Part shown: positions 1 to 64,000 of the stretch, piece after piece | Numbering within the stretch: the first letter of the stretch is position 1 | Layout of the letters: each line of letters begins with the position of its first letter | Source: Bradyrhizobium tropiciagri | GTDB lineage: Bacteria > Pseudomonadota > Alphaproteobacteria > Rhizobiales > Xanthobacteraceae | NCBI RefSeq assembly: GCF_001189845.1 | Contig: NZ_LFLZ01000006.1 | Coordinates: forward strand, 62,001 to 126,000 | Direction: 5' to 3' | DNA length: 64,000 bases | Translations under genes and position numbers: made by a program | Notes under the pieces: generated by a model | Told to the model about the DNA's origin: nothing | The model's input: only the letters and a program-made list of their open reading frames with translations | Databases searched by the model: none

Positions 1-578
1 CCGTGGTGCTGCTCGGCCAGGTGCAGACCATGAACTCGGCCTTCACGGGCCTGCTGTTCGGCCTGCTCGGCGCCGTCGTGCTGATCTATTTCCTGATCGT
101 CGTGAACTTCCAGTCCTGGTCGGACCCGTTCGTGATCATCACGGCGCTGCCCGCGGCGCTCGCCGGCATCGTCTGGATGCTGTTCACGACGGAGACCACG
201 CTGTCGGTTCCGGCGCTGACCGGCGCCATCATGTGCATGGGCGTCGCGACCGCCAACAGCGTGCTGGTGATCAGCTTCGCCCGCGAGCGCTATGAGGAGC
301 TCGGCGATCCCATCGCGGCGGCGCTGGAGGCCGGCTTCGTCCGGTTCCGCCCGGTGCTGATGACCGCGCTCGCCATGATCATCGGCATGGCGCCGATGGC
401 GCTCGGGCTCGGCGAGGGCGGCGAGCAGAACGCGCCGCTCGGCCGGGCCGTGATCGGCGGCCTGATCTTCGCCACCTTCGCCACCCTGATGTTTGTTCCC
501 GTGGTATTCAGTATGGTACACAAGAAGCAAGGCGCCAAAGCCGCCGCCTCATCGGAGATTCCGCATGCAGCCCACTGA
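1..578 (+). CDS. RND efflux transporter permease, C-terminal part (partial)
   Basis: Only the last 190 or so residues are in the window; the gene begins upstream. The visible part is the C-terminal membrane half of an AcrB/MexF-like inner-membrane proton antiporter. It has four hydrophobic helices, including segments reading GLLFGLLGAVVLIYFLIVV and GRAVIGGLIFATFATLMFVP, and the family's MTALAMIIGMAPMALG loop. The protein would form a tripartite pump with the adaptor encoded next and an outer-membrane channel not seen here. Its end overlaps the adaptor start by 14 bases, so the two are translationally coupled. Permease before adaptor is the reverse of the usual acrAB order. The substrate cannot be read from this fragment. 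Confidence 0.93.
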   Translation, partial: VVLLGQVQTMNSAFTGLLFGLLGAVVLIYFLIVVNFQSWSDPFVIITALPAALAGIVWMLFTTETTLSVPALTGAIMCMGVATANSVLVISFARERYEELGDPIAAALEAGFVRFRPVLMTALAMIIGMAPMALGLGEGGEQNAPLGRAVIGGLIFATFATLMFVPVVFSMVHKKQGAKAAASSEIPHAAH

Positions 579-1770
579 ACAGCGCCCACCGGTGTCCGGC
601 CGGAGGTTGGGCATATTCGGCGTGGTTGCATTGGTCGGCGCGGGGCTGATCGTCGGCACCGGCATCCGCGCCCGCGAGGAGCAGGACAACCGGCTGAAGG
701 AATGGACCGACGACCAGGCCATTCCGACCGTCGCGGTGGCGCTGCCCAACGCCAAGGCGCTGAGCCCCACGATCGATCTGCCGGGCCGGCTCGAGGCCTA
801 TTCCCGCGCGCCCATCTACGCCCGGGTGTCCGGCTATCTGAAGAACTGGGACGCCGACATCGGCGCCCGCGTCAAGGCCGGCCAGGTGATCGCCGAGATC
901 GAGGCGCCCGACCTCGACCAGCAATTGCTGCAGGCACGCGCCGATCTCGCCAGCGCCCAGGCCTCGGCCAAGCTCTCCGAGGCAACGCTCGCCCGGCGCA
1001 AGACGCTGGTGGCCTCGAACTTCGTCTCGGCGCAGGAGATCGACGAGCGCACCGCCGACCTCTCCAACAAGAACGGTGCGGTCAAGGCCGGCCAGGCCAA
1101 TGTCGAGCGGCTGGAAGCGCTCGCCGGCTACAAGAAGATCACGGCGCCGTTCGACGGCGTGGTGACCTCGCGCGACACCGACGTCGGCGCGCTGATCAAT
1201 GCCGGTGGCAACTCGGGTCCGGCGATGTTCACGGTGTCCGACATCACCAAGCTGCGCGTCTATGTCAACGTGCCGCAGAACTACGTGCCGGCGATCAAGA
1301 TCGGCGCCAAGGCCACGCTGTCGCTGCCGGACTACCCGAACCGCAGCTTCCAGGCGACGGTGGAAGCCTCCTCGCAGGCAGTCGACGTCGCCTCCGGCAC
1401 GACGCGGATGCAGCTCGGGCTCGACAATTCCTCCGGCGAATTGATGCCGGGCGGCTATGCCAGCGTGAAGCTGAACCTGCAGCGCGACGCAACGCCGCTC
1501 AGCATTCCCGCCAGCGCGCTGATCTTCAACGGCAACGGCCTGCGGGTCGCAACCGTGACCCCGGACGACAAGGTGCTGTTCAAGACCGTGAAGATCGGCC
1601 GCGACCTCGGCAAGGAGATCGAGCTCGCCTCGGGCCTCGCACCCGACGACCGCATCATCACCGCCCCGCCGGACGGTCTCGCCGACGGCGACCATGTCCG
1701 CGTCACCGGCGCCGGCGCCACCAAGGGCAAGCCGACCACGGCGTCCGAAAAGCAGGACGTGAAGGGGTAG
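565..1770 (+). CDS. RND efflux periplasmic adaptor (membrane fusion protein)
   Basis: A 401-residue HlyD/AcrA-type adaptor linking the RND permease to an outer-membrane channel. The ATG at 565 is chosen because the longer frame would add 24 residues of low-complexity sequence inside the permease end. Residues 14-35 form the N-terminal membrane anchor. A lipoyl/barrel-sandwich half (ARVSGYLKNWDADIGARVKAG) precedes an alpha-helical hairpin rich in Ala, Gln and Lys (about 125-190). The second lipoyl half (YKKITAPFDGVVTSRDTDVG) and beta-barrel domains follow. No Cys lipobox is visible, so anchoring is by the helix. Substrate unknown; the family suggests drugs, solvents or organic acids. Confidence 0.93.
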   Translation: MQPTEQRPPVSGRRLGIFGVVALVGAGLIVGTGIRAREEQDNRLKEWTDDQAIPTVAVALPNAKALSPTIDLPGRLEAYSRAPIYARVSGYLKNWDADIGARVKAGQVIAEIEAPDLDQQLLQARADLASAQASAKLSEATLARRKTLVASNFVSAQEIDERTADLSNKNGAVKAGQANVERLEALAGYKKITAPFDGVVTSRDTDVGALINAGGNSGPAMFTVSDITKLRVYVNVPQNYVPAIKIGAKATLSLPDYPNRSFQATVEASSQAVDVASGTTRMQLGLDNSSGELMPGGYASVKLNLQRDATPLSIPASALIFNGNGLRVATVTPDDKVLFKTVKIGRDLGKEIELASGLAPDDRIITAPPDGLADGDHVRVTGAGATKGKPTTASEKQDVKG

Positions 1771-1821
1771 GGCGCGCGGCTAAGTTCGTTCCCGCCTTTC
1801 AACTCAAGCCGCTTGCTATGC

Positions 1822-1927
1822 CGTCATCCTGAGGTGCGCGCGCTCTTGCGCGCCTCGAAGGATGGCACCACGACGGCGTTTGCGGCCCATCCTTCGAGGC
1901 TCGCTCCGCTCGCACCTCAGGATGACG
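1822..1927. repeat. Intergenic palindromic repeat, family A copy 1
   Basis: Two inverted arms carry GTCATCCTGAGGTGCG and the complementary CGCACCTCAGGATGAC, with inner arms ending in TCGAAGGATG and CATCCTTCGA. It fills the gap between convergent genes. Related copies lie at 3511-3602 and 9244-9344, and a fragment lies near 5926. Confidence 0.85.
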
Positions 1928-1955
1928 GCGGATTTTGCGGCGGTGGCAGGAAGTG

Positions 1956-3470
1956 CTACCCCACCCGCCATTCCAGCATGCCGTCAGCGGCGGTGACGAT
2001 GTTGCCGGTGGTGCCGACCGGTGTGCGATCGAGGTTTTGCAGATACGCCAGTGTCACCGTGTCGCTCGCCGGGATGCGGCCGAGCGTGCGGCGGCCGTCC
2101 TCGGTGCGCAGCATGGTGACGCCATGCTCGACCTCGCCATTGGCGCGATAGATCACGGTGAAGGCTTCGACCTTGCCCTTGCCCGCGGCCTTGTCGGTGA
2201 ACTCGGGTACGTCGCGCCTGTTTCGGTCGGCTTCCGCCTGCACGGAGGTCTCCTGCTTGAGCGCGGTCGTCGGCGCCGCGCGCGACAGCACGAGGCCGTG
2301 GTGCTTGGTGACGAAGCCGCCCTGGCCGTAGAGCAGGCCGAGCGTGCCGCCGCTGCGCAGCTTGCGCACCATCGCGCAGGCCGAATGCGTCATGTAGGTG
2401 TTGAGCGGCGCGCCGAAGAACGTCAGGCCACCGGTCACGGTCGGCTGCACGTCGGCACCCAGGCCCAGCGTGCGGCGCGCCATCTTCGGCACGCAGGGGA
2501 AGCAGCTATAGAGCTCGATCGCGTCGAACTTTTTGCCGTCGCCGCCGACGAGGTCCATCACCGCCTTCAGCACCGCATTCTGCGCGTGGCTCTCGACGAA
2601 CTGGTCGCGGGTCAGGTAGTCGCGCGGCTCTTCCGCCGAGGCGCCGCCGAGCGGATAGATCAGCTTGTCCTCGGGCACGCCCGCCGCACGCGCTTTGGCG
2701 AGGCTGGTCAGGATCAGCGCGCCGCCCATGTTCACCGTCGGGTTCGCCACCATCAGTTTTGTATACGGCCAGGCGATCATCCGGTTGTCGGGAGTTGCCG
2801 TGGTGATCTCCTCGCCGGTGAACTTCTTCTTCAGCCAGGAGCTGGGATTGTCGGCGGCAACCCGCGCATAGGTCGACCACAGGTCGCCGGATTCCTTCAG
2901 TGCCTCGCGCGGCGTCTGGCCCCAATGCGCCGAGGTTGCGGACTCATAGAGCGGATAGACCGTAATCGGCCTGAATACGCCAAGTGTCACCGCCATCGGC
3001 TTCTGGAACGCGGCGCCGCGCTTCGGCTCCTCGACGTCATGCGCGAATGGCGTCCACGGCAATTCGACGCCGGCGCGCTGCGCCTTGGTCGCGGTCGACT
3101 GGGCCTCCGCGCCGCACACCGCGGCGACGCTGCATTCGCCGCGCGCGATGCGCTGCGCCGTCTCATGCAGATAGCGGATCGGGCTCTCGCCGCCGACCGG
3201 GCCGTAATAGAGGTGCGCGGGCGCAATGCCGAGCCGTGCGGCGAGCTGCCTCTCGGGATCGCGGTAGCGCCAGCTCAGGAAGTTGACGACGTCGAGCGAC
3301 TGCACGTCGGCGAGCAGTTTTGCGCCGCTGTCCGCCTCGGCGCGCTTCAGCGCTTGTTCCAGCAAAGTGAGCGGCTCGAGGCCGGCGGCGATGTCCTTTG
3401 GACGATCGACGATCTCGCCGACGCCGACGATGACGGGAATGCGGTCTTCGGGGATTTGAGATATGGTCAT
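1956..3470 (-). CDS. Thiolase-like protein with extra C-terminal domain (TLP1-like acetyl-CoA acetyltransferase family)
   Basis: A 504-residue thiolase-superfamily protein, longer than a typical 390-residue thiolase. Residues about 13-390 follow the thiolase fold; the last 100 (from about GKVEAFTVIYR) form a beta-rich, OB-like extension as described for mycobacterial thiolase-like protein 1. At the position where thiolases have the nucleophilic Cys, the sequence reads GPVGGESPIRYLHETAQRI and has no Cys. True thiolytic activity is therefore doubtful, and a CoA-ester binding or carrier role is possible. ATG at 3470 is preferred; an in-frame GTG at 3485 is an alternative. It lies upstream of no obvious partner and is separated from the next minus-strand gene by a repeat. 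Product name is by family resemblance. Confidence 0.8.
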   Translation of the reverse strand: MTISQIPEDRIPVIVGVGEIVDRPKDIAAGLEPLTLLEQALKRAEADSGAKLLADVQSLDVVNFLSWRYRDPERQLAARLGIAPAHLYYGPVGGESPIRYLHETAQRIARGECSVAAVCGAEAQSTATKAQRAGVELPWTPFAHDVEEPKRGAAFQKPMAVTLGVFRPITVYPLYESATSAHWGQTPREALKESGDLWSTYARVAADNPSSWLKKKFTGEEITTATPDNRMIAWPYTKLMVANPTVNMGGALILTSLAKARAAGVPEDKLIYPLGGASAEEPRDYLTRDQFVESHAQNAVLKAVMDLVGGDGKKFDAIELYSCFPCVPKMARRTLGLGADVQPTVTGGLTFFGAPLNTYMTHSACAMVRKLRSGGTLGLLYGQGGFVTKHHGLVLSRAAPTTALKQETSVQAEADRNRRDVPEFTDKAAGKGKVEAFTVIYRANGEVEHGVTMLRTEDGRRTLGRIPASDTVTLAYLQNLDRTPVGTTGNIVTAADGMLEWRVG

Positions 3471-3510
3471 TTCTTCTTGCTTCACTTTCTAGATCTTCGC
3501 CACGCCGCCG

Positions 3511-3602
3511 CCCTTCGAGGCGCGCAAGAGCGCGCACCTCAGGGTGACGGCTACGGGGAGGTCGTCATCCTGAGGTGCGAGCGCAGCGAGCCTTGAAGGA
3601 TG
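3511..3602. repeat. Intergenic palindromic repeat, family A copy 2
   Basis: Imperfect arms CCTTCGAGGCGCGCAAGAGC... and GTCATCCTGAGGTGCGAGCG...CCTTGAAGGATGA, the same element as at 1822-1927, here with the arms in the opposite order. It separates two minus-strand genes. Confidence 0.8.
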
Positions 3603-3613
3603 AGCCACGTACT

Positions 3614-4747
3614 CTACTCCGCCACCAGCGCGTTCATGTGCTCGACGGCCTCGACGAACTCTTCCTTGAACTCCTGCACGACAGCGCCCGCGGACTTGAC
3701 GCTGTCGACCAGGCCGACACCCTGGCCCACAAAATAGCTGACGAGATCGCGCGCCTTCTCGTTGCCGGCTGCGGCGGCGCGGTCGATGGCGTTGAAGGCG
3801 TCGCGGCTGATGATGCTCTGTAGCGGCATCGGCAGCGCGCCGGGGCTGTCCGGCGAGCGGTCCCAGGCGTCGGTCCAGACCGAGCGGAGCTGCCGTGCCG
3901 GCTTGCCGGTGCGGCCCTTGGAGCGGATCGCGTCGCGCGAGGAAGCCGCGATCATCTTCTCGCGGAAGATCTCCGAGGTCTCCGACTCCACGGTGGCGAG
4001 CCACACCGAGCCGGTCCAGGCGCCGGCCGCGCCCATCGCCATGCACGCCGCCATCTGGCTGCCGGTCATGATGCCGCCGGCGGCGAGCACCGGCACGTCG
4101 CGGATCTTTTTGACCGCCTTGATCACCTCGGGCACCAGCACCATGGTCGAGACCTCGCCGCAATGGCCGCCGGCCTCGGTGCCCTGCGCGACCAGGATGT
4201 CGACGCCGGCCGCGACCTGGCGCAGCGCGTGTTCCTTGGAGCCGACCAGCGCCGCCACCGGCACGTTGTGCTGGCGCCCCATCTCGATCATCGCCTTCGG
4301 CGGCACGCCGAGCGCGTTGGCGATCAGCCTGATCGGATGGCGGAACGAGACTTCGAGCAATTGCAGCGCGGTCTCGGCATCGAACGGCTGCGGCTGGTTG
4401 TCCGCGACGCTCTGCGCCGTGAGCTCGATGTTGTATTTCTTCAGCAGGTTGCGGGTGAAATCGCGATGCTCTTGCGAGACGCGCTTCTCGAGGCTCTTCC
4501 AGGTGACGTTCTTCTCACCGGCGGTGGAGATGTTCTCGGGGATCAGCACGTCGATGCCGTAGGGCTTGCCGTCGACGTGCGCGTCGATCCATTTCAGCTC
4601 CTGCTCCAGCGTCTCCGGCATGTACCGGGTGGCGCCGAACACGCCGAAACCGCCGGCGCGGCTGACCGCCGCCACCACGTCGCGGCAATGGCTGAAAGCG
4701 AGCAGGGGGAATTCGATCCCCAGCATGTCGCAGATCGGTGATTTCAT
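3614..4747 (-). CDS. Nitronate monooxygenase (2-nitropropane dioxygenase family)
   Basis: A 377-residue FMN-dependent TIM-barrel enzyme of the NMO/2-NPD family, which oxidises alkyl nitronates such as propionate-3-nitronate. The N-terminus (SPICDMLGIEFPLLAFSH) begins the barrel. The motif AQGTEAGGHCGEVST carries the family's catalytic-base His, and VLAAGGIMTGSQMAACMAMGA is the phosphate-binding part for FMN. A GGGAGAA ribosome site lies about 10 bases before the ATG at 4747. Some members of this family act as enoyl reductases or in lipid metabolism, and the acyl-CoA neighbourhood makes that possible too. The nitronate role is a family-level assignment. Confidence 0.85.
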   Translation of the reverse strand: MKSPICDMLGIEFPLLAFSHCRDVVAAVSRAGGFGVFGATRYMPETLEQELKWIDAHVDGKPYGIDVLIPENISTAGEKNVTWKSLEKRVSQEHRDFTRNLLKKYNIELTAQSVADNQPQPFDAETALQLLEVSFRHPIRLIANALGVPPKAMIEMGRQHNVPVAALVGSKEHALRQVAAGVDILVAQGTEAGGHCGEVSTMVLVPEVIKAVKKIRDVPVLAAGGIMTGSQMAACMAMGAAGAWTGSVWLATVESETSEIFREKMIAASSRDAIRSKGRTGKPARQLRSVWTDAWDRSPDSPGALPMPLQSIISRDAFNAIDRAAAAGNEKARDLVSYFVGQGVGLVDSVKSAGAVVQEFKEEFVEAVEHMNALVAE

Positions 4748-4924
4748 GGGTTGGTTTTCTCCCGCCGGCTGCTTCTTGTGCTTGTTGGCATCAGCCCGTG
4801 CAACGCTAGCGCATCACGGTCAGCGAAGCCAAGCGGGTTTCGGCCGCGGCGATCTTGCGTGGAGACGCTGCTTGGCAGCATCGCTCGCGGCGCATTCCGC
4901 TGGATAGAAAATGCGGTCCAGCGG

Positions 4925-4950
4925 GGTGGGCAAAGCGAAGTGTGCCCACC
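4925..4950. repeat. Short hairpin repeat
   Basis: GGTGGGCAAAGCGAAGTGTGCCCACC is a near-perfect stem of GGTGGGCA with TGCCCACC, reported here in two parts: left arm 4925-4932 and right arm 4943-4950. It lies in the 276-base gap before the GTG start at 5024, where I see no other gene. It may be another dispersed rhizobial palindrome. Confidence 0.6.
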
Positions 4951-5023
4951 ATCTAGTGCGGATATGCGGATCGGCACGGCGGTTGCCGCGCCGTGGAAAA
5001 ACGTAAAACCGGGAGCCAACGAC

Positions 5024-5905
5024 GTGACTGACGACACCTCTGCCTACGAGCCGCCGAAAGTCTGGACCTGGAACAAGGAGAGCGTCGGGCGCTTCGCCAG
5101 CATCAACCGGCCGATCGCGGGTCCCACCCATGACAAGGAATTGCCGGTCGGCCGCCATCCGCTGCAACTCTATTCGCTGGCGACGCCGAACGGCGTGAAG
5201 GTCACCGTGATGCTGGAAGAGCTGCTCGCGGCGGGCCACAAGGGTGCCGAGTACGACGCCTGGCTGATCAAGATCGACGGCAACCAGTTCGGCAGCGGCT
5301 TCGTCGCGGTCAACCCGAACTCCAAGATCCCGGCGCTGATGGACCGTAGCGGGCCTGAGCCGATCCGGGTGTTCGAGTCGGGCTCGATCCTGGTTTACCT
5401 GGCGGAAAAATTCGGCGCGTTCCTGCCGACCGACGTCAAGACCCGCGCCGAAACCTTCTCCTGGCTATTCTGGCAGATGGGCTCGGCGCCCTATCTCGGC
5501 GGCGGCTTCGGGCATTTCTATGCCTATGCGCCGACCAAGATCGAATACGCCATCGATCGTTTCGCGATGGAGGTGAAGCGCCAGCTCGATGTGCTCGACC
5601 GCCGGCTCGCCGACAACGAATATCTCGCGGGCGACGTCTACACCATCGCCGACATGGCGGTGTGGCCCTGGTACGGCAGCCTGGCCAAGGGCCTGCTCTA
5701 TGGTGGCGGCGAATTCCTCTCGGTGCAGGACTACAAGAACGTGCAGCGCTGGACCGATGCGATTGCGGCCCGGCCCGCGGTGAAGCGCGGCCGCATGGTC
5801 AACCGCACCTGGGGCGAGCCGTCGAGCCAGCTCCACGAGCGGCACGAGGCCAGCGATTTCGAGACCAGGACGCAGGACAAGATCGGCGAGCCGGCGGCGT
5901 CGTAG
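5024..5905 (+). CDS. yghU: Glutathione S-transferase family, YghU-type disulfide-bond oxidoreductase
   Basis: A 293-residue YghU/Nu-class glutathione transferase, acting on organic hydroperoxides and disulfides using two glutathiones. The GTG at 5024 is chosen because GGGAG lies 8 bases upstream; the longer open frame has no family similarity. The N-terminal thioredoxin-like domain includes LYSLATPNGVKVTVMLEEL, with the Thr-Pro-Asn motif that YghU uses instead of a catalytic Ser, Tyr or Cys, and SKIPALMDRSG with the cis-Pro. The alpha-helical C-terminal domain follows (YLAGDVYTIADMAVWPW, the hydrophobic staple and N-capping box). It stands alone, divergent from the nitronate monooxygenase gene, so it is probably a detoxification enzyme. 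Confidence 0.9.
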   Translation: MTDDTSAYEPPKVWTWNKESVGRFASINRPIAGPTHDKELPVGRHPLQLYSLATPNGVKVTVMLEELLAAGHKGAEYDAWLIKIDGNQFGSGFVAVNPNSKIPALMDRSGPEPIRVFESGSILVYLAEKFGAFLPTDVKTRAETFSWLFWQMGSAPYLGGGFGHFYAYAPTKIEYAIDRFAMEVKRQLDVLDRRLADNEYLAGDVYTIADMAVWPWYGSLAKGLLYGGGEFLSVQDYKNVQRWTDAIAARPAVKRGRMVNRTWGEPSSQLHERHEASDFETRTQDKIGEPAAS

Positions 5906-5925
5906 TCTGCGCGATCAATCTGACC

Positions 5926-6046
5926 CGTCATCCTGAGAGGTTCTGAAGCTTTCACCGTCGTCATTGCGAGGAGCGAAGCGACGAAGCAATCCATGCTTCC
6001 GCGTATGCGGTGCGATGGATTGCTTCGCTTCGCTCGCAACGACGAT
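5926..6046. repeat. Intergenic repeat, family A fragment plus family B copy 1
   Basis: A short remnant CGTCATCCTGAGAGG (5927-5941) is followed by a full family-B palindrome. That palindrome has arms with TCATTGCGAGGAGCGAAGCGACGAAGCAATCCAT (here described, left arm 5961-5994) and the complementary ATGGATTGCTTCG on the right. The same element occurs at 12596 and 24012. Confidence 0.8.
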
Positions 6047-6091
6047 GATAGATCCGTCATGAGGAACGCGTTCCGCGCTCCTCGCCATGCA

Positions 6092-6367
6092 TCACCCCAG
6101 CAAATCATCATACTCCGGATGCTTCTTCATGAAGCCCTGGATGAACTCGCATGTCACGACGAGCTTGATGTTCTGCGCGCGCACGGCGTCGAGCGTGGCG
6201 CGGGCGAGTTTTGAGCCGATGCCGCGGCCGCCGAGCTCCGGCGGCACCTCGGTATGAACCAGCGTGATCGTGTCCGGCGTCTTGCGGTACACCACGAAGG
6301 CGGTGTGGCCGTCGACGGCGAGCTCGAACCGGCTCTGCGCGGCGTTGTCGCGGAATGCTTCACTCAT
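6092..6367 (-). CDS. Small GNAT-like N-acetyltransferase (YjdJ type)
   Basis: A 91-residue protein of the compact Gcn5-related acetyltransferase group (YjdJ/COG2388). These keep the acetyl-CoA site but little else of the fold. The core LVHTEVPPELGGRGIGSKLA matches the family signature, with the GGRGIGSKL loop binding the CoA pyrophosphate. The C-terminus FIQGFMKKHPEYDDLL is also typical. It follows the flavin reductase gene on the same strand after 14 bases, so the two are probably one transcript. The acceptor substrate of this group is unknown. Confidence 0.88.
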   Translation of the reverse strand: MSEAFRDNAAQSRFELAVDGHTAFVVYRKTPDTITLVHTEVPPELGGRGIGSKLARATLDAVRAQNIKLVVTCEFIQGFMKKHPEYDDLLG

Positions 6368-6381
6368 TGTCTGGTCCTCGG

Positions 6382-6999
6382 CTATTTTTGCTTCGCGCCT
6401 TCAGCCGCGGGAAACACCACGCGGTCGTCGGTCCGGCAGTAGCGATCGGCGAACATGCGGCCGATCGGGTGATAGCGCTCCATGTGGACGCGCATCGCCT
6501 CATGGTCCCACAATTCGTCGCGGATGTGGAAATGGATGCCTTCGCCCATGATCAGCTGCCGGTCGCCGTTGACGTCGATCAGCTTCCAGGTCTTGCACTC
6601 CATCGCGAATGGCGCATCCGCAAGCCTGGGTACCGCGATCTTGCGTGAGGGCGCAAGCCTCAGGCCGAGATAATCGGGCTCGCCGATCTCGGGCGGGAAA
6701 TCGCCCGAGCTCTCGTGCATCGCGCGCGCCAGCGGCTCGTCGGTGAGATGGACCACGAACTCGGGCGTCGCGCGGATGTTGGCAAGCGTGTCCTTCTCGC
6801 GGCCGCCGGGTCTCCGGTTGACCGCGAACATGCAGAGCGGCGGGTCCTCGCAGAACACGTTGAAGAACGAGAACGGCGCCGCATTGACCACGCCGTCCGG
6901 GCTCGTGCTCGTCACCCAGGCGATCGGCCGCGGCAGCACGAAGGAGGTCAGCACCTTGTAGCGTTCGCGCTGGCTGAGGTCGCTTGCGGCGTATTCCAT
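6382..6999 (-). CDS. Flavin reductase family protein (FMN-binding split barrel)
   Basis: A 205-residue flavin reductase-like protein that likely binds FMN and may supply reduced flavin or act on an unknown substrate. Characteristic segments are RPIAWVTSTSPDGVVNAAPFSFFN near the N-terminus (quoted in part: RPIAWVTSTSPDG) and FAVNRRPGGREKDTLANI, followed by EFVVHLTDE. This larger DIM6/NTAB-type subgroup differs from the small partner reductases of two-component monooxygenases. ATG at 6999 is preferred: the longer frame opens with TTG at 7065 and adds 22 residues inside an inverted repeat. No dedicated monooxygenase lies adjacent. Confidence 0.88.
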   Translation of the reverse strand: MEYAASDLSQRERYKVLTSFVLPRPIAWVTSTSPDGVVNAAPFSFFNVFCEDPPLCMFAVNRRPGGREKDTLANIRATPEFVVHLTDEPLARAMHESSGDFPPEIGEPDYLGLRLAPSRKIAVPRLADAPFAMECKTWKLIDVNGDRQLIMGEGIHFHIRDELWDHEAMRVHMERYHPIGRMFADRYCRTDDRVVFPAAEGAKQK

Positions 7000-7033
7000 G
7001 GGGCTATCCGGAATTTCGGTGAGCGGGTGCGAA

Positions 7034-7079
7034 GCGTAACCCGCCGCCGGCGGTTCGAAAAGCAAAAGGCGGGTTACGC
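7034..7079. repeat. 12-bp inverted repeat
   Basis: GCGTAACCCGCC at 7034-7045 pairs exactly with GGCGGGTTACGC at 7068-7079 across a 22-base loop. It lies in the leader of the flavin reductase gene. It could be a dispersed repeat or an mRNA hairpin. Confidence 0.65.
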
Positions 7080-7119
7080 TTGCGCGAACCCGCCTCGCAG
7101 ACCTGCTCTTGCTTTCTTA

Positions 7120-7290
7120 CCTCGCCCCGCTTGCGGGGAGAGGTCATATCGCATCGTTAGATGCGATATGGGTGAGGGGGAGGTCTCCGCGAGTGCGTTT
7201 TTCACCGTCCTTGTGGAGACTCCCCCTCATCCCGACCTTCCAAGAGCGAGCTTCGCTCGTCTCGACCCCGCAAGCGGGGAGAAGGGGAAG
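7120..7290. repeat. Intergenic repeat, family H copy 1
   Basis: Outer arms CCCCGCTTGCGGGGAGA and CCCCGCAAGCGGGGAGA surround nested hairpins (GATGCGATATGG; GAGGGGGAGG with CTCCCCCTC). The related copy is at 53133-53289. Apart from this element and the hairpin at 7034, the 296-base gap 7000-7295 holds nothing I can recognise. Confidence 0.8.
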
Positions 7291-7295
7291 ATAGG

Positions 7296-8570
7296 TTACG
7301 GCATGCTCAGCTCGTGGCGGCCGACCACCATCCAGTGCACCTCGTCCGGACCGTCGGCGAAGCGGAGATGGCGGACGTCCTGGTACATTTCGCCGAGCGG
7401 CGACCACTGCGAGATGCCGGTGGCGCCGTGCATCTGGATCGCCTGGTCGATCACCTTGCAAGCCCGCTCGGGGACCATGGCCTTGACCATCGAGACCCAG
7501 ACGCGGGCTTCCTTGTTGCCGAGCACGTCCATCGCCTTGGCGGCCTTCAGCACCATCAGCCGCATCGCCTCGATCTCGCAGCGGGCCTGGGCGATGATCT
7601 GCATGTTGCCGCCGAGATGGGCGATCTTCTTGCCGAAGGCCTCGCGGGTCAGGCCACGCTGCACCATCATGTCGAGCGCCTTCTCGGCCTTGCCGATGGT
7701 GCGCATGCAGTGATGGATGCGGCCCGGGCCGAGGCGGACCTGGGAGATCTCGAAGCCGCGGCCCTCGCCGAGCAGCATGTTCTCCTTCGGCACCTTGCAA
7801 TTGTTGAAGCGCAGATGCATGTGGCCGCGCGGCGCATGATCATGGCCGAACACGTGCATCGGGCCGAGGATCTCGACGCCGGGGGTGTCGATCGGCACCA
7901 GGATCTGCGACTGCTGCTTGCTGGGCGCCGCGTCCGGATTGGTCTTCACCATCACGATCATGATCTTGCAGCGCGGATCGCCGGCGCCGGAGATGTAATA
8001 CTTCTCGCCGTTGATCACCCACTCGTCGCCGACCAGCTTGGCTGTGGTCGAGATGTTCTTGGCGTCGGAGGAGGCGACGTTCGGCTCGGTCATCGCATAG
8101 GCCGAGCGGATCTCGCCGTTGAGCAGCGGCTTCAGCCACTTCTCCTTCTGCGCCTTGGTGCCGACGCGCTCCAGCACTTCCATGTTGCCGGTGTCGGGCG
8201 CCGAGCAGTTCATGGTCTCGGATGCCAGCGGGCTCTTGCCGAGCTCGGCCGCGATATAGGCGTAGTCGAGGTTGTTGAGGCCATCGCCGGTCTCGGCGTC
8301 GGGCAGGAAGAAGTTCCAGAGGCCGACTTCCTTGGCCTTGTCCTTGGCCTTCTGCAGGATCGCGAGCTGCTCGTCGGTGAAGCTCCAGCGGTTGGTCTTC
8401 TTCTCGCCGGCGCGATAGAACTCGACCGACATCGGGTCGACGGTGTCGCGGATGAACTGCTTCACATGGTCGTAGAGCGGGCGGACCTTGTCCGACATCC
8501 GGAGGTCGTTGAGCTCGTCGCCCGGATTGAGCGTGTAGTTCGTGGTGCGCGGCACATAGGCATGTTTCAT
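7296..8570 (-). CDS. Acyl-CoA dehydrogenase family protein, ACAD10/ACAD11 type
   Basis: A 424-residue FAD flavoprotein. Segments AYAMTEPNVASSDAKNI, INGEKYYISGAGDPRCKI, FEISQVRLGPGRIHHCMRT and RFADGPDEVH closely follow the human ACAD10/ACAD11 subfamily rather than short- or medium-chain ACADs. The Glu of DGPDEVH sits where ACADs carry a C-terminal catalytic-region acid. In that subfamily the dehydrogenase works with a kinase domain on 4-hydroxyacyl-CoA, via a 4-phosphoacyl-CoA. A matching kinase-like gene is 3 kb away at 11103 on the other strand. Start ATG 8570. The subfamily call is from remembered sequence, not alignment. Confidence 0.92.
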   Translation of the reverse strand: MKHAYVPRTTNYTLNPGDELNDLRMSDKVRPLYDHVKQFIRDTVDPMSVEFYRAGEKKTNRWSFTDEQLAILQKAKDKAKEVGLWNFFLPDAETGDGLNNLDYAYIAAELGKSPLASETMNCSAPDTGNMEVLERVGTKAQKEKWLKPLLNGEIRSAYAMTEPNVASSDAKNISTTAKLVGDEWVINGEKYYISGAGDPRCKIMIVMVKTNPDAAPSKQQSQILVPIDTPGVEILGPMHVFGHDHAPRGHMHLRFNNCKVPKENMLLGEGRGFEISQVRLGPGRIHHCMRTIGKAEKALDMMVQRGLTREAFGKKIAHLGGNMQIIAQARCEIEAMRLMVLKAAKAMDVLGNKEARVWVSMVKAMVPERACKVIDQAIQMHGATGISQWSPLGEMYQDVRHLRFADGPDEVHWMVVGRHELSMP

Positions 8571-8733
8571 TGTCTTTTCTCCCTCGCGAAGGCGCGTTTC
8601 GCGGCGGACAATAGACGCGTGCGGCGCGAAGCGCGAGCACCGATTTTCGTACGATCGCTACCGCATCGCGGAATTTAGCGGCGGCGTTTCAAACGTTGTT
8701 TGAACGCCGCCGCTCACGACGCGCGCCGGATCG

Positions 8734-9111
8734 TCAGGTCATCCGATGCATCGCGCAGATCTTGTTGCCGTCGAGATCGCGCAAGTAAGCGAGGTAGAGC
8801 TTGATGCCGCCTCCTTCCCGCACGCCCGGCGGATCCTCGATAGACTTGCCGCCATTGGCGATGCCGGCCGCGTGCCAGGCCTCGACCTGCTCCGGCGAGG
8901 AGCAGGCAAAGCCGATCGTGCCGCCATTGGCGTGCGTCGCCGGCTCGCCGTCGATCGGCTTGGAAACCATGAAAATGCCGGCCTTGGTGAGGTACATAAT
9001 GCGGTGACCGTCGACCCGGGCCGGCCGGACGTCGAGCGTGCCGAGCAGCGCATCATAGAACGCCTTGGCCTTGTCCAGATCGTTGGTGCCAACCATCACG
9101 TGTGAAAACAT
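8734..9111 (-). CDS. VOC family protein (glyoxalase/bleomycin-resistance fold)
   Basis: A 125-residue single-domain vicinal-oxygen-chelate protein with two beta-alpha-beta-beta-beta modules. It begins MFSHVMVGTNDLDKAKAFYD, with a metal-ligand His at position 4, and ends YLAYLRDLDGNKICAMHR. The substrate is unknown. Related lactoylglutathione-lyase-like proteins with DLDGNKI act in dicarbonyl or antibiotic detoxification. It is separated from the ACAD gene by 163 bases on the same strand, so shared transcription is uncertain. Confidence 0.88.
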   Translation of the reverse strand: MFSHVMVGTNDLDKAKAFYDALLGTLDVRPARVDGHRIMYLTKAGIFMVSKPIDGEPATHANGGTIGFACSSPEQVEAWHAAGIANGGKSIEDPPGVREGGGIKLYLAYLRDLDGNKICAMHRMT

Positions 9112-9243
9112 CTGAAATATCCTCCCTCTTGTTGGCTAAGGTCGCCTTGTTGCGCCCTTGCAGCTGGAACGCTTAGCAGCAGTTTTGTCGCGACGGAAGC
9201 GACGCTGCGTCGCGCGTCGATGACGCACTCTCAGAAGCCAGCA

Positions 9244-9344
9244 CCGTCATCCTGAGGTGCGAGCGGAGCGAGCCTCGAAGGATGCACGGCCACCGGCTGG
9301 GCCGTTCATCCTTCGAGACGCGCTACGCGCTCCTCAGGGTGACG
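9244..9344. repeat. Intergenic palindromic repeat, family A copy 3
   Basis: Left arm GTCATCCTGAGGTGCGAGCG to TCGAAGGATG; right arm CATCCTTCGAGACGCGCTACG to CTCAGGGTGAC. It occupies most of the gap between two minus-strand genes. Confidence 0.85.
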
Positions 9345-9365
9345 GGTCGGCCTGCGGGTCGGTAC

Positions 9366-10148
9366 TCAGAACGCCGTATACCCGCCGTCGATCACGAAGC
9401 AATCCGCCGTATGATAGGACGACGCCTTGCTCATGAGGTAGACCGCGATGCCGCCGAAATCGCTCGGCTCGCCGAAGCGGCGCACCGGGATGCGCGGCAT
9501 CACGTTGGCGACGAACTTGTCGTTGGCCATGATGCCGGCGGTCATGTCGCTCTTGATCCAGCCGGGCAGGATGGCGTTGGCGGTGACGCCGTGGCGGGCG
9601 AGCTCGACGCCGAGTGCGCGGCACAGCGCGTTCAGCGCGGCCTTGGTGCCGGCATAGTGCTCGTTGCGGGCGGTGCCGAACAGCGAGGCGAGGCTCGATG
9701 TTGCGACCAGGCGGCCGAACTTGTCGCCGGCTTCAGAGCGCTCGGTCATGTGGCGTGCCGCAGCCTGGAATACGTGGAAGACGCCGTCGAGATTGGTCGC
9801 GAACATCTTGCGCCATTCCTCCTCGGTGCGGTCGACGAAGGAGCGGCGTCCGCCGCCGCCGATGCCCGCATTGGCGAAGCAGCCGTCAACGCGGCCGAAG
9901 GTGTCGAGCGTCGCCTTCATCGCGGTCTTGACCGAGCCGGGATCGCTGACGTCGCAGAATTGCGTCGCGACCTTGCCGGGCCCGGCCTTCATCGAGGCCG
10001 CGGCGTTGGCGTTTTTTTCCGCGTTGCGGCCCCAGATCGCGACGTTGCAGCCGGCGGCGTTGAGCGCCTGCGCGATGCCAAGGCCGATGCCGCCATTGCC
10101 GCCGGTGATGACAGCGACGCGGCCGGTGAGATCGAAGATGCCACTCAT
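9366..10148 (-). CDS. SDR family NAD(P)-dependent oxidoreductase
   Basis: A 260-residue classical short-chain dehydrogenase. The cofactor loop TGGNGGIGLGIA lies near residue 15, NAG follows in CFANAGIGGGG, and the catalytic Ser, Tyr and Lys are in ATSSLASLFG and HYAGTKAAL. The C-terminus FVIDGGYTAF is typical. The ATG at 10148 has GGAAA a few bases upstream; an ATG at 10160 is in frame but lacks a ribosome site. It is divergent from the crotonase/phosphotransferase operon at 10312. By position it could reduce a keto-acyl-CoA feeding that operon (as LvaD does in levulinate catabolism), but the sequence does not fix the substrate. Confidence 0.9.
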   Translation of the reverse strand: MSGIFDLTGRVAVITGGNGGIGLGIAQALNAAGCNVAIWGRNAEKNANAAASMKAGPGKVATQFCDVSDPGSVKTAMKATLDTFGRVDGCFANAGIGGGGRRSFVDRTEEEWRKMFATNLDGVFHVFQAAARHMTERSEAGDKFGRLVATSSLASLFGTARNEHYAGTKAALNALCRALGVELARHGVTANAILPGWIKSDMTAGIMANDKFVANVMPRIPVRRFGEPSDFGGIAVYLMSKASSYHTADCFVIDGGYTAF

Positions 10149-10311
10149 TGGGGTTTCCATTTGGTTTGGTGCGCGCTAATCACGCGTTCACGGATGGGCT
10201 TGCCGCCGACCATGGACAAGCCCGGCACAAAAATCAAATATGGGTCCAAACACAGGTCGACCCATCGACCTACTGCGGTACCAACCGCCGAAGCAACGTA
10301 AAGAGGAAACC

Positions 10312-11106
10312 ATGCAGTTCAAACACGTCACGCTCGACTTCGACGGATCGGTCGCGATCCTCAAGCTCGACCATCAGGAAGTCATGAATGCGGTCTCGAT
10401 CGACATGCTGGGCGGCCTTGCCGAGGCGCTCGATGCGATCGACGACAAGCGCGACGAGGTGCGCTGCCTGGTGATCACGGGCGCGGGCCGCGCCTTCTGC
10501 ACCGGCGCCAATCTGCAGGGCCGCAACCAGCAGCAGAAGCCTGGCAGGAGCAACGCCGGCGCGGCGCTGGAAACCGCGTTCCATCCGTTCCTGCGCCGAT
10601 TGCGTAAGCTGCACTGTCCGATCGTCACCGCGGTGAACGGTCCGGCCGCCGGCGCCGGCATGAGCTTCGCGCTGATGGGCGACCTGATCCTGTGTGCGCG
10701 CTCGTCCTATTTCCTGCAGGCGTTCCGCCGCATCGGACTGGTGCCGGATTGCGGCTCGACCTGGCTGTTGCCGCGGCTGATCGGCAAGGCGCGCTCGGTC
10801 GAGCTGTCGCTGCTCGGCGAGCGGCTGCCGGCCGAGAAGGCGCTGGAATGGGGCCTCGTCAACCGCGTCTATGACGACGCCGTGCTGATGGAGGAGACCA
10901 TGAAGATGGCGCACGATCTCGCCAACGGCCCGACCGTCGCGCTGTCGCTGATCCGCAAGCTCTACTGGGACAGCCCGGAAAATACCCTCGAGGATCAGCT
11001 CAATCTGGAATTCGAGTCGCAGCGGATCGCGGGCCGCGCCGAGGATTTCAAGGAAGGCGTCACCGCATTCCTCGAGAAGCGGCCGGCGAAGTTCAAGGGC
11101 AAATGA
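10312..11106 (+). CDS. Enoyl-CoA hydratase/isomerase, PaaG-like
   Basis: A 264-residue crotonase-family enzyme. The oxyanion-hole segments are TGAGRAFCTGANL and NGPAAGAGMSFALMGD. The region FRRIGLVPDCGSTWLLPRL resembles PaaG-type isomerases: Asp in VPDCG is the likely acid/base, while the usual hydratase Glu one turn earlier is absent. It may therefore shift a double bond rather than hydrate. The start ATG has AGAGGAAACC just upstream. Its stop overlaps the next gene's ATG (ATGA-type overlap, 11103-11106), so it is translationally coupled to the phosphotransferase. Confidence 0.9.
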   Translation: MQFKHVTLDFDGSVAILKLDHQEVMNAVSIDMLGGLAEALDAIDDKRDEVRCLVITGAGRAFCTGANLQGRNQQQKPGRSNAGAALETAFHPFLRRLRKLHCPIVTAVNGPAAGAGMSFALMGDLILCARSSYFLQAFRRIGLVPDCGSTWLLPRLIGKARSVELSLLGERLPAEKALEWGLVNRVYDDAVLMEETMKMAHDLANGPTVALSLIRKLYWDSPENTLEDQLNLEFESQRIAGRAEDFKEGVTAFLEKRPAKFKGK

Positions 11107-12084
11107 TCGAGACCGAGCTCACGCGCTGCGTCGCCGCGTTTCATCCGGGTGCGACGGGCGTCACCGGCGCCGCCAAGCTCTCCGGCGGCGCCAGCCAGGA
11201 GACCTGGACGTTCGACATCGTGCATCCGGACGGCAATATCGGCGCGATCCTGCGCCGCGCGCCGCCGGGCTACGGTGCCGCGCCCGGCCGCGCCGCCGGG
11301 CTCGATGCCGAGGCCACGCTGATGCAGCTCGCGCATGACGCGGGCCTGCCGTCGCCGATGGTGATGCATGTGCTGACGCCGGACGACGGCCTTGGCCGCG
11401 GCTTCATCATGGCGCGGGTCGAAGGCGAGACCATCGCGCGGAAAATTTTGCGCGACGAGGAATATGCCAAGGCGCGGCCGATCCTCGCCCGCCAGCTCGG
11501 CCGCGTCATCGCCGGCATTCATGGTCTGCCGCAGGCGAAACTGCCGAAGCTGCGTGCCTGACGGCGACCAAGGAGATCGAGGATCTCTCCCGCGAGTATC
11601 ACAGCTTCAACTGGCCGCGGCCGGTGTTCGAGCTGGCGTTGCGCTGGCTGCGCGATCACGATCCCGGTCCGTCGTCCGAGGTGACGCTGGTGCATGGCGA
11701 TTTCCGCATGGCAATCTGATCATCGGCCCCGACGGGGTGCGCGCAGTGCTCGACTGGGAACTCGCGCATACCGGCGATCCGATGGAAGATCTCGGGTGGA
11801 TCTGCGTCAACTCCTGGCGCTTCGGCGAGATCGACAAGCCGGTCGGCGGCTTCGGCACCCGCGAGGATCTGTTCGCGGGCTATGAGGAAGCCGGCCGCAA
11901 GGCCGATCCTGATCGCGTGATGTTCTGGGAAGTGATGGGCACGCTGCGCTGGGGCGTGATGTGCTGCGGCATGATGCAGCGCTTCCGCGCCGGCCCGGAT
12001 CACTCGATGGAGCGTGCGATGATCGGGCGCCGCGCGTCGGAGACCGAGATCGATCTGCTGCGGTTGCTGGCTCCGCGCGCATGA
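11103..12084 (+). pseudogene. Phosphotransferase family (APH-fold, LvaA/ACAD10-11 kinase-like), two frameshifts
   Basis: An aminoglycoside-phosphotransferase-fold kinase of about 327 residues when repaired. Frame 1 (11103-11561) gives the N-lobe through GVTGAAKLSGGASQETWTFD. The middle (about 11558-11710) reads ATKEIEDLSREYHSFNWPRP to VTLVHGDFRM, the catalytic loop. The last frame (to 12084) gives GNLIIGPDGVRAVLDWELAH with the metal-binding Asp. Restoring one C near 11558 (GCC to GCCC) and one G near 11711 (ATGGC to ATGGGC) yields one uninterrupted family-like protein. Such kinases phosphorylate 4-hydroxyacyl-CoA for the ACAD partner. It is followed by a DUF6285 gene, as in lva operons. It is either a real pseudogene or two sequencing errors; I favour errors because the coding signal is otherwise intact. 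Confidence 0.85.
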
Positions 12085-12125
12085 TCCCGAAAAGTGGTGT
12101 CCGGTTTTCGGAATCGATCATGCGC
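12078..12125. repeat. RIME-like repeat, family F copy 1
   Basis: GCGCATGATCCCGAAAAGTGG and CCGGTTTTCGGAATCGATCATGCGC form a long imperfect hairpin of the kind widespread in rhizobia (each arm about 21-25 bases, 12078-12098 and 12101-12125). It overlaps the 3' end of the phosphotransferase gene and supplies its TGA stop at 12082. The second copy is at 44679. Confidence 0.8.
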
Positions 12126-12144
12126 AAAAAAGAAAGCAAATGAC

Positions 12145-12516
12145 ATGCAGGACGAACCGACCACCACCGAACTGATCAAGGCCGTCGCCGATTTCCTGCG
12201 CAACGAGATCGCGCCTGTCATCAAAGGGCACAACGGCTTCAAGCTGCGCGTCGGTATCAACGCGCTCGACCTGGTGACGCGGCAGCTTGCGCTCGCCGAG
12301 GCCGGCGATGCGACCGAGGCTGCGCGGCTGAAGGCGCTGCTCGGCGCAGACGGCACGCTGATAGAGCTGAACCGCGCGCTGTCGGAGAAGATCGCAAGCG
12401 GCGAGGTCGATCTGACGACGCCGGGCCTGCCGGAGCATCTCTGGCAGACCACGATGGACAAGCTCGCCGTCGATCAGCCGAACTACGCGTCCTACAAGAG
12501 GGAACTCGAAAAGTAG
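12145..12516 (+). CDS. DUF6285 domain protein (LvaB-like small partner)
   Basis: A 123-residue all-helical protein matching DUF6285: TTTELIKAVADFLRNEI near the start, FKLRVGINALDLVTRQL in the middle and LPEHLWQTTMDKLAVDQPNY at the end. This family is regularly encoded next to APH-type phosphotransferases and acyl-CoA dehydrogenases. In Pseudomonas levulinate catabolism the small LvaB is needed with the kinase LvaA; equating this gene with LvaB is by context and size. ATG at 12145 is preferred over the longer frame from 12094, whose first residues fall in a repeat. It follows the broken kinase gene after 60 bases and has no catalytic motif of its own. Confidence 0.82.
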   Translation: MQDEPTTTELIKAVADFLRNEIAPVIKGHNGFKLRVGINALDLVTRQLALAEAGDATEAARLKALLGADGTLIELNRALSEKIASGEVDLTTPGLPEHLWQTTMDKLAVDQPNYASYKRELEK

Positions 12517-12590
12517 GATGGGTGGAGCGAAGCGATACCCATCACGACGCGTGCACAACGCCGATGGGTATCGCTGCGCTCCACCCATCC
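12516..12590. repeat. Intergenic palindromic repeat, family I
   Basis: GGATGGGTGGAGCGAAGCGA followed by TACCCATC pairs with GATGGGTATCGCTGCGCTCC followed by ACCCATCC. It abuts the DUF6285 stop codon. I noticed a single copy in the window. Confidence 0.75.
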
Positions 12591-12595
12591 CACAC

Positions 12596-12680
12596 CGTCA
12601 TTGCGAGCGAAGCGAAGCAATCCATCTGGCCGCTTGTGGAGGCATGGATTGCTTCGTCGCTACGCTCCTCGCAATGACGG
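12596..12680. repeat. Intergenic palindromic repeat, family B copy 2
   Basis: CCGTCATTGCGAGCGAAGCG to GAAGCAATCCAT, then ATGGATTGCTTCG to CTCCTCGCAATGACGG. Same element as 5957-6046 and 24012-24100. It lies between convergent genes together with family I. Confidence 0.85.
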
Positions 12681-12691
12681 GGAGCGGGCGA

Positions 12692-13471
12692 TTACCGCCC
12701 CAGCCACTTTGGCGGCCGCTTCTCCGAAAACGCCTTCGGGCCCTCGATGTAGTCCTGCGAGGCGGCCATCGCCTTCACCGCCGGATATTCGCGCTGCTCG
12801 GTCATCGCCTGTTCGAGCGAGACTTCGAGGCCCTTCTGGATCGCCTGCTTGGAGGCGCGGATCGACATCGGCGAGTTCTTGGTGATGGTCTCGGCCCAGC
12901 GCTCGGCGGCGGCCAGGGCCTCGCCCTGCGGCACCACCTCGTTGACGAAGCCGAGCTCGAGGCCTTCCTTGGCGCTGACATGGCGCGCGGTCAGGATCAT
13001 GCCCATGGCGCGCTTCAGCCCGATCTGGCGCGGCAGCCGCTGCAGGCCGCCGGCGAGCGCAGCGAGGCCGACGCGCGGCTCGGGCAGGGCGAAGGTCGCG
13101 TTCTCAGCAGCGATGATCAGGTCGCAGGCCAGCGCGACCTCGAACCCGCCGCCCATCGCAACACCGTTGACGGCGGCGATGATCGGCTTGTCGCAATCGA
13201 AGCGGGTGGTCAGGCCGGCGAAGCCGCCCTTGTCCCAGCCGCGCTTGCCGCCGGCGGCCTGCCACTTCAGGTCGTTGCCGGCGCAGAACGCCTTGTCGCC
13301 GGCGCCGGTGACGATCGCCACCCACTGCTCGGGATCGGCGGAGAAGTCGTCGAACACCTTGTTGAGCTCGAAATGTGCGTCGATGTGTAGCGCGTTGTAA
13401 ACCTCGGGCCGCGACAGCGTCACGATGGTGATGGGACCCTTGCGCGTCACCTTGGAGAATTTCAGATCCAT
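12692..13471 (-). CDS. Enoyl-CoA hydratase/isomerase (carnitinyl-CoA dehydratase-like)
   Basis: A 259-residue crotonase. Oxyanion-hole motifs are TGAGDKAFCAGNDLKW and NGVAMGGGFEVALACD. The catalytic Glu lies in FALPEPRVGLAALAGG, the position shared by CaiD and hydratases; the second acid position is Ala-Leu-Ala rather than Pro-Asp. The C-terminus FSEKRPPKWLGR is typical of soil-bacterial crotonases. It is monocistronic on the minus strand, convergent with the kinase operon and divergent from the acyl-CoA dehydrogenase at 13692. The 220-base divergent gap probably holds promoters for both, but I cannot assign boxes. Confidence 0.9.
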   Translation of the reverse strand: MDLKFSKVTRKGPITIVTLSRPEVYNALHIDAHFELNKVFDDFSADPEQWVAIVTGAGDKAFCAGNDLKWQAAGGKRGWDKGGFAGLTTRFDCDKPIIAAVNGVAMGGGFEVALACDLIIAAENATFALPEPRVGLAALAGGLQRLPRQIGLKRAMGMILTARHVSAKEGLELGFVNEVVPQGEALAAAERWAETITKNSPMSIRASKQAIQKGLEVSLEQAMTEQREYPAVKAMAASQDYIEGPKAFSEKRPPKWLGR

Positions 13472-13691
13472 GTTTGCTCCCGTCGATTTTCTGCGGCGAA
13501 GAATATGGCCGATATCCTAGCGCCTGCGCGCCGTTCCGTGCCATCCAATTACGCAAAGCGACCGCGCGCGCAAGCCTCACCGGCCTGCTTGACTTGGCCG
13601 CGCGCTTCTCACCTTAATCGATCCGAACACGGATGCGCGATAGCGTCTAGACGCAAATCCAGAATCAACAAAATCTTCGGGAGAGACCGCC

Positions 13692-14966
13692 TTGGATTTC
13701 AATCTGCCGGCTGACCTGACAGCCTATCTCGCCGAGCTCGATCGCTTCATCGAACGCGAGATCAAGCCGCTGGAAGAGGCCGATGACAACATCCGCTTCT
13801 TCGATCATCGCCGCGAATGGGCGCGCACCGATTTCGACAAGGGCGGCCTGCCGCGCCATGAATGGGAGCTATTGCTGCGCAAGGCCAAGAACCTCGCCGA
13901 CGCCGCCGGCCATCTGCGCTTCGCGATCCCGAAGCGTTACGGCGGCAAGGATGGCTCCAATCTCTGGATGGCCGTGATCCGCGAGCATTTTGCCTCGAAG
14001 GGGCTCGGCCTGCACAACGATCTGCAGAACGAGCACTCGATCGTCGGCAATCTGCCGATCGTCACCATGCTCGACCGCTATGGAACCGACGAGCAGAAGG
14101 CGATGATCGACGGCTCGATCACCGGCAAGTACCGCATCACGTTCGGCCTCACGGAGCCCGAGCACGGCTCCGACGCCACGCATATGGAAACCAAAGCGGT
14201 GCAGGCCACCCGTGACAACGTCAAGGGCTGGATCATCAACGGCGAGAAGATGTGGACGACAGGCATGCATGTCGCGACGCACTGCGCGCTGTTTGCCCGC
14301 ACCTCGGGCAATGACGGCGATGCGCGCGGCATCAGCTGCTTCCTGGTGCCGGCGAAGTCGCCGGGCGTGAAGGTCGAAGAGTATATGTGGACCTTCAACA
14401 TGCCGACCGATCATCCGCGGGTCAGCTTCACTGACGTGTTTGTCCCTGAGGATGCGCAGTTCGGCGAGGTCGGCCGCGGCCTGTCGCTGGCGCAATGCTT
14501 CGTGCACGAGAACCGCATCCGCCAGGCGGCAAGCTCGCTTGGTGCTGCGGTCTACTGCATTAATGAGAGCGTGAAATATGCCCGCGAGCGCAAGCCGTTC
14601 GGCAAGGCGCTGGCCGAGAACCAGGCGATCCAGTGGCCGCTGGTCGAACTTGCCACGCAAGCCGAGATGCTGCGGCTGTTGATCCGCAAGACGGCATGGG
14701 AGATGGACCAACTGACCCAGGCGCAGGTCGAGCACACGCTGTCGGACCGGGTCTCGATGTGCAATTACTGGGCAAACCGTTTGTGCTGCGAAGCCGCCGA
14801 CCGCGCCATGCAGGTGCATGGCGGCATGGGCTATTCGCGTCACAAGCCGTTCGAGCACATCTATCGCCACCACCGCCGCTACCGCATCACCGAGGGCAGC
14901 GAGGAGATCCAGAAGCGCAAGGTGGCGGGCTTCCTGTTCGGCTACATGGGAGCCGGCAAGCATTGA
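13692..14966 (+). CDS. Acyl-CoA dehydrogenase family protein
   Basis: A 424-residue ACAD. The start is TTG at 13692, with GGGAGAGA about 5-8 bases upstream; no better ATG occurs. The flavin and substrate core shows FGLTEPEHGSDATHMET, WIINGEKMWTTGMH and MQVHGGMGYSRHKPFEHIYR, followed by RITEGSEEIQKRKVAGF at the C-terminal arm. It belongs to a different subgroup from the ACAD10/11-type protein at 7296. It could act with the acyl-CoA ligase and crotonases around it, or be the ACAD partner of the kinase/DUF6285 pair 1.2 kb upstream on the same strand. It is divergent from the crotonase at 12692. Confidence 0.92.
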   Translation: MDFNLPADLTAYLAELDRFIEREIKPLEEADDNIRFFDHRREWARTDFDKGGLPRHEWELLLRKAKNLADAAGHLRFAIPKRYGGKDGSNLWMAVIREHFASKGLGLHNDLQNEHSIVGNLPIVTMLDRYGTDEQKAMIDGSITGKYRITFGLTEPEHGSDATHMETKAVQATRDNVKGWIINGEKMWTTGMHVATHCALFARTSGNDGDARGISCFLVPAKSPGVKVEEYMWTFNMPTDHPRVSFTDVFVPEDAQFGEVGRGLSLAQCFVHENRIRQAASSLGAAVYCINESVKYARERKPFGKALAENQAIQWPLVELATQAEMLRLLIRKTAWEMDQLTQAQVEHTLSDRVSMCNYWANRLCCEAADRAMQVHGGMGYSRHKPFEHIYRHHRRYRITEGSEEIQKRKVAGFLFGYMGAGKH

Positions 14967-14972
14967 GGTACC

Positions 14973-15026
14973 AGAGCGTTTTCGAGCGAAGTGGATGCCG
15001 GTTCGCGTGAAGAAAACGCGTCAAAC
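14973..15026. repeat. Rhizobial intergenic repeat, family G
   Basis: AGAGCGTTTTCGAGCGAAGT, then GGATGCCGGTTCGCGTGAAG and AAAACGCGTCAAA: a common Bradyrhizobium-type repeat with complementary GCGTTTTC and GAAAACGC arms. A partial copy is visible at about 58903 (GGAGCGTTCTCCAGCGAACT). Confidence 0.75.
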
Positions 15027-15048
15027 AAGGACCTAGAGGCGGTACGAG

Positions 15049-15522
15049 ATGGAAGGTGGATGCACCTGCAGAAACGTCCGCTACCGCCTCACCGGCAGGC
15101 CGATGATCGTGCATGCCTGCCACTGCACCTGGTGCCAGCGCGAGACCGGCACCGTGCACGCGCTCAACGCGATGTACGAGGCCGAACGGGTCGCGCACAT
15201 CGCAGCCGAGCCCGAGATGGTCGACACGCCGTCGGCGAGTGGCAAGGGGCAGAAGATCGCCCGCTGCCCGCGCTGCAAGGTCGCGGTGTGGAGCAACTAT
15301 CCGGGCTCGGGCCCCGCGGTGCGCTTCGTCCGCGTCGGCACGCTGGATGATCCGAGCCAGTGCCCGCCCGATGTCCACATCTTCACCTCGTCGAAGCAGC
15401 CCTGGGTGACGTTCCCGCCGGGCGCCAAGGTGTTCGCCGAATACTACGATCGAAGAGAGGTCTGGCCACAGGAGGCGCAGGAGCGCTGGCGGGTGTTGCG
15501 GGAGAGGATGAAGAAGGCTTGA
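15049..15522 (+). CDS. GFA family protein (glutathione-dependent formaldehyde-activating enzyme-like)
   Basis: A 157-residue Mss4-like zinc-binding protein. Cysteines fall in GGCTCRNVRY, in ACHCTWCQRETG and in ARCPRCKVAVWS, the pattern that binds one structural and one catalytic zinc in Gfa-type proteins. True Gfa speeds S-hydroxymethylglutathione formation. Most family members, including this stand-alone one, are unproven in that role. AGAGG lies 9 bases before ATG 15049. It follows the ACAD gene after 82 bases that contain repeat G. Confidence 0.9.
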   Translation: MEGGCTCRNVRYRLTGRPMIVHACHCTWCQRETGTVHALNAMYEAERVAHIAAEPEMVDTPSASGKGQKIARCPRCKVAVWSNYPGSGPAVRFVRVGTLDDPSQCPPDVHIFTSSKQPWVTFPPGAKVFAEYYDRREVWPQEAQERWRVLRERMKKA

Positions 15523-15535
15523 TGACTCTCTCCAC

Positions 15536-15659
15536 CGTCGTCCCGGCGAAGGCCGGGACCCATGACCACAGTCGGTTGTCAGTTGAGCGGGCTGTGGCCC
15601 CAGCATTGTGCCACAACGAACAACGGTGGCTATGGGTCCCGGCCTGCGCCGGGACGACA
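15536..15659. repeat. Intergenic palindromic repeat, family C copy 1
   Basis: CGTCGTCCCGGCGAAGGCCG to GGGACCCATGACCAC, then GTGGCTATGGGTCCCGGCCT to CGCCGGGACGAC. It lies between convergent genes. Other copies are at 17338, 20962, 34981 and 40571. Confidence 0.85.
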
Positions 15660-15663
15660 GAGG

Positions 15664-17244
15664 CTAATTCACCTGCCGGTCCTTGCCGACCCAGTACGGT
15701 TCACGCAGGCTCCGCCGCAAAATCTTGCCCGACGGGTTGCGCGGCAGCGCCGGGATGAAGTCGACCGATTTCGGCGTCTTGTAGCCCGCGATGCGCTCGC
15801 GGGTGAAGTTGATGATGTCGGTCGCGGTAGCCGTCTTGCCGGGCTTCATCACCACCACCGCCTTCACCGCCTCGCCCCATTTGTCGTCGGGGATGCCGAT
15901 GACAGCGGCCTCCGCCACGTCAGGATGGTCGCACAGCGCGCTTTCGACTTCGGCCGGATAGATGTTCTCGCCGCCGGAGATGATCATGTCCTTGATGCGG
16001 TCGTGGATGTAGAGATAGCCATCCTTGTCCATGTAGCCGGCATCGCCGGTGCGCAGCCAGCCGTTGCCGTCGATCGTCTTTGCGGTGGCCTCGGGCAGAT
16101 TCCAGTAGCCCGCCATGTTGGAGCCGGAGCGGGTGGCGATCTCGCCGACCTCGCCCGGCGGCAGCGGCTTGCCGTTCTCGTCGAGGATTGCGAGTTCGAC
16201 GCCGGGCAGCGCCTTGCCGGCCGAGCGCATCCGCTCGAGCCCCTCGATATGATCCTCGGGCGGCAGCGCGACGATGGTGCCGGTGGTCTCGGTCATGCCG
16301 TACATCTGCACGAAGCCGCATTTGAAGACCTCGATGCACTCCTTCAGCAGCGCCGCCGGGATCGGGGAGGCGCCATACAGCATGTATTTCAGGCGGGAGA
16401 AGTCGACCTGCCGCGCGCGCGGCTGCCGCACCACGAACTGCATCGCTGCCGGCACCATGAACAGTTTGGTGATGCCGGACTGCTCGAAGAAATCGAGCAC
16501 CTTGGTCGGATCGAACTCGCGCGCGATCACGCCGCGGGCGCCGTGATAGAGCCCCATCACGCCCCAGCCGGAGCCGCCGATGTGGAAGATCGGCATCGCG
16601 ACCAGCGAGACGTCGTCGGTGGTCCACCGGTTCCATTCCGGCTTCTCGGCCTCGTTGCCGCTCTGCACGAGATTGAGGAAGTTGGCGTGCGACAGCATCG
16701 CGCCCTTCGGCTTGCCCGTGGTGCCCGAGGTGTAGAGCTGGATCGCGATATCCTTCGGCTCGATCGCAATGCGCGGGTCGTCGCCGCTCTGCGCATCGCG
16801 CCAGGCGAGAAAATCGGGCCATTCCGGCGCGCCGCCCTCGGTGGTGATGATGGTGCGGACGCTGGGCAGCTTGTCGGCAATGTTGCGCGCCTGGGTGATG
16901 AATTCGGGACCGACGAACAGCACCGGCGCCCTGCAGTCGTCGACGATGAAGGCGACCTCGGGGCCGGCGAGGCGCCAGTTCACCGGCGCCATCACCACGC
17001 CGGCCTTCATCGCGCCCATCAGGAGCTCGAAATAGAAGTCGCTGTTCTTGCCGAGATAGGCGATGCGCTCGCCCTTCTTGACGCCCATCGCGATCAGTGC
17101 GTTTGCGACGCGGTTGGTCTTGATGTCGAACTCGGCGAAAGAGGTTTGCCGGCCCTCGAACTCATAGGCCAGCGCATCGCCGCGGCTCTTCGCGCGGTCG
17201 CGCACCATGTCGGCAAGGTTGCTCAATTTCGGTGCGTCGGACAT
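15664..17244 (-). CDS. AMP-dependent acyl-CoA synthetase (fatty acid-CoA ligase type)
   Basis: A 526-residue ANL-superfamily ligase activating a carboxylic acid to its CoA thioester with ATP. Core motifs are YTSGTTGKPKGAMLSH (P-loop), YGMTETTGTIV, GYMDKDGYLYIHDRIKDMI with the hinge Asp, and the catalytic Lys in PSGKILRRSLREPYW. The ATG at 17244 has GGGGGAAAC upstream; the longer frame starting at 17307 is rejected. It is convergent with the GFA gene. Its neighbours (SDR, crotonase, second ligase) suggest activation of a long or branched acid or a terpenoid acid; the sequence does not decide. Confidence 0.92.
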   Translation of the reverse strand: MSDAPKLSNLADMVRDRAKSRGDALAYEFEGRQTSFAEFDIKTNRVANALIAMGVKKGERIAYLGKNSDFYFELLMGAMKAGVVMAPVNWRLAGPEVAFIVDDCRAPVLFVGPEFITQARNIADKLPSVRTIITTEGGAPEWPDFLAWRDAQSGDDPRIAIEPKDIAIQLYTSGTTGKPKGAMLSHANFLNLVQSGNEAEKPEWNRWTTDDVSLVAMPIFHIGGSGWGVMGLYHGARGVIAREFDPTKVLDFFEQSGITKLFMVPAAMQFVVRQPRARQVDFSRLKYMLYGASPIPAALLKECIEVFKCGFVQMYGMTETTGTIVALPPEDHIEGLERMRSAGKALPGVELAILDENGKPLPPGEVGEIATRSGSNMAGYWNLPEATAKTIDGNGWLRTGDAGYMDKDGYLYIHDRIKDMIISGGENIYPAEVESALCDHPDVAEAAVIGIPDDKWGEAVKAVVVMKPGKTATATDIINFTRERIAGYKTPKSVDFIPALPRNPSGKILRRSLREPYWVGKDRQVN

Positions 17245-17337
17245 GTTTCCCCCGTGACGTCTTGTTTTGTTTGCGCGGAGTGTGGCCGCATCGCGCGGGA
17301 AAAACAATACGGGGTGAGCGACGATGATGTCTCAACG

Positions 17338-17457
17338 TCGTCCTGGCGAAAGCCAGGACCCATTGCCACGAATGCAAGTGAGGCGCGACGTTGCGGCCAC
17401 GGCGTGCGCGATCGCGCACAGCGGTGGTTATGGGTCCTGGCTTTCGCCAGGACGACG
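17338..17457. repeat. Intergenic palindromic repeat, family C copy 2
   Basis: CGTCCTGGCGAAAGCCAGGA followed by CCCAT, then ATGGGTCCTGGCTTTCGCCA followed by GGACGAC. This is a variant with CCTGG cores instead of CCCGG, compensated on both arms so that pairing is kept. Confidence 0.85.
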
Positions 17458-17484
17458 GCAGTGGTTGAGGCGCAAGCGCGGGCC

Positions 17485-18360
17485 TTAACCCCGCGCCGCG
17501 CGATCCTTCTCGTTCTGGGCCCTGATCGACTCGCGCGCCTTGGTCCAGTCGTTGTCGCTCCAGTCGCGGAGCTGGTAGAAATTGCCGCCCATCGCGAGCG
17601 CCTGCGCGCCGTCCATGGCGATGGTCTCGCCGTTGATCCAGTCGCAGCCGCCGGAGATCAGGAACACCGCGAGGTTCTGCAGCTCCTCCATGGTGCCGAC
17701 ACGGCCCATCGGGTTCATCGCCTTGGTGCGCGCACCAGCCTCGTCGCCGGGCTTGATCCGCTTGCTCATGCCCTCGGTCGGAATCTCGCCGGGCGCGATG
17801 GTGTTGAGGCGGATGCCGTGGCGGCCCCATTCGATCGCAAGCGACATGGTCATGGCGTGGATCGCCGACTTGCTCATCGCCGACGGCACCACGTAGGGCG
17901 AGCCATTGCGCACCCAGGTCACCGTGATCGACACCACGTTGCCGCGATGCCCGCCGGCAATCCAGCGTCGGCCGACCGCGTGCGTCACGTAGAAGGTGCC
18001 GTGCATCACGATGTTGGCCACCGCGTCAAAGCCTCGCGCGGACAGCTCTTCCGAGCGCGAGATGAAATTGCCGGCGGCGTTGTTGATGAGATCGGTGAGG
18101 GGACCGCTGGTGGTCCAGATCGCGTCGATCATCTCGTCGACCGCCATGGCATTGCGGATGTCGACGCCGTGGCTGACCACGCGTCCGCCATGCTCGGCCA
18201 TCAGCTCGGTGGCGGTCTCGTCGCAGACACTCTTGCGGCGGCCGCAGATATGCACCTCGGCGCCGAGCTGGAGGAACCGCGAGGCCATGGCCTTGCCAAG
18301 GCCGGTGCCACCACCGGTTACCAGGATGCGCCGCCCGGCAAGAAGCTGATCAGAGAACAT
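17485..18360 (-). CDS. SDR family protein, 2,4-dienoyl-CoA reductase-like
   Basis: A 291-residue SDR. The NADPH loop TGGGTGLGKAMA and the segment NNAAGNFISRSEELS are those of bacterial and peroxisomal 2,4-dienoyl-CoA reductases. At the usual YxxxK site it reads PSAMSK, with Ser in place of the catalytic Tyr and the Lys kept; this also agrees with dienoyl-CoA reductases, which do not use the SDR Tyr. It would remove awkward double bonds in unsaturated acyl-CoA. ATG at 18360 sits next to GGAGGAAACG; a GTG 12 bases earlier overlaps that ribosome site. It is divergent from the crotonase at 18462, with a 101-base shared promoter gap. Confidence 0.87.
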   Translation of the reverse strand: MFSDQLLAGRRILVTGGGTGLGKAMASRFLQLGAEVHICGRRKSVCDETATELMAEHGGRVVSHGVDIRNAMAVDEMIDAIWTTSGPLTDLINNAAGNFISRSEELSARGFDAVANIVMHGTFYVTHAVGRRWIAGGHRGNVVSITVTWVRNGSPYVVPSAMSKSAIHAMTMSLAIEWGRHGIRLNTIAPGEIPTEGMSKRIKPGDEAGARTKAMNPMGRVGTMEELQNLAVFLISGGCDWINGETIAMDGAQALAMGGNFYQLRDWSDNDWTKARESIRAQNEKDRAARG

Positions 18361-18461
18361 CGTTTCCTCCACGGGGGTTGTCAGTTAATTGGTCGATTGA
18401 CTAAAAGCGGACAACGGCCTTTCTGTAAAGCGCCAACTCAAGGAACACAGCGGAGGGAATG

Positions 18462-19271
18462 ATGGAAGATCGCGTTTCGATATCGATTTCAGACGGTATC
18501 GCCGATGTCCGCCTGGTACGGGCCGACAAGATGAACGCGCTCGATGCCGCGATGTTCGAGGCATTGGTCGCCGCAACCGACCGACTTTCCAAGGAAAAAT
18601 CCGTTCGGGTGGTGGTGCTGTCCGGCGAGGGCCGGGCGTTTTGCGCCGGCCTCGACATGGGCCGGTTCGCCGCCATGAAGGATGGCGGTAACGGGGTGCC
18701 GGGCGGCGAGAAGCGCGATCTGACGATCCGCACCCACGGCAAGGCCAATTTTCCGCAGCAGGCAGTCTGGGGCTGGCGCCAGCTCCCGGTGCCTGTCATC
18801 GCCGCGGTCCACGGCGTCGCCTTCGGCGGCGGCTTCCAGCTCGCGCTCGGCGCCGACATGCGCTTCCTCTCAACCTACGCACGGATGTCGATCATGGAGA
18901 TCAAGTGGGGTCTCATCCCCGACATGGCGGGCACGCCGATCCTCGCGAGCCTCGTGCGCGACGACGTCCTGCGCGAACTCACCTATACCGGCCGCATCTT
19001 CTCGGCGCAGGAAGCCCAGAGCTACGGCCTCGCCACCCGGGTCTGCGACGATCCGCGCGCCGCCGCGCTCGAGGTCGCGCGCGAGATCGCCGGCAAGAGC
19101 CCGGATGCGATCCGTGCCGCCAAGCGCATGCTGAACAATCTGTCGGTCGATCCAGCGGCCGCACTGCTTGCGGAATCCGTCGAGCAGCAGAAGCTGCTCG
19201 GCAGCCCGAACCAGACGGAGTCCGTGCGCGCCAATCTGGAGAAGCGTGCGCCGAAGTTTGCGGATGTGTGA
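18462..19271 (+). CDS. Crotonase/enoyl-CoA hydratase family protein
   Basis: A crotonase of 269 residues. Oxyanion-hole motifs are SGEGRAFCAGLDMGRF and HGVAFGGGFQLALGAD. The catalytic region reads MSIMEIKWGLIPDMAGTPIL, with Glu and Asp at both possible acid positions, so hydration or isomerisation is feasible. Two ATGs are adjacent (18459 and 18462); the second is chosen because GGAGGG is then 4 bases away instead of 1. It is followed on the same strand by an acyl-CoA ligase gene 131 bases on, with repeat D between. Confidence 0.9.
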   Translation: MEDRVSISISDGIADVRLVRADKMNALDAAMFEALVAATDRLSKEKSVRVVVLSGEGRAFCAGLDMGRFAAMKDGGNGVPGGEKRDLTIRTHGKANFPQQAVWGWRQLPVPVIAAVHGVAFGGGFQLALGADMRFLSTYARMSIMEIKWGLIPDMAGTPILASLVRDDVLRELTYTGRIFSAQEAQSYGLATRVCDDPRAAALEVAREIAGKSPDAIRAAKRMLNNLSVDPAAALLAESVEQQKLLGSPNQTESVRANLEKRAPKFADV

Positions 19272-19284
19272 TGACGGCCGCAGT

Positions 19285-19364
19285 GTCATTCCGGGGCGAT
19301 GCGTAGCATCGAACCCGGAATCTCGAGGTTCCGGGTCTGGTCCTTCGGACCATCCCGGAACGAC
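19285..19364. repeat. Intergenic repeat, family D copy 1
   Basis: GTCATTCCGGGGCGATGCGT then AGCATCGAACCCGGAATCTC, GAGGTTCCGGGTCTGGTCCT and TCGGACCATCCCGGAACGAC. Several nested hairpins. Other copies are at 26334 and 41733. Confidence 0.85.
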
Positions 19365-19402
19365 AACTTGACTTCGAACCGACACAAGATCGGACAACGA
19401 CA

Positions 19403-20947
19403 ATGGAAACGTCCAAACCATTCCTCGGCATCATCAGTGGCGAGCGCCGGCGCGATCACGCTGCGGTGGCCGAGCGCACTGAGCGCATCGCCAGCGGCCT
19501 GAACAAACTCGGCGTCAAGCCGGGCGACAGTGTCTGCATGCTGATGCGCAACGACATCGCCTTCATCGAGGCCGCCTACGCCGCGATGCGGCTCGGTGCC
19601 TATGGCGTGCCGATCAACTGGCACTTCAAGCCGGAAGAGATCAACTACGTGCTGACGGATTCCGGCACGCGCGTCCTGATCGGCCATGCCGACATGCTGC
19701 ATCCGCTGCGCGGCGCGATCCCCGCCGACGTCACCGTGCTCAGCGTGCCGACGCCGCCGGAGATCCTCGCGAGCTACAAGATCAATCCCGATCATCTCGC
19801 GACGCCGGATTTCGCGATCGATTTCGAATCCTGGCTGGCGCAATTCCCGCGCTATGACGGCCCTGTCGTGCCGCAGCCGCAGAACATGATCTACACCTCG
19901 GGCACCACAGGTCATCCGAAGGGCGTGCGCCGCTTCGCGCCGACGCCGGAGCAGACCGCGAATGCGGAAGCCATGCGCGCGATGATCTACGGTCTGAAGC
20001 CGGGAGCGCGCGCGATCCTGCCCGGACCGCTCTACCATTCCGCGCCGAACTCCTTCGGGCTGCGCTCGGGCAAGCTCGGCGGCGCGCTGGTGCTGATGCC
20101 GCGATTCGACGCGGAGGAGTTCTTGGCGCTGATCGAGCGCGACAGGATCGACACCATCTTCATGGTGCCGACGATGTTCATCCGCCTGATGAAACTGCCC
20201 GAGGAGGTGCGCAGGAAGTACGACATGTCGTCGCTGCGCCACATCATCCACGCCGCCGCGCCGTGCCCGGCCGATGTCAAGCGCGCCATGATCGAATGGT
20301 GGGGGCCGGTGATCTACGAATTCTACGGCTCGACCGAGTCGGGCGCAGTGACGTTCGCGACGTCGGAAGATGCGCTGAAGAAGCCGGGAACGGTCGGCAA
20401 GATCTCGCCCGGCGCCGAGCTTCGCTTCATCGGCGACGACGGCCGCGAGGTGGCGCAGGGCCAGATCGGCGAGATCTATTCGCGGATCGCGGGCAATCCC
20501 GATTTCACCTATCACAACAAGTCCGAGAAGCGCGCCGAGATCGACCGGCAGGGATTCATCACCTCGGGCGACGTCGGCTATATCGACGCCGACGGCTACG
20601 TCTTCATCTGCGACCGCAAGCGCGACATGGTGATCTCGGGCGGTGTCAATATCTACCCGGCCGAGATCGAGGCAGTGCTGCATGCGGTGCCCGGCGTGCA
20701 CGACTGCGCGGTGTTCGGTATCCCCGATGCGGAGTTCGGCGAGGCGCTGATGGCCGTGGTCGAGCCGCAGCCGGGCGTCACACTCGACATCGCCTCGGTC
20801 CGTGCGCAGCTGAAGGTCGCGCTGGCCGACTACAAGGTGCCCAAGCACGTCGAGATCCAGACCAACCTGCCGCGCGAGGATTCCGGAAAAATCTTCAAGC
20901 GCCGGCTGCGCGACCCCTATTGGGAGCGGGCGGGGCGGAGGATCTAG
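19403..20947 (+). CDS. AMP-dependent acyl-CoA synthetase
   Basis: A 514-residue ANL ligase. Motifs are YTSGTTGHPKGVRRF, YGSTESGAVTFAT, GYIDADGYVFICDRKRDMVI and the C-terminal SGKIFKRRLRDPYW with the catalytic Lys. The N-terminus is shorter than in FadD and resembles mycobacterial-type and bile-acid-CoA-ligase-like synthetases. With the crotonase just upstream it forms a small plus-strand unit. It shares the end motif RRLRDPYW / RRSLREPYW with the ligase at 15664 but is otherwise clearly a different subgroup. Ribosome site weak (CAACGACA). Confidence 0.92.
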   Translation: METSKPFLGIISGERRRDHAAVAERTERIASGLNKLGVKPGDSVCMLMRNDIAFIEAAYAAMRLGAYGVPINWHFKPEEINYVLTDSGTRVLIGHADMLHPLRGAIPADVTVLSVPTPPEILASYKINPDHLATPDFAIDFESWLAQFPRYDGPVVPQPQNMIYTSGTTGHPKGVRRFAPTPEQTANAEAMRAMIYGLKPGARAILPGPLYHSAPNSFGLRSGKLGGALVLMPRFDAEEFLALIERDRIDTIFMVPTMFIRLMKLPEEVRRKYDMSSLRHIIHAAAPCPADVKRAMIEWWGPVIYEFYGSTESGAVTFATSEDALKKPGTVGKISPGAELRFIGDDGREVAQGQIGEIYSRIAGNPDFTYHNKSEKRAEIDRQGFITSGDVGYIDADGYVFICDRKRDMVISGGVNIYPAEIEAVLHAVPGVHDCAVFGIPDAEFGEALMAVVEPQPGVTLDIASVRAQLKVALADYKVPKHVEIQTNLPREDSGKIFKRRLRDPYWERAGRRI

Positions 20948-20961
20948 GGCCGCAAAGAAAC

Positions 20962-21095
20962 CCGTCGTCCCGGGCAAGCGAAGCGCGACCCGGGACCCCT
21001 AACCACAAATCTCCGAGCTGCCCACGGCTGTGGCCCCAACTCGCTTCAACCGCAGTCGTCTGTGGTTATGAGTCCCGGCTTTCGCCGGGACGACG
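20962..21095. repeat. Intergenic palindromic repeat, family C copy 3
   Basis: CGTCGTCCCGGGCAAGCGAA to GACCCGGGACCCCTAACCAC, then GTGGTTATGAGTCCCGGCTT to CGCCGGGACGAC. It precedes the PEP carboxylase gene. Confidence 0.8.
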
Positions 21096-21188
21096 CTGGT
21101 GTGTGTGTGCACCGCGCAAGTTCATCTTGCGCTGCGGCAAAAAAAGCGCACACTCGGGAGGAGCCGGGCAGCCTCTGGAGTCCACGCC

Positions 21189-23996
21189 ATGTCTCCCCAG
21201 ACTTTGCCTCCCCAAACCATGCCCTCCGAGACCGAAATCCGTGCCAAGCGCGCTGCGGAGGTCCAGGCGCAGGAGGAGGATGCACGGCTGCGGAACGACA
21301 TCCGGCTGCTAGGGCGCGTGCTGGGCGACACCGTGCGGGACCAGGAAGGGGCCGACGTGTTCGAGCTGGTCGAGCGCATCCGCCAGACGTCGGTCCGGTT
21401 CCACCGCGACGAGGACAAGCTGGCGCGGCGGGAGCTCGAGGGTATCCTCGACGGCATGTCGATCGCGGAGACGCTGCGGATCGTCCGCGCCTTCAGCTAT
21501 TTCTCCCACCTCGCCAACATCGCCGAGGACCAGAACAACATCCGCCAGATGCGCAGCCGCGGCCCGAGCGGAGCGCCGCGGCCGAGCACGCTGGAGCAGA
21601 CGCTGGTGCACGCCCGTCAGGCCGGCATCAGCCCGGCCGACCTGCGCAGCTTCTTCAAGGGCGCGCTGGTCAGCCCGGTCTTGACCGCGCATCCGACCGA
21701 GGTCCGCCGCAAGAGCACGATGGACCGCGAGATGGAGATCGCGGATCTGCTCGACCGCCGCGAGCGATTGCAGATGACGCCGGAGGAGAGCGAAGCCAGT
21801 GACGAGCAGCTCCGCCGCGCCGTCGTGACGCTATGGCAGACCAATCTGCTGCGCCGGACCAAGCTGACCGTGCTCGACGAGGTCGCCAACGGCCTGTCGT
21901 TCTACGACTACACCTTCCTGCAGGAGGTGCCGCGGCTGCATTGCGCGCTGGAGGACCGGCTGAACAAGGAGGGCGGCGAGGCCGGCGATCTCGCCTCGTT
22001 CCTCAGGATGGGAAGCTGGATCGGCGGCGATCGCGACGGCAATCCGTTCGTCACCGCAGAGGTGATGCGCGGCACGCTGCGGCTGCAGTCGAGCCGGGTG
22101 CTCAGCTTCTATCTCGAGGAACTGCACGCGCTCGGCGCCGAGCTGTCGCTGGCAGCGCATCTCGCCGACGTCTCCGAGGAGCTGCGGATCCTTGCCGAGC
22201 GTTCGCCCGACACCTCGCCGCATCGCAGCGGCGAGCCGTATCGCCTGGCGGTCTCCGGCATCTATGCGCGGCTCGCAGCCACCGCGACGCGGCTCGAGGT
22301 CGAGACCACGCGGCCGCCGGTCGGCAAGGCCGAGCCCTATGCGACTGTCAGGGAATTCCAGGCCGACCTCGACGTGCTCGACCGCTCGCTGATCGCGAAC
22401 AATTCCGGCGTGATCGCGCGCGGCCGGCTGCGGCAGTTGCGGCGCGCGGTGGATTGCTTCGGCTTCCATCTGGCGCGGCTCGATATCCGCCAGAACTCGG
22501 CGGTGCATGAGCGCACGGTCGCCGAGCTGCTCGATACCGCCAATCCCGGCATGTCCTATCTGGCGCTCGGCGAGGATGCGCGCGTCAGCCTGCTGCTCGG
22601 CGAGCTGCGCAGCGCGCGGCCGCTGGCCTCGCCCTTCGTCAAATATTCCGAGGAGACCCAAAGCGAGCTCGCGGTGTTCCGCGCCGCGGCCGAGGCGCAC
22701 GCCAAATTCGGCCCCGAGGTGATCTCCCAATGCATCATCTCGATGTGCCAGGGCATGTCCGACATGCTCGAGGTCGCGGTGCTCTTGAAGGAGGTCGGGC
22801 TGGTCAATCCGTCCGGCCGCAGCGCCGTCAACATCGTGCCGCTGTTCGAGACCATCGAGGACCTGCAGGCTTCGAGCGGCATCATGGACCGCATGCTGGT
22901 GCTGCACGACTATCGCAAGCTGGTCGACAGCCTCGGCAGCGTGCAGGAGGTGATGCTCGGCTATTCCGACAGCAACAAGGATGGCGGCTTCGTCACCTCG
23001 GGCTGGGAGCTCTACAAGGCCGAGATCGGCCTCGTCGAGGTGTTCGAGCGCCACGGCGTGCGGCTGCGCCTGTTCCACGGCCGCGGCGGCTCGGTCGGCC
23101 GCGGCGGCGGCCCGAGCTATGATGCGATCATCGCACAGCCCGGCGGCGCGGTGAACGGCCAGATCCGCATCACCGAACAGGGCGAGATCATCTCGTCGAA
23201 ATATTCCAATGCCGAGGTCGGCCGCAGCAATCTGGAGATCCTCGCCGCGGCAACGCTGGAAACCAGCCTGCTGCAGCCGCGGCAGAGCGCGCCGCGCCCC
23301 GAATATCTCAAGGCGATGGAAGAAATCTCCGCGCTCGCGTTCAAGGCCTATCGCGGGCTCGTCTACGAGACCCCGGGTTTCGCCGACTACTTCTGGGGCT
23401 CGACTGTCATCAACGAGATCGCGACGTTGAACATCGGCAGTCGTCCGGCCTCGCGCAAGAAGACCCGCGAGATCGAGGACCTGCGCGCGATTCCCTGGGT
23501 GTTCTCCTGGGCGCAATGCCGGTTGATGTTGCCCGGCTGGTATGGCTTCGGCGCTGCGGTCGAGAGCTGGATCGCTGAGCATCCGGAGCAGGGCATGCCG
23601 TTCCTGCAGGAGCTCTACCGGGAATGGCCGTTCTTCCGCACGCTGCTGTCCAACATGGACATGGTGCTGGCGAAGAGCTCGATCGCGATCGCCTCGCGTT
23701 ATGCCGAGTTGGTGCCTGACGTCGCACTGCGCGAAAAGATCTTCGGCGAGATCCGCCGCGAGTGGCATCTGTCGATCGAGACGCTGCTCGACATCATGGG
23801 GCACGATCGGCTGTTGCAGGGCAACCCGCTGCTGGAGCGCGGCATCCGCAACCGCTTCCCTTACATGGATCCGCTCAACCATGTGCAGGTCGAGCTGTTG
23901 AAGGAACATCGCGCGCAGAACCCCGATGAGCAGGTGCTGCGCGGAATTCAGATCACGATCAACGGGATTTCGGCGGGGCTGCGAAACAGCGGCTAA
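21189..23996 (+). CDS. ppc: Phosphoenolpyruvate carboxylase
   Basis: A 935-residue enzyme carboxylating PEP with bicarbonate to oxaloacetate, an anaplerotic reaction of the cytosol. Diagnostic motifs are [14 protein letters not shown] with the catalytic His, [57 protein letters not shown] and the C-terminus [14 protein letters not shown]. All are intact. ATG at 21189 is preferred; the open frame extends 30 codons further upstream into non-conserved sequence. Length is normal to slightly long. It is monocistronic, flanked by repeats C3 and B3. It restores oxaloacetate when acetyl-CoA from the surrounding acid-degrading genes is oxidised, though proximity need not mean shared control. Confidence 0.97.
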
Positions 23997-24011
23997 GGTG
24001 GTGATGCTAAC

Positions 24012-24100
24012 GCCGTCATTGCGAGCGCAGCGAAGCAATCCATTGGGCCGCAAGCGGTGAGATGGATTGCTTCGTCGCTTCGCTCCTCGCAACGACGACG
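24012..24100. repeat. Intergenic palindromic repeat, family B copy 3
   Basis: CCGTCATTGCGAGCGCAGCG to GAAGCAATCCAT, and ATGGATTGCTTCGTCGCTTC to CTCGCAACGACG. It fills the gap between the convergent ppc and SMP-30 genes and could act as a bidirectional transcription stop. Confidence 0.85.
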
Positions 24101-24113
24101 GAAGGCAAGTCCT

Positions 24114-25226
24114 TCAGCAGTTATGCGCGCCCCGCGTCTCCACATACACCGCGTAGAGCGACTGGCTTGCGGTCATGAACAGGCGGTTGCGCTTCTTGCC
24201 GCCGAAGGTGAGGTTGGCGCAGGTCTCCGGCAGCAGGATCTGGCCGATGCGTTGGCCGTCGGGTGCGAACACCTGGACGCCGTCATAGCCCGGTCCGACC
24301 CAGCCGGCGCCGACCCAGATGTTGCCGTCGATGTCGACACGCATGCCGTCCGGGAAGCCCGACTTGCCGTCCAGCGTCATGTCGATCAGCGTGCGTGGGT
24401 TGGAGAGCTTGTCGCCGTTGAGGTCGTACTGCCAGACGATGTTCTTGGCGTTCGGATAATGCGTGATGCCGGTATCGCAGACATAGACCTTCTTGTAGTC
24501 GTGGCTGAAGGCGATGCCGTTCGGCTTGAACGGTTCGTCGCAGACCTTGGTGATCTGTCCGGTCGTGGCGTCGATGCGATAGACCGCTTCTTTCTGGTAA
24601 GGCTGGTTCGAGCCGGTGTTGGCGCGCTGGCCCTCATAGATCGAGACCGCGCCGTAGCCGGGATCGGTGAACCAGATCGACTTGTCGTTCGGATGCACGA
24701 CCATGTCGTTCGGCCCGTTGAGCTGCTTGCCGTTGGCCTGCTCCGCCAAGGACGTGACGGTTCCGTCGTGCTCGTAGCGCACCAGCCGCGTGCGCTCGGC
24801 GGTGATCTGCCGTCCCTCGAAATCGAAGGTCGAGCCGTTGGCTTCGTTCGACGGCTTGTGGAACTGCTCGGAGATGTGGCCGTCATCGTCGAGATAGCGC
24901 AACTGCCGGTTGGCCGGGATGTCGCTCCACACCAGATACTGGCCCTGCGCATTCCAGGCCGGGCCTTCCGCCCAAAGACAGCCGGTGTACAGCCGCTTGA
25001 TTGCGGTGTTGCCGACCTTGGCCTTGAAGCGCTTGTCGTCGATCACGACGATATCCGGATCGGGATAGCGCTGCGGTTCCGCGTTGCGGCCGTAGTCGCG
25101 AGCGGATGCATCCGACGCCGCCATCGCGGTTGCAGCAAGCGCGGTTGCGCCGCGCAAAATGGTTCGACGGTCGAACGCCTTCGTTCCGTCGCTCTCGTGT
25201 TGCTCTGTGTTGCTTGGATTTGTCAC
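24114..25226 (-). CDS. SMP-30/gluconolactonase/LRE family protein, Tat-exported
   Basis: A 370-residue six-bladed beta-propeller lactonase-like protein. The start is GTG at 25226, with GGGAGGAC about 6 bases upstream; the longer frame has no family match. A twin-arginine signal FDRRTILRGATALAATAMAA followed by SDASA predicts export folded to the periplasm. Likely metal ligands are Glu in CLWAEGPAWN, Asn in LNGPNDMVVHP, Asn in KPNGIAFSHD and Asp in GFPDGMRVDIDGN. Known relatives hydrolyse sugar lactones or organophosphates. It lies downstream of the SDR/thiolase/DUF35 run but is separated by a terminator-like hairpin, so it probably has its own promoter. Confidence 0.9.
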   Translation of the reverse strand: MTNPSNTEQHESDGTKAFDRRTILRGATALAATAMAASDASARDYGRNAEPQRYPDPDIVVIDDKRFKAKVGNTAIKRLYTGCLWAEGPAWNAQGQYLVWSDIPANRQLRYLDDDGHISEQFHKPSNEANGSTFDFEGRQITAERTRLVRYEHDGTVTSLAEQANGKQLNGPNDMVVHPNDKSIWFTDPGYGAVSIYEGQRANTGSNQPYQKEAVYRIDATTGQITKVCDEPFKPNGIAFSHDYKKVYVCDTGITHYPNAKNIVWQYDLNGDKLSNPRTLIDMTLDGKSGFPDGMRVDIDGNIWVGAGWVGPGYDGVQVFAPDGQRIGQILLPETCANLTFGGKKRNRLFMTASQSLYAVYVETRGAHNC

Positions 25227-25324
25227 GAAAGTCCTCCCAGGTTTCTTGTTATCGGGGAGGACGATCATGCGCCCGCAATTCTGGCACAATGCGGGCACGC
25301 TATGAAGAAACAACCAAAGAGTGT

Positions 25325-25352
25325 GTCGCCTCCGCCGTTTCGCGGAGGCGAC
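25325..25352 (-). terminator. Terminator-like hairpin
   Basis: GTCGCCTCCGC and GCGGAGGCGAC form a perfect 11-bp GC-rich stem with a 6-base loop. On the minus strand a moderately T-rich stretch (TCTTTGGTTGTTTCTTC) follows. It is 45 bases beyond the stop of the minus-strand SDR gene. There is no long T-run, so intrinsic termination is only likely. Confidence 0.5.
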
Positions 25353-25378
25353 TATTCATAAAACTGTCAGATCGAAGT

Positions 25379-25411
25379 TCAGATCGGATCCCAAGCTCAG
25401 ATCGGATCCCA
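25379..25411. repeat. 18-bp tandem duplication over a stop codon
   Basis: TCAGATCGGATCCCA occurs at 25379-25393 and again at 25397-25411. The second copy holds the stop and last four codons of the minus-strand SDR gene; the first copy lies just beyond it. Confidence 0.8.
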
Positions 25412-26311
25412 GGTGAAGACGTCGGCCGAGCGGTCGAGCTTGGCGAACGATCCCTTCAGCGCCGGCATGCCGTGTTCCGCAATCGTCTCGGGCGTCCAGC
25501 CTTCGCCGCGATGCACCGAGCGTACCGGGCGATGCTGGCCGAACAGGAAGATCTCGTTCATGCGCACGCCGAAGATCTGGCCGGTGACGTCCTTGGCGGC
25601 GTCCGAGAGCAGATAGGCGCAGACCGGCGCGATCTTCTCGGGGCCCATCTGCTTGATCTTTTCGACGCGCGCCTTCTCGGCGTCGGTCTCGGTCGGGATG
25701 GTGCCGATCATGCGGGTCCAGGCGAACGGCGACACGCAGTTCGAGCGCACGTTGAAGCGGCCCATGTCGAGCGCGATCGACTTCGACAAGCCGACGATGC
25801 CGAGCTTGGCGGCGGCGTAGTTGGCCTGGCCGTAATTGCCGATCAGGCCGGAGGTCGAGGTGAAGTGCACGAACGAGCCCGACTCCTGCTCGCGATAGAT
25901 GCGCGCCGCGGCGTGGCTGACATAGAACGAGCCCATCAGATGCACCTTGATGACGGCCTCGAAGGCTTCCACGCTCATCTTGTGGAAGATCATGTCGCGC
26001 AGGATGCCGGCATTGTTGACGACACCGTCGAGCCGGCCGAAATGATCGGTCGCGGTCTTCACGATCTTGCTGGCGGGAATGGCTTCCGCCACCGACTCGA
26101 AATTGGCAACGGCCGTGCCGCCGCGCTTCTTGATTTCCTCGACCACCTCCTCGGCGGGCGCCGCACTCGAGCCGCCACCGTCGGCCGCGCCGCCGGGATC
26201 GTTGACCACGACCTTGGCGCCTTCCGCCGCGCAGAGCAGCGCGATCTCGCGGCCGATGCCGCGGCCCGCGCCGGTGACGATGATGACTTTATCCTGCAGT
26301 GATTTTGCCAT
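25397..26311 (-). CDS. SDR family oxidoreductase, MFE-2-type 3-hydroxyacyl-CoA dehydrogenase-like
   Basis: A 304-residue SDR resembling the dehydrogenase part of peroxisomal multifunctional enzyme 2 (HSD17B4). The cofactor loop is VTGAGRGIGREIALL, followed by the insertion VNDPGGAADGGGSS that this subgroup carries. Then come NNAGILRDMIFHKMS and the Ser, Tyr, Lys triad in TSTSGLIGNYGQANYAAAK. It probably oxidises a 3-hydroxyacyl-CoA. AAGGAG lies 8 bases before ATG 26311. It is the last gene of a minus-strand run with the thiolase (26437) and DUF35 protein (27581), although repeat D2 lies between. Confidence 0.9.
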   Translation of the reverse strand: MAKSLQDKVIIVTGAGRGIGREIALLCAAEGAKVVVNDPGGAADGGGSSAAPAEEVVEEIKKRGGTAVANFESVAEAIPASKIVKTATDHFGRLDGVVNNAGILRDMIFHKMSVEAFEAVIKVHLMGSFYVSHAAARIYREQESGSFVHFTSTSGLIGNYGQANYAAAKLGIVGLSKSIALDMGRFNVRSNCVSPFAWTRMIGTIPTETDAEKARVEKIKQMGPEKIAPVCAYLLSDAAKDVTGQIFGVRMNEIFLFGQHRPVRSVHRGEGWTPETIAEHGMPALKGSFAKLDRSADVFTWDPI

Positions 26312-26333
26312 GTGGGTTCTCCTTGTTTCTGTC

Positions 26334-26429
26334 CGTCGGGGCGCACGAAGTGCGAACTATGGTGCGCAATTGCGCACCTGAGAATCTCGAGATTCCGGGT
26401 CTGGTCCTTCGGACCATCCCGGAATGACG
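26334..26429. repeat. Intergenic repeat, family D copy 2, with embedded 16-bp palindrome
   Basis: GAGATTCCGGGTCTGGTCCT and TCGGACCATCCCGGAATGAC match family D. The left part holds a perfect palindrome GTGCGCAATTGCGCAC at 26362-26377, seen again inside the C-family repeat at 40585-40600. Confidence 0.8.
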
Positions 26430-26436
26430 GAGGTTG

Positions 26437-27576
26437 TTACTTCTCGTTCGTAAAGATGATCGTGCCACTCGCGGCGAACATGCCGCCGACGCCGTGGCAG
26501 ACCGAGATCTTGGCGTTCGGCACCTGCGCCGGCGCGATGCCACGCATCTGCCGCACGCTCTCCTGCAGCGCGTACATGCCGTACATGCCTGAGTGCATGT
26601 AGCTGAGGCCGCCGCCATTGGTGTTGAGCGGCAGCTTGCCGCCGGGGCGGGTGTTGCCGTCGGCGATGAACTTGCCGGTTTCCTCATATGGCATGAAGCC
26701 GAGGTCGCCGAGGCCGTAGAGCGGCAGATGCGCGAAGGCGTCGTAGATCATCAGATGATCGACGTCCTTGTGGGTGATGCCGGCTTCCTTGAAGGCGAGG
26801 GGGCCTGCCACCTTGAAGGCGCGCGAACTGTCAAAAGTCTTCATCTGGCTGACCATCGGCGTTTCCACGCTCTCGCCGGTGCCGAGGATGTACACCGGCT
26901 TCCTCGGGAAATCCTTGGCGCGGTCGGCCGAGGTCAGAATCAGCGCGCCGCCGCCGTCGGTGACGAGGCAGCATTGCAGCAGGCGGAACGGATAGGCGAT
27001 CATCCGCGAATTCAGGACGTCCGCGACGGTGATCGGGTCCTTCATGGTTGCGCGCGGGTTCTTCGCCGCCCATTCGCGCTGCACCACCGCGACCATTGCC
27101 AGTTGTTCGTGCGTGATGCCATGCGTCTTCATGAAGCGCAGCACGGGAATCGGGAACATGCTCGGCGGCCCGTAGACGCCGAACGGTGACTCAAATTGCC
27201 CGTTGAGGCTGTCGGGCGCGGTGAAGCGCGGCTGCTTGCCGATCATCGACTTGCCGCTCTCGGCATGGGTGATCAGCACGGTCTTGCAGAGACCGGCCTC
27301 GATCGCGGCGGCGGCGTGCCGGACATGCAGCATGAACGAACAGCCGCCGACCGAGGTGCCGTCGACCCAGGTCGGCGTGATGCCGAGATAATGCGCCATC
27401 TGCTGCGGGGTCTCGACCGCGGTGGCGAAGCCGTCGATGTCCGACAGCTTCAGGCCGGCGTCCGCGATCGCGTTCAGCGCCGCGTCCGCGTGCAGCTGGA
27501 TCTGCGACATGTTCGGGATGACCCCGAGTTCGGTGGTTTCGGCCGCACCGACGACGGCAACCTGGTTCCTGCGCAT
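26437..27576 (-). CDS. Thiolase family protein (SCP2/lipid-transfer type)
   Basis: A 379-residue thiolase-superfamily enzyme. The nucleophilic Cys is present in GTSVGGCSFMLHVRHAA, in contrast to the protein at 1956. NTNGGGLSYMHSGMYGM and VCHGVGGMFAASGTII carry the second half of the active site. Proteins of this type act as 3-ketoacyl-CoA thiolases or, when paired with a DUF35 protein, as retro-aldolases (Ltp2 in steroid side-chain breakdown). The DUF35 gene ends 4 bases upstream of this start, so the pair is almost certainly co-translated. Start ATG 27576. Confidence 0.88.
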   Translation of the reverse strand: MRRNQVAVVGAAETTELGVIPNMSQIQLHADAALNAIADAGLKLSDIDGFATAVETPQQMAHYLGITPTWVDGTSVGGCSFMLHVRHAAAAIEAGLCKTVLITHAESGKSMIGKQPRFTAPDSLNGQFESPFGVYGPPSMFPIPVLRFMKTHGITHEQLAMVAVVQREWAAKNPRATMKDPITVADVLNSRMIAYPFRLLQCCLVTDGGGALILTSADRAKDFPRKPVYILGTGESVETPMVSQMKTFDSSRAFKVAGPLAFKEAGITHKDVDHLMIYDAFAHLPLYGLGDLGFMPYEETGKFIADGNTRPGGKLPLNTNGGGLSYMHSGMYGMYALQESVRQMRGIAPAQVPNAKISVCHGVGGMFAASGTIIFTNEK

Positions 27577-27580
27577 CGCG

Positions 27581-27994
27581 TTACCCCTTCGCCGGACGGA
27601 ACAGAGGAAGGGTGATCTTGTCGTCGAGTGCCTCGAAGGCGACCTCGAGCGGCATGTCGAGCTCGAGCGCTTCCGGCGTCTGCGGGCAATCGATGATGTT
27701 GCTCATCATGCGCGGACCTTCGTCGAGCTCGACCACCGCGATCGCATAAGGCGGCGTGAAGCCGGGCGCGGCGGGGCGATGGTTGATGACGTAGCTGTAC
27801 AGCTTGCCCTTGCCGCTGGCCTTGAAGACCGAGACCTTGCGCGAGGCGCAGGAGGGGCAGAACGGCCGCGGCGGAAAGTAGACATTGGCGCAGGCGTCGC
27901 AGCGCTGCAGGCGCAGCTCGCCGGCCTTGGTGCCGTCCCAGAAATGCTGGGTCTCAGGTGTCGGTTTTGGTTTCGCGCGCGCGGGCTCGGCCAT
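27581..27994 (-). CDS. Zn-ribbon OB-fold protein (DUF35 family)
   Basis: A 137-residue acyl-CoA-associated protein. An N-terminal helix (PTPETQHFWDGTKAGEL) precedes a rubredoxin-like zinc ribbon with Cys in RCDACANVY and FCPSCAS, then an OB-fold (GKLYSYVINHRPAAPGF, PPYAIAVVELDEGPRMMSNI). DUF35 proteins bind the partner thiolase or aldolase and are thought to help CoA-substrate channelling. It lies first in the minus-strand run, upstream of the thiolase. The 240-base divergent gap to the Liv operon at 28235 should hold its promoter. Confidence 0.9.
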   Translation of the reverse strand: MAEPARAKPKPTPETQHFWDGTKAGELRLQRCDACANVYFPPRPFCPSCASRKVSVFKASGKGKLYSYVINHRPAAPGFTPPYAIAVVELDEGPRMMSNIIDCPQTPEALELDMPLEVAFEALDDKITLPLFRPAKG

Positions 27995-28234
27995 GTCTGA
28001 TGTCTCCTCCCGAAATCGTTACAGACTTGATGCGCCATCGGACCAAGGCCCGTCAACGGTCCATCCATGCCGCGCGCAGCGGCCTGTGTCCGGCGCATGC
28101 CGCATATTCCGCCCCTCGCACAATTGCTAAGGCCGCGATGCTTGTGTCGCTTCGATCCGGCGCGTAGAAGGGCCGCGTCCAAGACAGGCTCAAGACACGC
28201 CAGACACGTCAGAAATACCCGGGAGGATAATATC

Positions 28235-29497
28235 ATGCTGAGGATCATCGGCGCGGCACTCGCTGCCAGCCTCGCATTTGCCACGCAGGCCAGCGTTACG
28301 ATGGCTGTGGCCGCCGACGCACCGTCGGAGATCAAGATCGGCACGCTCTATGCCTCCTCGGGGCGCTATGCCTCGATCTCGATGCCGGTCTACAGCTCAT
28401 TGAAATTGTGGGCCGAGCAGAAGAACGCCGAGGGCGGCGTCTTCGTGAAGGCGTTCGACAAGAAGATCCCGATCAAGCTCGTCTCCTATGACGACCAGAG
28501 CAACACCGCGACCGCCTCGACGCTTTATAACCAGCTCATCACCCAGGATAAGGTCGACCTGCTGGTCGCCGATTCCGGATCGGTGCTGACGGCGCCCGCG
28601 GTTGCGATCGCGCGCGACCACAAGATGTTCCTGTTCGACCAGACCGGCACCGGCGCGAGCTTCTTCTCCAAGGACAATCCCTACATCGCGCTGATGGCCG
28701 ATCCGGTGTCGACGATCTGGCCGAAGCCGGTCGCTGACTTCATCAGCCATGACGGACCTGGCCTCGGCATCAAGAAGGTCGCGATCCTCTACGCGACCAA
28801 CGAGTTCACCGGCACCCAGGCCAATGCGTTCCGCAAGTTCGTAAAGGAGTCCGGGGCGCCGATCGAGATCGTCTACGACCAGGGCGTTCCGACCGAGACC
28901 ACCAATTACAACGTCATCATCAACAACATCAGCAACGCCAATCCCGACGCGGTGATCCACTTCGGCTATGCGCCGAACGACATCGCCTTCCTGCGCAACG
29001 TCCAGGACGTCGGCACCAAGTTCAAGATGCTGTTCGCGATCTATGCCGGCCTCGAGACCGAGCTGCTCGAGAAGAACGTCGGCGCCAAGGGGCTGGAGCA
29101 CATCTGGACCTACGTGCCGCCGTCAGAATTGGATTATCCCGTCAATTTCGGGATGAACATGAAGGATTTCCGCGCCGCCTGGACCAAGAAGTACAACGAC
29201 GGCAAGATGGAGTTCGGCTTCAACGCGGTCGCCGGCTACACCACCGCGCTGGTGATCGAGAAGACGCTGTCGGTTGCGACCAGCCTCGACCAGATGGAGC
29301 TGCGCCGCGCGGTGTTCTCGCTGAGCGGCCAGCTCAAGACGCTGGACGGCACCTTCGCGCTGGACGAGACCGGCGGCCAGATCGGCGAGTTGACGCCGCT
29401 CGGCCAGCTCGCGGTCGACGAGCACGATCACATCAAGTTCGTCTCGATCTATCCGCACGAGACCGCGACCGGCAAGCCGATCTATCCGGCGCCGTGA
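28235..29497 (+). CDS. ABC transporter substrate-binding protein (branched-chain amino acid/HAAT family)
   Basis: A 420-residue periplasmic type-I binding protein. The signal peptide is residues 1-26 or so (MLRIIGAALAASLAFATQAS, ending around AVAADA). The mature start EIKIGTLYASSGRYAS is the usual LivJ-type first strand. GGGAGGATAA precedes ATG 28235. It begins a five-gene Liv transporter operon. The ligand cannot be read: many such proteins in rhizobia bind amides, aromatic acids or urea instead of leucine, and the amidase downstream points to an amide or similar compound. Confidence 0.92.
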   Translation: MLRIIGAALAASLAFATQASVTMAVAADAPSEIKIGTLYASSGRYASISMPVYSSLKLWAEQKNAEGGVFVKAFDKKIPIKLVSYDDQSNTATASTLYNQLITQDKVDLLVADSGSVLTAPAVAIARDHKMFLFDQTGTGASFFSKDNPYIALMADPVSTIWPKPVADFISHDGPGLGIKKVAILYATNEFTGTQANAFRKFVKESGAPIEIVYDQGVPTETTNYNVIINNISNANPDAVIHFGYAPNDIAFLRNVQDVGTKFKMLFAIYAGLETELLEKNVGAKGLEHIWTYVPPSELDYPVNFGMNMKDFRAAWTKKYNDGKMEFGFNAVAGYTTALVIEKTLSVATSLDQMELRRAVFSLSGQLKTLDGTFALDETGGQIGELTPLGQLAVDEHDHIKFVSIYPHETATGKPIYPAP

Positions 29498-29542
29498 TGC
29501 AGGTGAGGGCGGCAGGCGTAACCTTCGGCGGCGAGCGGTAGC

Positions 29543-30466
29543 ATGACCTATGCGCTCGTTGCCGGCGTGCTGTTCGGGCTGTATTTCAGCCTGGTCGGCA
29601 TCGGTCTCAATCTCGTGTTCGGCGTCATGCGCATCGTCAACCTTGCGCATGGCGATATCCTGATGCTGGGCGCCTTCATCGCGCTCGGCGTGGTCGGCAT
29701 CGCCGGCATCGATCCGCTGTTCGCGGTGCCGCTGGCCTTCGTGGTCTTCGTGCTGGCGGGCGTGCTGCTGTACTGGGTTCTGGTGCCGCGGCTGCAGGGC
29801 TCGGCCAATCCGGAAATGCTGTCGATCATCCTGTTCTTCGGCCTGTCGCAGGTGATCGAGGCCGTCACCACCATCTTCGCCGGCACCAGCGAGCGCTCGA
29901 TCCAGAGCCGGCTGCTCGGCACCGTGTTCTCGACCATCAAGGTCAAGCTGTTCGGCGGCAAGGCCGGCGGGGCAGGGCCGATCCAGATCTTCGGCCAGGG
30001 CTTTCCCGCGCCCTGGGTGATCGCGGCCATCACCAGCCTGGTCGCGATCGGGCTGGTGTACCTCTATCTCTACCATACAAGGCTCGGCACCCTGACCCGC
30101 GCGGTGATGTCACGTCGCGACGAGGCGCTGGCGACCGGCATCGATGTCGACCGCGTCTCGGCGGCGGCGTTCGGTATCGGTCTGGGCATCGCGGCCGTCG
30201 CCGGCGTGTTCGCGCCGTTCATGTTCGGCTCGGTGACGCCTGCCTTCGGCGCCGATGCGACGGTGACCTCGTTCGCCATCGTCGTGCTCGGCTCGCTCGG
30301 CAATCCCCTGGGTACCGCGCTCGGCGGCGTTGTCTACGGTCTCTGCTACATGCTGGTGCAGACCTATCTCAGTTCCTGGGCTGACTTGCTGCCCTATGTG
30401 TTGTTGATCGTGATCCTGTTGTTGCGCCCGAGCGGTCTGCTCGGAAGGCGGGTGCGCGTTGCATAA
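29543..30466 (+). CDS. livH: Branched-chain amino acid-type ABC transporter permease LivH
   Basis: A 307-residue inner-membrane permease with about eight hydrophobic segments. Family features are LFGLYFSLVGIGLNLVFGVM and IVNLAHGDILMLGAF at the N-terminus, and the conserved cytoplasmic loop LGTLTRAVMSRRDEALATGI. It is the first permease of the transporter begun at 28235. Its end overlaps the next permease by 8 bases. Confidence 0.93.
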   Translation: MTYALVAGVLFGLYFSLVGIGLNLVFGVMRIVNLAHGDILMLGAFIALGVVGIAGIDPLFAVPLAFVVFVLAGVLLYWVLVPRLQGSANPEMLSIILFFGLSQVIEAVTTIFAGTSERSIQSRLLGTVFSTIKVKLFGGKAGGAGPIQIFGQGFPAPWVIAAITSLVAIGLVYLYLYHTRLGTLTRAVMSRRDEALATGIDVDRVSAAAFGIGLGIAAVAGVFAPFMFGSVTPAFGADATVTSFAIVVLGSLGNPLGTALGGVVYGLCYMLVQTYLSSWADLLPYVLLIVILLLRPSGLLGRRVRVA

Positions 30467-31379
30467 CGCCCCGAAACACCTGGTGTTCATCCTGGCGCCG
30501 CTGGTGGTGGTGTTCGCGCTGCTGCCCGGCGTCTATCAAAACCATCTGCTGCTGTTCAACTTCGTGATCTTCCTGATCCTCGCGCAGGGCGTGAACATCA
30601 TCTATGGTTTCACCGGCTATCTGCCGTTCGGCTATGTCGGCTTCTTCGGCGCCGGTGCCTATGGCTTTGCCATCATGGTGATGCATCTGCACACGCCGGC
30701 GCCGCTCGCCGTGCTGGTCGGCGGCGGTGTCGCGGTTCTGCTCGGCCTGTTGCTGACGCCGCTGCTGCGGCTGTCCGGGGCGTATTTTGCGATCGCCAAC
30801 CTCGCGGCCTCGCTCGCGGTGTTGCACTTCGTCGCCAACCCGGCGCTGGAGGGCATCACCAAGGGCCCCTATGGCGTGTCGCTCACCGGCACGTTCAACC
30901 CGACCCACGCCTACTACGCCGCGGTCGTGGTGATGGCGCTGACGGTCGGCGCGGTGGTGTATCTGAAGAACTCGCCATTCGGCCTTGCGCTGCAGGCCGT
31001 GCGCGAGGATGCGGTGTCGGCCTCGATGGCCGGCGTCAACATCATCAAGATGCGGGTGATCGCCTGGCTCGCCTCCGCGCTGGTCGCCGGCCTCGCCGGC
31101 GGCATCTACGCCTGGTACGTCTCGGTGTTCTATCCCGACAACGTGTTCTCCGGCGAGTTCTCGATCTTCGCGATCGTGTTCGCGCTGTTCGGCGGCGTCG
31201 CTACCATCACCGGACCGATCGTCGGCGTGCTGATCCTGTACGGCATCTACAACCTGATCGGTTTCACCACGCCGCAATATTTCCAGCTGATCTATGGTCT
31301 CCTGATCATGGGCCTCGTGCTGTTCCTGCCCGCAGGATTGGTGTCGCTGGCAACCCGCAGGGGGTGGCATGTCCCCTGA
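30459..31379 (+). CDS. livM: Branched-chain amino acid-type ABC transporter permease LivM
   Basis: A 306-residue permease. The start is TTG at 30459, inside the end of livH; no ATG fits the family length. LivM markers are NIIYGFTGYLPFGYVGFFGA and the coupling loop LKNSPFGLALQAVREDAVSA. It ends 11 bases into the ATPase gene. Together with LivH it forms the membrane channel. Confidence 0.92.
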   Translation: MHNAPKHLVFILAPLVVVFALLPGVYQNHLLLFNFVIFLILAQGVNIIYGFTGYLPFGYVGFFGAGAYGFAIMVMHLHTPAPLAVLVGGGVAVLLGLLLTPLLRLSGAYFAIANLAASLAVLHFVANPALEGITKGPYGVSLTGTFNPTHAYYAAVVVMALTVGAVVYLKNSPFGLALQAVREDAVSASMAGVNIIKMRVIAWLASALVAGLAGGIYAWYVSVFYPDNVFSGEFSIFAIVFALFGGVATITGPIVGVLILYGIYNLIGFTTPQYFQLIYGLLIMGLVLFLPAGLVSLATRRGWHVP

Positions 31380-32097
31380 GAAAAGCCCCATCCTCGAGGT
31401 CTCGAAGCTGGTCAAGCGCTTCGGCGGCTTCCACGCGCTCGATGGCCTGAGCTTCCACGTCGTGCCGGGCGAAATCCTCGGGCTGGTCGGTCCGAACGGC
31501 TCCGGCAAGACCACGGCGATCAACGTCATCTCCGGTCTCTACGCCCCCGATGGCGGCGAGGTGGTGTTTGACGGCGCGTCCTCAGGCGGCGTCGCCTCGC
31601 ACAAGCTGGTTCACCGCGGCATCAACCGCACCTTCCAGGTGCCGAAGCCGTTCCTGTCGCTCACGGTGCGCGAGAACATCCAGGTGGCATTGGCCTATGG
31701 CGGCGCCACCGATGCGCCGTCGATTGCTGAACTGCTTGAGAAGTACCGGCTGAAGGAGGTCGCAGACCGTCCCGCCGCCGACCTCAACAGCGCGCAGCAG
31801 AAGATGCTCGATCTCACCCGCGCGCTCGCGACGCGGCCGCGGCTGTTGCTGCTCGACGAGCTCGCGGCCGGCCTCAACCCGGCGGAGCTCGACTGGATCG
31901 CCGGCCGCATCAAGGCACTGGCCGCAACCGGCATGGCGATCATCGTGGTCGAGCATCTGATGGGCTTCATCGAGCAGATCACCGACCGTGTCATCGTGCT
32001 CAACGCGGGCAAGGAGATCTTCGAAGGTACGCTTGCCACCGCGGTGCGCGAGCCGCAGGTGATCGAGGTGTTTTTGGGAGGCGAGCATGCCCACTGA
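31369..32097 (+). CDS. livG: ABC transporter ATP-binding protein LivG
   Basis: A 242-residue ATPase. Walker A is GPNGSGKTTAIN, the Q-loop lies in NRTFQVPKPF, and Walker B is LLLLDELAAGLNP. The signature position reads DLNSAQQKMLDLTRAL, where LSGGQ is replaced by LNSAQ, a change common in some LivG subgroups. AGGGGG precedes ATG 31369. It overlaps livM and livF by about 11 bases on each side, so the subunits are coupled. Confidence 0.92.
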   Translation: MSPEKSPILEVSKLVKRFGGFHALDGLSFHVVPGEILGLVGPNGSGKTTAINVISGLYAPDGGEVVFDGASSGGVASHKLVHRGINRTFQVPKPFLSLTVRENIQVALAYGGATDAPSIAELLEKYRLKEVADRPAADLNSAQQKMLDLTRALATRPRLLLLDELAAGLNPAELDWIAGRIKALAATGMAIIVVEHLMGFIEQITDRVIVLNAGKEIFEGTLATAVREPQVIEVFLGGEHAH

Positions 32098-32806
32098 TGC
32101 AGTGCCGCTTCTGGACGCCAGAGGTGTCGATGCCGGCTACGGCACCATGCAGGTGCTGTGGGGCGTCGATCTCGACGTCCGCCCCGGCGAGACCGTGCTG
32201 CTGCTCGGCGCCAATGGCGCGGGCAAGACCACCTTCCTGAAGTCGCTGGTCGGCCTGATCGGGGCCCGTAGCGGCCACATCAAGCTCGGCGGCGAGGACA
32301 TCACCAGGATGCGGTCGTCGGACCGCATGAAGCGCGGCATGACCTACATGTCGGAGCTTGCGGTGTTTCCCGACCTGTCGATAGAGGAGAACATCCGCGT
32401 CGGCGCGCAGGCGCTGGGCCATGCCAATCCGGGCGCGCGGGTCGACGAATTGTACGGGCTGTTCCCGGTGCTGCGCGACAAGCGCCGCGACCCGGCCTCC
32501 AGCCTGTCCGGCGGCCAGCGCAAGATGCTCGGCATCGCCAAGGCGCTGTCGGCCGAGCCGAAGCTGCTGGTCATGGACGAGCCCTCGGCCGGGCTGTCGC
32601 CGCTGTTTGTCAAGGAGGTGCTGCGCGCCCTGTCCAGCCTGCAGGGCCGCGGACTGGCGCTCTTGATCGCCGAGCAGAATATCGGCTTCCTTGAGATTGC
32701 CACCCGCGTGTTCGTGCTTGAAGGCGGGCGCATCCGCTTCTCCGGCACGGTTGCCGAGATGAGCGGCAATGAAGAGCTGCACCGCGCCTATTTCGGGCTG
32801 AAGTGA
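32087..32806 (+). CDS. livF: ABC transporter ATP-binding protein LivF
   Basis: A 239-residue ATPase with Walker A GANGAGKTTFLK, intact signature LSGGQRKMLGIAKAL and Walker B LLVMDEPSAGLSP. GGAGG sits 6 bases before its ATG within the end of livG. It closes the first Liv operon; the amidase gene follows 96 bases later on the same strand and may be read through. Confidence 0.93.
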   Translation: MPTDAVPLLDARGVDAGYGTMQVLWGVDLDVRPGETVLLLGANGAGKTTFLKSLVGLIGARSGHIKLGGEDITRMRSSDRMKRGMTYMSELAVFPDLSIEENIRVGAQALGHANPGARVDELYGLFPVLRDKRRDPASSLSGGQRKMLGIAKALSAEPKLLVMDEPSAGLSPLFVKEVLRALSSLQGRGLALLIAEQNIGFLEIATRVFVLEGGRIRFSGTVAEMSGNEELHRAYFGLK

Positions 32807-32902
32807 TAGTGATGGCAGGCTGGGGCCGGCGCACTGGAAATCGGCCCCGGTTCGCGCGACAATCAGCTGAAGCCATCAAGTGCAAGCCGTGAAGTGAAAA
32901 CC

Positions 32903-34252
32903 ATGCCGAAAAATCCGACACTCGCCTCCCTTGCCGCCGATCTCGCCAGCGGCGCCACCTCCGCCCGCAAGCTCGTCGAGCAATGCATCGCCAGGATCGC
33001 CGATCCGGCAGGCGAGGGCCAGCGCACCTTCATCCATGTCGACCGCGAGGCGGCGCTGGAAGCCGCTGACGCCATGGATCGGCTGCGCAAGGCCAACGCC
33101 GCGCCGTCGCCGTTTGCCGGCATTCCGGTCTCGATCAAGGATCTGTTCGACATCAAGGGGCAGGTGACCCGCGCGGGCTCCCGGGCGCTGGAGGATTCCG
33201 CCCCGGCGGATGCCGATGCGCCCGTCGTGGCGCGGCTCAAGCGCGCCGGCTTCATCGTGATCGGCCGTACCAACATGACCGAGTTCGCCTATTCAGGCAT
33301 CGGCATCAATCCGCATTACGGCACCCCGAAGAGCGCCTGGAACCGGAGCGTCGGCCATGTGCCCGGCGGCTCGTCCTCGGGCGCGGCGGTCTCGATCGCC
33401 GACGGCATGGCGTTCGGCGCGCTCGGCACCGACACCGGCGGCTCCTGCCGGATCCCGGCCGCCTTCAACGGCATCGTCGGCTACAAGCCGACGCAGCGCC
33501 GGATTTCGCTCGACGGCGGCGTGCCGCTGTCGTTCACACTCGATAGCTACGGTCCGCTCGCGAATTCGGTGGCCTGCTGCGCCGCGCTCGATGCGGTGCT
33601 GGCCGATGAGGCGGTGACGCCGATTGCTCCGCGCCCGGTCAAGGGCATGCGGCTCGCGGTGCCGACCACGGTCGCGCTCGACGATCTCGACGATGCCGTC
33701 GCAAAAACCTTCGAGCGCGCACTGGCGTCGTTGTCGCGCGCCGGGGCCCTGGTCGAGCACATCGAGGTGCCTGAATTGCTCGATGTCGGCGTGATGAACA
33801 CCAAGGGCGGTTTTTCCGCAGCCGAGAGCTATGCCTGGCACCGCTTCCTGCTCGCCAGCAAGGGCGATATCTACGACCCGCGCGTCGCGGTGCGCATCCA
33901 GCGCGGCGAGGGTTTCCTGGCGGCCGACTATATCGACCTCATCAATGCGCGGCGGTCGTTCATCGCCCGTACCGAGGCGCGGATCGCGCCCTATGACGCA
34001 CTGGTGTTGCCGACCACCGCGAACCTGCCGCCGACCATTGCGAGCCTCGCCGACGACAAGGCGTTCGCCACGGAGAACCTGCGCGCGCTGCGTAATCCTT
34101 CGCTGATCAACGTGCTCGATGGCTGCGCCATCTCGCTGCCCGCGCATCGCGAGGGCGAGGCGCCGGTCGGCCTGATGCTCGCCGCCGCGGGCGGCTCGGA
34201 TCGCCGTATCTTCGAGCTTGCGGCCGGAATGGAGACCGTCATCCGTGTTTGA
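32903..34252 (+). CDS. Amidase (amidase-signature family)
   Basis: A 449-residue Ser-cisSer-Lys amidase releasing ammonia from an amide. Catalytic Lys lies in GIPVSIKDLFDIKG. The signature GGSSSGAAVSIADGMAFGAL carries the cis-Ser, and GTDTGGSCRIPAAFNGIVGY carries the nucleophilic Ser. ATG at 32903 is preferred over an in-frame GTG at 32894. It overlaps the DUF2848 gene by 8 bases. Coming right after a Liv-type transporter, it probably hydrolyses the imported compound. Aryl or aliphatic amides, ureas or carbamates are all possible. Confidence 0.92.
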   Translation: MPKNPTLASLAADLASGATSARKLVEQCIARIADPAGEGQRTFIHVDREAALEAADAMDRLRKANAAPSPFAGIPVSIKDLFDIKGQVTRAGSRALEDSAPADADAPVVARLKRAGFIVIGRTNMTEFAYSGIGINPHYGTPKSAWNRSVGHVPGGSSSGAAVSIADGMAFGALGTDTGGSCRIPAAFNGIVGYKPTQRRISLDGGVPLSFTLDSYGPLANSVACCAALDAVLADEAVTPIAPRPVKGMRLAVPTTVALDDLDDAVAKTFERALASLSRAGALVEHIEVPELLDVGVMNTKGGFSAAESYAWHRFLLASKGDIYDPRVAVRIQRGEGFLAADYIDLINARRSFIARTEARIAPYDALVLPTTANLPPTIASLADDKAFATENLRALRNPSLINVLDGCAISLPAHREGEAPVGLMLAAAGGSDRRIFELAAGMETVIRV

Positions 34253-34931
34253 TCTCACCTTCAACGTCGACGACAAGGGCGTCGCGACGCCGCTCACGCT
34301 CGAAATCCGGCAGGCCGTGATTGCCGGTTGGACCGGCCGCGATCCGGTGGCGCGCGACAAGCACATCGCCGAGCTCGAAGCGCTCGGCATCGCGCGGCCG
34401 GCGACGACGCCGATCTATTACCGCTGCTCGGCTCGCCGCATCACCTTCGCCGACACGATCGAGGTCTGCGGCGAGGATTCGAGCGGCGAGGTCGAGTTCG
34501 TGCTGATCGGCTGGCAGGGCCGCATCTTCGTCGGCTGCGGCTCCGACCATACCGACCGCAAGGTCGAGAGCTACAGCGTCACCGTGTCGAAGCAGATGTG
34601 CGACAAGCCTGTCGCCTCCGAGCTCTGGGAGCTCGAGGACGTCATCGGCCACTGGGACCAGCTCATCCTTCGCTCCTGGGCCACAATCGGCGGCCAGCGC
34701 GTGCTCTACCAGGAGGGCACGCTCGATCAAATGCTGCCGGTGAAAGACCTGATCGCGCGCGGTTTCGATGGCGGCAAGCTGCCCGACGGCTGCGCCATGT
34801 TCGGCGGCACCTTCGCGGCCAAGGGCGGCATCCGTCCCGCCAGCCGCTTCGAGTTCGATCTGGAAGACCCGGTGCTGAAGCGGAAGATCAGCCACGGCTA
34901 CGACGTGGTGACGTTGCCGGTCAGGGGCTAG
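34245..34931 (+). CDS. DUF2848 domain protein
   Basis: A 228-residue protein of the DUF2848 family. The start is GTG at 34245 (VFDLTFNVDDKG), overlapping the amidase stop; a longer frame from 34218 is possible. Conserved-looking stretches are GWTGRDPVARDKHIAELEAL, EVEFVLIGWQGRIFVGCGSD and KLPDGCAMFGGTFAAKGGI. The fold appears related to fumarylacetoacetate hydrolase, which suggests a C-C or C-N hydrolase. The amidase and DUF2848 pair is common in Bradyrhizobium, so both may act on one substrate in sequence. Function is unknown. Confidence 0.85.
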   Translation: MFDLTFNVDDKGVATPLTLEIRQAVIAGWTGRDPVARDKHIAELEALGIARPATTPIYYRCSARRITFADTIEVCGEDSSGEVEFVLIGWQGRIFVGCGSDHTDRKVESYSVTVSKQMCDKPVASELWELEDVIGHWDQLILRSWATIGGQRVLYQEGTLDQMLPVKDLIARGFDGGKLPDGCAMFGGTFAAKGGIRPASRFEFDLEDPVLKRKISHGYDVVTLPVRG

Positions 34932-34980
34932 ATAGTTTCCGCGCGTGCGTTCATAGAGCGGACCAATACTCTCTCGCGCG

Positions 34981-35100
34981 CGTCGTCCCGGCGAAGGCCG
35001 GGACCCATAACCACGAATGGTGATTGTGGAGCATGGTGTGGCCCCAGCCTTCGCCAAACGCGAAGCGGTGGTTATGGGTCCCGGCCTTCGCCGGGACGAC
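34981..35100. repeat. Intergenic palindromic repeat, family C copy 4
   Basis: CGTCGTCCCGGCGAAGGCCG with GGGACCCATAACCAC, then GTGGTTATGGGTCCCGGCCT with TCGCCGGGACGAC. The longest and best-matched C copy here. Confidence 0.88.
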
Positions 35101-35183
35101 ACCTTGAATGTGGCGGCGTTCTCCGCATATTTCGCTCGGAAATCGGGTGGCGCGGCCTGCGATCATCGGCCAGATTCTCGCAC

Positions 35184-35930
35184 ATGACAGCAACAGCCAA
35201 GACCATTATCCGCACCTCGGCCTCCGGCATCCCCGCCCGCGTCGACGCGCTCGACTGGGACCAAATCACGACCGACCTCGACGGGGAGGGCTGCGCCGTC
35301 CTGGGCGGCCTGGTGACTCCCGAGGAGTGCGATGCCATCGCCGCGTTCTATCCCGATGACAGCCGGTTTCGCAGCAAGGTCGTGATGGGCCGCCACGGCT
35401 TCGGCCGCGGCGAATACAAATACTTCTCCTATCCGCTGCCGGACCTGATCGCGGAGCTGAGGCCGGCGCTGTATGCGCGGCTGACCGCGACCGCCAATCG
35501 CTGGAATCAGACGATGGGGATCGAGATCAGCTATCCCCCGTCGCACGCCGCGTTCCTGAGGCGCTGCCATGATGCCGGGCAGACGCGGCCGACGCCGCTG
35601 CTGCTGCAATATGGCGAGGGCGACTACAACTGCCTGCACCAGGATCTCTACGGCGAGCACGTGTTTCCGATCCAGGTTGCGATCCTGCTGTCGCAGCCGG
35701 GGCGCGATTTCACCGGCGGCGAGTTCGTGCTCACCGAGCAGCGGCCGCGGATGCAGTCGCGGCCCGAGGTGGTGCCGCTGACGAAGGGTGATGCCGTGGC
35801 TTTCGCCGTGCATCATCGTCCGGTGCAGGGGACACGCGGGCCGTATCGTGTCAATCTGCGCCACGGCGTCAGCCGGATCAGGTCCGGCCATCGCCACACC
35901 GTTGGTGTGATCTTCCACGACGCGAAGTGA
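35184..35930 (+). CDS. 2OG-Fe(II) oxygenase family protein
   Basis: A 248-residue predicted 2-oxoglutarate-dependent dioxygenase (COG3826 type). The iron ligands would be His and Asp in CLHQDLYGEHVFP and a distal His in RSGHRHTVGVIFHDA; Arg of that region would bind 2-oxoglutarate. The early segment GRGEYKYFSYPLPDLI is also typical. The substrate of this family is unknown. It is followed after 13 bases by alkB on the same strand, so a role in DNA or RNA alkylation repair or a similar hydroxylation is worth considering. Confidence 0.85.
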   Translation: MTATAKTIIRTSASGIPARVDALDWDQITTDLDGEGCAVLGGLVTPEECDAIAAFYPDDSRFRSKVVMGRHGFGRGEYKYFSYPLPDLIAELRPALYARLTATANRWNQTMGIEISYPPSHAAFLRRCHDAGQTRPTPLLLQYGEGDYNCLHQDLYGEHVFPIQVAILLSQPGRDFTGGEFVLTEQRPRMQSRPEVVPLTKGDAVAFAVHHRPVQGTRGPYRVNLRHGVSRIRSGHRHTVGVIFHDAK

Positions 35931-35943
35931 GTGCGAGAGAGGC

Positions 35944-36597
35944 GTGGCCGCTGATCTGTTCGAAAGTGTTGGCGATGCACGGCCGCCGCGCGAGACCATC
36001 GCGGATGGCGCGGTGCTGTTGCGCGGCTTTGTGCGGCCGTTCGAGGCCGAGCTGATCCCGGCTTTACGCGTGATCGTCAAGCAGGCGCCGTTCCGGCATC
36101 TGATCACGCCGGGCGGCCACCGCATGTCGGCCGCGATGACCAATTGCGGAAGCGTCGGCTGGGTCTCCGATCCCAGCGGCTATCGTTACGATCCGATCGA
36201 TCCGGACTCCGGACAGAACTGGCCAGCGATGCCCGAGGTGTTGCGCGGGCTCGCCGCCGATGCCGCGGCCGCGGCCGGCTTCAATAACTTCGCGCCCGAG
36301 GCTTGCCTAATCAATCGCTATGTCCCCGGCGCAAAACTGTCGCTGCATCAGGACAAGGACGAACTCGACTACGGTGCGCCGATCGTCTCGATCTCGCTCG
36401 GGCTGCCGGCGATCTTCCTGTTCGGCGGCTTGAAGCGTAGCGACACGCCGCGCCGCTATCGGCTCGAACATGGCGATGTCGCGGTGTGGGGCGGGCCGTC
36501 ACGGTTATTTTATCACGGCGTGGCGCCGCTTGCCGATGGCGAGCACGGCGTGCTCGGCCGGCAGCGCATCAATCTGACCTTCCGCAAGGTGCGCTAG
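35944..36597 (+). CDS. alkB: Alkylated DNA repair dioxygenase AlkB
   Basis: A 217-residue Fe(II)/2OG dioxygenase that removes methyl groups from 1-methyladenine and 3-methylcytosine. Start GTG 35944 with GAGAGAG upstream. Substrate-binding segment MTNCGSVGWVSDPSGYRYDP; iron ligands in LSLHQDKDE (HxD) and in SRLFYHGVAPL (distal His); 2OG-binding Arg in GRQRINLTFRKVR. All active-site residues are present, and the length matches E. coli AlkB (216). No ada gene is adjacent. It is coupled to the second 2OG oxygenase gene just upstream. Confidence 0.95.
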   Translation: MAADLFESVGDARPPRETIADGAVLLRGFVRPFEAELIPALRVIVKQAPFRHLITPGGHRMSAAMTNCGSVGWVSDPSGYRYDPIDPDSGQNWPAMPEVLRGLAADAAAAAGFNNFAPEACLINRYVPGAKLSLHQDKDELDYGAPIVSISLGLPAIFLFGGLKRSDTPRRYRLEHGDVAVWGGPSRLFYHGVAPLADGEHGVLGRQRINLTFRKVR

Positions 36598-36813
36598 CTG
36601 TTGCGCGGCGATGGGTGGCTGTACTATTTCGGAATAATGAAAATATGCTACTGAGTTGCCCGACGCGTCAAGCGCTTTTCCGAGTGCCGGCCGAACGCCT
36701 GCTGCTTTGCATGGGGTTGTTTTCGATATTTTTGGCGGCTCGTAGCTTTGCTCCGCCGCTTCAGTCAAGCTAAAGGCCTCCCGCAAATGGGAGAGCTGGT
36801 CTAGACTTCGCGT

Positions 36814-38028
36814 ATGATCACCAAGGCCGACCGCGCGGTCAATCGCACCGGCGTCTATCTCGCCGTGCTGCAGCTTGTCTTCACGCTGGGCTGGACCACT
36901 TACCTGATCTATCTGCCCAAGCTGTGCGCCGATGTCGGCATCGCGCCTTCGACCGTCATCCTGATCCTGATGATGGACCAGGCGATCTTCACCATCACGG
37001 ATACGGCGATGGGCATGGCAGCCGATCGGATCTCGCGCCTGGTCGGCCGTCTCGGCGTGTTTGTCGGCATTCTTGCCGCGATCTCCTGCGCCGCCTTCGT
37101 CGCGCTGCCTTACGTCGCCGGCACCGGGCCAGGCGCAAAGGTCTGGCTGATCGTGTTGATCGTGATCTGGGCTGTCACATCGTCGGCCCTGCGTGCGCCG
37201 CCGCTGACGCTGCTCGGCAAGTATCGCGCGCAACCGTCGGTCCCGTTCCTCGCCGCGCTGGCGATGTTGGGCTATGGCATCGCGGGTGCGGTCTCGCCCT
37301 ATCTCGCCGTCGTGCTGCGCGACCATGATGCGCGGCTGCCGTTCGTGCTGTCCGGCGCCGTGCTGCTGCTGACCGCCCTGGCCCTCTCGGGGATCGAGCG
37401 CCGCGTCGCCGAGGAGGTGCAGCCAGAACGGTTTGCGCCGCCGGCAAGGCGGCTAGGTGCGGTGCCGATGTTCCTGATCGGGTCGATGGTGCTGCTCTCG
37501 CTCGGCTATCAACTGCACTTCAACATCAACAGCGCTCCGTTCTACCTGCGCTTCGCCAAGTCGAGCGATCTGCAATGGCTGATGCCGGTGTTCTGGATCG
37601 GCTTCAACATCGCGATGTTTCCGGCGAGCATCGTCGTCAAGCATCGCGGCGGCCTGATCGTGATGGGCGCAGCGGGTCTGCTCGGCGCCTTCGCCATCAT
37701 TGCCGCGGAGATCGCCGGCAGCCTCAATGTCCTGATCGCAGCGCAGTTCATGGCGGGCGCCGCCTGGGGCTGCATGCTGATGAGCGCGGTGTCGGCCGCG
37801 CTTGCGATCGGCGAGACCGGCGCCGAGGGCAAGGTCACCGGCCTCGTATTCTCAGCGCTCGCGCTTGCGACCTTTGCGCGGATGGCGGCGGTCGCTGGCG
37901 GAATGCAGAAGCTGCCGGACTATGCGCCGCTGGTGCACTGGGCGCCGGTCGCCTGCTGGTCGGTCGCCGGCGCCGGCCTGCTCGTGATCGCCGCGTCGCG
38001 GCTGCAACGCGGCGTGAAAGCAGCCTAG
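36814..38028 (+). CDS. MFS transporter
   Basis: A 404-residue major-facilitator protein with about 12 predicted membrane segments in two halves, the middle loop falling around LSGIERRVAEEVQPERFAPP. It begins after a cytoplasmic N-terminus MITKADRAVNRTGVY. No family-specific motif identifies the substrate. The 216-base gap before it (36598-36813) holds no gene that I can support. Its stop overlaps the end of the convergent ThDP-enzyme gene by 4 bases, so transcription of the two may interfere. Confidence 0.88.
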   Translation: MITKADRAVNRTGVYLAVLQLVFTLGWTTYLIYLPKLCADVGIAPSTVILILMMDQAIFTITDTAMGMAADRISRLVGRLGVFVGILAAISCAAFVALPYVAGTGPGAKVWLIVLIVIWAVTSSALRAPPLTLLGKYRAQPSVPFLAALAMLGYGIAGAVSPYLAVVLRDHDARLPFVLSGAVLLLTALALSGIERRVAEEVQPERFAPPARRLGAVPMFLIGSMVLLSLGYQLHFNINSAPFYLRFAKSSDLQWLMPVFWIGFNIAMFPASIVVKHRGGLIVMGAAGLLGAFAIIAAEIAGSLNVLIAAQFMAGAAWGCMLMSAVSAALAIGETGAEGKVTGLVFSALALATFARMAAVAGGMQKLPDYAPLVHWAPVACWSVAGAGLLVIAASRLQRGVKAA

Positions 38029-39653
38029 TTGTTTCTCGCCGGGTGAATGAACGCCCACGGGCTGACTTCCGAATCCGTCGGCACTTCCACCGAGATCACA
38101 TACGGCCCGCCATCGGCGAGTGCCTTCTCAAGCACGGGGCGGAAGTGATCCGGCGAGGTGACGCGCGCGGCGCCGACGCCGAACGACTCCGCGAGCTTGA
38201 CGAAGTCGGGATTGACCAGGTCGGAGGCGACGACGCGGCCGTCGAAGCGCTCGCGCTGGTCGCGGCGCACGTTGCCATAGGCGTTGTTGTTGAACACCAG
38301 CGTCACCACGCCGATCTTGAACTGCACGGCGGTGGCGAGCTCCTGCACGCCGAACATGAAGCCGCCATCGCCGGTGATTGCGACCACCGGCTTGTTCGGG
38401 TTGGCGACCTTGGCGCCGAGCGCGGTCGGGAAGCCCGAGCCGAGCGTGCCCTGATAGCCCGAGGTGACGAAGGTGCGCGGCTCGTAGATCGGGAAGCCGT
38501 ACCAGGAGGCGAAGCCGACCTGCGACAGCTCGTCGGTGACGATGGCGTTCGCCGGCAGCACCTCGCGCAGGATTTTCAGATAGGCCATCTGCGGCTGGAC
38601 GCGCTGGATCTCCTGCTCGGTGGCTGCGCTCGCCTCGCGGATCGCGGCGCGGCGGCCTGAAGTCTTGCTGTAGCCCGCCTTGCGCACCGCCGCGACGAGG
38701 TCGGCGGTGCCGGCCTTGGCGTCGGCGATCACGTCGGCGTCGGCCGGCCAGCGGCGCAACTCGACCGGATCGATGTCGATCCGCACGCATTTCAGCCCGG
38801 CCGGCTGATAGGGCCAGCGCGACATGGTCGGCAGCTCCATGCGGGTGCCGATGCCGATCATCAGATCCGTCTTCGGCCACAGCTTGTAGGCGGAGGCCAT
38901 GGTGAGCCCGAGCTCGTGCGCATTGGAGACAATGCCGCGGCCGCTGCGGAATGCGACCACGGGCGCGTCGATCATCTCGGCCAGTTCGAGGATCTCCTCG
39001 CCTGCCTCGATCGCGCCGCTGCCGACGAAGATCATCGGCGCCTTGCTGCCGGCGATCAGATCGGCAGCCTGCTTGATGCGGTCCGGATCGGGCTGCGGCG
39101 CCGGCAACGGATCGAACGGCTTGACGGCCGCGACCTGGGTGCGCTGGGTGAATACGTCCCACGGCATCTCCAGCGACGCCGGGCCGCGCCGGCCCGACAG
39201 CATCTCCTGGAATGCGCGTGACACCATCGCGGGCGCGTTGTCGGGGTATTCAATCCGCTCGGCCCATTTCACGAAGGTCCGCAGCGTCGCGAGCTGGTCC
39301 GGCATCTCGTGCAGATGGCCGCGGCCTTTGCCCAGGAATTGCGTCGGCACCTGTCCGGTCAGGCACAGCACCGGCTCATTGCAGCCGAGTGCGGTGAGCA
39401 GCGCCGCCGACGCGTTGAGCACGCCGGGGCCGGGCACCACGCTGAACACGCCGGGTCTGCCGCTGGAGCGGGCATAGCCGAACGCCATGTAGCCGCAGGC
39501 TTGCTCATGCCGGGCGCCGATCACCTTGAGCTGCGCCTGGTGGAAGGCATCGAACAGGCCATAGATCTGCGCGCCGGGCAAACCGAACACGGTGTCGACA
39601 CCGTGCGCGACGAGGCCGTTGACGATCGCTTCGCCGCCGGATGTTGAGGTCAT
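38025..39653 (-). CDS. Thiamine diphosphate-binding protein (acetolactate synthase-like)
   Basis: A 542-residue ThDP enzyme with three domains. The N-terminal PYR domain has the catalytic Glu in GARHEQACGYMAFGYAR and the flexible PGPGVLNASAALLTA. A central Rossmann domain follows, and the C-terminal PP domain has GDGGFMFGVQELATAVQ to FNNNAYGN (Mg and diphosphate site). The family includes acetolactate synthase, benzoylformate decarboxylase and oxalyl-CoA decarboxylase; no feature decides among them. ATG at 39653 is chosen; the longer frame overlaps the preceding gene. It lies 25 bases after the FAH-family gene, at the end of the hpa run, so it may take a 2-keto acid from aromatic breakdown. 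Confidence 0.9.
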   Translation of the reverse strand: MTSTSGGEAIVNGLVAHGVDTVFGLPGAQIYGLFDAFHQAQLKVIGARHEQACGYMAFGYARSSGRPGVFSVVPGPGVLNASAALLTALGCNEPVLCLTGQVPTQFLGKGRGHLHEMPDQLATLRTFVKWAERIEYPDNAPAMVSRAFQEMLSGRRGPASLEMPWDVFTQRTQVAAVKPFDPLPAPQPDPDRIKQAADLIAGSKAPMIFVGSGAIEAGEEILELAEMIDAPVVAFRSGRGIVSNAHELGLTMASAYKLWPKTDLMIGIGTRMELPTMSRWPYQPAGLKCVRIDIDPVELRRWPADADVIADAKAGTADLVAAVRKAGYSKTSGRRAAIREASAATEQEIQRVQPQMAYLKILREVLPANAIVTDELSQVGFASWYGFPIYEPRTFVTSGYQGTLGSGFPTALGAKVANPNKPVVAITGDGGFMFGVQELATAVQFKIGVVTLVFNNNAYGNVRRDQRERFDGRVVASDLVNPDFVKLAESFGVGAARVTSPDHFRPVLEKALADGGPYVISVEVPTDSEVSPWAFIHPARNN

Positions 39654-39678
39654 GGCACTGTCCAGTTGCTTGTTGAGT

Positions 39679-40551
39679 CTAGTTGGCTTCGTCGACGACG
39701 CCGTTGCGCAGAATACCGACGCCTTCGGCCTCGACCTCGACGACATCGCCGGGCTTCAGATAGCGCGGCGGATCGAACCGCGCACCTGCGCCGGTCGGCG
39801 TGCCCGTGACGATGATGTCGCCGGGAACCAGCGTCGTGAAGGTCGAGATGTAGTTGATGAGGTAGCGGAAGCCGAAGATCAAGCGCGAGGTACGGTCGTC
39901 CTGCCTGACCTCACCGTTGACTCGCGTGGTCAGCCTGACATCGGCGATCTGCGCTTCGCTGGTGTAGGGCACGATCCACGGGCCGAGACTGCCGGTGGAA
40001 TCGAAGTTCTTGCCCTGGGTGACGTTGAACTTGGCGTGGCGCACCCAGTCGCGGATGGTGCCCTCGTTGCACAGCGTGATCGCGGCGATGTGATCGAGCG
40101 CGGCGCTTTCCGGAATGTGCCGACCGGCCTTGCCGATCACCAGCACCAGTTCGCCCTCATAGTCGAGCTGCGGCGAGACTCGCGGTCGCACCACCGGTGT
40201 GTTGTGGCCGACGAAGGAGCGCGGCACCCGCAGGAACATGCTGGGGTATTTCGGCGCGTCCGAGCCGTCCTTGTACTCGGCATTGCGATCCGGGTAGTTG
40301 ACGCCGATGCAGATGATCTTGTCCGGCGTTGGGATCGGTGGCTGCCAGGTGACCGCGTCGAGCGCGTGGTCGGGCGATCGCTTGGCGGCGTCCTCCACGA
40401 GCTTGCTCAGCGCGCCGGCGGCGATCGCCTCGCGCAAGGTCGGATAATCCTTGGCGCTGCGTGCGGAGAGATCGACAATGCCATTGTCAGTCACAACACC
40501 GTAGCGGGTGGCACCGTCGATGGAATAGGTGGCGAGGCGAGGGGCGGGCAT
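39679..40551 (-). CDS. Fumarylacetoacetate hydrolase family protein (HpaG-like candidate)
   Basis: A 290-residue FAH-fold enzyme. The metal site is carried by VSPQLDYEGELVLVIGKAGR (Glu-x-Glu) with Asp about 30 residues later in TIRDWVRHAKFN, followed by TGTPTGAGARFDPPRYLKPG. In the hpa pathway, HpaG decarboxylates the 5-oxo-pent-3-ene tricarboxylate made by HpaF; in E. coli it is a fused double FAH protein. This single-domain protein within the hpa operon is the natural candidate, but FAH proteins also act as acylpyruvate hydrolases. ATG 40551 is preferred to TTG at 40557. Operon neighbours are hpaD (repeat C5 between) and the ThDP gene. Confidence 0.88.
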   Translation of the reverse strand: MPAPRLATYSIDGATRYGVVTDNGIVDLSARSAKDYPTLREAIAAGALSKLVEDAAKRSPDHALDAVTWQPPIPTPDKIICIGVNYPDRNAEYKDGSDAPKYPSMFLRVPRSFVGHNTPVVRPRVSPQLDYEGELVLVIGKAGRHIPESAALDHIAAITLCNEGTIRDWVRHAKFNVTQGKNFDSTGSLGPWIVPYTSEAQIADVRLTTRVNGEVRQDDRTSRLIFGFRYLINYISTFTTLVPGDIIVTGTPTGAGARFDPPRYLKPGDVVEVEAEGVGILRNGVVDEAN

Positions 40552-40570
40552 CAGCAATCCATTCGTTGGT

Positions 40571-40707
40571 GTCGTCCCGGCCTAGTGCGCAATTGCGCAC
40601 GGGGGCCGGGACCCATACTCCGCGGCCATTGGAAGGGGCACGCGGCCAGACATTCGTTCAGCAACTCAATTCGGTGGTTATGGGTCCCGGCTTTCGCCGG
40701 GACGACG
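40571..40707. repeat. Intergenic palindromic repeat, family C copy 5, with embedded palindrome
   Basis: GTCGTCCCGGCC to GGGGGCCGGGACCCATA, and ATGGGTCCCGGCTTTCGCCG followed by GGACGAC. The left arm has GTGCGCAATTGCGCAC at 40585-40600 inserted at its turn. It sits inside the hpa run, between the FAH gene and hpaD. Confidence 0.82.
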
Positions 40708-40724
40708 TGTGGGGAGAGGCGTGA

Positions 40725-41708
40725 CTAGTCCGCAACCAGAACATCGGCGACGAAGCGCGGCTCGCGGACGGTCTGGCCTGCGAAGGTCGAGCCTTCCTCG
40801 AACCATGAGCGCGGCGCCGGCGCGCCCCACAGCGTCTGACGGCGCGGATCGCGCAGCGACCAGCGCAGCGGCTCGTGGTCGTGATCGCCGGTGAAATAGT
40901 CGCTGGTGTAGAGCTCGATGCGATGTCCGTCAGGATCGCGGATGTAGAGGAAGAAGGCGTTGGAGATGCCGTGCCGGCCCGGGCCGCGCTCGATGTTCTT
41001 GAGGAAGCCGGACGAGGCCATCACGTCGCAGAGATGCACGATGTTCATCGCGGTCGGCACCCAATAGGCGATGTGGTGCAGGCGAGGACCACGGCCGTTG
41101 GTGATGGCGAAGTCGTGGACGTTGCCCTTGCGGTGCATCCAGGCGGCGGCGATGCGGCCGTTGTCGCCGTCCTCCTCGGCATATTCGGTGAGGCGGAAGC
41201 CGAGCCGCGCATAGAAATCGACGGTGTCCTGCACCTCGGCGGCGAACACGTTGAAATGGTCGAGCCGCTGCGGATGGCAGCCCTTGTAGAGATCGTAGCG
41301 CCGCAGCAGATGCGGGCGCTTCTCCATCGTGGCGTAGAGTTCGATCTGGAAGCCGAACGGATCGGTGAATTGCAACGTGCGGCCCTGGAACGGCTGGACG
41401 ACGAAAGCATAGCTGATGCCGTTCTCGGAGCAGAAGGCGGCGGCCTTGTCGAGGTCGCCGTCATTGCCGACCTTGAAGCCGAGCCGGTTGCAGGCGGCCT
41501 TCGCCGCCTTGCGCAGCACCACCGAATGATGCTGGTGCTCCTCGCTGGCGCGCAGATACACCGACTTGTCGTCGCGGTCCTCGATGTGGAGGCCGACCGT
41601 CTTCTCGTAGAAGGCGGCGCTCTTGTCCAGGTCCGTGACGTCGAGCACGGCGTGGCTGCAGCGGATGATGTTGAACGGCGGATCGAAGACGTGGGTCGGA
41701 GCGGGCAT
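40725..41708 (-). CDS. hpaD: 3,4-dihydroxyphenylacetate 2,3-dioxygenase (homoprotocatechuate extradiol dioxygenase)
   Basis: A 327-residue two-domain VOC extradiol dioxygenase opening the ring of homoprotocatechuate to 5-carboxymethyl-2-hydroxymuconic semialdehyde. Metal ligands are His151 (RLDHFNV), His212 (LHHIAYW) and Glu265 (HRIELYTSDYF), as in the Brevibacterium/Arthrobacter-type enzymes. ATG at 41708 has GAGGAAAC upstream; the longer frame begins in a repeat. Lacking the unrelated E. coli HpaD (LigB fold), this is the type-I form. It lies between hpaE and the FAH gene on the same strand. Active in the cytosol; the metal (Fe or Mn) cannot be predicted. Confidence 0.93.
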   Translation of the reverse strand: MPAPTHVFDPPFNIIRCSHAVLDVTDLDKSAAFYEKTVGLHIEDRDDKSVYLRASEEHQHHSVVLRKAAKAACNRLGFKVGNDGDLDKAAAFCSENGISYAFVVQPFQGRTLQFTDPFGFQIELYATMEKRPHLLRRYDLYKGCHPQRLDHFNVFAAEVQDTVDFYARLGFRLTEYAEEDGDNGRIAAAWMHRKGNVHDFAITNGRGPRLHHIAYWVPTAMNIVHLCDVMASSGFLKNIERGPGRHGISNAFFLYIRDPDGHRIELYTSDYFTGDHDHEPLRWSLRDPRRQTLWGAPAPRSWFEEGSTFAGQTVREPRFVADVLVAD

Positions 41709-41732
41709 CGGTGTTTCCTCAGATTTGTTATC

Positions 41733-41807
41733 CGTCATTCCGGGGCGATGCGCAGCATCGAACCCGGAATCTCGAGGTTCCGGGTTGCTGCGCGCCCCGG
41801 AATGACG
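41733..41807. repeat. Intergenic repeat, family D copy 3
   Basis: GTCATTCCGGGGCGATGCGC, AGCATCGAACCCGGAATCTC, GAGGTTCCGGGTTGCTGCGC and GCCCCGGAATGAC. It separates hpaE from hpaD within one transcription direction. Confidence 0.85.
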
Positions 41808-41812
41808 TGCAA

Positions 41813-43357
41813 TCAAATTCCCAGTTTCTGGATCTTGTGCGTCCCGCGCGCGAGCGAGACGTGCTTGGTTTCCATGTAGAAGTCGAACGAGTAGTCGCCG
41901 CCGTCGCGGCCGATGCCTGACGACTTCATGCCGCCGAACGGGGTCGGCAGATGGCGGACGTTTTCCGAGTTGAGCCAGATCATGCCGGCTTCCAGCGCAT
42001 CGGCAACGCGCAGCGCGCGGCCCATCTCGCCGGTCCAGACATAGCCGGTCAGGCCGTATTGCACGCCGTTGGCGATCTCGATGGCGTCAGCCTCGTCCCT
42101 GAACGGGATCACGGTCAGGAACGGGCCGAACACCTCTTCCTGTGCGACGCGCATGGTCGCGCTGGCGCCGGTCACCAGCGTCGGCTGCACATAGTGGCCG
42201 CCGCCGGGACCGTCATGCGGCTTGCCGCCGACCGCGATCGTCGCGCCGTCTTTTTTGGCGACATCGAAATAGCTGCACACCTTGGCGAGGTGCCGTTCAT
42301 GGATCAGCGGCCCGATCTCGGTCGCAGGATCGAGGGGATGGCCGACCTTGAGCGCCTTGACGCGCGCCGTCAGCTTCTCGATGAACTTGCCGGCAACGCT
42401 CTCCTGAACCAGCAGCCGGCTCGACGACGTGCAGCGCTCGCCGTTGAGCGAGTAGATCATGAACACGACGGCATCGAGCGCGCGGTCGAGATCGGCATCG
42501 TCGAATACGATCACCGGGTTCTTGCCGCCGAGCTCGAAATGCACCCGCTTCAAGGTCGGCGCGCCCTGCGCCATGATCGCCGAGCCGGTCGAGCTCTCGC
42601 CGACGAAACCGATCGCCTTGATGGCGGGGTGCTCGGTCAGCGCCTTGCCGGCTTCCTCGCCGAATCCGTGCACGGTGTTCAGCACGCCGTCGGGAAGCCC
42701 GGCCTGCTTGGCGAGCTTGACCAGCATATCGGCCGTCACCGGCGACCATTCCGCCGGCTTGTGCACCACAGTGCAGCCGGCGGCCAGCGCAGGCGCGATC
42801 TTCCAGGTCGAGAGCATGAACGGCGTATTCCACGGCGTGATCACGCCGACCGGGCCGATCGGCACCCGGGTCGAGATGTTCCAGTGCTCGTCCGAGGGCG
42901 TGTTGAGACCGTCGCGGGCCTCGCCGCATTTGTCGGCGAAGAAGCGGAAATTCTCCGCGGCGCGGATCGCGGCCTTGGCCATGAAGCGGTGCGCCTGGCC
43001 GGTGTCGATGCATTCGAGCACGGCGATGTCGTCGGCGCGCTCCTCGATCGCGTCGGCGACGCGATGCAGCAGCTTGCGGCGCTGCGCCGCCGGCATGTCG
43101 CGCCAGGCCTTGAAGGCCTTGGCCGCGGCGGTTGCGGCACGGTCGATATCCTCGGCATTGCCGCGTGCGACCGTCGCCAGCACCGTGCCGTCAACGGGCG
43201 ATTTGGTCTCGAAGGTCTGGCCGGATGCCGCCGGCACGACCTTGCCGTCGATCACGTTGCCAATGCCTTCGGCCTTCAGCTTCGCCAGCAGGGGGCCGGC
43301 GCGATCGCGGTTGGCCTGGAACACGTCGGCTGACGATTTCGCTGTCGCTTTATCCAT
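41813..43357 (-). CDS. hpaE: 5-carboxymethyl-2-hydroxymuconate semialdehyde dehydrogenase
   Basis: A 514-residue NAD-dependent aldehyde dehydrogenase. The N-terminal half binds NAD (GVITPWNTPFMLSTWKIA). The Glu-containing FELGGKNPVIVFDDAD and the catalytic Cys in NGERCTSSSRLLVQE are present. It oxidises the HpaD product. GGAG precedes ATG 43357, and the start overlaps the hpaF stop by 8 bases. The assignment to hpaE rather than betaine-aldehyde dehydrogenase rests on this context and on overall resemblance; it is the strongest reading. Confidence 0.93.
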   Translation of the reverse strand: MDKATAKSSADVFQANRDRAGPLLAKLKAEGIGNVIDGKVVPAASGQTFETKSPVDGTVLATVARGNAEDIDRAATAAAKAFKAWRDMPAAQRRKLLHRVADAIEERADDIAVLECIDTGQAHRFMAKAAIRAAENFRFFADKCGEARDGLNTPSDEHWNISTRVPIGPVGVITPWNTPFMLSTWKIAPALAAGCTVVHKPAEWSPVTADMLVKLAKQAGLPDGVLNTVHGFGEEAGKALTEHPAIKAIGFVGESSTGSAIMAQGAPTLKRVHFELGGKNPVIVFDDADLDRALDAVVFMIYSLNGERCTSSSRLLVQESVAGKFIEKLTARVKALKVGHPLDPATEIGPLIHERHLAKVCSYFDVAKKDGATIAVGGKPHDGPGGGHYVQPTLVTGASATMRVAQEEVFGPFLTVIPFRDEADAIEIANGVQYGLTGYVWTGEMGRALRVADALEAGMIWLNSENVRHLPTPFGGMKSSGIGRDGGDYSFDFYMETKHVSLARGTHKIQKLGI

Positions 43358-43748
43358 TGACCGTCTCCACCTTCAGTGCGTCGTGGATGTTGTTGCGTTT
43401 CCAGCTGGTTTCCTTGTCGTTGATCTGCATGTCGAACGACAGAGCGAACTTGCTGTTGGCGAATACCGGATCGAGATGGGCCGATAGCGCCTTGAAGATG
43501 TGCTCGCCGGCCTGCTTGCGGGTGGCGAGGTCGCGGCCTTCGCCGAGCCGCAGCACCATGTCGAGGAAGCCGTAAGTCTTGCGGCCGTCGGCGATCGCGT
43601 AATGCTCGCATCTGACGGCGCGAACACGGATGCCGCCGAGCGGGAAGATGCCGGTCTCGACCGCGGCCTTGCGGACCAGTTCGACGGTCGCGCCCATGTC
43701 GACGAGGCCGTCGAGATTGGCGGAGTATTCAATTGTGAAATGCGGCAT
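43350..43748 (-). CDS. hpaF: 5-carboxymethyl-2-hydroxymuconate delta-isomerase
   Basis: A 132-residue tautomerase-superfamily enzyme. Pro2 (MPHFTIEYSANL) is the catalytic N-terminal proline once Met is removed. GIRVRAVRCEHYAIADG and FLDMVLRLGEGRD match CHMI enzymes. It isomerises 5-carboxymethyl-2-hydroxymuconate to the substrate of the decarboxylase HpaG. It is tightly packed between hpaH (21 bases before) and hpaE (overlap). Length matches E. coli HpaF (126). Confidence 0.94.
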   Translation of the reverse strand: MPHFTIEYSANLDGLVDMGATVELVRKAAVETGIFPLGGIRVRAVRCEHYAIADGRKTYGFLDMVLRLGEGRDLATRKQAGEHIFKALSAHLDPVFANSKFALSFDMQINDKETSWKRNNIHDALKVETVNG

Positions 43749-43769
43749 GCAGCGCTCCTGCTGATGGCG

Positions 43770-44576
43770 TCAGGCGAAGTAGCAGCTCACGGAACCGTAG
43801 GGTCCGTAATCGGCCTGGATGGTGTCGCCCTTGCGGGTCTCGATCGGGCGGATGAACGAGCCCGCCAGCACGACCTGGCCGGCCTCCAGCGCCAGCCCGT
43901 TCGGCGCGATCTTGTTGGCGAGCCACGCCACCGCGGTCGCCGGATGATTCAACACGCCGGCGGCGAGACCGGTTTCCTCGAGCTGGCCGTTGCGGAAACA
44001 CAGCGTGCCGATCCAGCGCAGGTCGGCTTCCAGCGGGCGGATCGGCCGACCGCCGAGCACGATGCCGGCATTGGCGGCGTTGTCGGCGATGGTGTCGAAG
44101 ATCTTGCGCGTCGCCTTGGTCTCGGGGTCGACGCGCTCGACCCTGGTATCCAGGATCTCGAGCGCCGGCACCACGAAGTCGGTGGCGTTGAGCACGTCAA
44201 ACAGCGTGCAGTTCGGGCCCGCCAGGCGATGCTTCATCACGAAGGCGAGCTCGGCCTCGACGCGGGTCGCGATAAAGCGGTCGGTCGGCACCAGGCCGCC
44301 GTCGGCAAAGAACATGTCGTCGAGCAGGACGCCGGAGTCAGGCTCGTCGATGTTGAGCGCGCTCTGCATCGCCTTCGAGGTCAGGCCGATCTTGTGGCCC
44401 TTGACGAGGCGGCCCTGCGCCACCTTCATCTCGACCCAGGCCTTCTGAATCGCGTAGGCGTCTTCGAGGGTAATGCGGGGGTATTCCAGCGACAGCTGGC
44501 GGATTTGCTTGCGGGTCTTTTCCGCACTGTCGAGCCGCTCGGCGGCAGCGCGGATATCGTCCTTGGAGAGGGCCAT
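43770..44576 (-). CDS. hpaH: 2-oxo-hept-4-ene-1,7-dioate hydratase
   Basis: A 268-residue MhpD/HpaH-type hydratase that adds water to 2-oxohept-4-ene-1,7-dioate before aldol cleavage. Family stretches are LVKGHKIGLTSKAMQSALNI, EAELAFVMKHRLAGPNCTL and PLEADLRWIGTLCFRNGQL. Length equals E. coli HpaH (267). It is the first gene of the minus-strand hpa run. Its promoter region holds a perfect palindrome at 44610-44621 and diverges from hpaR. The following aldolase HpaI is not in this run. Confidence 0.93.
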   Translation of the reverse strand: MALSKDDIRAAAERLDSAEKTRKQIRQLSLEYPRITLEDAYAIQKAWVEMKVAQGRLVKGHKIGLTSKAMQSALNIDEPDSGVLLDDMFFADGGLVPTDRFIATRVEAELAFVMKHRLAGPNCTLFDVLNATDFVVPALEILDTRVERVDPETKATRKIFDTIADNAANAGIVLGGRPIRPLEADLRWIGTLCFRNGQLEETGLAAGVLNHPATAVAWLANKIAPNGLALEAGQVVLAGSFIRPIETRKGDTIQADYGPYGSVSCYFA

Positions 44577-44609
44577 GCGTGCTACACAAAAATGGATGCC
44601 GGGAGATGA

Positions 44610-44621
44610 TTAACATGTTAA
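44610..44621. promoter_or_regulatory. Candidate HpaR operator (12-bp palindrome)
   Basis: TTAACATGTTAA is a perfect palindrome 34-45 bases upstream of the hpaH start, in the gap shared with divergent hpaR. AT-rich dyads of this size are typical MarR-family sites. That HpaR binds it is inference. Confidence 0.55.
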
Positions 44622-44678
44622 GTTCTTTCCCGCAAACTGAATCAGGGCATGCTGCAATGCAAAAGTTTCTGCCATGAT

Positions 44679-44726
44679 GCATGATCCGGAAAAGTGGGCA
44701 CCGGTTTTCCGATCAGGATCATGCTC
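44679..44726. repeat. RIME-like repeat, family F copy 2
   Basis: GCATGATCCGGAAAAGTGGG and CCGGTTTTCCGATCAGGATC followed by ATGC form a hairpin like that at 12078. It occupies the hpaR side of the divergent hpa promoter gap. Confidence 0.8.
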
Positions 44727-44787
44727 GAATAGAGAGATAGATCGTGATGGCGGCTCGAAGAGCCGTCATTACGATCGGGATTGAGCG

Positions 44788-45321
44788 ATGGCGCGCAAGA
44801 AACTGGACGAGATCCGACCGGAGCAGGGCGACGACGCGGCGGCGCGGCGCGCCCCGATGCGCGAATTCTCGCGCTCGCTGCCGATGTCGCTGCTCCGCGC
44901 CCGCGAAGCGGTGATGCGGCAATTCCGTCCGTCGCTGCGCAATCACGGGCTGACTGAGCAGCAGTGGCGGATCCTGCGTGCGCTGACCGCGGTCGACGAG
45001 ATCGAGGTCACCGAGCTCGCCCGCGTGGCGTTCCTGCTCGGCCCGAGCCTGTCGCGCATCCTGCGCGATCTCGAAGGCCGTGCATTGATCGAGCGCAAGG
45101 CCGCGGAGAACGATGCGCGGCGCGCGGTGGTCTCGATCTCCGCCAAGGGATTGAAGCTGATCGAGGCAGTGGCGCCGACGTCGGAGGTGATCTACGCCGC
45201 GATCACCAGGCGCTATGGCGCGCGCAAGCTTGCGGAGCTGCAGGAGATGCTGGGCGCGCTGGAAGCAAGTCTCGCCGGAATGGGCTCGGCCGAGGAAGCT
45301 GAAGTCGAGGCCGACGAGTAG
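44788..45321 (+). CDS. hpaR: Homoprotocatechuate degradation operon regulator (MarR family)
   Basis: A 177-residue MarR-type winged-helix repressor. The core RSLPMSLLRAREAVMRQFRP and HGLTEQQWRILRAL is close to HpaR. The recognition helix falls around LGPSLSRILRDLEGRALIER, with the wing at ENDARRAVVSISAKG. HpaR represses the meta-cleavage genes until homoprotocatechuate or 4-hydroxyphenylacetate is present. The N-terminal 25 residues are extra and polar. It diverges from hpaH, and the palindrome at 44610 is its likely site. Its stop lies 2 bases from the convergent GntR gene. Confidence 0.93.
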   Translation: MARKKLDEIRPEQGDDAAARRAPMREFSRSLPMSLLRAREAVMRQFRPSLRNHGLTEQQWRILRALTAVDEIEVTELARVAFLLGPSLSRILRDLEGRALIERKAAENDARRAVVSISAKGLKLIEAVAPTSEVIYAAITRRYGARKLAELQEMLGALEASLAGMGSAEEAEVEADE

Positions 45322-45323
45322 CG

Positions 45324-46319
45324 TCAGGCCATGTAGGGCACGCGTGAGATCACGTTGATGGCGCGGAATTCGGCGATCCAGCCCGCGACCTTCGAATGGG
45401 ACCACTCGATATGGCGGCGCAAGATCTCGGCCGCCGCATCGCCGTCGCGGGCACGCAAGGCTTCGATGATCACCAGATGCTCGTCCATGAAGGAATCGAT
45501 CTGCGGCGCGGTCAGGGCCACCTGAATGTGCTTGCCGATCACGAAGGCGCAATGGGTACGCTTGAGCGCTTCGACCATCTCGCGATTGGCGCCGTAGCCC
45601 AGGCACCGGATGTGCAGGTCGCCCTCGATCTCGTCGAGCTCGCCGACGCCGACGCGGCTGCGGAATTGAATCCCCTCGCGCAGCCGCTCCGCCATCCGGT
45701 CAAGCAGCGCGGTCGGAATCTTTGCCGTCGCGGATTTGAGCAGCAGTGGCTCGAGGGTTGCGCGCACCTCGAAGATGTCGCGGAGGCGATCCTCGTCCAG
45801 CGGCACCACGTACCAATGCGCCTTGGCGCCTTTCTCCAGGATTCCGATCGCCTGCGCGCGGAGCAGCAGGTTGCGCGCCACCGTGCGTCCGACCCGGAAA
45901 TGCCGCGCCAGTGCGAGCTCGCTGACGCGGAAGCGTCCGAACAGCGACCGGTAGATGATCTCGCGTTCGAGCTTGTAATAGAGCGCGTCCCAGGCATCGC
46001 TGCGCACCGCGTCGACCGGGCCGTCGGTCAGTCCGAACATCTCCGGTGTGATCGGGACGCGCCGCGGTTCGACCTTGCGCTTGCCGGCGATGACGCCGCG
46101 GCCGCCGAACCGGCGCACCAACCCGACATGCTCGAGCTGCTCGAACGCCTGCCGCACCGGCGAGCGGCTGGAGCCGAACAAGGTCGCGATCGCCGATTCG
46201 GAGAGCACCGTGCCGGGCGGCACGTCACCGGCCCGGATGTGCTTTGCCAACGCGCTCTTGATCAGCTCGTAGGCCGGTTGTTTTCGTCTGGTCTGCGACT
46301 TCGCTCTTGGAATCGACAT
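45324..46319 (-). CDS. GntR family regulator with two winged-helix segments and FCD-like domain
   Basis: A 331-residue regulator. Residues about 16-80 are a GntR winged helix (YELIKSALAKHIRAGDVPPG, SSRSPVRQAFEQLEHVGLVR). A second, similar unit occupies about 112-175 (YYKLEREIIYRSLFGRFRVS, HFRVGRTVARNLLLRAQAIG). The C-terminal helices from about 178 resemble an FCD ligand domain (IFEVRATLEPLLLKSATAKI; FMDEHLVIIEALRARDGDAA; ILRRHIEWS). A single winged helix is normal for FadR-type GntR proteins (about 230-250 residues), so this is a longer subgroup. It diverges from the transporter/sugar-acid operon at 46603 and probably controls it. Confidence 0.85.
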   Translation of the reverse strand: MSIPRAKSQTRRKQPAYELIKSALAKHIRAGDVPPGTVLSESAIATLFGSSRSPVRQAFEQLEHVGLVRRFGGRGVIAGKRKVEPRRVPITPEMFGLTDGPVDAVRSDAWDALYYKLEREIIYRSLFGRFRVSELALARHFRVGRTVARNLLLRAQAIGILEKGAKAHWYVVPLDEDRLRDIFEVRATLEPLLLKSATAKIPTALLDRMAERLREGIQFRSRVGVGELDEIEGDLHIRCLGYGANREMVEALKRTHCAFVIGKHIQVALTAPQIDSFMDEHLVIIEALRARDGDAAAEILRRHIEWSHSKVAGWIAEFRAINVISRVPYMA

Positions 46320-46342
46320 CGATGGCTGCCCGCCGTCACATT

Positions 46343-46418
46343 ATCACGTGATCGCGCCATGGTGCTGGTAGCAGGCATTTACGCACCGTTACCAGAACTT
46401 TTGGCTATTGCGTGCAAT
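46343..46418. promoter_or_regulatory. Divergent GntR/transporter promoter gap with inverted repeats
   Basis: Within the 283-base gap, ATCACGTGAT (46343-46352) is a perfect palindrome 24 bases before the GntR start. ATTGCGTGCAAT (46407-46418) has complementary ATTGC/GCAAT arms, followed by another GCAAT. Either could be a GntR operator. No promoter boxes are clear, and I see no gene in the gap. Confidence 0.35.
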
Positions 46419-46602
46419 GTGCAATCATGTTTAGCTACGGCAAACGCCAGATTGATGGCCGCTGTTGCGCGTCTGTGTGCCGCAGCGGCGCTCACGTTGG
46501 TTCGTCGCGCCGCTCGATGGCTGCGGATTGGGCAACAGATCGACGCGTCAGCTCGTCGCAACGCAGCCGACATCAAGTTCGGCGCATGACAGGGAGGATT
46601 GA

Positions 46603-47748
46603 ATGAAACTGACGAGGCGTGAGTTTTCCGCCGGCATGGCGGCAGGTCTCGCTGCTCCTGCGCTGATGCGCAGCGCCTGGGCGCAGGGAGCGACCATCAA
46701 GATCGGCATGTGCGTGCCGGTGACCGGACCGGCAGCCGAGCAGGGGCTGTGGGCCCAGAACGGCGCCAAGCTGGCGCTGGCCGCGGTCAACAAGGCCGGC
46801 GGCGTGCTCGGCAAGCAGGTCGAGCTCGTGATCGAGGACGACCAGACCACCAACCCGGGCATCGTGCTGGCGTTCTCCAAGCTCGCCGCGCAATCCGATA
46901 TCGTTGCCTTCCTCGGCTCGATCCGCTCGACCCAGGTGCAGGCGATGGCGCCCGACGTCATCAAGGTCGGCAAGCCTGTGATGATCGGCGGCACCAATCC
47001 CGATCTCACCCATTCCGGCAATCCCTGGCTGTTCCGCTTCCGCCCGAACGATAATTACTCCGGCCGCGTGATCGCCGACTTCGGCGTCACCACCCTTGGC
47101 AAGAAGAAGTGGGCGATCGTCCATTCCACCGACGCGTTCGGCACCGCGGGCGGCAAGGCGCTCACCGAGGCACTGACCAAGCTCGGCGCGCCGCCGGTGC
47201 TCGACCAGGGTTACGCCAACCAGAGCCAGGACTTCACCCCGGTCGTGCTGGCCGTGAAGCAGTCCGGCGCCGACGTGCTCGGCACCTACTTCACCTTCGA
47301 GAATGACCTCGGCATCTTTGCCCGCCAGCTGCGCCAGCTCGGCGTGAACATCCCCTGGGTCGGCTCGCCCTCGGTGGTGGCGGTGTCCTCGACCAAGCTC
47401 GCAGGCCCTGCGCTGTTCGGCACCTACGGGGTCGCCGACTTCGCCGAGGACTCCAGCGACACCGCGAAGGCGTTCGGCAAGGCCTATCGCGATGCCTACA
47501 AGACCGCGCCCGACAATCAGAGCGCCTGGCCGTACGACGCGATCACCATCCTGTCGGCGGCGATCAACAAGGCCGGCTCGACCGATCCGAACAAGATCCG
47601 CGATGCCATCCTGGCAACGCAGAAATTCGCCGGCGCCGAAGGCGAATATAACTTCGACAAGAACGGTGACGGTCTGCACGGCTACAACGTCGTGAAGAAC
47701 GACAAGGGCAAGATCGTCTACGACAAGCACATCGACTTCAACGATTGA
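46603..47748 (+). CDS. ABC transporter substrate-binding protein, second Liv-type system
   Basis: A 381-residue type-I periplasmic binding protein. The signal MKLTRREFSAGMAAGLAAPA carries a twin-arginine-like TRREFSAG, unusual for this family but common among rhizobial paralogues; cleavage near AWAQG. The mature domain starts ATIKIGMCVPVTGPAAEQG. GGGAGGATTG lies right before the ATG. It heads an operon with two permease and two ATPase functions, then Ldh, an aldolase and a UxaA-type dehydratase. The ligand is therefore more likely a hydroxy or sugar acid than an amino acid (inference). Confidence 0.92.
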   Translation: MKLTRREFSAGMAAGLAAPALMRSAWAQGATIKIGMCVPVTGPAAEQGLWAQNGAKLALAAVNKAGGVLGKQVELVIEDDQTTNPGIVLAFSKLAAQSDIVAFLGSIRSTQVQAMAPDVIKVGKPVMIGGTNPDLTHSGNPWLFRFRPNDNYSGRVIADFGVTTLGKKKWAIVHSTDAFGTAGGKALTEALTKLGAPPVLDQGYANQSQDFTPVVLAVKQSGADVLGTYFTFENDLGIFARQLRQLGVNIPWVGSPSVVAVSSTKLAGPALFGTYGVADFAEDSSDTAKAFGKAYRDAYKTAPDNQSAWPYDAITILSAAINKAGSTDPNKIRDAILATQKFAGAEGEYNFDKNGDGLHGYNVVKNDKGKIVYDKHIDFND

Positions 47749-47820
47749 TCGCGGCTCGGCCTCGCCGCCCGACGCGGCGAGGCCGGTCTTCTGCGCACAC
47801 TGTTCTGATCGAGCGCTGTC

Positions 47821-48693
47821 ATGGATCTGATTCTCCAACTGCTGTTCACCGGCATAGGCATCGGCGCGGTCTACGCGCTGGTCGCGCTCGGTTTCGTGCT
47901 GATCTTCCGCGCCACCAATGTGGTGAACTTTGCGCAAGGCGAGTTCTCGATGGTGGCCGCCTATCTGATGGTGGTCTGCGTCGAGCTCGGCCTGCCTTAC
48001 TGGCTGTCCTTTGTGATTGCGCTTGCCGGCATGGCGCTGCTCGGCGTCATCTTCAATCTCGGCGTCTACTATCCGCTGCGCCACCGCACCTATCTGCCTG
48101 TGATCATCGCCACCATCGGCGCCTCGATCCTGCTGTCGAACTCGGTGCTCGCGATCTACGGTCCGCAGCCGCAGGTGCTGCAGGGCTGGTTCGACACGCC
48201 CGGCATCCAGCTCGGCCCGGTCTACCTCGACAGCCAGTATCTGCTGATCATCGGCGTCACGATCCTCCTGGTGCTGTTCAATTTCTGGTTCTTCGAGAAG
48301 ACGCTGCTCGGCAAGAAGCTGCAGGCGACCTCGCAGGACAAGGAGATGGCCTCGCTGCTCGGCATTTCCGTCTCCACCATGATCATGATCACCTTCATCT
48401 ATTCGGCCGTGCTCGGCGGCCTCGCCGGCATCCTGGTGGCGCCCGTGCTGTTTGTCTCGATCCAGATGGGCTCGACCATTGCGCTGAAGGCATTTGCCGC
48501 GACCATCATCGGCGGCTTCGGCGATGTCGCCGGCGCGATCGTCGGCGGCCTCGCGCTCGGCGTGATCGAAACCTTCGGTGCGGCCTACATCTCGGTGCCG
48601 TACAAGGACGGCTTTGCCTTCCTGGTGCTGATCGCCTTCCTGGTGTTCCGGCCGCAGGGCATCTTCGGCGAACGTGTCGCGGAGAAAGCATGA
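47821..48693 (+). CDS. livH: Branched-chain amino acid-type ABC transporter permease LivH (second system)
   Basis: A 290-residue permease with the LivH N-terminus GIGIGAVYALVALGFVLIFR and NVVNFAQGEFSMVAAYL, and a cytoplasmic loop around LLGKKLQATSQDKEMASLLG. It is followed by the fused permease/ATPase whose ATG overlaps its TGA (ATGA). It is 72 bases after the binding-protein stop. Confidence 0.93.
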   Translation: MDLILQLLFTGIGIGAVYALVALGFVLIFRATNVVNFAQGEFSMVAAYLMVVCVELGLPYWLSFVIALAGMALLGVIFNLGVYYPLRHRTYLPVIIATIGASILLSNSVLAIYGPQPQVLQGWFDTPGIQLGPVYLDSQYLLIIGVTILLVLFNFWFFEKTLLGKKLQATSQDKEMASLLGISVSTMIMITFIYSAVLGGLAGILVAPVLFVSIQMGSTIALKAFAATIIGGFGDVAGAIVGGLALGVIETFGAAYISVPYKDGFAFLVLIAFLVFRPQGIFGERVAEKA

Positions 48694-50462
48694 GCGCCAG
48701 CGACAATATGATTCCGGCACCCGCCGTGCGCTCGAAACCGCTGATCATCCGGCATCTGCCGTATTTCATCGGCGCTGCGGTGCTGGTGGCGCTCGCCGCG
48801 GGCATGCAGTTCGACGGTTACATCCTCAATATCCTGCTGCAGGCCACGACCTTCTCGATCGCGGTGTTCGGCCTTTCGGTCGTGCTCGGCCTGTGCGGCC
48901 AGATCAACCTGGCGCAGGCGGCGTTCTTCGGCTTCGGCGCCTATGCCGTCGGCCTCGGGACCGCCGACCTGCATCTGAACTTCTGGCTCTGCCTGGTTGG
49001 CGCCTGCGCGATCACGTTGGTTGCCGGTGCATTCCTCGGCATGTCGACGCTGCGGTTGGGCGGGCATTACCTTGCGATGGTGACGATCTCGTTCCAGCAG
49101 ATCGTGACGCTGGTCATGATCAACGCGGTCGGCGTCACCCACGGACCGGACGGCGTCGCCAACATTCGCCGGCCCGAGCTGTTCCAGTCCTCGCAGAGCT
49201 ATCTCGCCTTCTGCGTTGCGATGCTCGCGATCGTCGGCTATCTGGTCTGGCATCTGCCTGACACCAAGCTCGGCCGCGCCATGCGTGCGGTGCGCGACAA
49301 CGAGCTCGCGGCCGGCGTCAACGGCATCGACGTGTTCCGCACCAAGGTCTCCGCCTTTGCGGTGTGCGCGGTGCTCGGTGGCCTCGCGGGCGGCCTGTTC
49401 GCTGGCGGCTTCGCCTATGTCAGCCCGGACCAGTTCTCGTTTGCGGAATCGATCCAGTTCCTGACCATGTCGCTGCTCGGCGGCGTGGCGTCGCCGATCG
49501 GCTCCGTGATCGGCACCGGCCTCCTGATCCTGATCCCGGAATGGCTGCGCTTCCTGAAGAGCGTGCCGGGCCTCTACCTCGCGATCTACGGCCTGTCGGT
49601 GATCCTGATCATCCGCTTCATGCCTGATGGCATCTGGGGCTTCGTGTCTGACGCCTTCACGCGCTGGCGTGCGCACACCAAGGCGCCGCCTGTTGCCGGA
49701 GCGCTTCACCTCAAGCCCGCGACGACTGGCGGCGACATCGTGCTCGAGGTCACTGGGCTCTCGAAGCATTTCGGCGGCCTCAAGGCGGTCGATGGCGTCG
49801 ACATCGCGGTGAAGCGCGGCAGCGTGCACGCGCTGATCGGACCGAACGGCTCCGGCAAGACCACGACGCTGAACGTGCTGTCCGGCCTTTACAAGGCCAC
49901 ATCAGGCAAGATCGTGCTCGACGGCACCGACATCACCAACATGGCACCGCATCAGCGCACTGCCGCGGGTCTTGGACGCACCTTCCAGAACATCCGCCTG
50001 TTCCGCTCGATGACGGCGCTGGAGAATGTCGAGATCGGCGCCGAACGACCGGGCAACACCATGATCGGGAAGGGCGACGACGCGCTGACCGAACGGGCGA
50101 TGGAGGCGCTGACCTTCGTCGGCCTCGGCAGCCGCGCCAACGAATTGATCTCGAGCTTCTCCTACGGCCATCAGCGCCTGATCGAGATCGCGCGGGCGCT
50201 GGCGTCGAACCCGACCTTGCTGCTGCTCGACGAGCCGGCCGCAGGCCTCAATTCGACCGAGAAGCTCGAGCTGCATGAGCTGCTCAAGCGCATCGCAGCG
50301 CAGGGCCTCACCATCCTCATCATCGATCACGACATGACGCTTGTCTCGGAAGCCGCCCAGCACATCACGGTGCTGAACTTCGGACGCCGCATCGCGGACG
50401 GCGAGTCGATGGCGGTGCTGCGCCATCCTGACGTCGTTTCCGCCTATCTCGGGAGCGAATGA
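48690..50462 (+). CDS. Fused ABC transporter permease and ATP-binding protein (LivM-LivG)
   Basis: A 590-residue fusion. Residues 1-315 are a LivM-type permease (VLGLCGQINLAQAAFFGFGA; LPDTKLGRAMRAVRDNELAA). A linker follows (about 316-350). Residues from about 350 are a LivG-type ATPase with Walker A GPNGSGKTTTLNVL, Q-loop GRTFQNIRLF, signature-like ISSFSYGHQRLIEIARAL and Walker B LLLLDEPAAGLNS. The signature reads FSYGHQ rather than LSGGQ. ATG 48690 follows GGAGAAAG and overlaps the livH stop. An open frame runs upstream to 47745, but that part is the shadow of livH. Such fusions are known in Bradyrhizobium. Confidence 0.93.
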   Translation: MSASDNMIPAPAVRSKPLIIRHLPYFIGAAVLVALAAGMQFDGYILNILLQATTFSIAVFGLSVVLGLCGQINLAQAAFFGFGAYAVGLGTADLHLNFWLCLVGACAITLVAGAFLGMSTLRLGGHYLAMVTISFQQIVTLVMINAVGVTHGPDGVANIRRPELFQSSQSYLAFCVAMLAIVGYLVWHLPDTKLGRAMRAVRDNELAAGVNGIDVFRTKVSAFAVCAVLGGLAGGLFAGGFAYVSPDQFSFAESIQFLTMSLLGGVASPIGSVIGTGLLILIPEWLRFLKSVPGLYLAIYGLSVILIIRFMPDGIWGFVSDAFTRWRAHTKAPPVAGALHLKPATTGGDIVLEVTGLSKHFGGLKAVDGVDIAVKRGSVHALIGPNGSGKTTTLNVLSGLYKATSGKIVLDGTDITNMAPHQRTAAGLGRTFQNIRLFRSMTALENVEIGAERPGNTMIGKGDDALTERAMEALTFVGLGSRANELISSFSYGHQRLIEIARALASNPTLLLLDEPAAGLNSTEKLELHELLKRIAAQGLTILIIDHDMTLVSEAAQHITVLNFGRRIADGESMAVLRHPDVVSAYLGSE

Positions 50463-51190
50463 TGCCGCTGCTCGAAATCCGCAATCTCGTGGTCCGCTAC
50501 GGCGAGATCGAAGCGCTGCGCGGCGTTACCATCGCCGTGGAGCAAGGGCAGGTGGTCACGCTGCTCGGTGCCAATGGCGCCGGCAAGTCGACCACGCTGC
50601 GGGCGATCTCCGGCCTCGCCAAGCCGGCCTCCGGCGACATCCTGTTCGACGGTCACTCGATCGCGGGCCTCGGGCCGGAAGCGATCGTGCGGCTCGGCAT
50701 CTCGCATGTGCCGGAAGGCCGCCGCGTGTTTCCGGGCCTCACCGTGAAAGAGAACATCATGCTCGGCGCGTCGAACCGGAAGGTCTCGGCGTCGCAGATC
50801 TCGCGCGAAGCCGATGCGATGTTCGATTTGTTTCCGGATATTCGCGCCTTCTCCAACGCGCTCGGCTGGACGCTGTCCGGCGGCCAGCTGCAGATGGTCG
50901 CAGTGGCGCGCGGCCTGATGGCCAAGCCGCGGCTGCTGCTGCTCGACGAGCCGTCGCTCGGTCTCGCACCTGTGATCGTGCAGGCGGTGTTCCGCATCAT
51001 TTCGCAGATCAGGAAGGACACCACGGTCTTGCTCGTCGAGCAAAATGCGCGCATGGGACTCTCGGTCGCCGATCACGGTTTTGTTCTCGAAACCGGGCGG
51101 ATTGTGCTCGGAGGCAAGCCCGACGAATTGTGGGGCAATGAAGCCATCGCCGCGGCCTATCTCGGCGGCCACGCCAAGACCCACGCCTGA
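50462..51190 (+). CDS. livF: ABC transporter ATP-binding protein LivF (second system)
   Basis: A 242-residue ATPase. Walker A GANGAGKSTTLRAI, signature LSGGQLQMVAVARGL, Walker B LLLLDEPSLGLAP and H-loop Glu-Gln in LLVEQNARMG. Two ATGs are adjacent at 50459 and 50462; the second gives GGGAG a 6-base spacing and shares its A with the upstream TGA. It completes the second transporter. Confidence 0.92.
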   Translation: MPLLEIRNLVVRYGEIEALRGVTIAVEQGQVVTLLGANGAGKSTTLRAISGLAKPASGDILFDGHSIAGLGPEAIVRLGISHVPEGRRVFPGLTVKENIMLGASNRKVSASQISREADAMFDLFPDIRAFSNALGWTLSGGQLQMVAVARGLMAKPRLLLLDEPSLGLAPVIVQAVFRIISQIRKDTTVLLVEQNARMGLSVADHGFVLETGRIVLGGKPDELWGNEAIAAAYLGGHAKTHA

Positions 51191-51226
51191 CAACGTCCCG
51201 TGCTTTACCAAGCGAGCTAGTCTTTC

Positions 51227-52312
51227 ATGGTCACCATCAAGGTCGATAACCTCATCAACTTCGTCTCCGAGGTGTTTTCGCATTCGGAGTCCTCTCCGGA
51301 AGAGGCGAAGCGCATCGCGACCTACCTGACGACGGCGAACCTCACCGGGCATGACAGCCATGGCGTGATCCGCGTTCCGGTCTATGTCAGGTGGAAGAAG
51401 ATGGGCTCGATCGTGCCGAACCAGACCCCCGAGGTCGTGGTCGACACGCCGTCGCTCGCGGTGGTCGACGGCAAGTTCGGTTACGGCCAGACCGTCACGC
51501 CGGTCGCGGTCAAGCTCGGCATCGAGAAGTGCAAGAAGGCGGGGCTTGCCGCGGTCGCGCTGCGCAACTCCGGCCATCTCGGCCGCGTCGGCGACTGGGC
51601 CGAAATGGCCGCCGCCGAAGGCCTTGTTTCAATTCATTTCGTGACCGCGGCAGGCTCGCTCTTGGTCGCGCCTTACGGCGGCGTCGAGAAGCGGCTGTCG
51701 ACCGCGCCCTATTGCGTCGGCATTCCGCGCCAGGGCCTGGATCCGATCGTGCTCGATTTCGCGACCTCGGTTGTCGCCGAGGGCAAGTGCCTGGTCGCGA
51801 GCCGCGGCGGCAAGAAGCTGCCGATCGGCGCGCTCGTCGATGCCGACGGCACGCTGAGCGAGGATCCGCACGTGCTGTATGGTCCGTATACGCCGGACGG
51901 GCCGCGCGACCACACCAAGGGAACCGGCGCGATCCGCGCCTTCGGCGATCACAAGGGCTCCGGCCTTGCCTTCATCTGCGAACTGCTCGGCGGCGCGCTG
52001 ACCGGCACCGGTGCAACGTCGTCGGACCGTCGCTTCGCCAACGGCATGATGGCGTTCTACATCGATCCCAAGGTGATCGACACCAGCAATTTCTTCGACG
52101 GCGAGATCACCCGCTACACCGATTTCATCCGCGCCACCAAGCCGATCGCAGGCACGGATTCCGTGCTGGTTCCGGGCGATCCGGAGCGGAAGACCCGCGC
52201 CGATCGCACCAGGAACGGCATCCCCTTGCCTGACGACACCTGGGCGGCGATAGTGAATACCGCGCGCGAAGTCGGCGTCAGCGAAGTCTCGATCCAGCGG
52301 GCGACCAGCTGA
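51227..52312 (+). CDS. Ldh family NAD(P)-dependent oxidoreductase (malate/L-lactate dehydrogenase type)
   Basis: A 361-residue member of the type-2 malate/L-lactate, ureidoglycolate and sulfolactate dehydrogenase family, which oxidises 2-hydroxy acids. N-terminal SSPEEAKRIATYLTTANLTG and DSHGVIRVPVYV carry the family's conserved His (DSHG). Substrate-region segments are SGHLGRVGDWAEMAAAEG and ATSVVAEGKCLVASRGG, and DHKGSGLAFICELLGGALTG is diagnostic. It follows livF by 36 bases. With the aldolase and UxaA genes next, it probably converts a hydroxy acid of that pathway, as substrate or as aldol product. Confidence 0.92.
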   Translation: MVTIKVDNLINFVSEVFSHSESSPEEAKRIATYLTTANLTGHDSHGVIRVPVYVRWKKMGSIVPNQTPEVVVDTPSLAVVDGKFGYGQTVTPVAVKLGIEKCKKAGLAAVALRNSGHLGRVGDWAEMAAAEGLVSIHFVTAAGSLLVAPYGGVEKRLSTAPYCVGIPRQGLDPIVLDFATSVVAEGKCLVASRGGKKLPIGALVDADGTLSEDPHVLYGPYTPDGPRDHTKGTGAIRAFGDHKGSGLAFICELLGGALTGTGATSSDRRFANGMMAFYIDPKVIDTSNFFDGEITRYTDFIRATKPIAGTDSVLVPGDPERKTRADRTRNGIPLPDDTWAAIVNTAREVGVSEVSIQRATS

Positions 52313-52349
52313 GGTCAGCTCCCCAAAAACACAAAAGGAAACGCGATCA

Positions 52350-53126
52350 ATGGCAAACAAGGTCAAGCAAGTCTGGGCATCGGGCAAGGCGGTGGTGAAC
52401 GCGTGGCTCGCGATCCCCTCCGGGTTTTCGGCCGAAGTGATCGCGCAATGCGGCTTCGACAGCGTCACCGTCGACATGCAGCATGGCGTCCAGGATTATC
52501 TCTCGATGGTGCAATGCTTCCAGTCGATGCATGCCCATCCGGTCACGCCGATGGTTCGCGTGCCCTGGAATGAGCCCGGCATCATCGGCAAGGTGCTCGA
52601 CGGCGGCGCCTATGGCGTGATCTGCCCGATGGTCAACACGCCGCAGGAAGCCAAGAACCTCGTCTCCTATGCGAAGTATCCGCCGAAGGGCGTGCGCTCC
52701 AACGGTCCGATCCGCGCCGGCATGTACGGCTCGGCCGGCACCTATCAGCAGACCGCCAACGACGAGATCGTGCTGCTGCCGATGATGGAGACCAAGACCG
52801 CGGTCGAGAACATGGAAGCGATCCTCAATGTCGAAGGCATCGACGGCGTCTATATCGGTCCGTCCGATCTCGGCTTCTCCTATGGCCTGGTGCCGAAACT
52901 CGATCGCGACGAACCGGAGATCCTCAAGATCTACGAGAAGATCATCAAGGAGTGCGGCAAGCGCGGTCTCAACCCCGGCATCCACTGCTCCGGCGCCGAG
53001 GGCGCGGTGCGCGCGATCAACATGGGCTTCAAGCTCGTGACGCTGTCGAACGAGGTCGGCCTGATGCAGACCTACGCCAAGATGCAGGTCAATGCGACCC
53101 GCGAGAAGTCCGGCGGCAAGGCGTAA
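52350..53126 (+). CDS. HpcH/HpaI aldolase family protein
   Basis: A 258-residue class II, metal-dependent aldolase splitting a 4-hydroxy-2-keto acid to pyruvate and an aldehyde. Counterparts of HpaI His45, Arg70, Glu149 and Asp175 appear in TVDMQHGVQDY, MVRVPWNEPG, PMMETKTAVENM and GPSDLGFSYG. The sequence belongs to a different subgroup from E. coli HpaI (MQHG instead of GEHA). With the UxaA gene 186 bases downstream, a GarL-like ketodeoxy sugar-acid aldolase is more likely. It could still serve the hpa pathway, which has no other aldolase here. Start ATG 52350. Confidence 0.9.
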   Translation: MANKVKQVWASGKAVVNAWLAIPSGFSAEVIAQCGFDSVTVDMQHGVQDYLSMVQCFQSMHAHPVTPMVRVPWNEPGIIGKVLDGGAYGVICPMVNTPQEAKNLVSYAKYPPKGVRSNGPIRAGMYGSAGTYQQTANDEIVLLPMMETKTAVENMEAILNVEGIDGVYIGPSDLGFSYGLVPKLDRDEPEILKIYEKIIKECGKRGLNPGIHCSGAEGAVRAINMGFKLVTLSNEVGLMQTYAKMQVNATREKSGGKA

Positions 53127-53132
53127 CTGGAT

Positions 53133-53289
53133 CCTCTCCCTCTCCCCGTTCTTTACGGGGAGAGGGTTGGGGTGAGGGGCCTCCATCCGGCGAGCACTTT
53201 TGTCGAAGTTGGCACTGTGCCTCGCCTCTCACCCGAATTCTCGCTGTGCGAGAATTCGACCTCTCCCCGTGAAGGTTGGGGAGAGGTCA
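53133..53289. repeat. Intergenic repeat, family H copy 2
   Basis: CTCTCCCTCTCCCCGTTCTT with TACGGGGAGAGGGTT, later CTCACCCGAATTCTCGCTGT with GCGAGAATTCG and CTCTCCCCGTGAAGGTTGGG. Related to 7120-7290. It lies inside the sugar-acid operon, between aldolase and UxaA. Confidence 0.75.
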
Positions 53290-53312
53290 AGAAAACACCA
53301 AGGAGAACTCCC

Positions 53313-54836
53313 ATGGCCTCGGCACAAGTGATCCGCCTGCACGCCGACGACAGCGTCTTGATCGCGCGCGCGAGCCTGCCGCCGGGGCTTGAGGTGACTG
53401 AGGGCGTCACCACGGTCGATCGCATTCCGGCCGGCCACAAGGTCGCGATCAGGCCGATTGCGCAGGGCGAGCCGATCAGGCGCTACGGCCAGATCATCGG
53501 CTTTGCGACGCAGCCGATCGCGCCGGGCCAGCATGTGCACACCCAGAATTGCGGCATGGGCGATTTCGCCAAGGACTATGCCTATGGCGTCGACGTCAAG
53601 CCGGTGCCGAACTTCGATCTGCCGGCGACGTTCGAGGGCATCCGCCGCGCCGACGGCCGCGTCGCCACGCGCAACTATATCGGCATCCTCACCTCGGTGA
53701 ATTGCAGCGCGCATGTCGCCGGGATCGTCGCCGACATGTTCAAGAAGAACCCGTTCACCGGCGACAATCCGCTGGCCGACTTCCCGAATGTCGACGGCGT
53801 CGTCGCGCTGACTCACAAGACCGGCTGCGGCATGACCCAGGACGAGCCGCTGGCGCTGCTTCGCCGCACGCTCGGTGGCTATGCGCGGCACGTTAATTTC
53901 TCCAACGTGATCGTGCTCGGCCTTGGTTGCGAGGTGAACCAGATCGGCGGTCTGATGCAGGAGCAGAAGCTCGCCGGCCGTTTGCGCGCGATGGACATCC
54001 AGGAGGTCGGCGGCACGCGCAAGACCGTGGAAGCCGGCGTTGCCTTCGTCAAGGAAGCACTCGCTGACGCCAACAAGGTCAAGCGCGAGGCGGTGCCGGC
54101 AAGCGAGCTCACCGTGGCGCTGCAATGCGGCGGCTCGGACGGTTACTCCGGCGTGTCAGCCAACCCGGCGCTCGGCGCGGCGAGCGATCTCTTGGTTCGT
54201 CACGGCGGCACGGTGATCCTCTCCGAGACGCCGGAGACCTACGGCGCCGAGCATCTGTTGACCCGCCGCGCCGTCAGCCGCGAGGTCGGCGAGAAGCTGG
54301 TCGGCCTGATGCGCTGGTGGGAGGAATACACCCAGCGCGAAGGCGCCGAGATGAATGCCAATCCGAGCCCCGGCAACAAGGCCGGCGGTCTCACCACCAT
54401 CCTGGAGAAGTCGCTCGGCGCGATGGCCAAGGCGGGCAGCACCAATCTCGTCGACGTGCTGCGCTACGCCGAGCCCGTCACCAAGAAGGGCTTCGTGTTC
54501 ATGGATACGCCCGGCTACGACCCGGTCGCGGCGACCGGGCAGGTCGCCGGCGGCGCCAATCTCGTCTGCTTCACCACCGGCCGCGGCAGCGTGTTCGGCT
54601 GCAAGCCGGCGCCATCGATCAAGCTCGCCACCAACACGCCGATGTACAAGCGGATGGAAGACGACATGGACGTCAATTGCGGCACCATCCTCGACGGCGA
54701 GGAGAGCGTGCAGGAATGCGGCCAGCGCATCTTCGACCTGATCCTCAAAACCGCCTCGGGTCAGCCGACCAAGAGCGAGAGCTTTGATTTCGGCGGCGCC
54801 GAGTTCGCGCCGTGGGTGCTGGGAGCTACGATGTAA
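53313..54836 (+). CDS. UxaA family dehydratase (altronate/galactarate dehydratase type)
   Basis: A 507-residue enzyme. An N-terminal SAF domain of about 100 residues (VIRLHADDSVLIARASLPPG; AQGEPIRRYGQIIGFATQPI) precedes the UxaA core with NYIGILTSVNCSAHVAGIVA, THKTGCGMTQDEPLALLRR, QCGGSDGYSGVSANPALGAA and FTTGRGSVFGCKPAPSIKLA. The Cys residues would bind the catalytic iron. The fused SAF/UxaA order is that of altronate and galactarate dehydratases. ATG 53313 has AAGGAGAAC upstream. As the final gene of the operon it points to dehydration of an aldonic or aldaric acid; the exact acid is not readable. Confidence 0.92.
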   Translation: MASAQVIRLHADDSVLIARASLPPGLEVTEGVTTVDRIPAGHKVAIRPIAQGEPIRRYGQIIGFATQPIAPGQHVHTQNCGMGDFAKDYAYGVDVKPVPNFDLPATFEGIRRADGRVATRNYIGILTSVNCSAHVAGIVADMFKKNPFTGDNPLADFPNVDGVVALTHKTGCGMTQDEPLALLRRTLGGYARHVNFSNVIVLGLGCEVNQIGGLMQEQKLAGRLRAMDIQEVGGTRKTVEAGVAFVKEALADANKVKREAVPASELTVALQCGGSDGYSGVSANPALGAASDLLVRHGGTVILSETPETYGAEHLLTRRAVSREVGEKLVGLMRWWEEYTQREGAEMNANPSPGNKAGGLTTILEKSLGAMAKAGSTNLVDVLRYAEPVTKKGFVFMDTPGYDPVAATGQVAGGANLVCFTTGRGSVFGCKPAPSIKLATNTPMYKRMEDDMDVNCGTILDGEESVQECGQRIFDLILKTASGQPTKSESFDFGGAEFAPWVLGATM

Positions 54837-54845
54837 GGAAGAATG

Positions 54846-54930
54846 CGTAGCCCGGATGGAGCGGAGCGAAATCCGGGACTCTCTCCGCGGACAATGACCC
54901 CGGATTACGCTCCGCTTCATCCGGGCTACG
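54846..54930. repeat. Intergenic palindromic repeat, family E copy 1
   Basis: GTAGCCCGGATGGAGCGGAG to GAAATCCGGGAC, then CCCCGGATTACGCTCCGCTT to CATCCGGGCTACG. It ends 19 bases before the SGNH hydrolase ATG. Confidence 0.88.
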
Positions 54931-54948
54931 GATTGGGCGGAGGGAAAC

Positions 54949-55452
54949 ATGCGCGCGCTTCGGTTCGCAACACTTGGATGCCTCGCATTTTGGGCGGCCT
55001 TGAACCTCGGCATCGCCTCAGCCGACGCCGCAACCATTGTTGCGCTTGGCGCGAGCAACACCTACGGCAAGGGCGTGGCGCGCAACCAGGCCTATCCCGC
55101 GCAGCTCGAGGCGATCTTGCGGGCCAAGGGATTGAACGTCCGTATCGTCAACGCCGGCATCAATGGCGACACCACGGAAGGGATGCTGCAACGGCTGGAC
55201 CGGGCGGTCCCGAACGGGACCCGCGCGGTCATCTTGCAGCCGGGTGGCAACGATCGGCGCAAGGGCAGCCCTGACCGGACTGCGGATATTCAGAGCCGCC
55301 TCAGCGCCCGTGGCATCACGGTGATCATGCTTGCCAACGGGATGCTGCACGGACTTCCCCATCAGCCCGATGGTGTGCATCTGACCCCCGAGGGCTATCA
55401 TATGCTTGCGGAGCAGCTTGCCTCGCAGGTATCCGGCGCGATCGGACGTTAG
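54949..55452 (+). CDS. SGNH/GDSL hydrolase (arylesterase/TesA-like), exported
   Basis: A 167-residue lipolytic enzyme of the TesA/arylesterase group. A signal peptide covers about residues 1-27 ([20 protein letters not shown], ending ASADA). Block I is [11 protein letters not shown], carrying the nucleophilic Ser in GAS-N rather than GDS. Block II Gly is in [12 protein letters not shown], block III Asn in [10 protein letters not shown], and block V Asp/His in [11 protein letters not shown]. All catalytic residues are present despite the short length. GGAGGGAAAC lies just before the ATG. It is flanked on both sides by copies of repeat E and stands alone. Confidence 0.9.
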
Positions 55453-55455
55453 TCC

Positions 55456-55540
55456 CGTAGCCCGGATGGAGCGCAGCGAAATCCGGGACTCTTGCCGCGG
55501 AGAAGATCCCCGGATTGCGCTTCGCTCCATCCGGGCTACG
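55456..55540. repeat. Intergenic palindromic repeat, family E copy 2
   Basis: GTAGCCCGGATGGAGCGCAG to GAAATCCGGGACTC, then CCCCGGATTGCGCTTCGCTC to CATCCGGGCTACG. It has the same length and orientation as copy 1, starting 4 bases after the SGNH stop. Confidence 0.88.
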
Positions 55541-55639
55541 AGCTTCGCTCGCTGCTTGGGCAATCGCTGCCCGTTGTTAGTGCTTGATCCATACCGGAAC
55601 CAGTGTTCTGCTCAAAAAAGCTGCTGGAGTCCTTGGTCC

Positions 55640-58600
55640 GTGTCGATCTTCGTCGCACTGCATCACGTCACGCACTACAAATACGATCGGCCGATCGATC
55701 TCGGGCCCCAGACCATTCGGCTCCGGCCCGCGCCGCATACCCGCACGCCGATCCTCAGCTATTCGCTGAAGGTCACGCCATCAAATCATTTCGTGAACTG
55801 GCAGCAGGACCCGCAGGGCAACTGGCTGGCGCGCTACGTGTTTCCGGAGAAGGCGACCGAGCTCAAGGTCGAGGTCGACTTCACCGCTGAGATGACGGTG
55901 GTCAATCCGTTCGACTTCTTCGTCGAGCCCTATGCCAACAGCTTTCCATTCGCATATCCCGGCGATCTCAAGACCGAGCTCGCGCCCTATCTCGAGACCG
56001 AGGAGCCCGGGCCGTTGCTCGCGGCCTATCTGAAGGACATTCCGCGCCGGGCCGACAGCACCGTCAATTTCCTGGTCGAACTGAACGCGCAGCTGCAAAA
56101 GAAGATCAGCTACGTGATCCGCATGGAGGCCGGCATCCAGACGCCGGAGGAGACGCTGGCCGCTTGCTCCGGCTCGTGCCGCGACTCGGCGTGGCTCTTG
56201 ATCCAGACGCTGCGGCATCTCGGGCTCGCTGCGCGTTTCGTCTCCGGATATCTCATTCAGCTGCGGCCGGATATCGATCCGCTCGAGGGACCGCGCGAGG
56301 TCGAGAGCGACTTCACCGATTTGCACGCCTGGGCCGAGGTCTATCTGCCGGGCGCGGGCTGGATCGGTTTCGACGTCACCTCCGGCATGCTGACCGGCGA
56401 GGGACACATTCCGGTCTGCGCGACGCCGCACTACCGCTCGGCCGCGCCGGTGACCGGGACCGCAGGCGCCGCCAATGTCGAGTTCGGCTTCGAGATGAGC
56501 GTCAAGCGCATCCGCGAGGCGCCGCGGATCACGAGACCGTTTTCGGATGCATCCTGGGCGCGGCTCGACCGGCTCGGCGAGCAGGTCGATGCCGACCTCA
56601 AGAAGGACGATGTGCGGCTCACCATGGGCGGCGAGCCGACGTTCGTTTCGGTCGACGATCTGGAATCGCCGGAGTGGAATGTCGCCGCGGTCGGCCCGAC
56701 CAAGCGCGCGCTCGCCGACGAATTGATCCGCAAGCTGCGCACGCGGTTTGCGCCCGGTGGCCTGCTGCATTACGGCCAGGGCAAATGGTATCCCGGCGAG
56801 AGCCTGCCGCGCTGGGCGTTCGGCCTCTACTGGCGCAAGGACGGCAAGCCGATCTGGAAGAATGCCGATCTGATCGCGTCGATCGAGAATCCGCTCAAGG
56901 CCAGGGTTGCCGATGCCGAGCGCTTTGCTGTCGGCACTGCGAAGAAGCTCGGACTCGGCGCCGACTATGTCATGCCGGCTTATGAAGACCCGGCGTTCTG
57001 GCTGCAGCGTGAAGCCGGGCTGCCGGCCAACGTCACGCCCGATAACTCCAAGCTGACGGATGCCGAAGAGCGCGCGCGCCTGGCGCGGGTGTTCGACGAG
57101 GGATTGACGACACCGAAAGGCTTTGTGCTGCCGATCCAGCGTTGGACACCGCTTGCCGATAAAATCCCTGGGCGCTGGCGCAGCGAGCGCTGGAAGATCC
57201 GGCGCAGCCATCTGTTCGCATCACCCGGCGATTCGCCGCTCGGCCTGCGGCTGCCGATCGGCTCGCTCGAACATGTCCCGCCGGAGGACTATCCTTACAT
57301 CGTCGAGCAGGATCCGATGGCGCCGCGCGAGGCGCTTGCCGACGCGGAGCTGAAGCAGGCGCTGAAGGACATCCCCGAGCCGCTGCCGGTGCGCACCGCA
57401 ATGGCGATTGAGGTGCGCGACGGCGTGCTCTGCGTCTTCATGCCGCCGGTCGAACAGGTCGATGACTATCTCGAACTGATCACGGCAATCGAGGCGACCG
57501 CCGAGGAAACGCAGCTCGCGGTGCATGTCGAAGGCTATTCGCCGCCCTTCGACCCGCGCGTCGAGGTGATCAAGGTGACGCCGGACCCCGGCGTGATCGA
57601 GATCAATGTGCAGCCGGCGCAGAGCTGGCGGGAGGCCGTAGACATCACCCTCGGCCTCTACGAGGACTCCGCGAAGACGCGGCTCGGGGCCAACCGCTTC
57701 CTGATCGACGGCCGCCATACCGGAACCGGCGGCGGCAACCATATCGTTGTCGGCGGCAGCAAGCCGGAGGATTCGCCGTTCCTGCGCCGGCCGGACCTTC
57801 TGAAGAGCCTCGTGCTGTATTGGCAGCGGCATCCGTCGCTGTCCTATCTGTTCTCCGGCATGTTCATCGGCCCGACCAGCCAGGCACCGCGCATCGACGA
57901 GGCGCGGCATGACGGGCTCTATGAATTGGAGATCGCACTGGCGCACGTGCCGCCGCCGGGCATGGACGCGCCGCTGTGGCTGGTCGACCGGCTGTTCCGG
58001 CACATCCTGGTTGACATCACCGGCAATACCCATCGCGCCGAGATCTGCATCGACAAGCTCTATTCGCCCGATGGCCCGACCGGCCGGCTCGGCCTGGTCG
58101 AATTCCGCGCGCTCGAAATGCCGCCTGATCCCAGGATGTCGCTGGCGCAGCAGCTCTTGATCCGGGCGCTGATCGCAAAGCTGTGGCGCGAGCAGCAGCA
58201 GGGAAAGTTCGTGCGCTGGGGCACGGCGCTGCATGACCGCTTCATGCTGCCGCATTTCCTCTGGGAGGATTTTCTGGGCGTGCTCGCCGAGCTCAAGCAG
58301 TCCGGCTACGACGTCGAGCCGGAATGGTATCAGGCGCAGCTTGAATTCCGCTTCCCCGCCTTCGGCCGGGTCCACCATGGCGGCGTCGGCCTCGAATTGC
58401 GACAGGCGCTCGAGCCATGGCATGTGCTGGGCGAGGAGGGCACATCGGGCGGCACCGTGCGTTACGTCGATTCGTCGGTCGAGCGGCTGCAGGTGAAGGC
58501 AACCGGTTTCGTCGAGGGCCGCCATGTCGTCACCTGCAATGGCAGGCGGATGCCGATGAGCGAAACCGGCCGCGCCGGTGAGGCGGTCGCAGGCGTCCGC

Positions 58601-58900
58601 TTCAAGGCCTGGCAGCCCGCCTCCGGCCTGCATCCGACCATTCCCGTGCACGCGCCGCTGACATTTGACCTGATCGACACCTGGAACGGCCGCTCGCTCG
58701 GCGGCTGCGTCTATCATGTCGCCCATCCCGGCGGCCGCAACTACGAGACCAAGCCGGTCAATTCCTACGAGGCCGAGGCGCGGCGGCTAGCGCGCTTCCA
58801 GGAACACGGCCACACCCCCGGCAAGATCGAAACACCGCCGGAGGAACGCACAATTGAGTTTCCCTTGACCCTCGACTTGCGGACGCCGCTCCTGCACTAA
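55640..58900 (+). CDS. Transglutaminase-like protein with DUF2126 (large amidoligase-cassette protein)
   Basis: A 1086-residue protein. GTG 55640 is chosen (GGAG about 10 bases upstream; first residues [18 protein letters not shown]), against a frame open from 55406 through repeat E2. Residues about 1-90 are the bacterial transglutaminase N-terminal domain. The core thiol-protease-like triad is Cys180 ([11 protein letters not shown]), His in [12 protein letters not shown] and Asp in GFDVTSGM. From about 330 on is DUF2126 ([47 protein letters not shown]). Genes of this kind occur with circularly permuted ATP-grasp and alpha-E genes, thought to build or remove an amide-linked peptide modification. 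The next two genes complete that set. Confidence 0.92.
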
Positions 58901-58941
58901 TTGGAGCGTTCTCCAGCGAACTGGGGTGCAGGGGAAATGCA

Positions 58942-61483
58942 ATGACCGTGTCGGGTGGCCGGGGCAGCAGTCAAGGCAGCAGTCAGGAGAGCCGGGCCCG
59001 TCCCGGTCAGCGCCGGATGGCGCAATGGACCCGCGACTATGTTCGGCTTCCGGGCATTCCCGACGAATATATCGCCGAGAACGGCGCGCCGCGGCCGGCC
59101 TGGGCCCGTTTCTTCGATGCCTTTGCCGGGCTGTCGCCGGCCGACATCGAGCGCCGCTTCGCCTCAGCTGATCGCCATCTGCGCGAGGCCGGCGTCACCT
59201 ATCGCACGCCCGGCGATACCTCTGACAGGATCTGGCCGCTCAGCCATCTGCCGCTGATCATTGACGCGGCCGACTGGCGGCAGCTCGCCGCTGGCGTCGC
59301 GCAGCGGGCGCAGCTTCTCGAAATGGTGCTGGCCGATCTCTACGGCGAGGGCCGTCTCGTCGCCGACGGTGCCATCCCGGCCGCTGCGATCGCCGGCAGC
59401 AGCGAATATCTGCGCGCGGTCAGCGGCATCAAGCCGCCGGGCGGCCGCTATCTGCATCTCTATGCCGCCGACATCGGCCGCGGGCCTGACGGCCGCTGGT
59501 GGGTGCTCGGCGATCGCACGCAGGCGCCGTCCGGCGCGGGCTATGCGCTGGAAAATCGCCTGGTGCTGTCGCGCGCCTTTTCCAATCTCTACAAGTCGAT
59601 GAATGTCGAGCGCGTCGCGCCGTTCTTCGAAGCGTTCCGCGATTCGCTGCGCGCCAGCGCCGACCGCGACGAGCCGCGGATCGGCCTGCTCACGCCGGGC
59701 GCATTCAGCGAGACCTATTTCGAGCATGCCACGCTCGCGCGCTATCTCGGCTTCCTGCTGGTCGAGGGCGATGATCTCGCGGTCTCCGGCGACCGCGTCC
59801 ACATCCGCACCGTCGCCGGATTGAAGCGGCTCGACGTGCTGCTGCGCCGGGTCGATTCCAACATGCTCGATCCGCTCGAGCTCGATGCGTCGTCCTATCT
59901 GGGCGTGCCCGGTCTCGTCGAAGTGCTGCGCAAGGGCGGCGTCGTGGTCGCCAACATGCCGGGCTCGGGCGCATGGAGGCGAGGGCGCTGCTTGGCTTTC
60001 TGCCCAATCTGTGCCGGCGCTTGCTCTCCGAAGACCTGATGATGCCGCATATCGCGACCTGGTGGTGCGGTCAGAAGTCGGCCCGCGAGCAGGTGCTGTC
60101 ACGGCTCGATGAATTCGCGATCGAAGGCGCCTATGGCCGCGGCGTTGCGGATTTTCCCGGCAACGGGCCGGTGCTGCCGGGTGAGCTCTCGGCGGCGGAC
60201 CGCGACCGCCTGAAGGACGCGATCAGCCATCGCGGCATCGACTATGTCGGACAAGAGCTGGTGCGGCTCTCCACCACGCCGGTGTGGGAGAACGGCCGCA
60301 TCGCGCCGCGTCCGTTCGTGCTGCGGGTGTTCGCGGCGGCGACGCCGAGCGGCTGGACCGTGCTGCCCGGCGGGTTCTGCCGGATCGCCGACCGGGCCGA
60401 TGCGCGCGCGGTGTCGATGGGCGATGGCGCAGTGTCCGCCGACGTCTGGGTGGTGTCCGACAAGGCGGTCGCAACCTCGACCTTGCTGCCGGCGGTCGAC
60501 ACGGTGCGCATCCGCCGCATTGCCGGCGTGCTGCCGAGCCGTGCGGCCGATAATCTGTTTTGGCTCGGCCGCTATCTCGAGCGCGCCGAGGCCACCATTC
60601 GCCTGATCCGCGCGCTGTGCACGCCGCTGCGCGATCCGGCGCGCGCGAATGCGAACGGCAACGCGCCGGCGATGCATTCGGCCGAGCGCATCCAGCGCTT
60701 GCTGGTGACCTGGGGCGCGGCCTCGCAGGCGGCGCGGGCCAATCCCGCCAAGGTCGCGCTTGAAGCGCTGCAGAGCGAGGAGAAGTTCGGCTCGGCGCTC
60801 TCGCTGGTGCGGTCGGCGCAGCGCACTGCGACGTCGCTCCGCGAGCGGCTGTCGCCGGATGCCTGGCAGGTCATCACCGAGATGGCCGACCGCCTCGCGA
60901 TCGAGGTGCATGACGATGACGGTGTCGTCAGCGCCGCCGAGCTGACCTTGCAGGAGCTCGCAAGCTTCGCCGGCCTCGCGCAGGAGAACATGAACCGCGC
61001 CGCCGGCTGGCGCTTCCTCGAGATGGGCCGCCGCGCCGAACGCGCCATCAACACCACGCGCTTCGCCCGCCAGTTCGCCTATGACGAAGCCGGCGACGAG
61101 GACCTCGACGTCCTGCTCACGCTGGTCGACTGCCAGATCACCTATCGCTCGCGCTACCTGGTGCAGCCGCTGCTGACCCCGGTGCGCGATCTCGCGGTGC
61201 TCGATCCCTACAATCCGCGCTCGGTCGCATTCCAGGTCGCGGCGCTGAACGAGCATATCGCCGCGCTGCCGAGCCTGAAGGAGCATGGCCTGATCGAGCG
61301 GCCGCAGCGGCTCGCAGTCGCGGTCGAGGCGATGTTGACGACGGCCGAAGCTTCGAGCCTCGACGTCAAGACGCTGTTCGCGCTGGAGCAGGATCTGCTC
61401 AACCTCGCCGACGCGTCGGGCTGCATTACTTCCCGCACGGACCGAATGCCAGCCGGCCGGAGAAGCTCACGGGGCTGGCGTGA
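58942..61483 (+). pseudogene. Circularly permuted ATP-grasp and alpha-E domain protein, two frameshifts
   Basis: About 847 residues when repaired. The N-terminal frame (58942 to about 59965) gives the CP-ATP-grasp start (DYVRLPGIPDEYIAENGAPR; HLYAADIGRGPDGRWWVLGD; VVVANMPGSG). One lost base near 59970 moves reading to the next frame (MEARALLGFLPNLCRRLLSE; WVVSDKAVATSTLLP). From about residue 532 the alpha-E domain follows (SRAADNLFWLGRYLERAEAT). A second lost base near 61424 (GGCCTG to GGCTG) hides the true end HYFPHGPNASRPEKLTGLA with TGA 61481. The ATP-grasp half should form an amide or peptide bond with ATP; alpha-E is a helical partner. The TGA overlaps the next GTG. Coding signal is otherwise intact, so sequencing error is likely. 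Confidence 0.88.
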
Positions 61484-62357
61484 TCTACGACATCCGCCAC
61501 GTCACGACCTACAGCTATGAGACCCAGGTCAGCTTCGCCCGCTGCTCGCTGCGGCTGGAGCCGATCAGCGGCGACGGGCAGCAGCTGATCTCCCATTCGG
61601 TCGAGATTCGCCCGAGGCCCGCGGAGCGCACCGCGCGGCGCGATTTCTTCGGCACGCTGACCGAGAGCGTCCTGATCGAGAGCGCGCATCGCAGCCTTCG
61701 CATCGATTCCCGCTCGCGGGTCTCCGTGGCGCGGCAGCCGCCGGCGCGTGACGCCGCCAGCCCGCCCTGGGAGAGCGTGCGTGACAATGCGTTCGAGGCG
61801 CTGAGCTCGATGCGGCCTCGCCGGTCGGCTACGTCTTTGCCAGTGCGCTGGTGCCGGTGCTGCGGCCGGTGACGGCCTACGCTTCCGCGAGCTTCTCGCC
61901 TGGCGGCGGTATCCTCACTGGAGCGGCCGATCTGATGCGCCGCATCCGCAGCGACTTCAAATACGATCCCAAGGCGACCGTGATCTCGACGCCGCTTCGC
62001 GACGTGTTCGAGAAGCGCCACGGCGTGTGCCAGGATTTTGCCCATGTGATGATCGCCGGGCTTCGCGGCCTCGGCCTGCCCGCGGCCTATGTCAGCGGCT
62101 ATCTGCGCACCATTCCACCGCCGGGCCAGCCGCGGTTGCAGGGTGCCGACGCAACCCATGCCTGGGTCTCGGTCTGGTGCGGCAGCGAGCTCGGCTGGGT
62201 CGGGTTCGACCCGACCAACGATCTCATGGTCGCCAACGATCACATCATTCTCGCCATCGGCCGCGACTTCGCCGACGTCTCGCCGGTCGACGGCGTCATC
62301 GTCGGCGCGCGCAAGCAGAAGCTTGCCGTCGCGGTCGACGTGCTGCCGGTGGAGTGA
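61480..62357 (+). pseudogene. Transglutaminase-like cysteine protease, one frameshift
   Basis: About 292 residues when repaired. Start GTG 61480 (VIYDIRHVTTYSYETQVSFA), overlapping the upstream stop. The first frame ends at a TGA near 61872. One missing G near 61811 (TCGGAT to TCGAT) restores SSDAASPVGYVFASALVPVL and continues to 62357. Catalytic Cys is about residue 184 in KRHGVCQDFAHVM, His in DATHAWVSVWCG and Asp in GFDPTNDLMV, all intact. Domains: bacterial transglutaminase N-terminus, then the transglutaminase core. It is the third member of the amidoligase cassette and may cleave or transfer the amide made by the ATP-grasp protein. Confidence 0.9.
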
Positions 62358-62380
62358 GTGCAGCGACGTAAGACCTCGGG

Positions 62381-63883
62381 TCAGGCCGCGTGCCGCTTGC
62401 CCGATTTGTCCCACCCGATCGGGCTGACGATGATGCGGTCGCGGCCTTCATGCTTGGCTTGATACAGCGCCAGGTCCGCCGCCTTGAGCAGATCGCGCGA
62501 GGTGCGCTCGTGATCCGGGACGAGGCAGGCCAATCCGATGCTGACGGTCGGCAACTCGTTTTGGGAGCCGCGCTCGACGGTCAGCTTCTCGCGAATACGT
62601 TCGGCAACCTCCAACGCGCCCGCCTTGCCGATGCCGGGCAGCAGCACCGAAAACTCCTCGCCGCCATAGCGCGCCCCGAGATCCGTTACGCGCTTGGTGC
62701 TGGCTGCGATGCACCGTCCCACGGTGGCGAGCACGGCGTCGCCGGCCTGGTGGCCGTAGGTATCGTTGAAGGCCTTGAAATGATCGACGTCGATCATCAG
62801 CAGCGACACCGGCGCCTTGGCGCGCATGCCGCGACGCCATTCCGCTTCAAGGGTATCGTCGAGACGGCGGCGGTTGGCGAGGCCGGTCAGCGCATCCGTG
62901 CTTGCGAGGTGCGCGAGCCGGCCTTCGGCGGCGGCGCGCCGTTTGAGGGCGGCGAGCAAATAGAACATCAGGACGATCGAGAAGCCGCAGAGCGCTGCCA
63001 CTACGCTGCCGATCAGCCAGACCTGCTGCCACCAGTCGGCATAGATGCCGTCGAGCGCGAGACCTTCGGCGATGATCAGGGGATGGTGTCCGACCGCCTG
63101 GAAAACATAGAGCCGGCCGACATGATCGACGATCGATTTCGTCGTGTAGAAGCCGGATTGCCGTGCCGGATACTGCTTGAAGACCTGCGAGTCCCTGATG
63201 CTCTGCCCGATCTTGCCGATGTCGAACGGCGCGCGCATCAGCATGACGCCGTTGGTGTCGAACAGCGCCATGCTGTCGCCGAAGCCGAAGTTCAGCTTGC
63301 GAAACAGGTTGTGGAAATAGCTGAGCCGCATGCTGCCCGCGACCACACCGGCAAACGATCCGTCGTCATTGCTGATGCGACGGCTCAGGCTGACCAGATA
63401 TTCACCGTCTGGCGTAACCCAGGGCGCGCTGATGAACAATCCGCTGTTCGCTCGCGTCCGATGCACCTGGAAGAAGTCGCGGTCGGCGTAGTTTGCGGTG
63501 CGGGGCATCAACGTCCGGGAATCGAGCGTGACGTCTCCCGCCGTATTCAGCACGAGGATCGAGCCGAGATCCTTGGCGGTGGCGGCGCGGTCGAACAGCA
63601 CGACTTGGCGAAGCTCCGGGCTGACCTTGCCGAGCTCCGGCAGCTTGACGCCGTCAGCGACGGCTTGCAGCGAGAGATCGTAGAGTTCGATGTTGCGGTC
63701 GATCTCGCTTGCGATGGAGGCGACGAGGTTGGTCGCACCTTCCTTTGCATGCTGATAGTCCTTGCCGGCCATCTGCCAGAGAATGGATGCGCAGATCGCC
63801 GAAAAGCACAAGACGAGGCCGATCCCGAGCGCAAGGAGCCGTTTGGTCGGCACCGCCTTCGGCCTTGGCAACAGCCCGTTCAT
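62381..63883 (-). CDS. Diguanylate cyclase with periplasmic sensor domain
   Basis: A 500-residue membrane signalling enzyme making cyclic di-GMP from two GTP. Helix 1 is about residues 15-37 (LLALGIGLVLCFSAICASIL). A periplasmic dCache/PDC-like region follows to about 285 (YADRDFFQVHRTRANSGLFI; GEYLVSLSRRIS), then helix 2 (IGSVVAALCGFSIVLMFYLL). The GGDEF domain begins STDALTGLANRRRLDDTL and has active site RYGGEEF. The inhibitory I-site RVTD sits in the usual place just before, so product feedback is expected. It is convergent with the transglutaminase gene, 23 bases apart. The PDC ligand is unknown. Confidence 0.94.
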   Translation of the reverse strand: MNGLLPRPKAVPTKRLLALGIGLVLCFSAICASILWQMAGKDYQHAKEGATNLVASIASEIDRNIELYDLSLQAVADGVKLPELGKVSPELRQVVLFDRAATAKDLGSILVLNTAGDVTLDSRTLMPRTANYADRDFFQVHRTRANSGLFISAPWVTPDGEYLVSLSRRISNDDGSFAGVVAGSMRLSYFHNLFRKLNFGFGDSMALFDTNGVMLMRAPFDIGKIGQSIRDSQVFKQYPARQSGFYTTKSIVDHVGRLYVFQAVGHHPLIIAEGLALDGIYADWWQQVWLIGSVVAALCGFSIVLMFYLLAALKRRAAAEGRLAHLASTDALTGLANRRRLDDTLEAEWRRGMRAKAPVSLLMIDVDHFKAFNDTYGHQAGDAVLATVGRCIAASTKRVTDLGARYGGEEFSVLLPGIGKAGALEVAERIREKLTVERGSQNELPTVSIGLACLVPDHERTSRDLLKAADLALYQAKHEGRDRIIVSPIGWDKSGKRHAA

Positions 63884-64000
63884 TGCTCGCTTCCACTTTC
63901 CCCGCGCCCCCGCGCTTTGACGCTTTCTATGGGGGTATCAAATTGAAAAAGGCGACCTGAAGCGCAGGCAATTTGCACGCGTGCGTTGGGGGACTGTTAA
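63884..64000. other. Upstream region of the diguanylate cyclase gene
   Basis: The last 117 bases hold no gene that I can support. They should carry the promoter of the minus-strand cyclase, but no clear boxes are seen and the window ends here. Confidence 0.4.

Follow-up and report, generated by a model that had tools for sequence, protein, structure and literature searches.

The split kinase-like gene in the Bradyrhizobium tropiciagri draft genome is almost certainly an assembly artefact

Gene content of the locus

The window analysed here is a stretch of 64,000 nucleotides from one contig of the Bradyrhizobium tropiciagri draft genome. On its forward strand lies a kinase-like gene in three pieces. 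The first piece (11103..11561) encodes 152 aa and then meets a stop. The second (11558..11716), in a frame different from the first, reads from LTATKEIED to LVHGDFR, and the third (11713..12084) begins with NLIIGPDGVRAVLDWE and continues to its stop. In profile searches, pieces 1 and 3 matched the APH family PF01636 at profile positions 4-117 and 179-234, with 45.2 and 36.4 bits, respectively (curated cut-off 23.2), and the 53-aa middle piece alone gave no family match at E 0.001. The original prediction had read the three ordered forward-strand frames as one APH-family protein, and both the frames and the matches to the two ends of PF01636 confirmed this.

The intact protein of a relative, Bradyrhizobium sp. 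CER78 (locus L039), scored 119 bits against PF01636, above the cut-off. It carries the loop HGDFRHGN, of the type HGDxxxxN, followed by the D of a DWE segment, in VLDWELAH; we take this loop and this D to be the catalytic positions of the APH family. In the window copy, the loop is interrupted by the second break.

Upstream of the kinase we found an enoyl-CoA hydratase/isomerase gene (10312..11106, forward strand; NF004635, above cut-off), whose stop overlaps the kinase start. Downstream is the gene of a DUF6285 protein (PF19802; 12145..12516, forward strand), the sole match to this family in the genome. The positions of both neighbours were checked in 51 full-length relative loci, each longer than 6,400 bases. 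The hydratase match stopped at the kinase start in 49 of them and at most 15 nt away in the other two, and the DUF6285 match started ~0.9-1.1 kb past the kinase start in all 51. Counting all 60 relative loci, 58 had a DUF6285 match and 60 a hydratase match, the latter possibly to another hydratase in the loci that were cut.

Intact orthologues and selection

Taken together, the three pieces shared 304-310 of 318 residues (96-97%) with the intact proteins of six relatives, so that the match across three frames is more than chance. When piece 1 was searched against 59 other members of the genus, its six closest matches were 92-95% identical. Piece 2 had 48-49 of its 49 residues in common with five of the six relatives, and 46 of 49 with the sixth. 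The CER78 protein shared 144/150, 49/49 and 117/119 residues with pieces 1, 2 and 3, respectively, and its gene has the same hydratase and DUF6285 neighbours; it differs from the window copy in being a single uninterrupted frame of 327 aa.

An uninterrupted frame of 327-330 aa was present in 55 of the 60 related loci (L039-L098; L009-L038 were excluded, since L010-L038 are not all on the strand of the gene). Of the five exceptions, three are cut by contig ends (L091, L096 and L097) and two are interrupted, one in Bradyrhizobium viridifuturi SEMIA 690T (L053) and one in a metagenome-assembled genome (L093). In the latter, the interruption comes after residue 261 of the orthologue. Piece 1 was matched in 55 of 60 genus genomes, the window's own counted. 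For each of the 54 others, the open frame holding the best match had 330 codons or more, and in the window's genome it had 228.

Against the six relatives, dN/dS was 0.083-0.254 for piece 1, which lies before both breaks, 0-0.244 for piece 2, where 49 codons give little power, and 0.033-0.058 for piece 3. For the whole gene among relatives it was 0.044-0.077 (four comparisons). The SEMIA 690T locus was skipped, its own frame being broken, and the hydratase value of L047 was dropped for a one-codon offset. Piece 3, after both breaks, is under purifying selection. Relaxed selection past the breaks was not seen in these six comparisons of piece 3; a very recent loss leaves no such trace.

Position of the two breaks

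The original prediction had proposed two single-base losses, and a comparison with close relatives as a check. In an alignment with 23 relatives, the window copy had two clean one-base gaps on the forward strand, between 11555 and 11556 and between 11706 and 11707, and neither was found in any of the 23. Both losses thus stood, a few bases upstream of where they had first been placed; the bases suggested for restoration, a C near 11558 and a G near 11711, differ from those carried by the relatives. The second gap is within the codons of the catalytic loop, as predicted, and the intact loop is the HGDFRHGN of CER78 rather than the predicted HGDFRMGN. R-H occupies these codons in 22 of the 23 relatives, the other one (L058) having R-N.

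Runs were counted in one relative, and there the first site is not part of any. The two interrupted orthologues have events of their own. In SEMIA 690T one base is missing 9 columns upstream from the window's first gap, and the metagenome-assembled genome carries one additional base, at column 766, with no counterpart in the window or in the other 22 aligned relatives. A local hairpin was considered as a cause of the breaks and rejected: in DNA folding, site 1 did better than its shuffles (z -2.36), and site 2 did not (z 1.72).

Frame breaks elsewhere in the assembly

We surveyed frame breaks over 86 kb around the kinase gene in the window's genome (G000) and in three relatives of the same genus (G004, G010 and G044). 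An ORF from one genome qualified if two others had it at full length, and it was then tested in the remaining genome. A frame break was found in 13 of 261 ORF tests in G000, at five places, and in none of the tests in the relatives (0/244 in G044, 0/258 in G010, 0/259 in G004). At one of the five places (contig C6, ~106.7 kb) the two matches are ~100 nt apart; this one is perhaps no frameshift. In total, 17 tests were incomplete in G000. In four of these the ORF did not continue in any other frame, which was also the case for 4, 4 and 2 tests in the relatives.

Three further one-base losses were located on the forward strand in the stretch 59973..61806, at ~59973, ~61415 and ~61806. A circularly permuted ATP-grasp/alpha-E gene holds two of them, and the transglutaminase-like gene next to it the third; the families were assigned from the intact copies in G010. 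These three losses are likely errors as well.

A wider survey covered contig C6 and 120 kb of contig C8, with 217 conserved ORFs and 244,182 nt. In G000, 24 of these ORFs were spread over two or more frames (13/146 plus 11/71), and another 3 and 5 were incomplete within a single frame. Before filtering, indels of a length not divisible by three amounted to 46 deletions and 9 insertions in G000, 10 of these events coming from one poorly matching ORF (64255-65208). The same count was 15 deletions and 13 insertions in G010, and 11 and 8 in a second relative. The events were then filtered strictly: they had to be 1-2 bases long and to lie 60 columns or more from either end, without a further gap nearby and with five variable columns at most. 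What remained as specific to G000 were 23 deletions of one base and one of two bases, together with two insertions of one base; G010 retained 8 events and the second relative 2. For these two relatives, the values are biased low, because the ORFs were taken from G010 and were near-complete in the second relative. Unlike the wide survey, the 86-kb survey is a fair control.

Of the 23 one-base deletions, a few are perhaps outside genes, since some survey ORFs may start upstream of the true start. Eighteen of them were in G/C runs of at least two, where 29.2% of the bases lie (p 1.6e-6, for a class picked after the list was seen). The deletion rate was one per ~10.2 kb. At this rate, the chance of two breaks in one 982-nt gene is 0.0044. 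Among the 217 ORFs, 1.6 genes with at least two deletions were expected and three were seen, the kinase among them, a mild clustering of deletions in genes.

Three of the genes split in this assembly are essential. The genes rpoB (RNA polymerase beta subunit, TIGR02013), rplB (ribosomal protein L2, TIGR01171) and rplA (ribosomal protein L1, TIGR01169) were found in G000 solely as two pieces in different frames. They are broken by clean single-base deletions on contig C8, at ~22727, 41274 and 16240, respectively. Each had one intact copy in G010 and in G044, and rpoB was also intact in the CER78 genome and in that of L046. A cultured strain without these genes cannot live. As the strain does live, the assembly must hold false single-base losses. 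A further broken ORF, L157:8417-10504, considered as elongation factor G, was left out of the essential genes because its Pfam matches were to an amine-oxidase-like protein and a methyltransferase region.

Sequencing platform

The assembly analysed here has 9,767,314 bases in 189 contigs. Both numbers match the published draft of the legume symbiont B. tropiciagri CNPSo 1112T (PMC4683236), and we infer that the two are the same. That draft was sequenced on an Ion PGM to ~68-fold coverage and assembled with Newbler 2.9 (PMC4683236). The same platform and assembler are given for B. viridifuturi SEMIA 690T in an excerpt of its genome report (PMC4683235).

In SEMIA 690T, rpoB was also split, and the kinase gene had its one-base gap at a different base from the window's breaks; rplB and rplA were intact. 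As the rpoB split appeared near the same model position in both genomes, a shared error hotspot was considered. It was rejected, because the alignment placed the two sites 126 columns apart, so that errors of one kind would have struck different bases in the two genomes. Over 70 ORFs of the rpoB region, private clean gap columns numbered 9 in G000, 6 in SEMIA 690T, 1 in G010 and 0 in G004. One further gap column was common to G000 and SEMIA 690T.

Single bases make up most of the high-frequency PGM indels in the excerpted portion of Bragg et al. 2013 (PMC3623719); the commonest are A/T insertions or C/G deletions, and just 29% of the high-frequency indels are in homopolymers. In the same portion, strand-asymmetric indels are described as mainly C and G deletions, 82% of them in homopolymers of two to three, and insertions outnumber deletions across PGM reads overall. 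The losses found here resemble these indels in being single bases, with C/G deletions common, and, for the strand-asymmetric ones, in occurring mainly in runs of two to three. They differ in that the published indels come from reads compared with references and include many A/T insertions, whereas nearly all of ours are deletions, from a comparison of an assembly with its relatives. Going by deletion type, the strand-asymmetric class as described there would be the best fit.

Origin of the two breaks

The two breaks in the kinase gene are, with high confidence, Ion PGM/Newbler consensus errors in an ordinary and most likely intact APH-family gene. Short runs, mostly of C or G, would have been under-called by one base, leaving false frame breaks in the draft. 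The gene for this APH-family small-molecule kinase would then be intact in the living CNPSo 1112T. We judge it so because the draft lost single bases in many genes, indispensable ones included; for the two particular kinase bases, the error is something that we infer. The original prediction had left the choice between reads that lost bases and an enzyme that is dead here. The former has strong support from the single-base losses in the sole copies of rpoB, rplB and rplA, by the platform and by the similar state of a second Ion PGM genome. A dead enzyme is unsupported, with essential genes similarly split and piece 3 under purifying selection.

Several observations weigh against sequencing errors. 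Two breaks in one gene of this length are improbable at the measured rate, and no run covers the first site in the relative chosen for counting runs. The published share of high-frequency PGM indels in homopolymers is low, and insertions exceed deletions in the reads described in that excerpt. SEMIA 690T, from the same platform, has intact rplB and rplA. The dN/dS of piece 1 exceeds that of the whole gene, although this piece comes before both breaks.

A true, very recent pseudogene is improbable. Here the strain would have lost the kinase of a conserved hydratase-kinase-DUF6285 module by two single-base deletions, too recently for relaxed selection to appear. The occurrence of two breaks in one gene is in its favour. 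In addition, five of the 60 genus genomes, one of them 89% complete, had no match to piece 1, so the kinase gene may be dispensable. However, rpoB, rplB and rplA are split in the same assembly by losses of the same type, and the sequencing platform accounts for the pattern. The piece after both breaks is under purifying selection, and would drift in an old pseudogene.

A mixed case, with one break true and the other an error, is very unlikely. It would suit the first site, which is not part of a run in the relative where runs were counted, but both losses are single-base, like 21 other clean ones in the assembly. We give hardly any credence to programmed frameshifting or a functional split gene, for which the independent break 9 columns off in B. 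viridifuturi could speak, as 55 of 60 relative loci have the single frame and the B. viridifuturi genome is likewise an Ion PGM genome with a split rpoB.

The split in this ordinary conserved gene is thus almost certainly an artefact of assembly and not a true feature, and the breaks have no bearing on the loss of a pathway. If the rate in the 217 ORFs holds elsewhere, the draft would by extrapolation contain ~960 single-base losses, and counts of pseudogenes, split genes and novel short proteins from it are therefore unreliable. The draft of SEMIA 690T, also from Ion PGM and Newbler, has similar breaks.

Potential function of the kinase

The intact kinase orthologue matched the ACAD11 kinase domain weakly (E 2e-13, residues 42-235), and the best solved structure for it was 3dxp (E 5e-16). 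On contig C8, the genome has far closer matches (9.6e-114 and 4.6e-69), the second of them that of a kinase to the ACAD11 kinase domain. The window kinase and the C8 kinase were identical in 60 of 233 aligned residues. The window kinase had been proposed as the central enzyme of the 4-hydroxyacyl route. This is unproven, because its ACAD11 match is weak and the C8 kinase is far closer. Since a dehydrogenase encoded close by on the minus strand (7296-8570) is clearly related to ACAD11 (E 1e-116), a role of the window kinase near 4-hydroxyacyl-CoA breakdown is plausible from sequence comparison.

With the ACAD10/ACAD11 kinase domain and LvaA, as presented in excerpts of PMC11342911 and PMC12440821, the window kinase shares the kinase superfamily by sequence; it differs from ACAD10/ACAD11 in the weakness of its match and in having a closer relative of that domain on C8. 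In the excerpted account of PMC9399607, the 4-hydroxyacyl-CoA kinase LvaA works with a partner, LvaB, whereas the window kinase has the small DUF6285 protein downstream. Judging from gene order, the kinase and the DUF6285 protein may form a functional unit. The word DUF6285 was absent from the papers searched. At ~12077-12134 of the window, in the gap that separates the DUF6285 gene from the kinase stop, lies a short dispersed intergenic repeat. It has at least dozens of matches, of roughly 76-91% identity; most genomes searched in the genus carry it, as does one from another genus.
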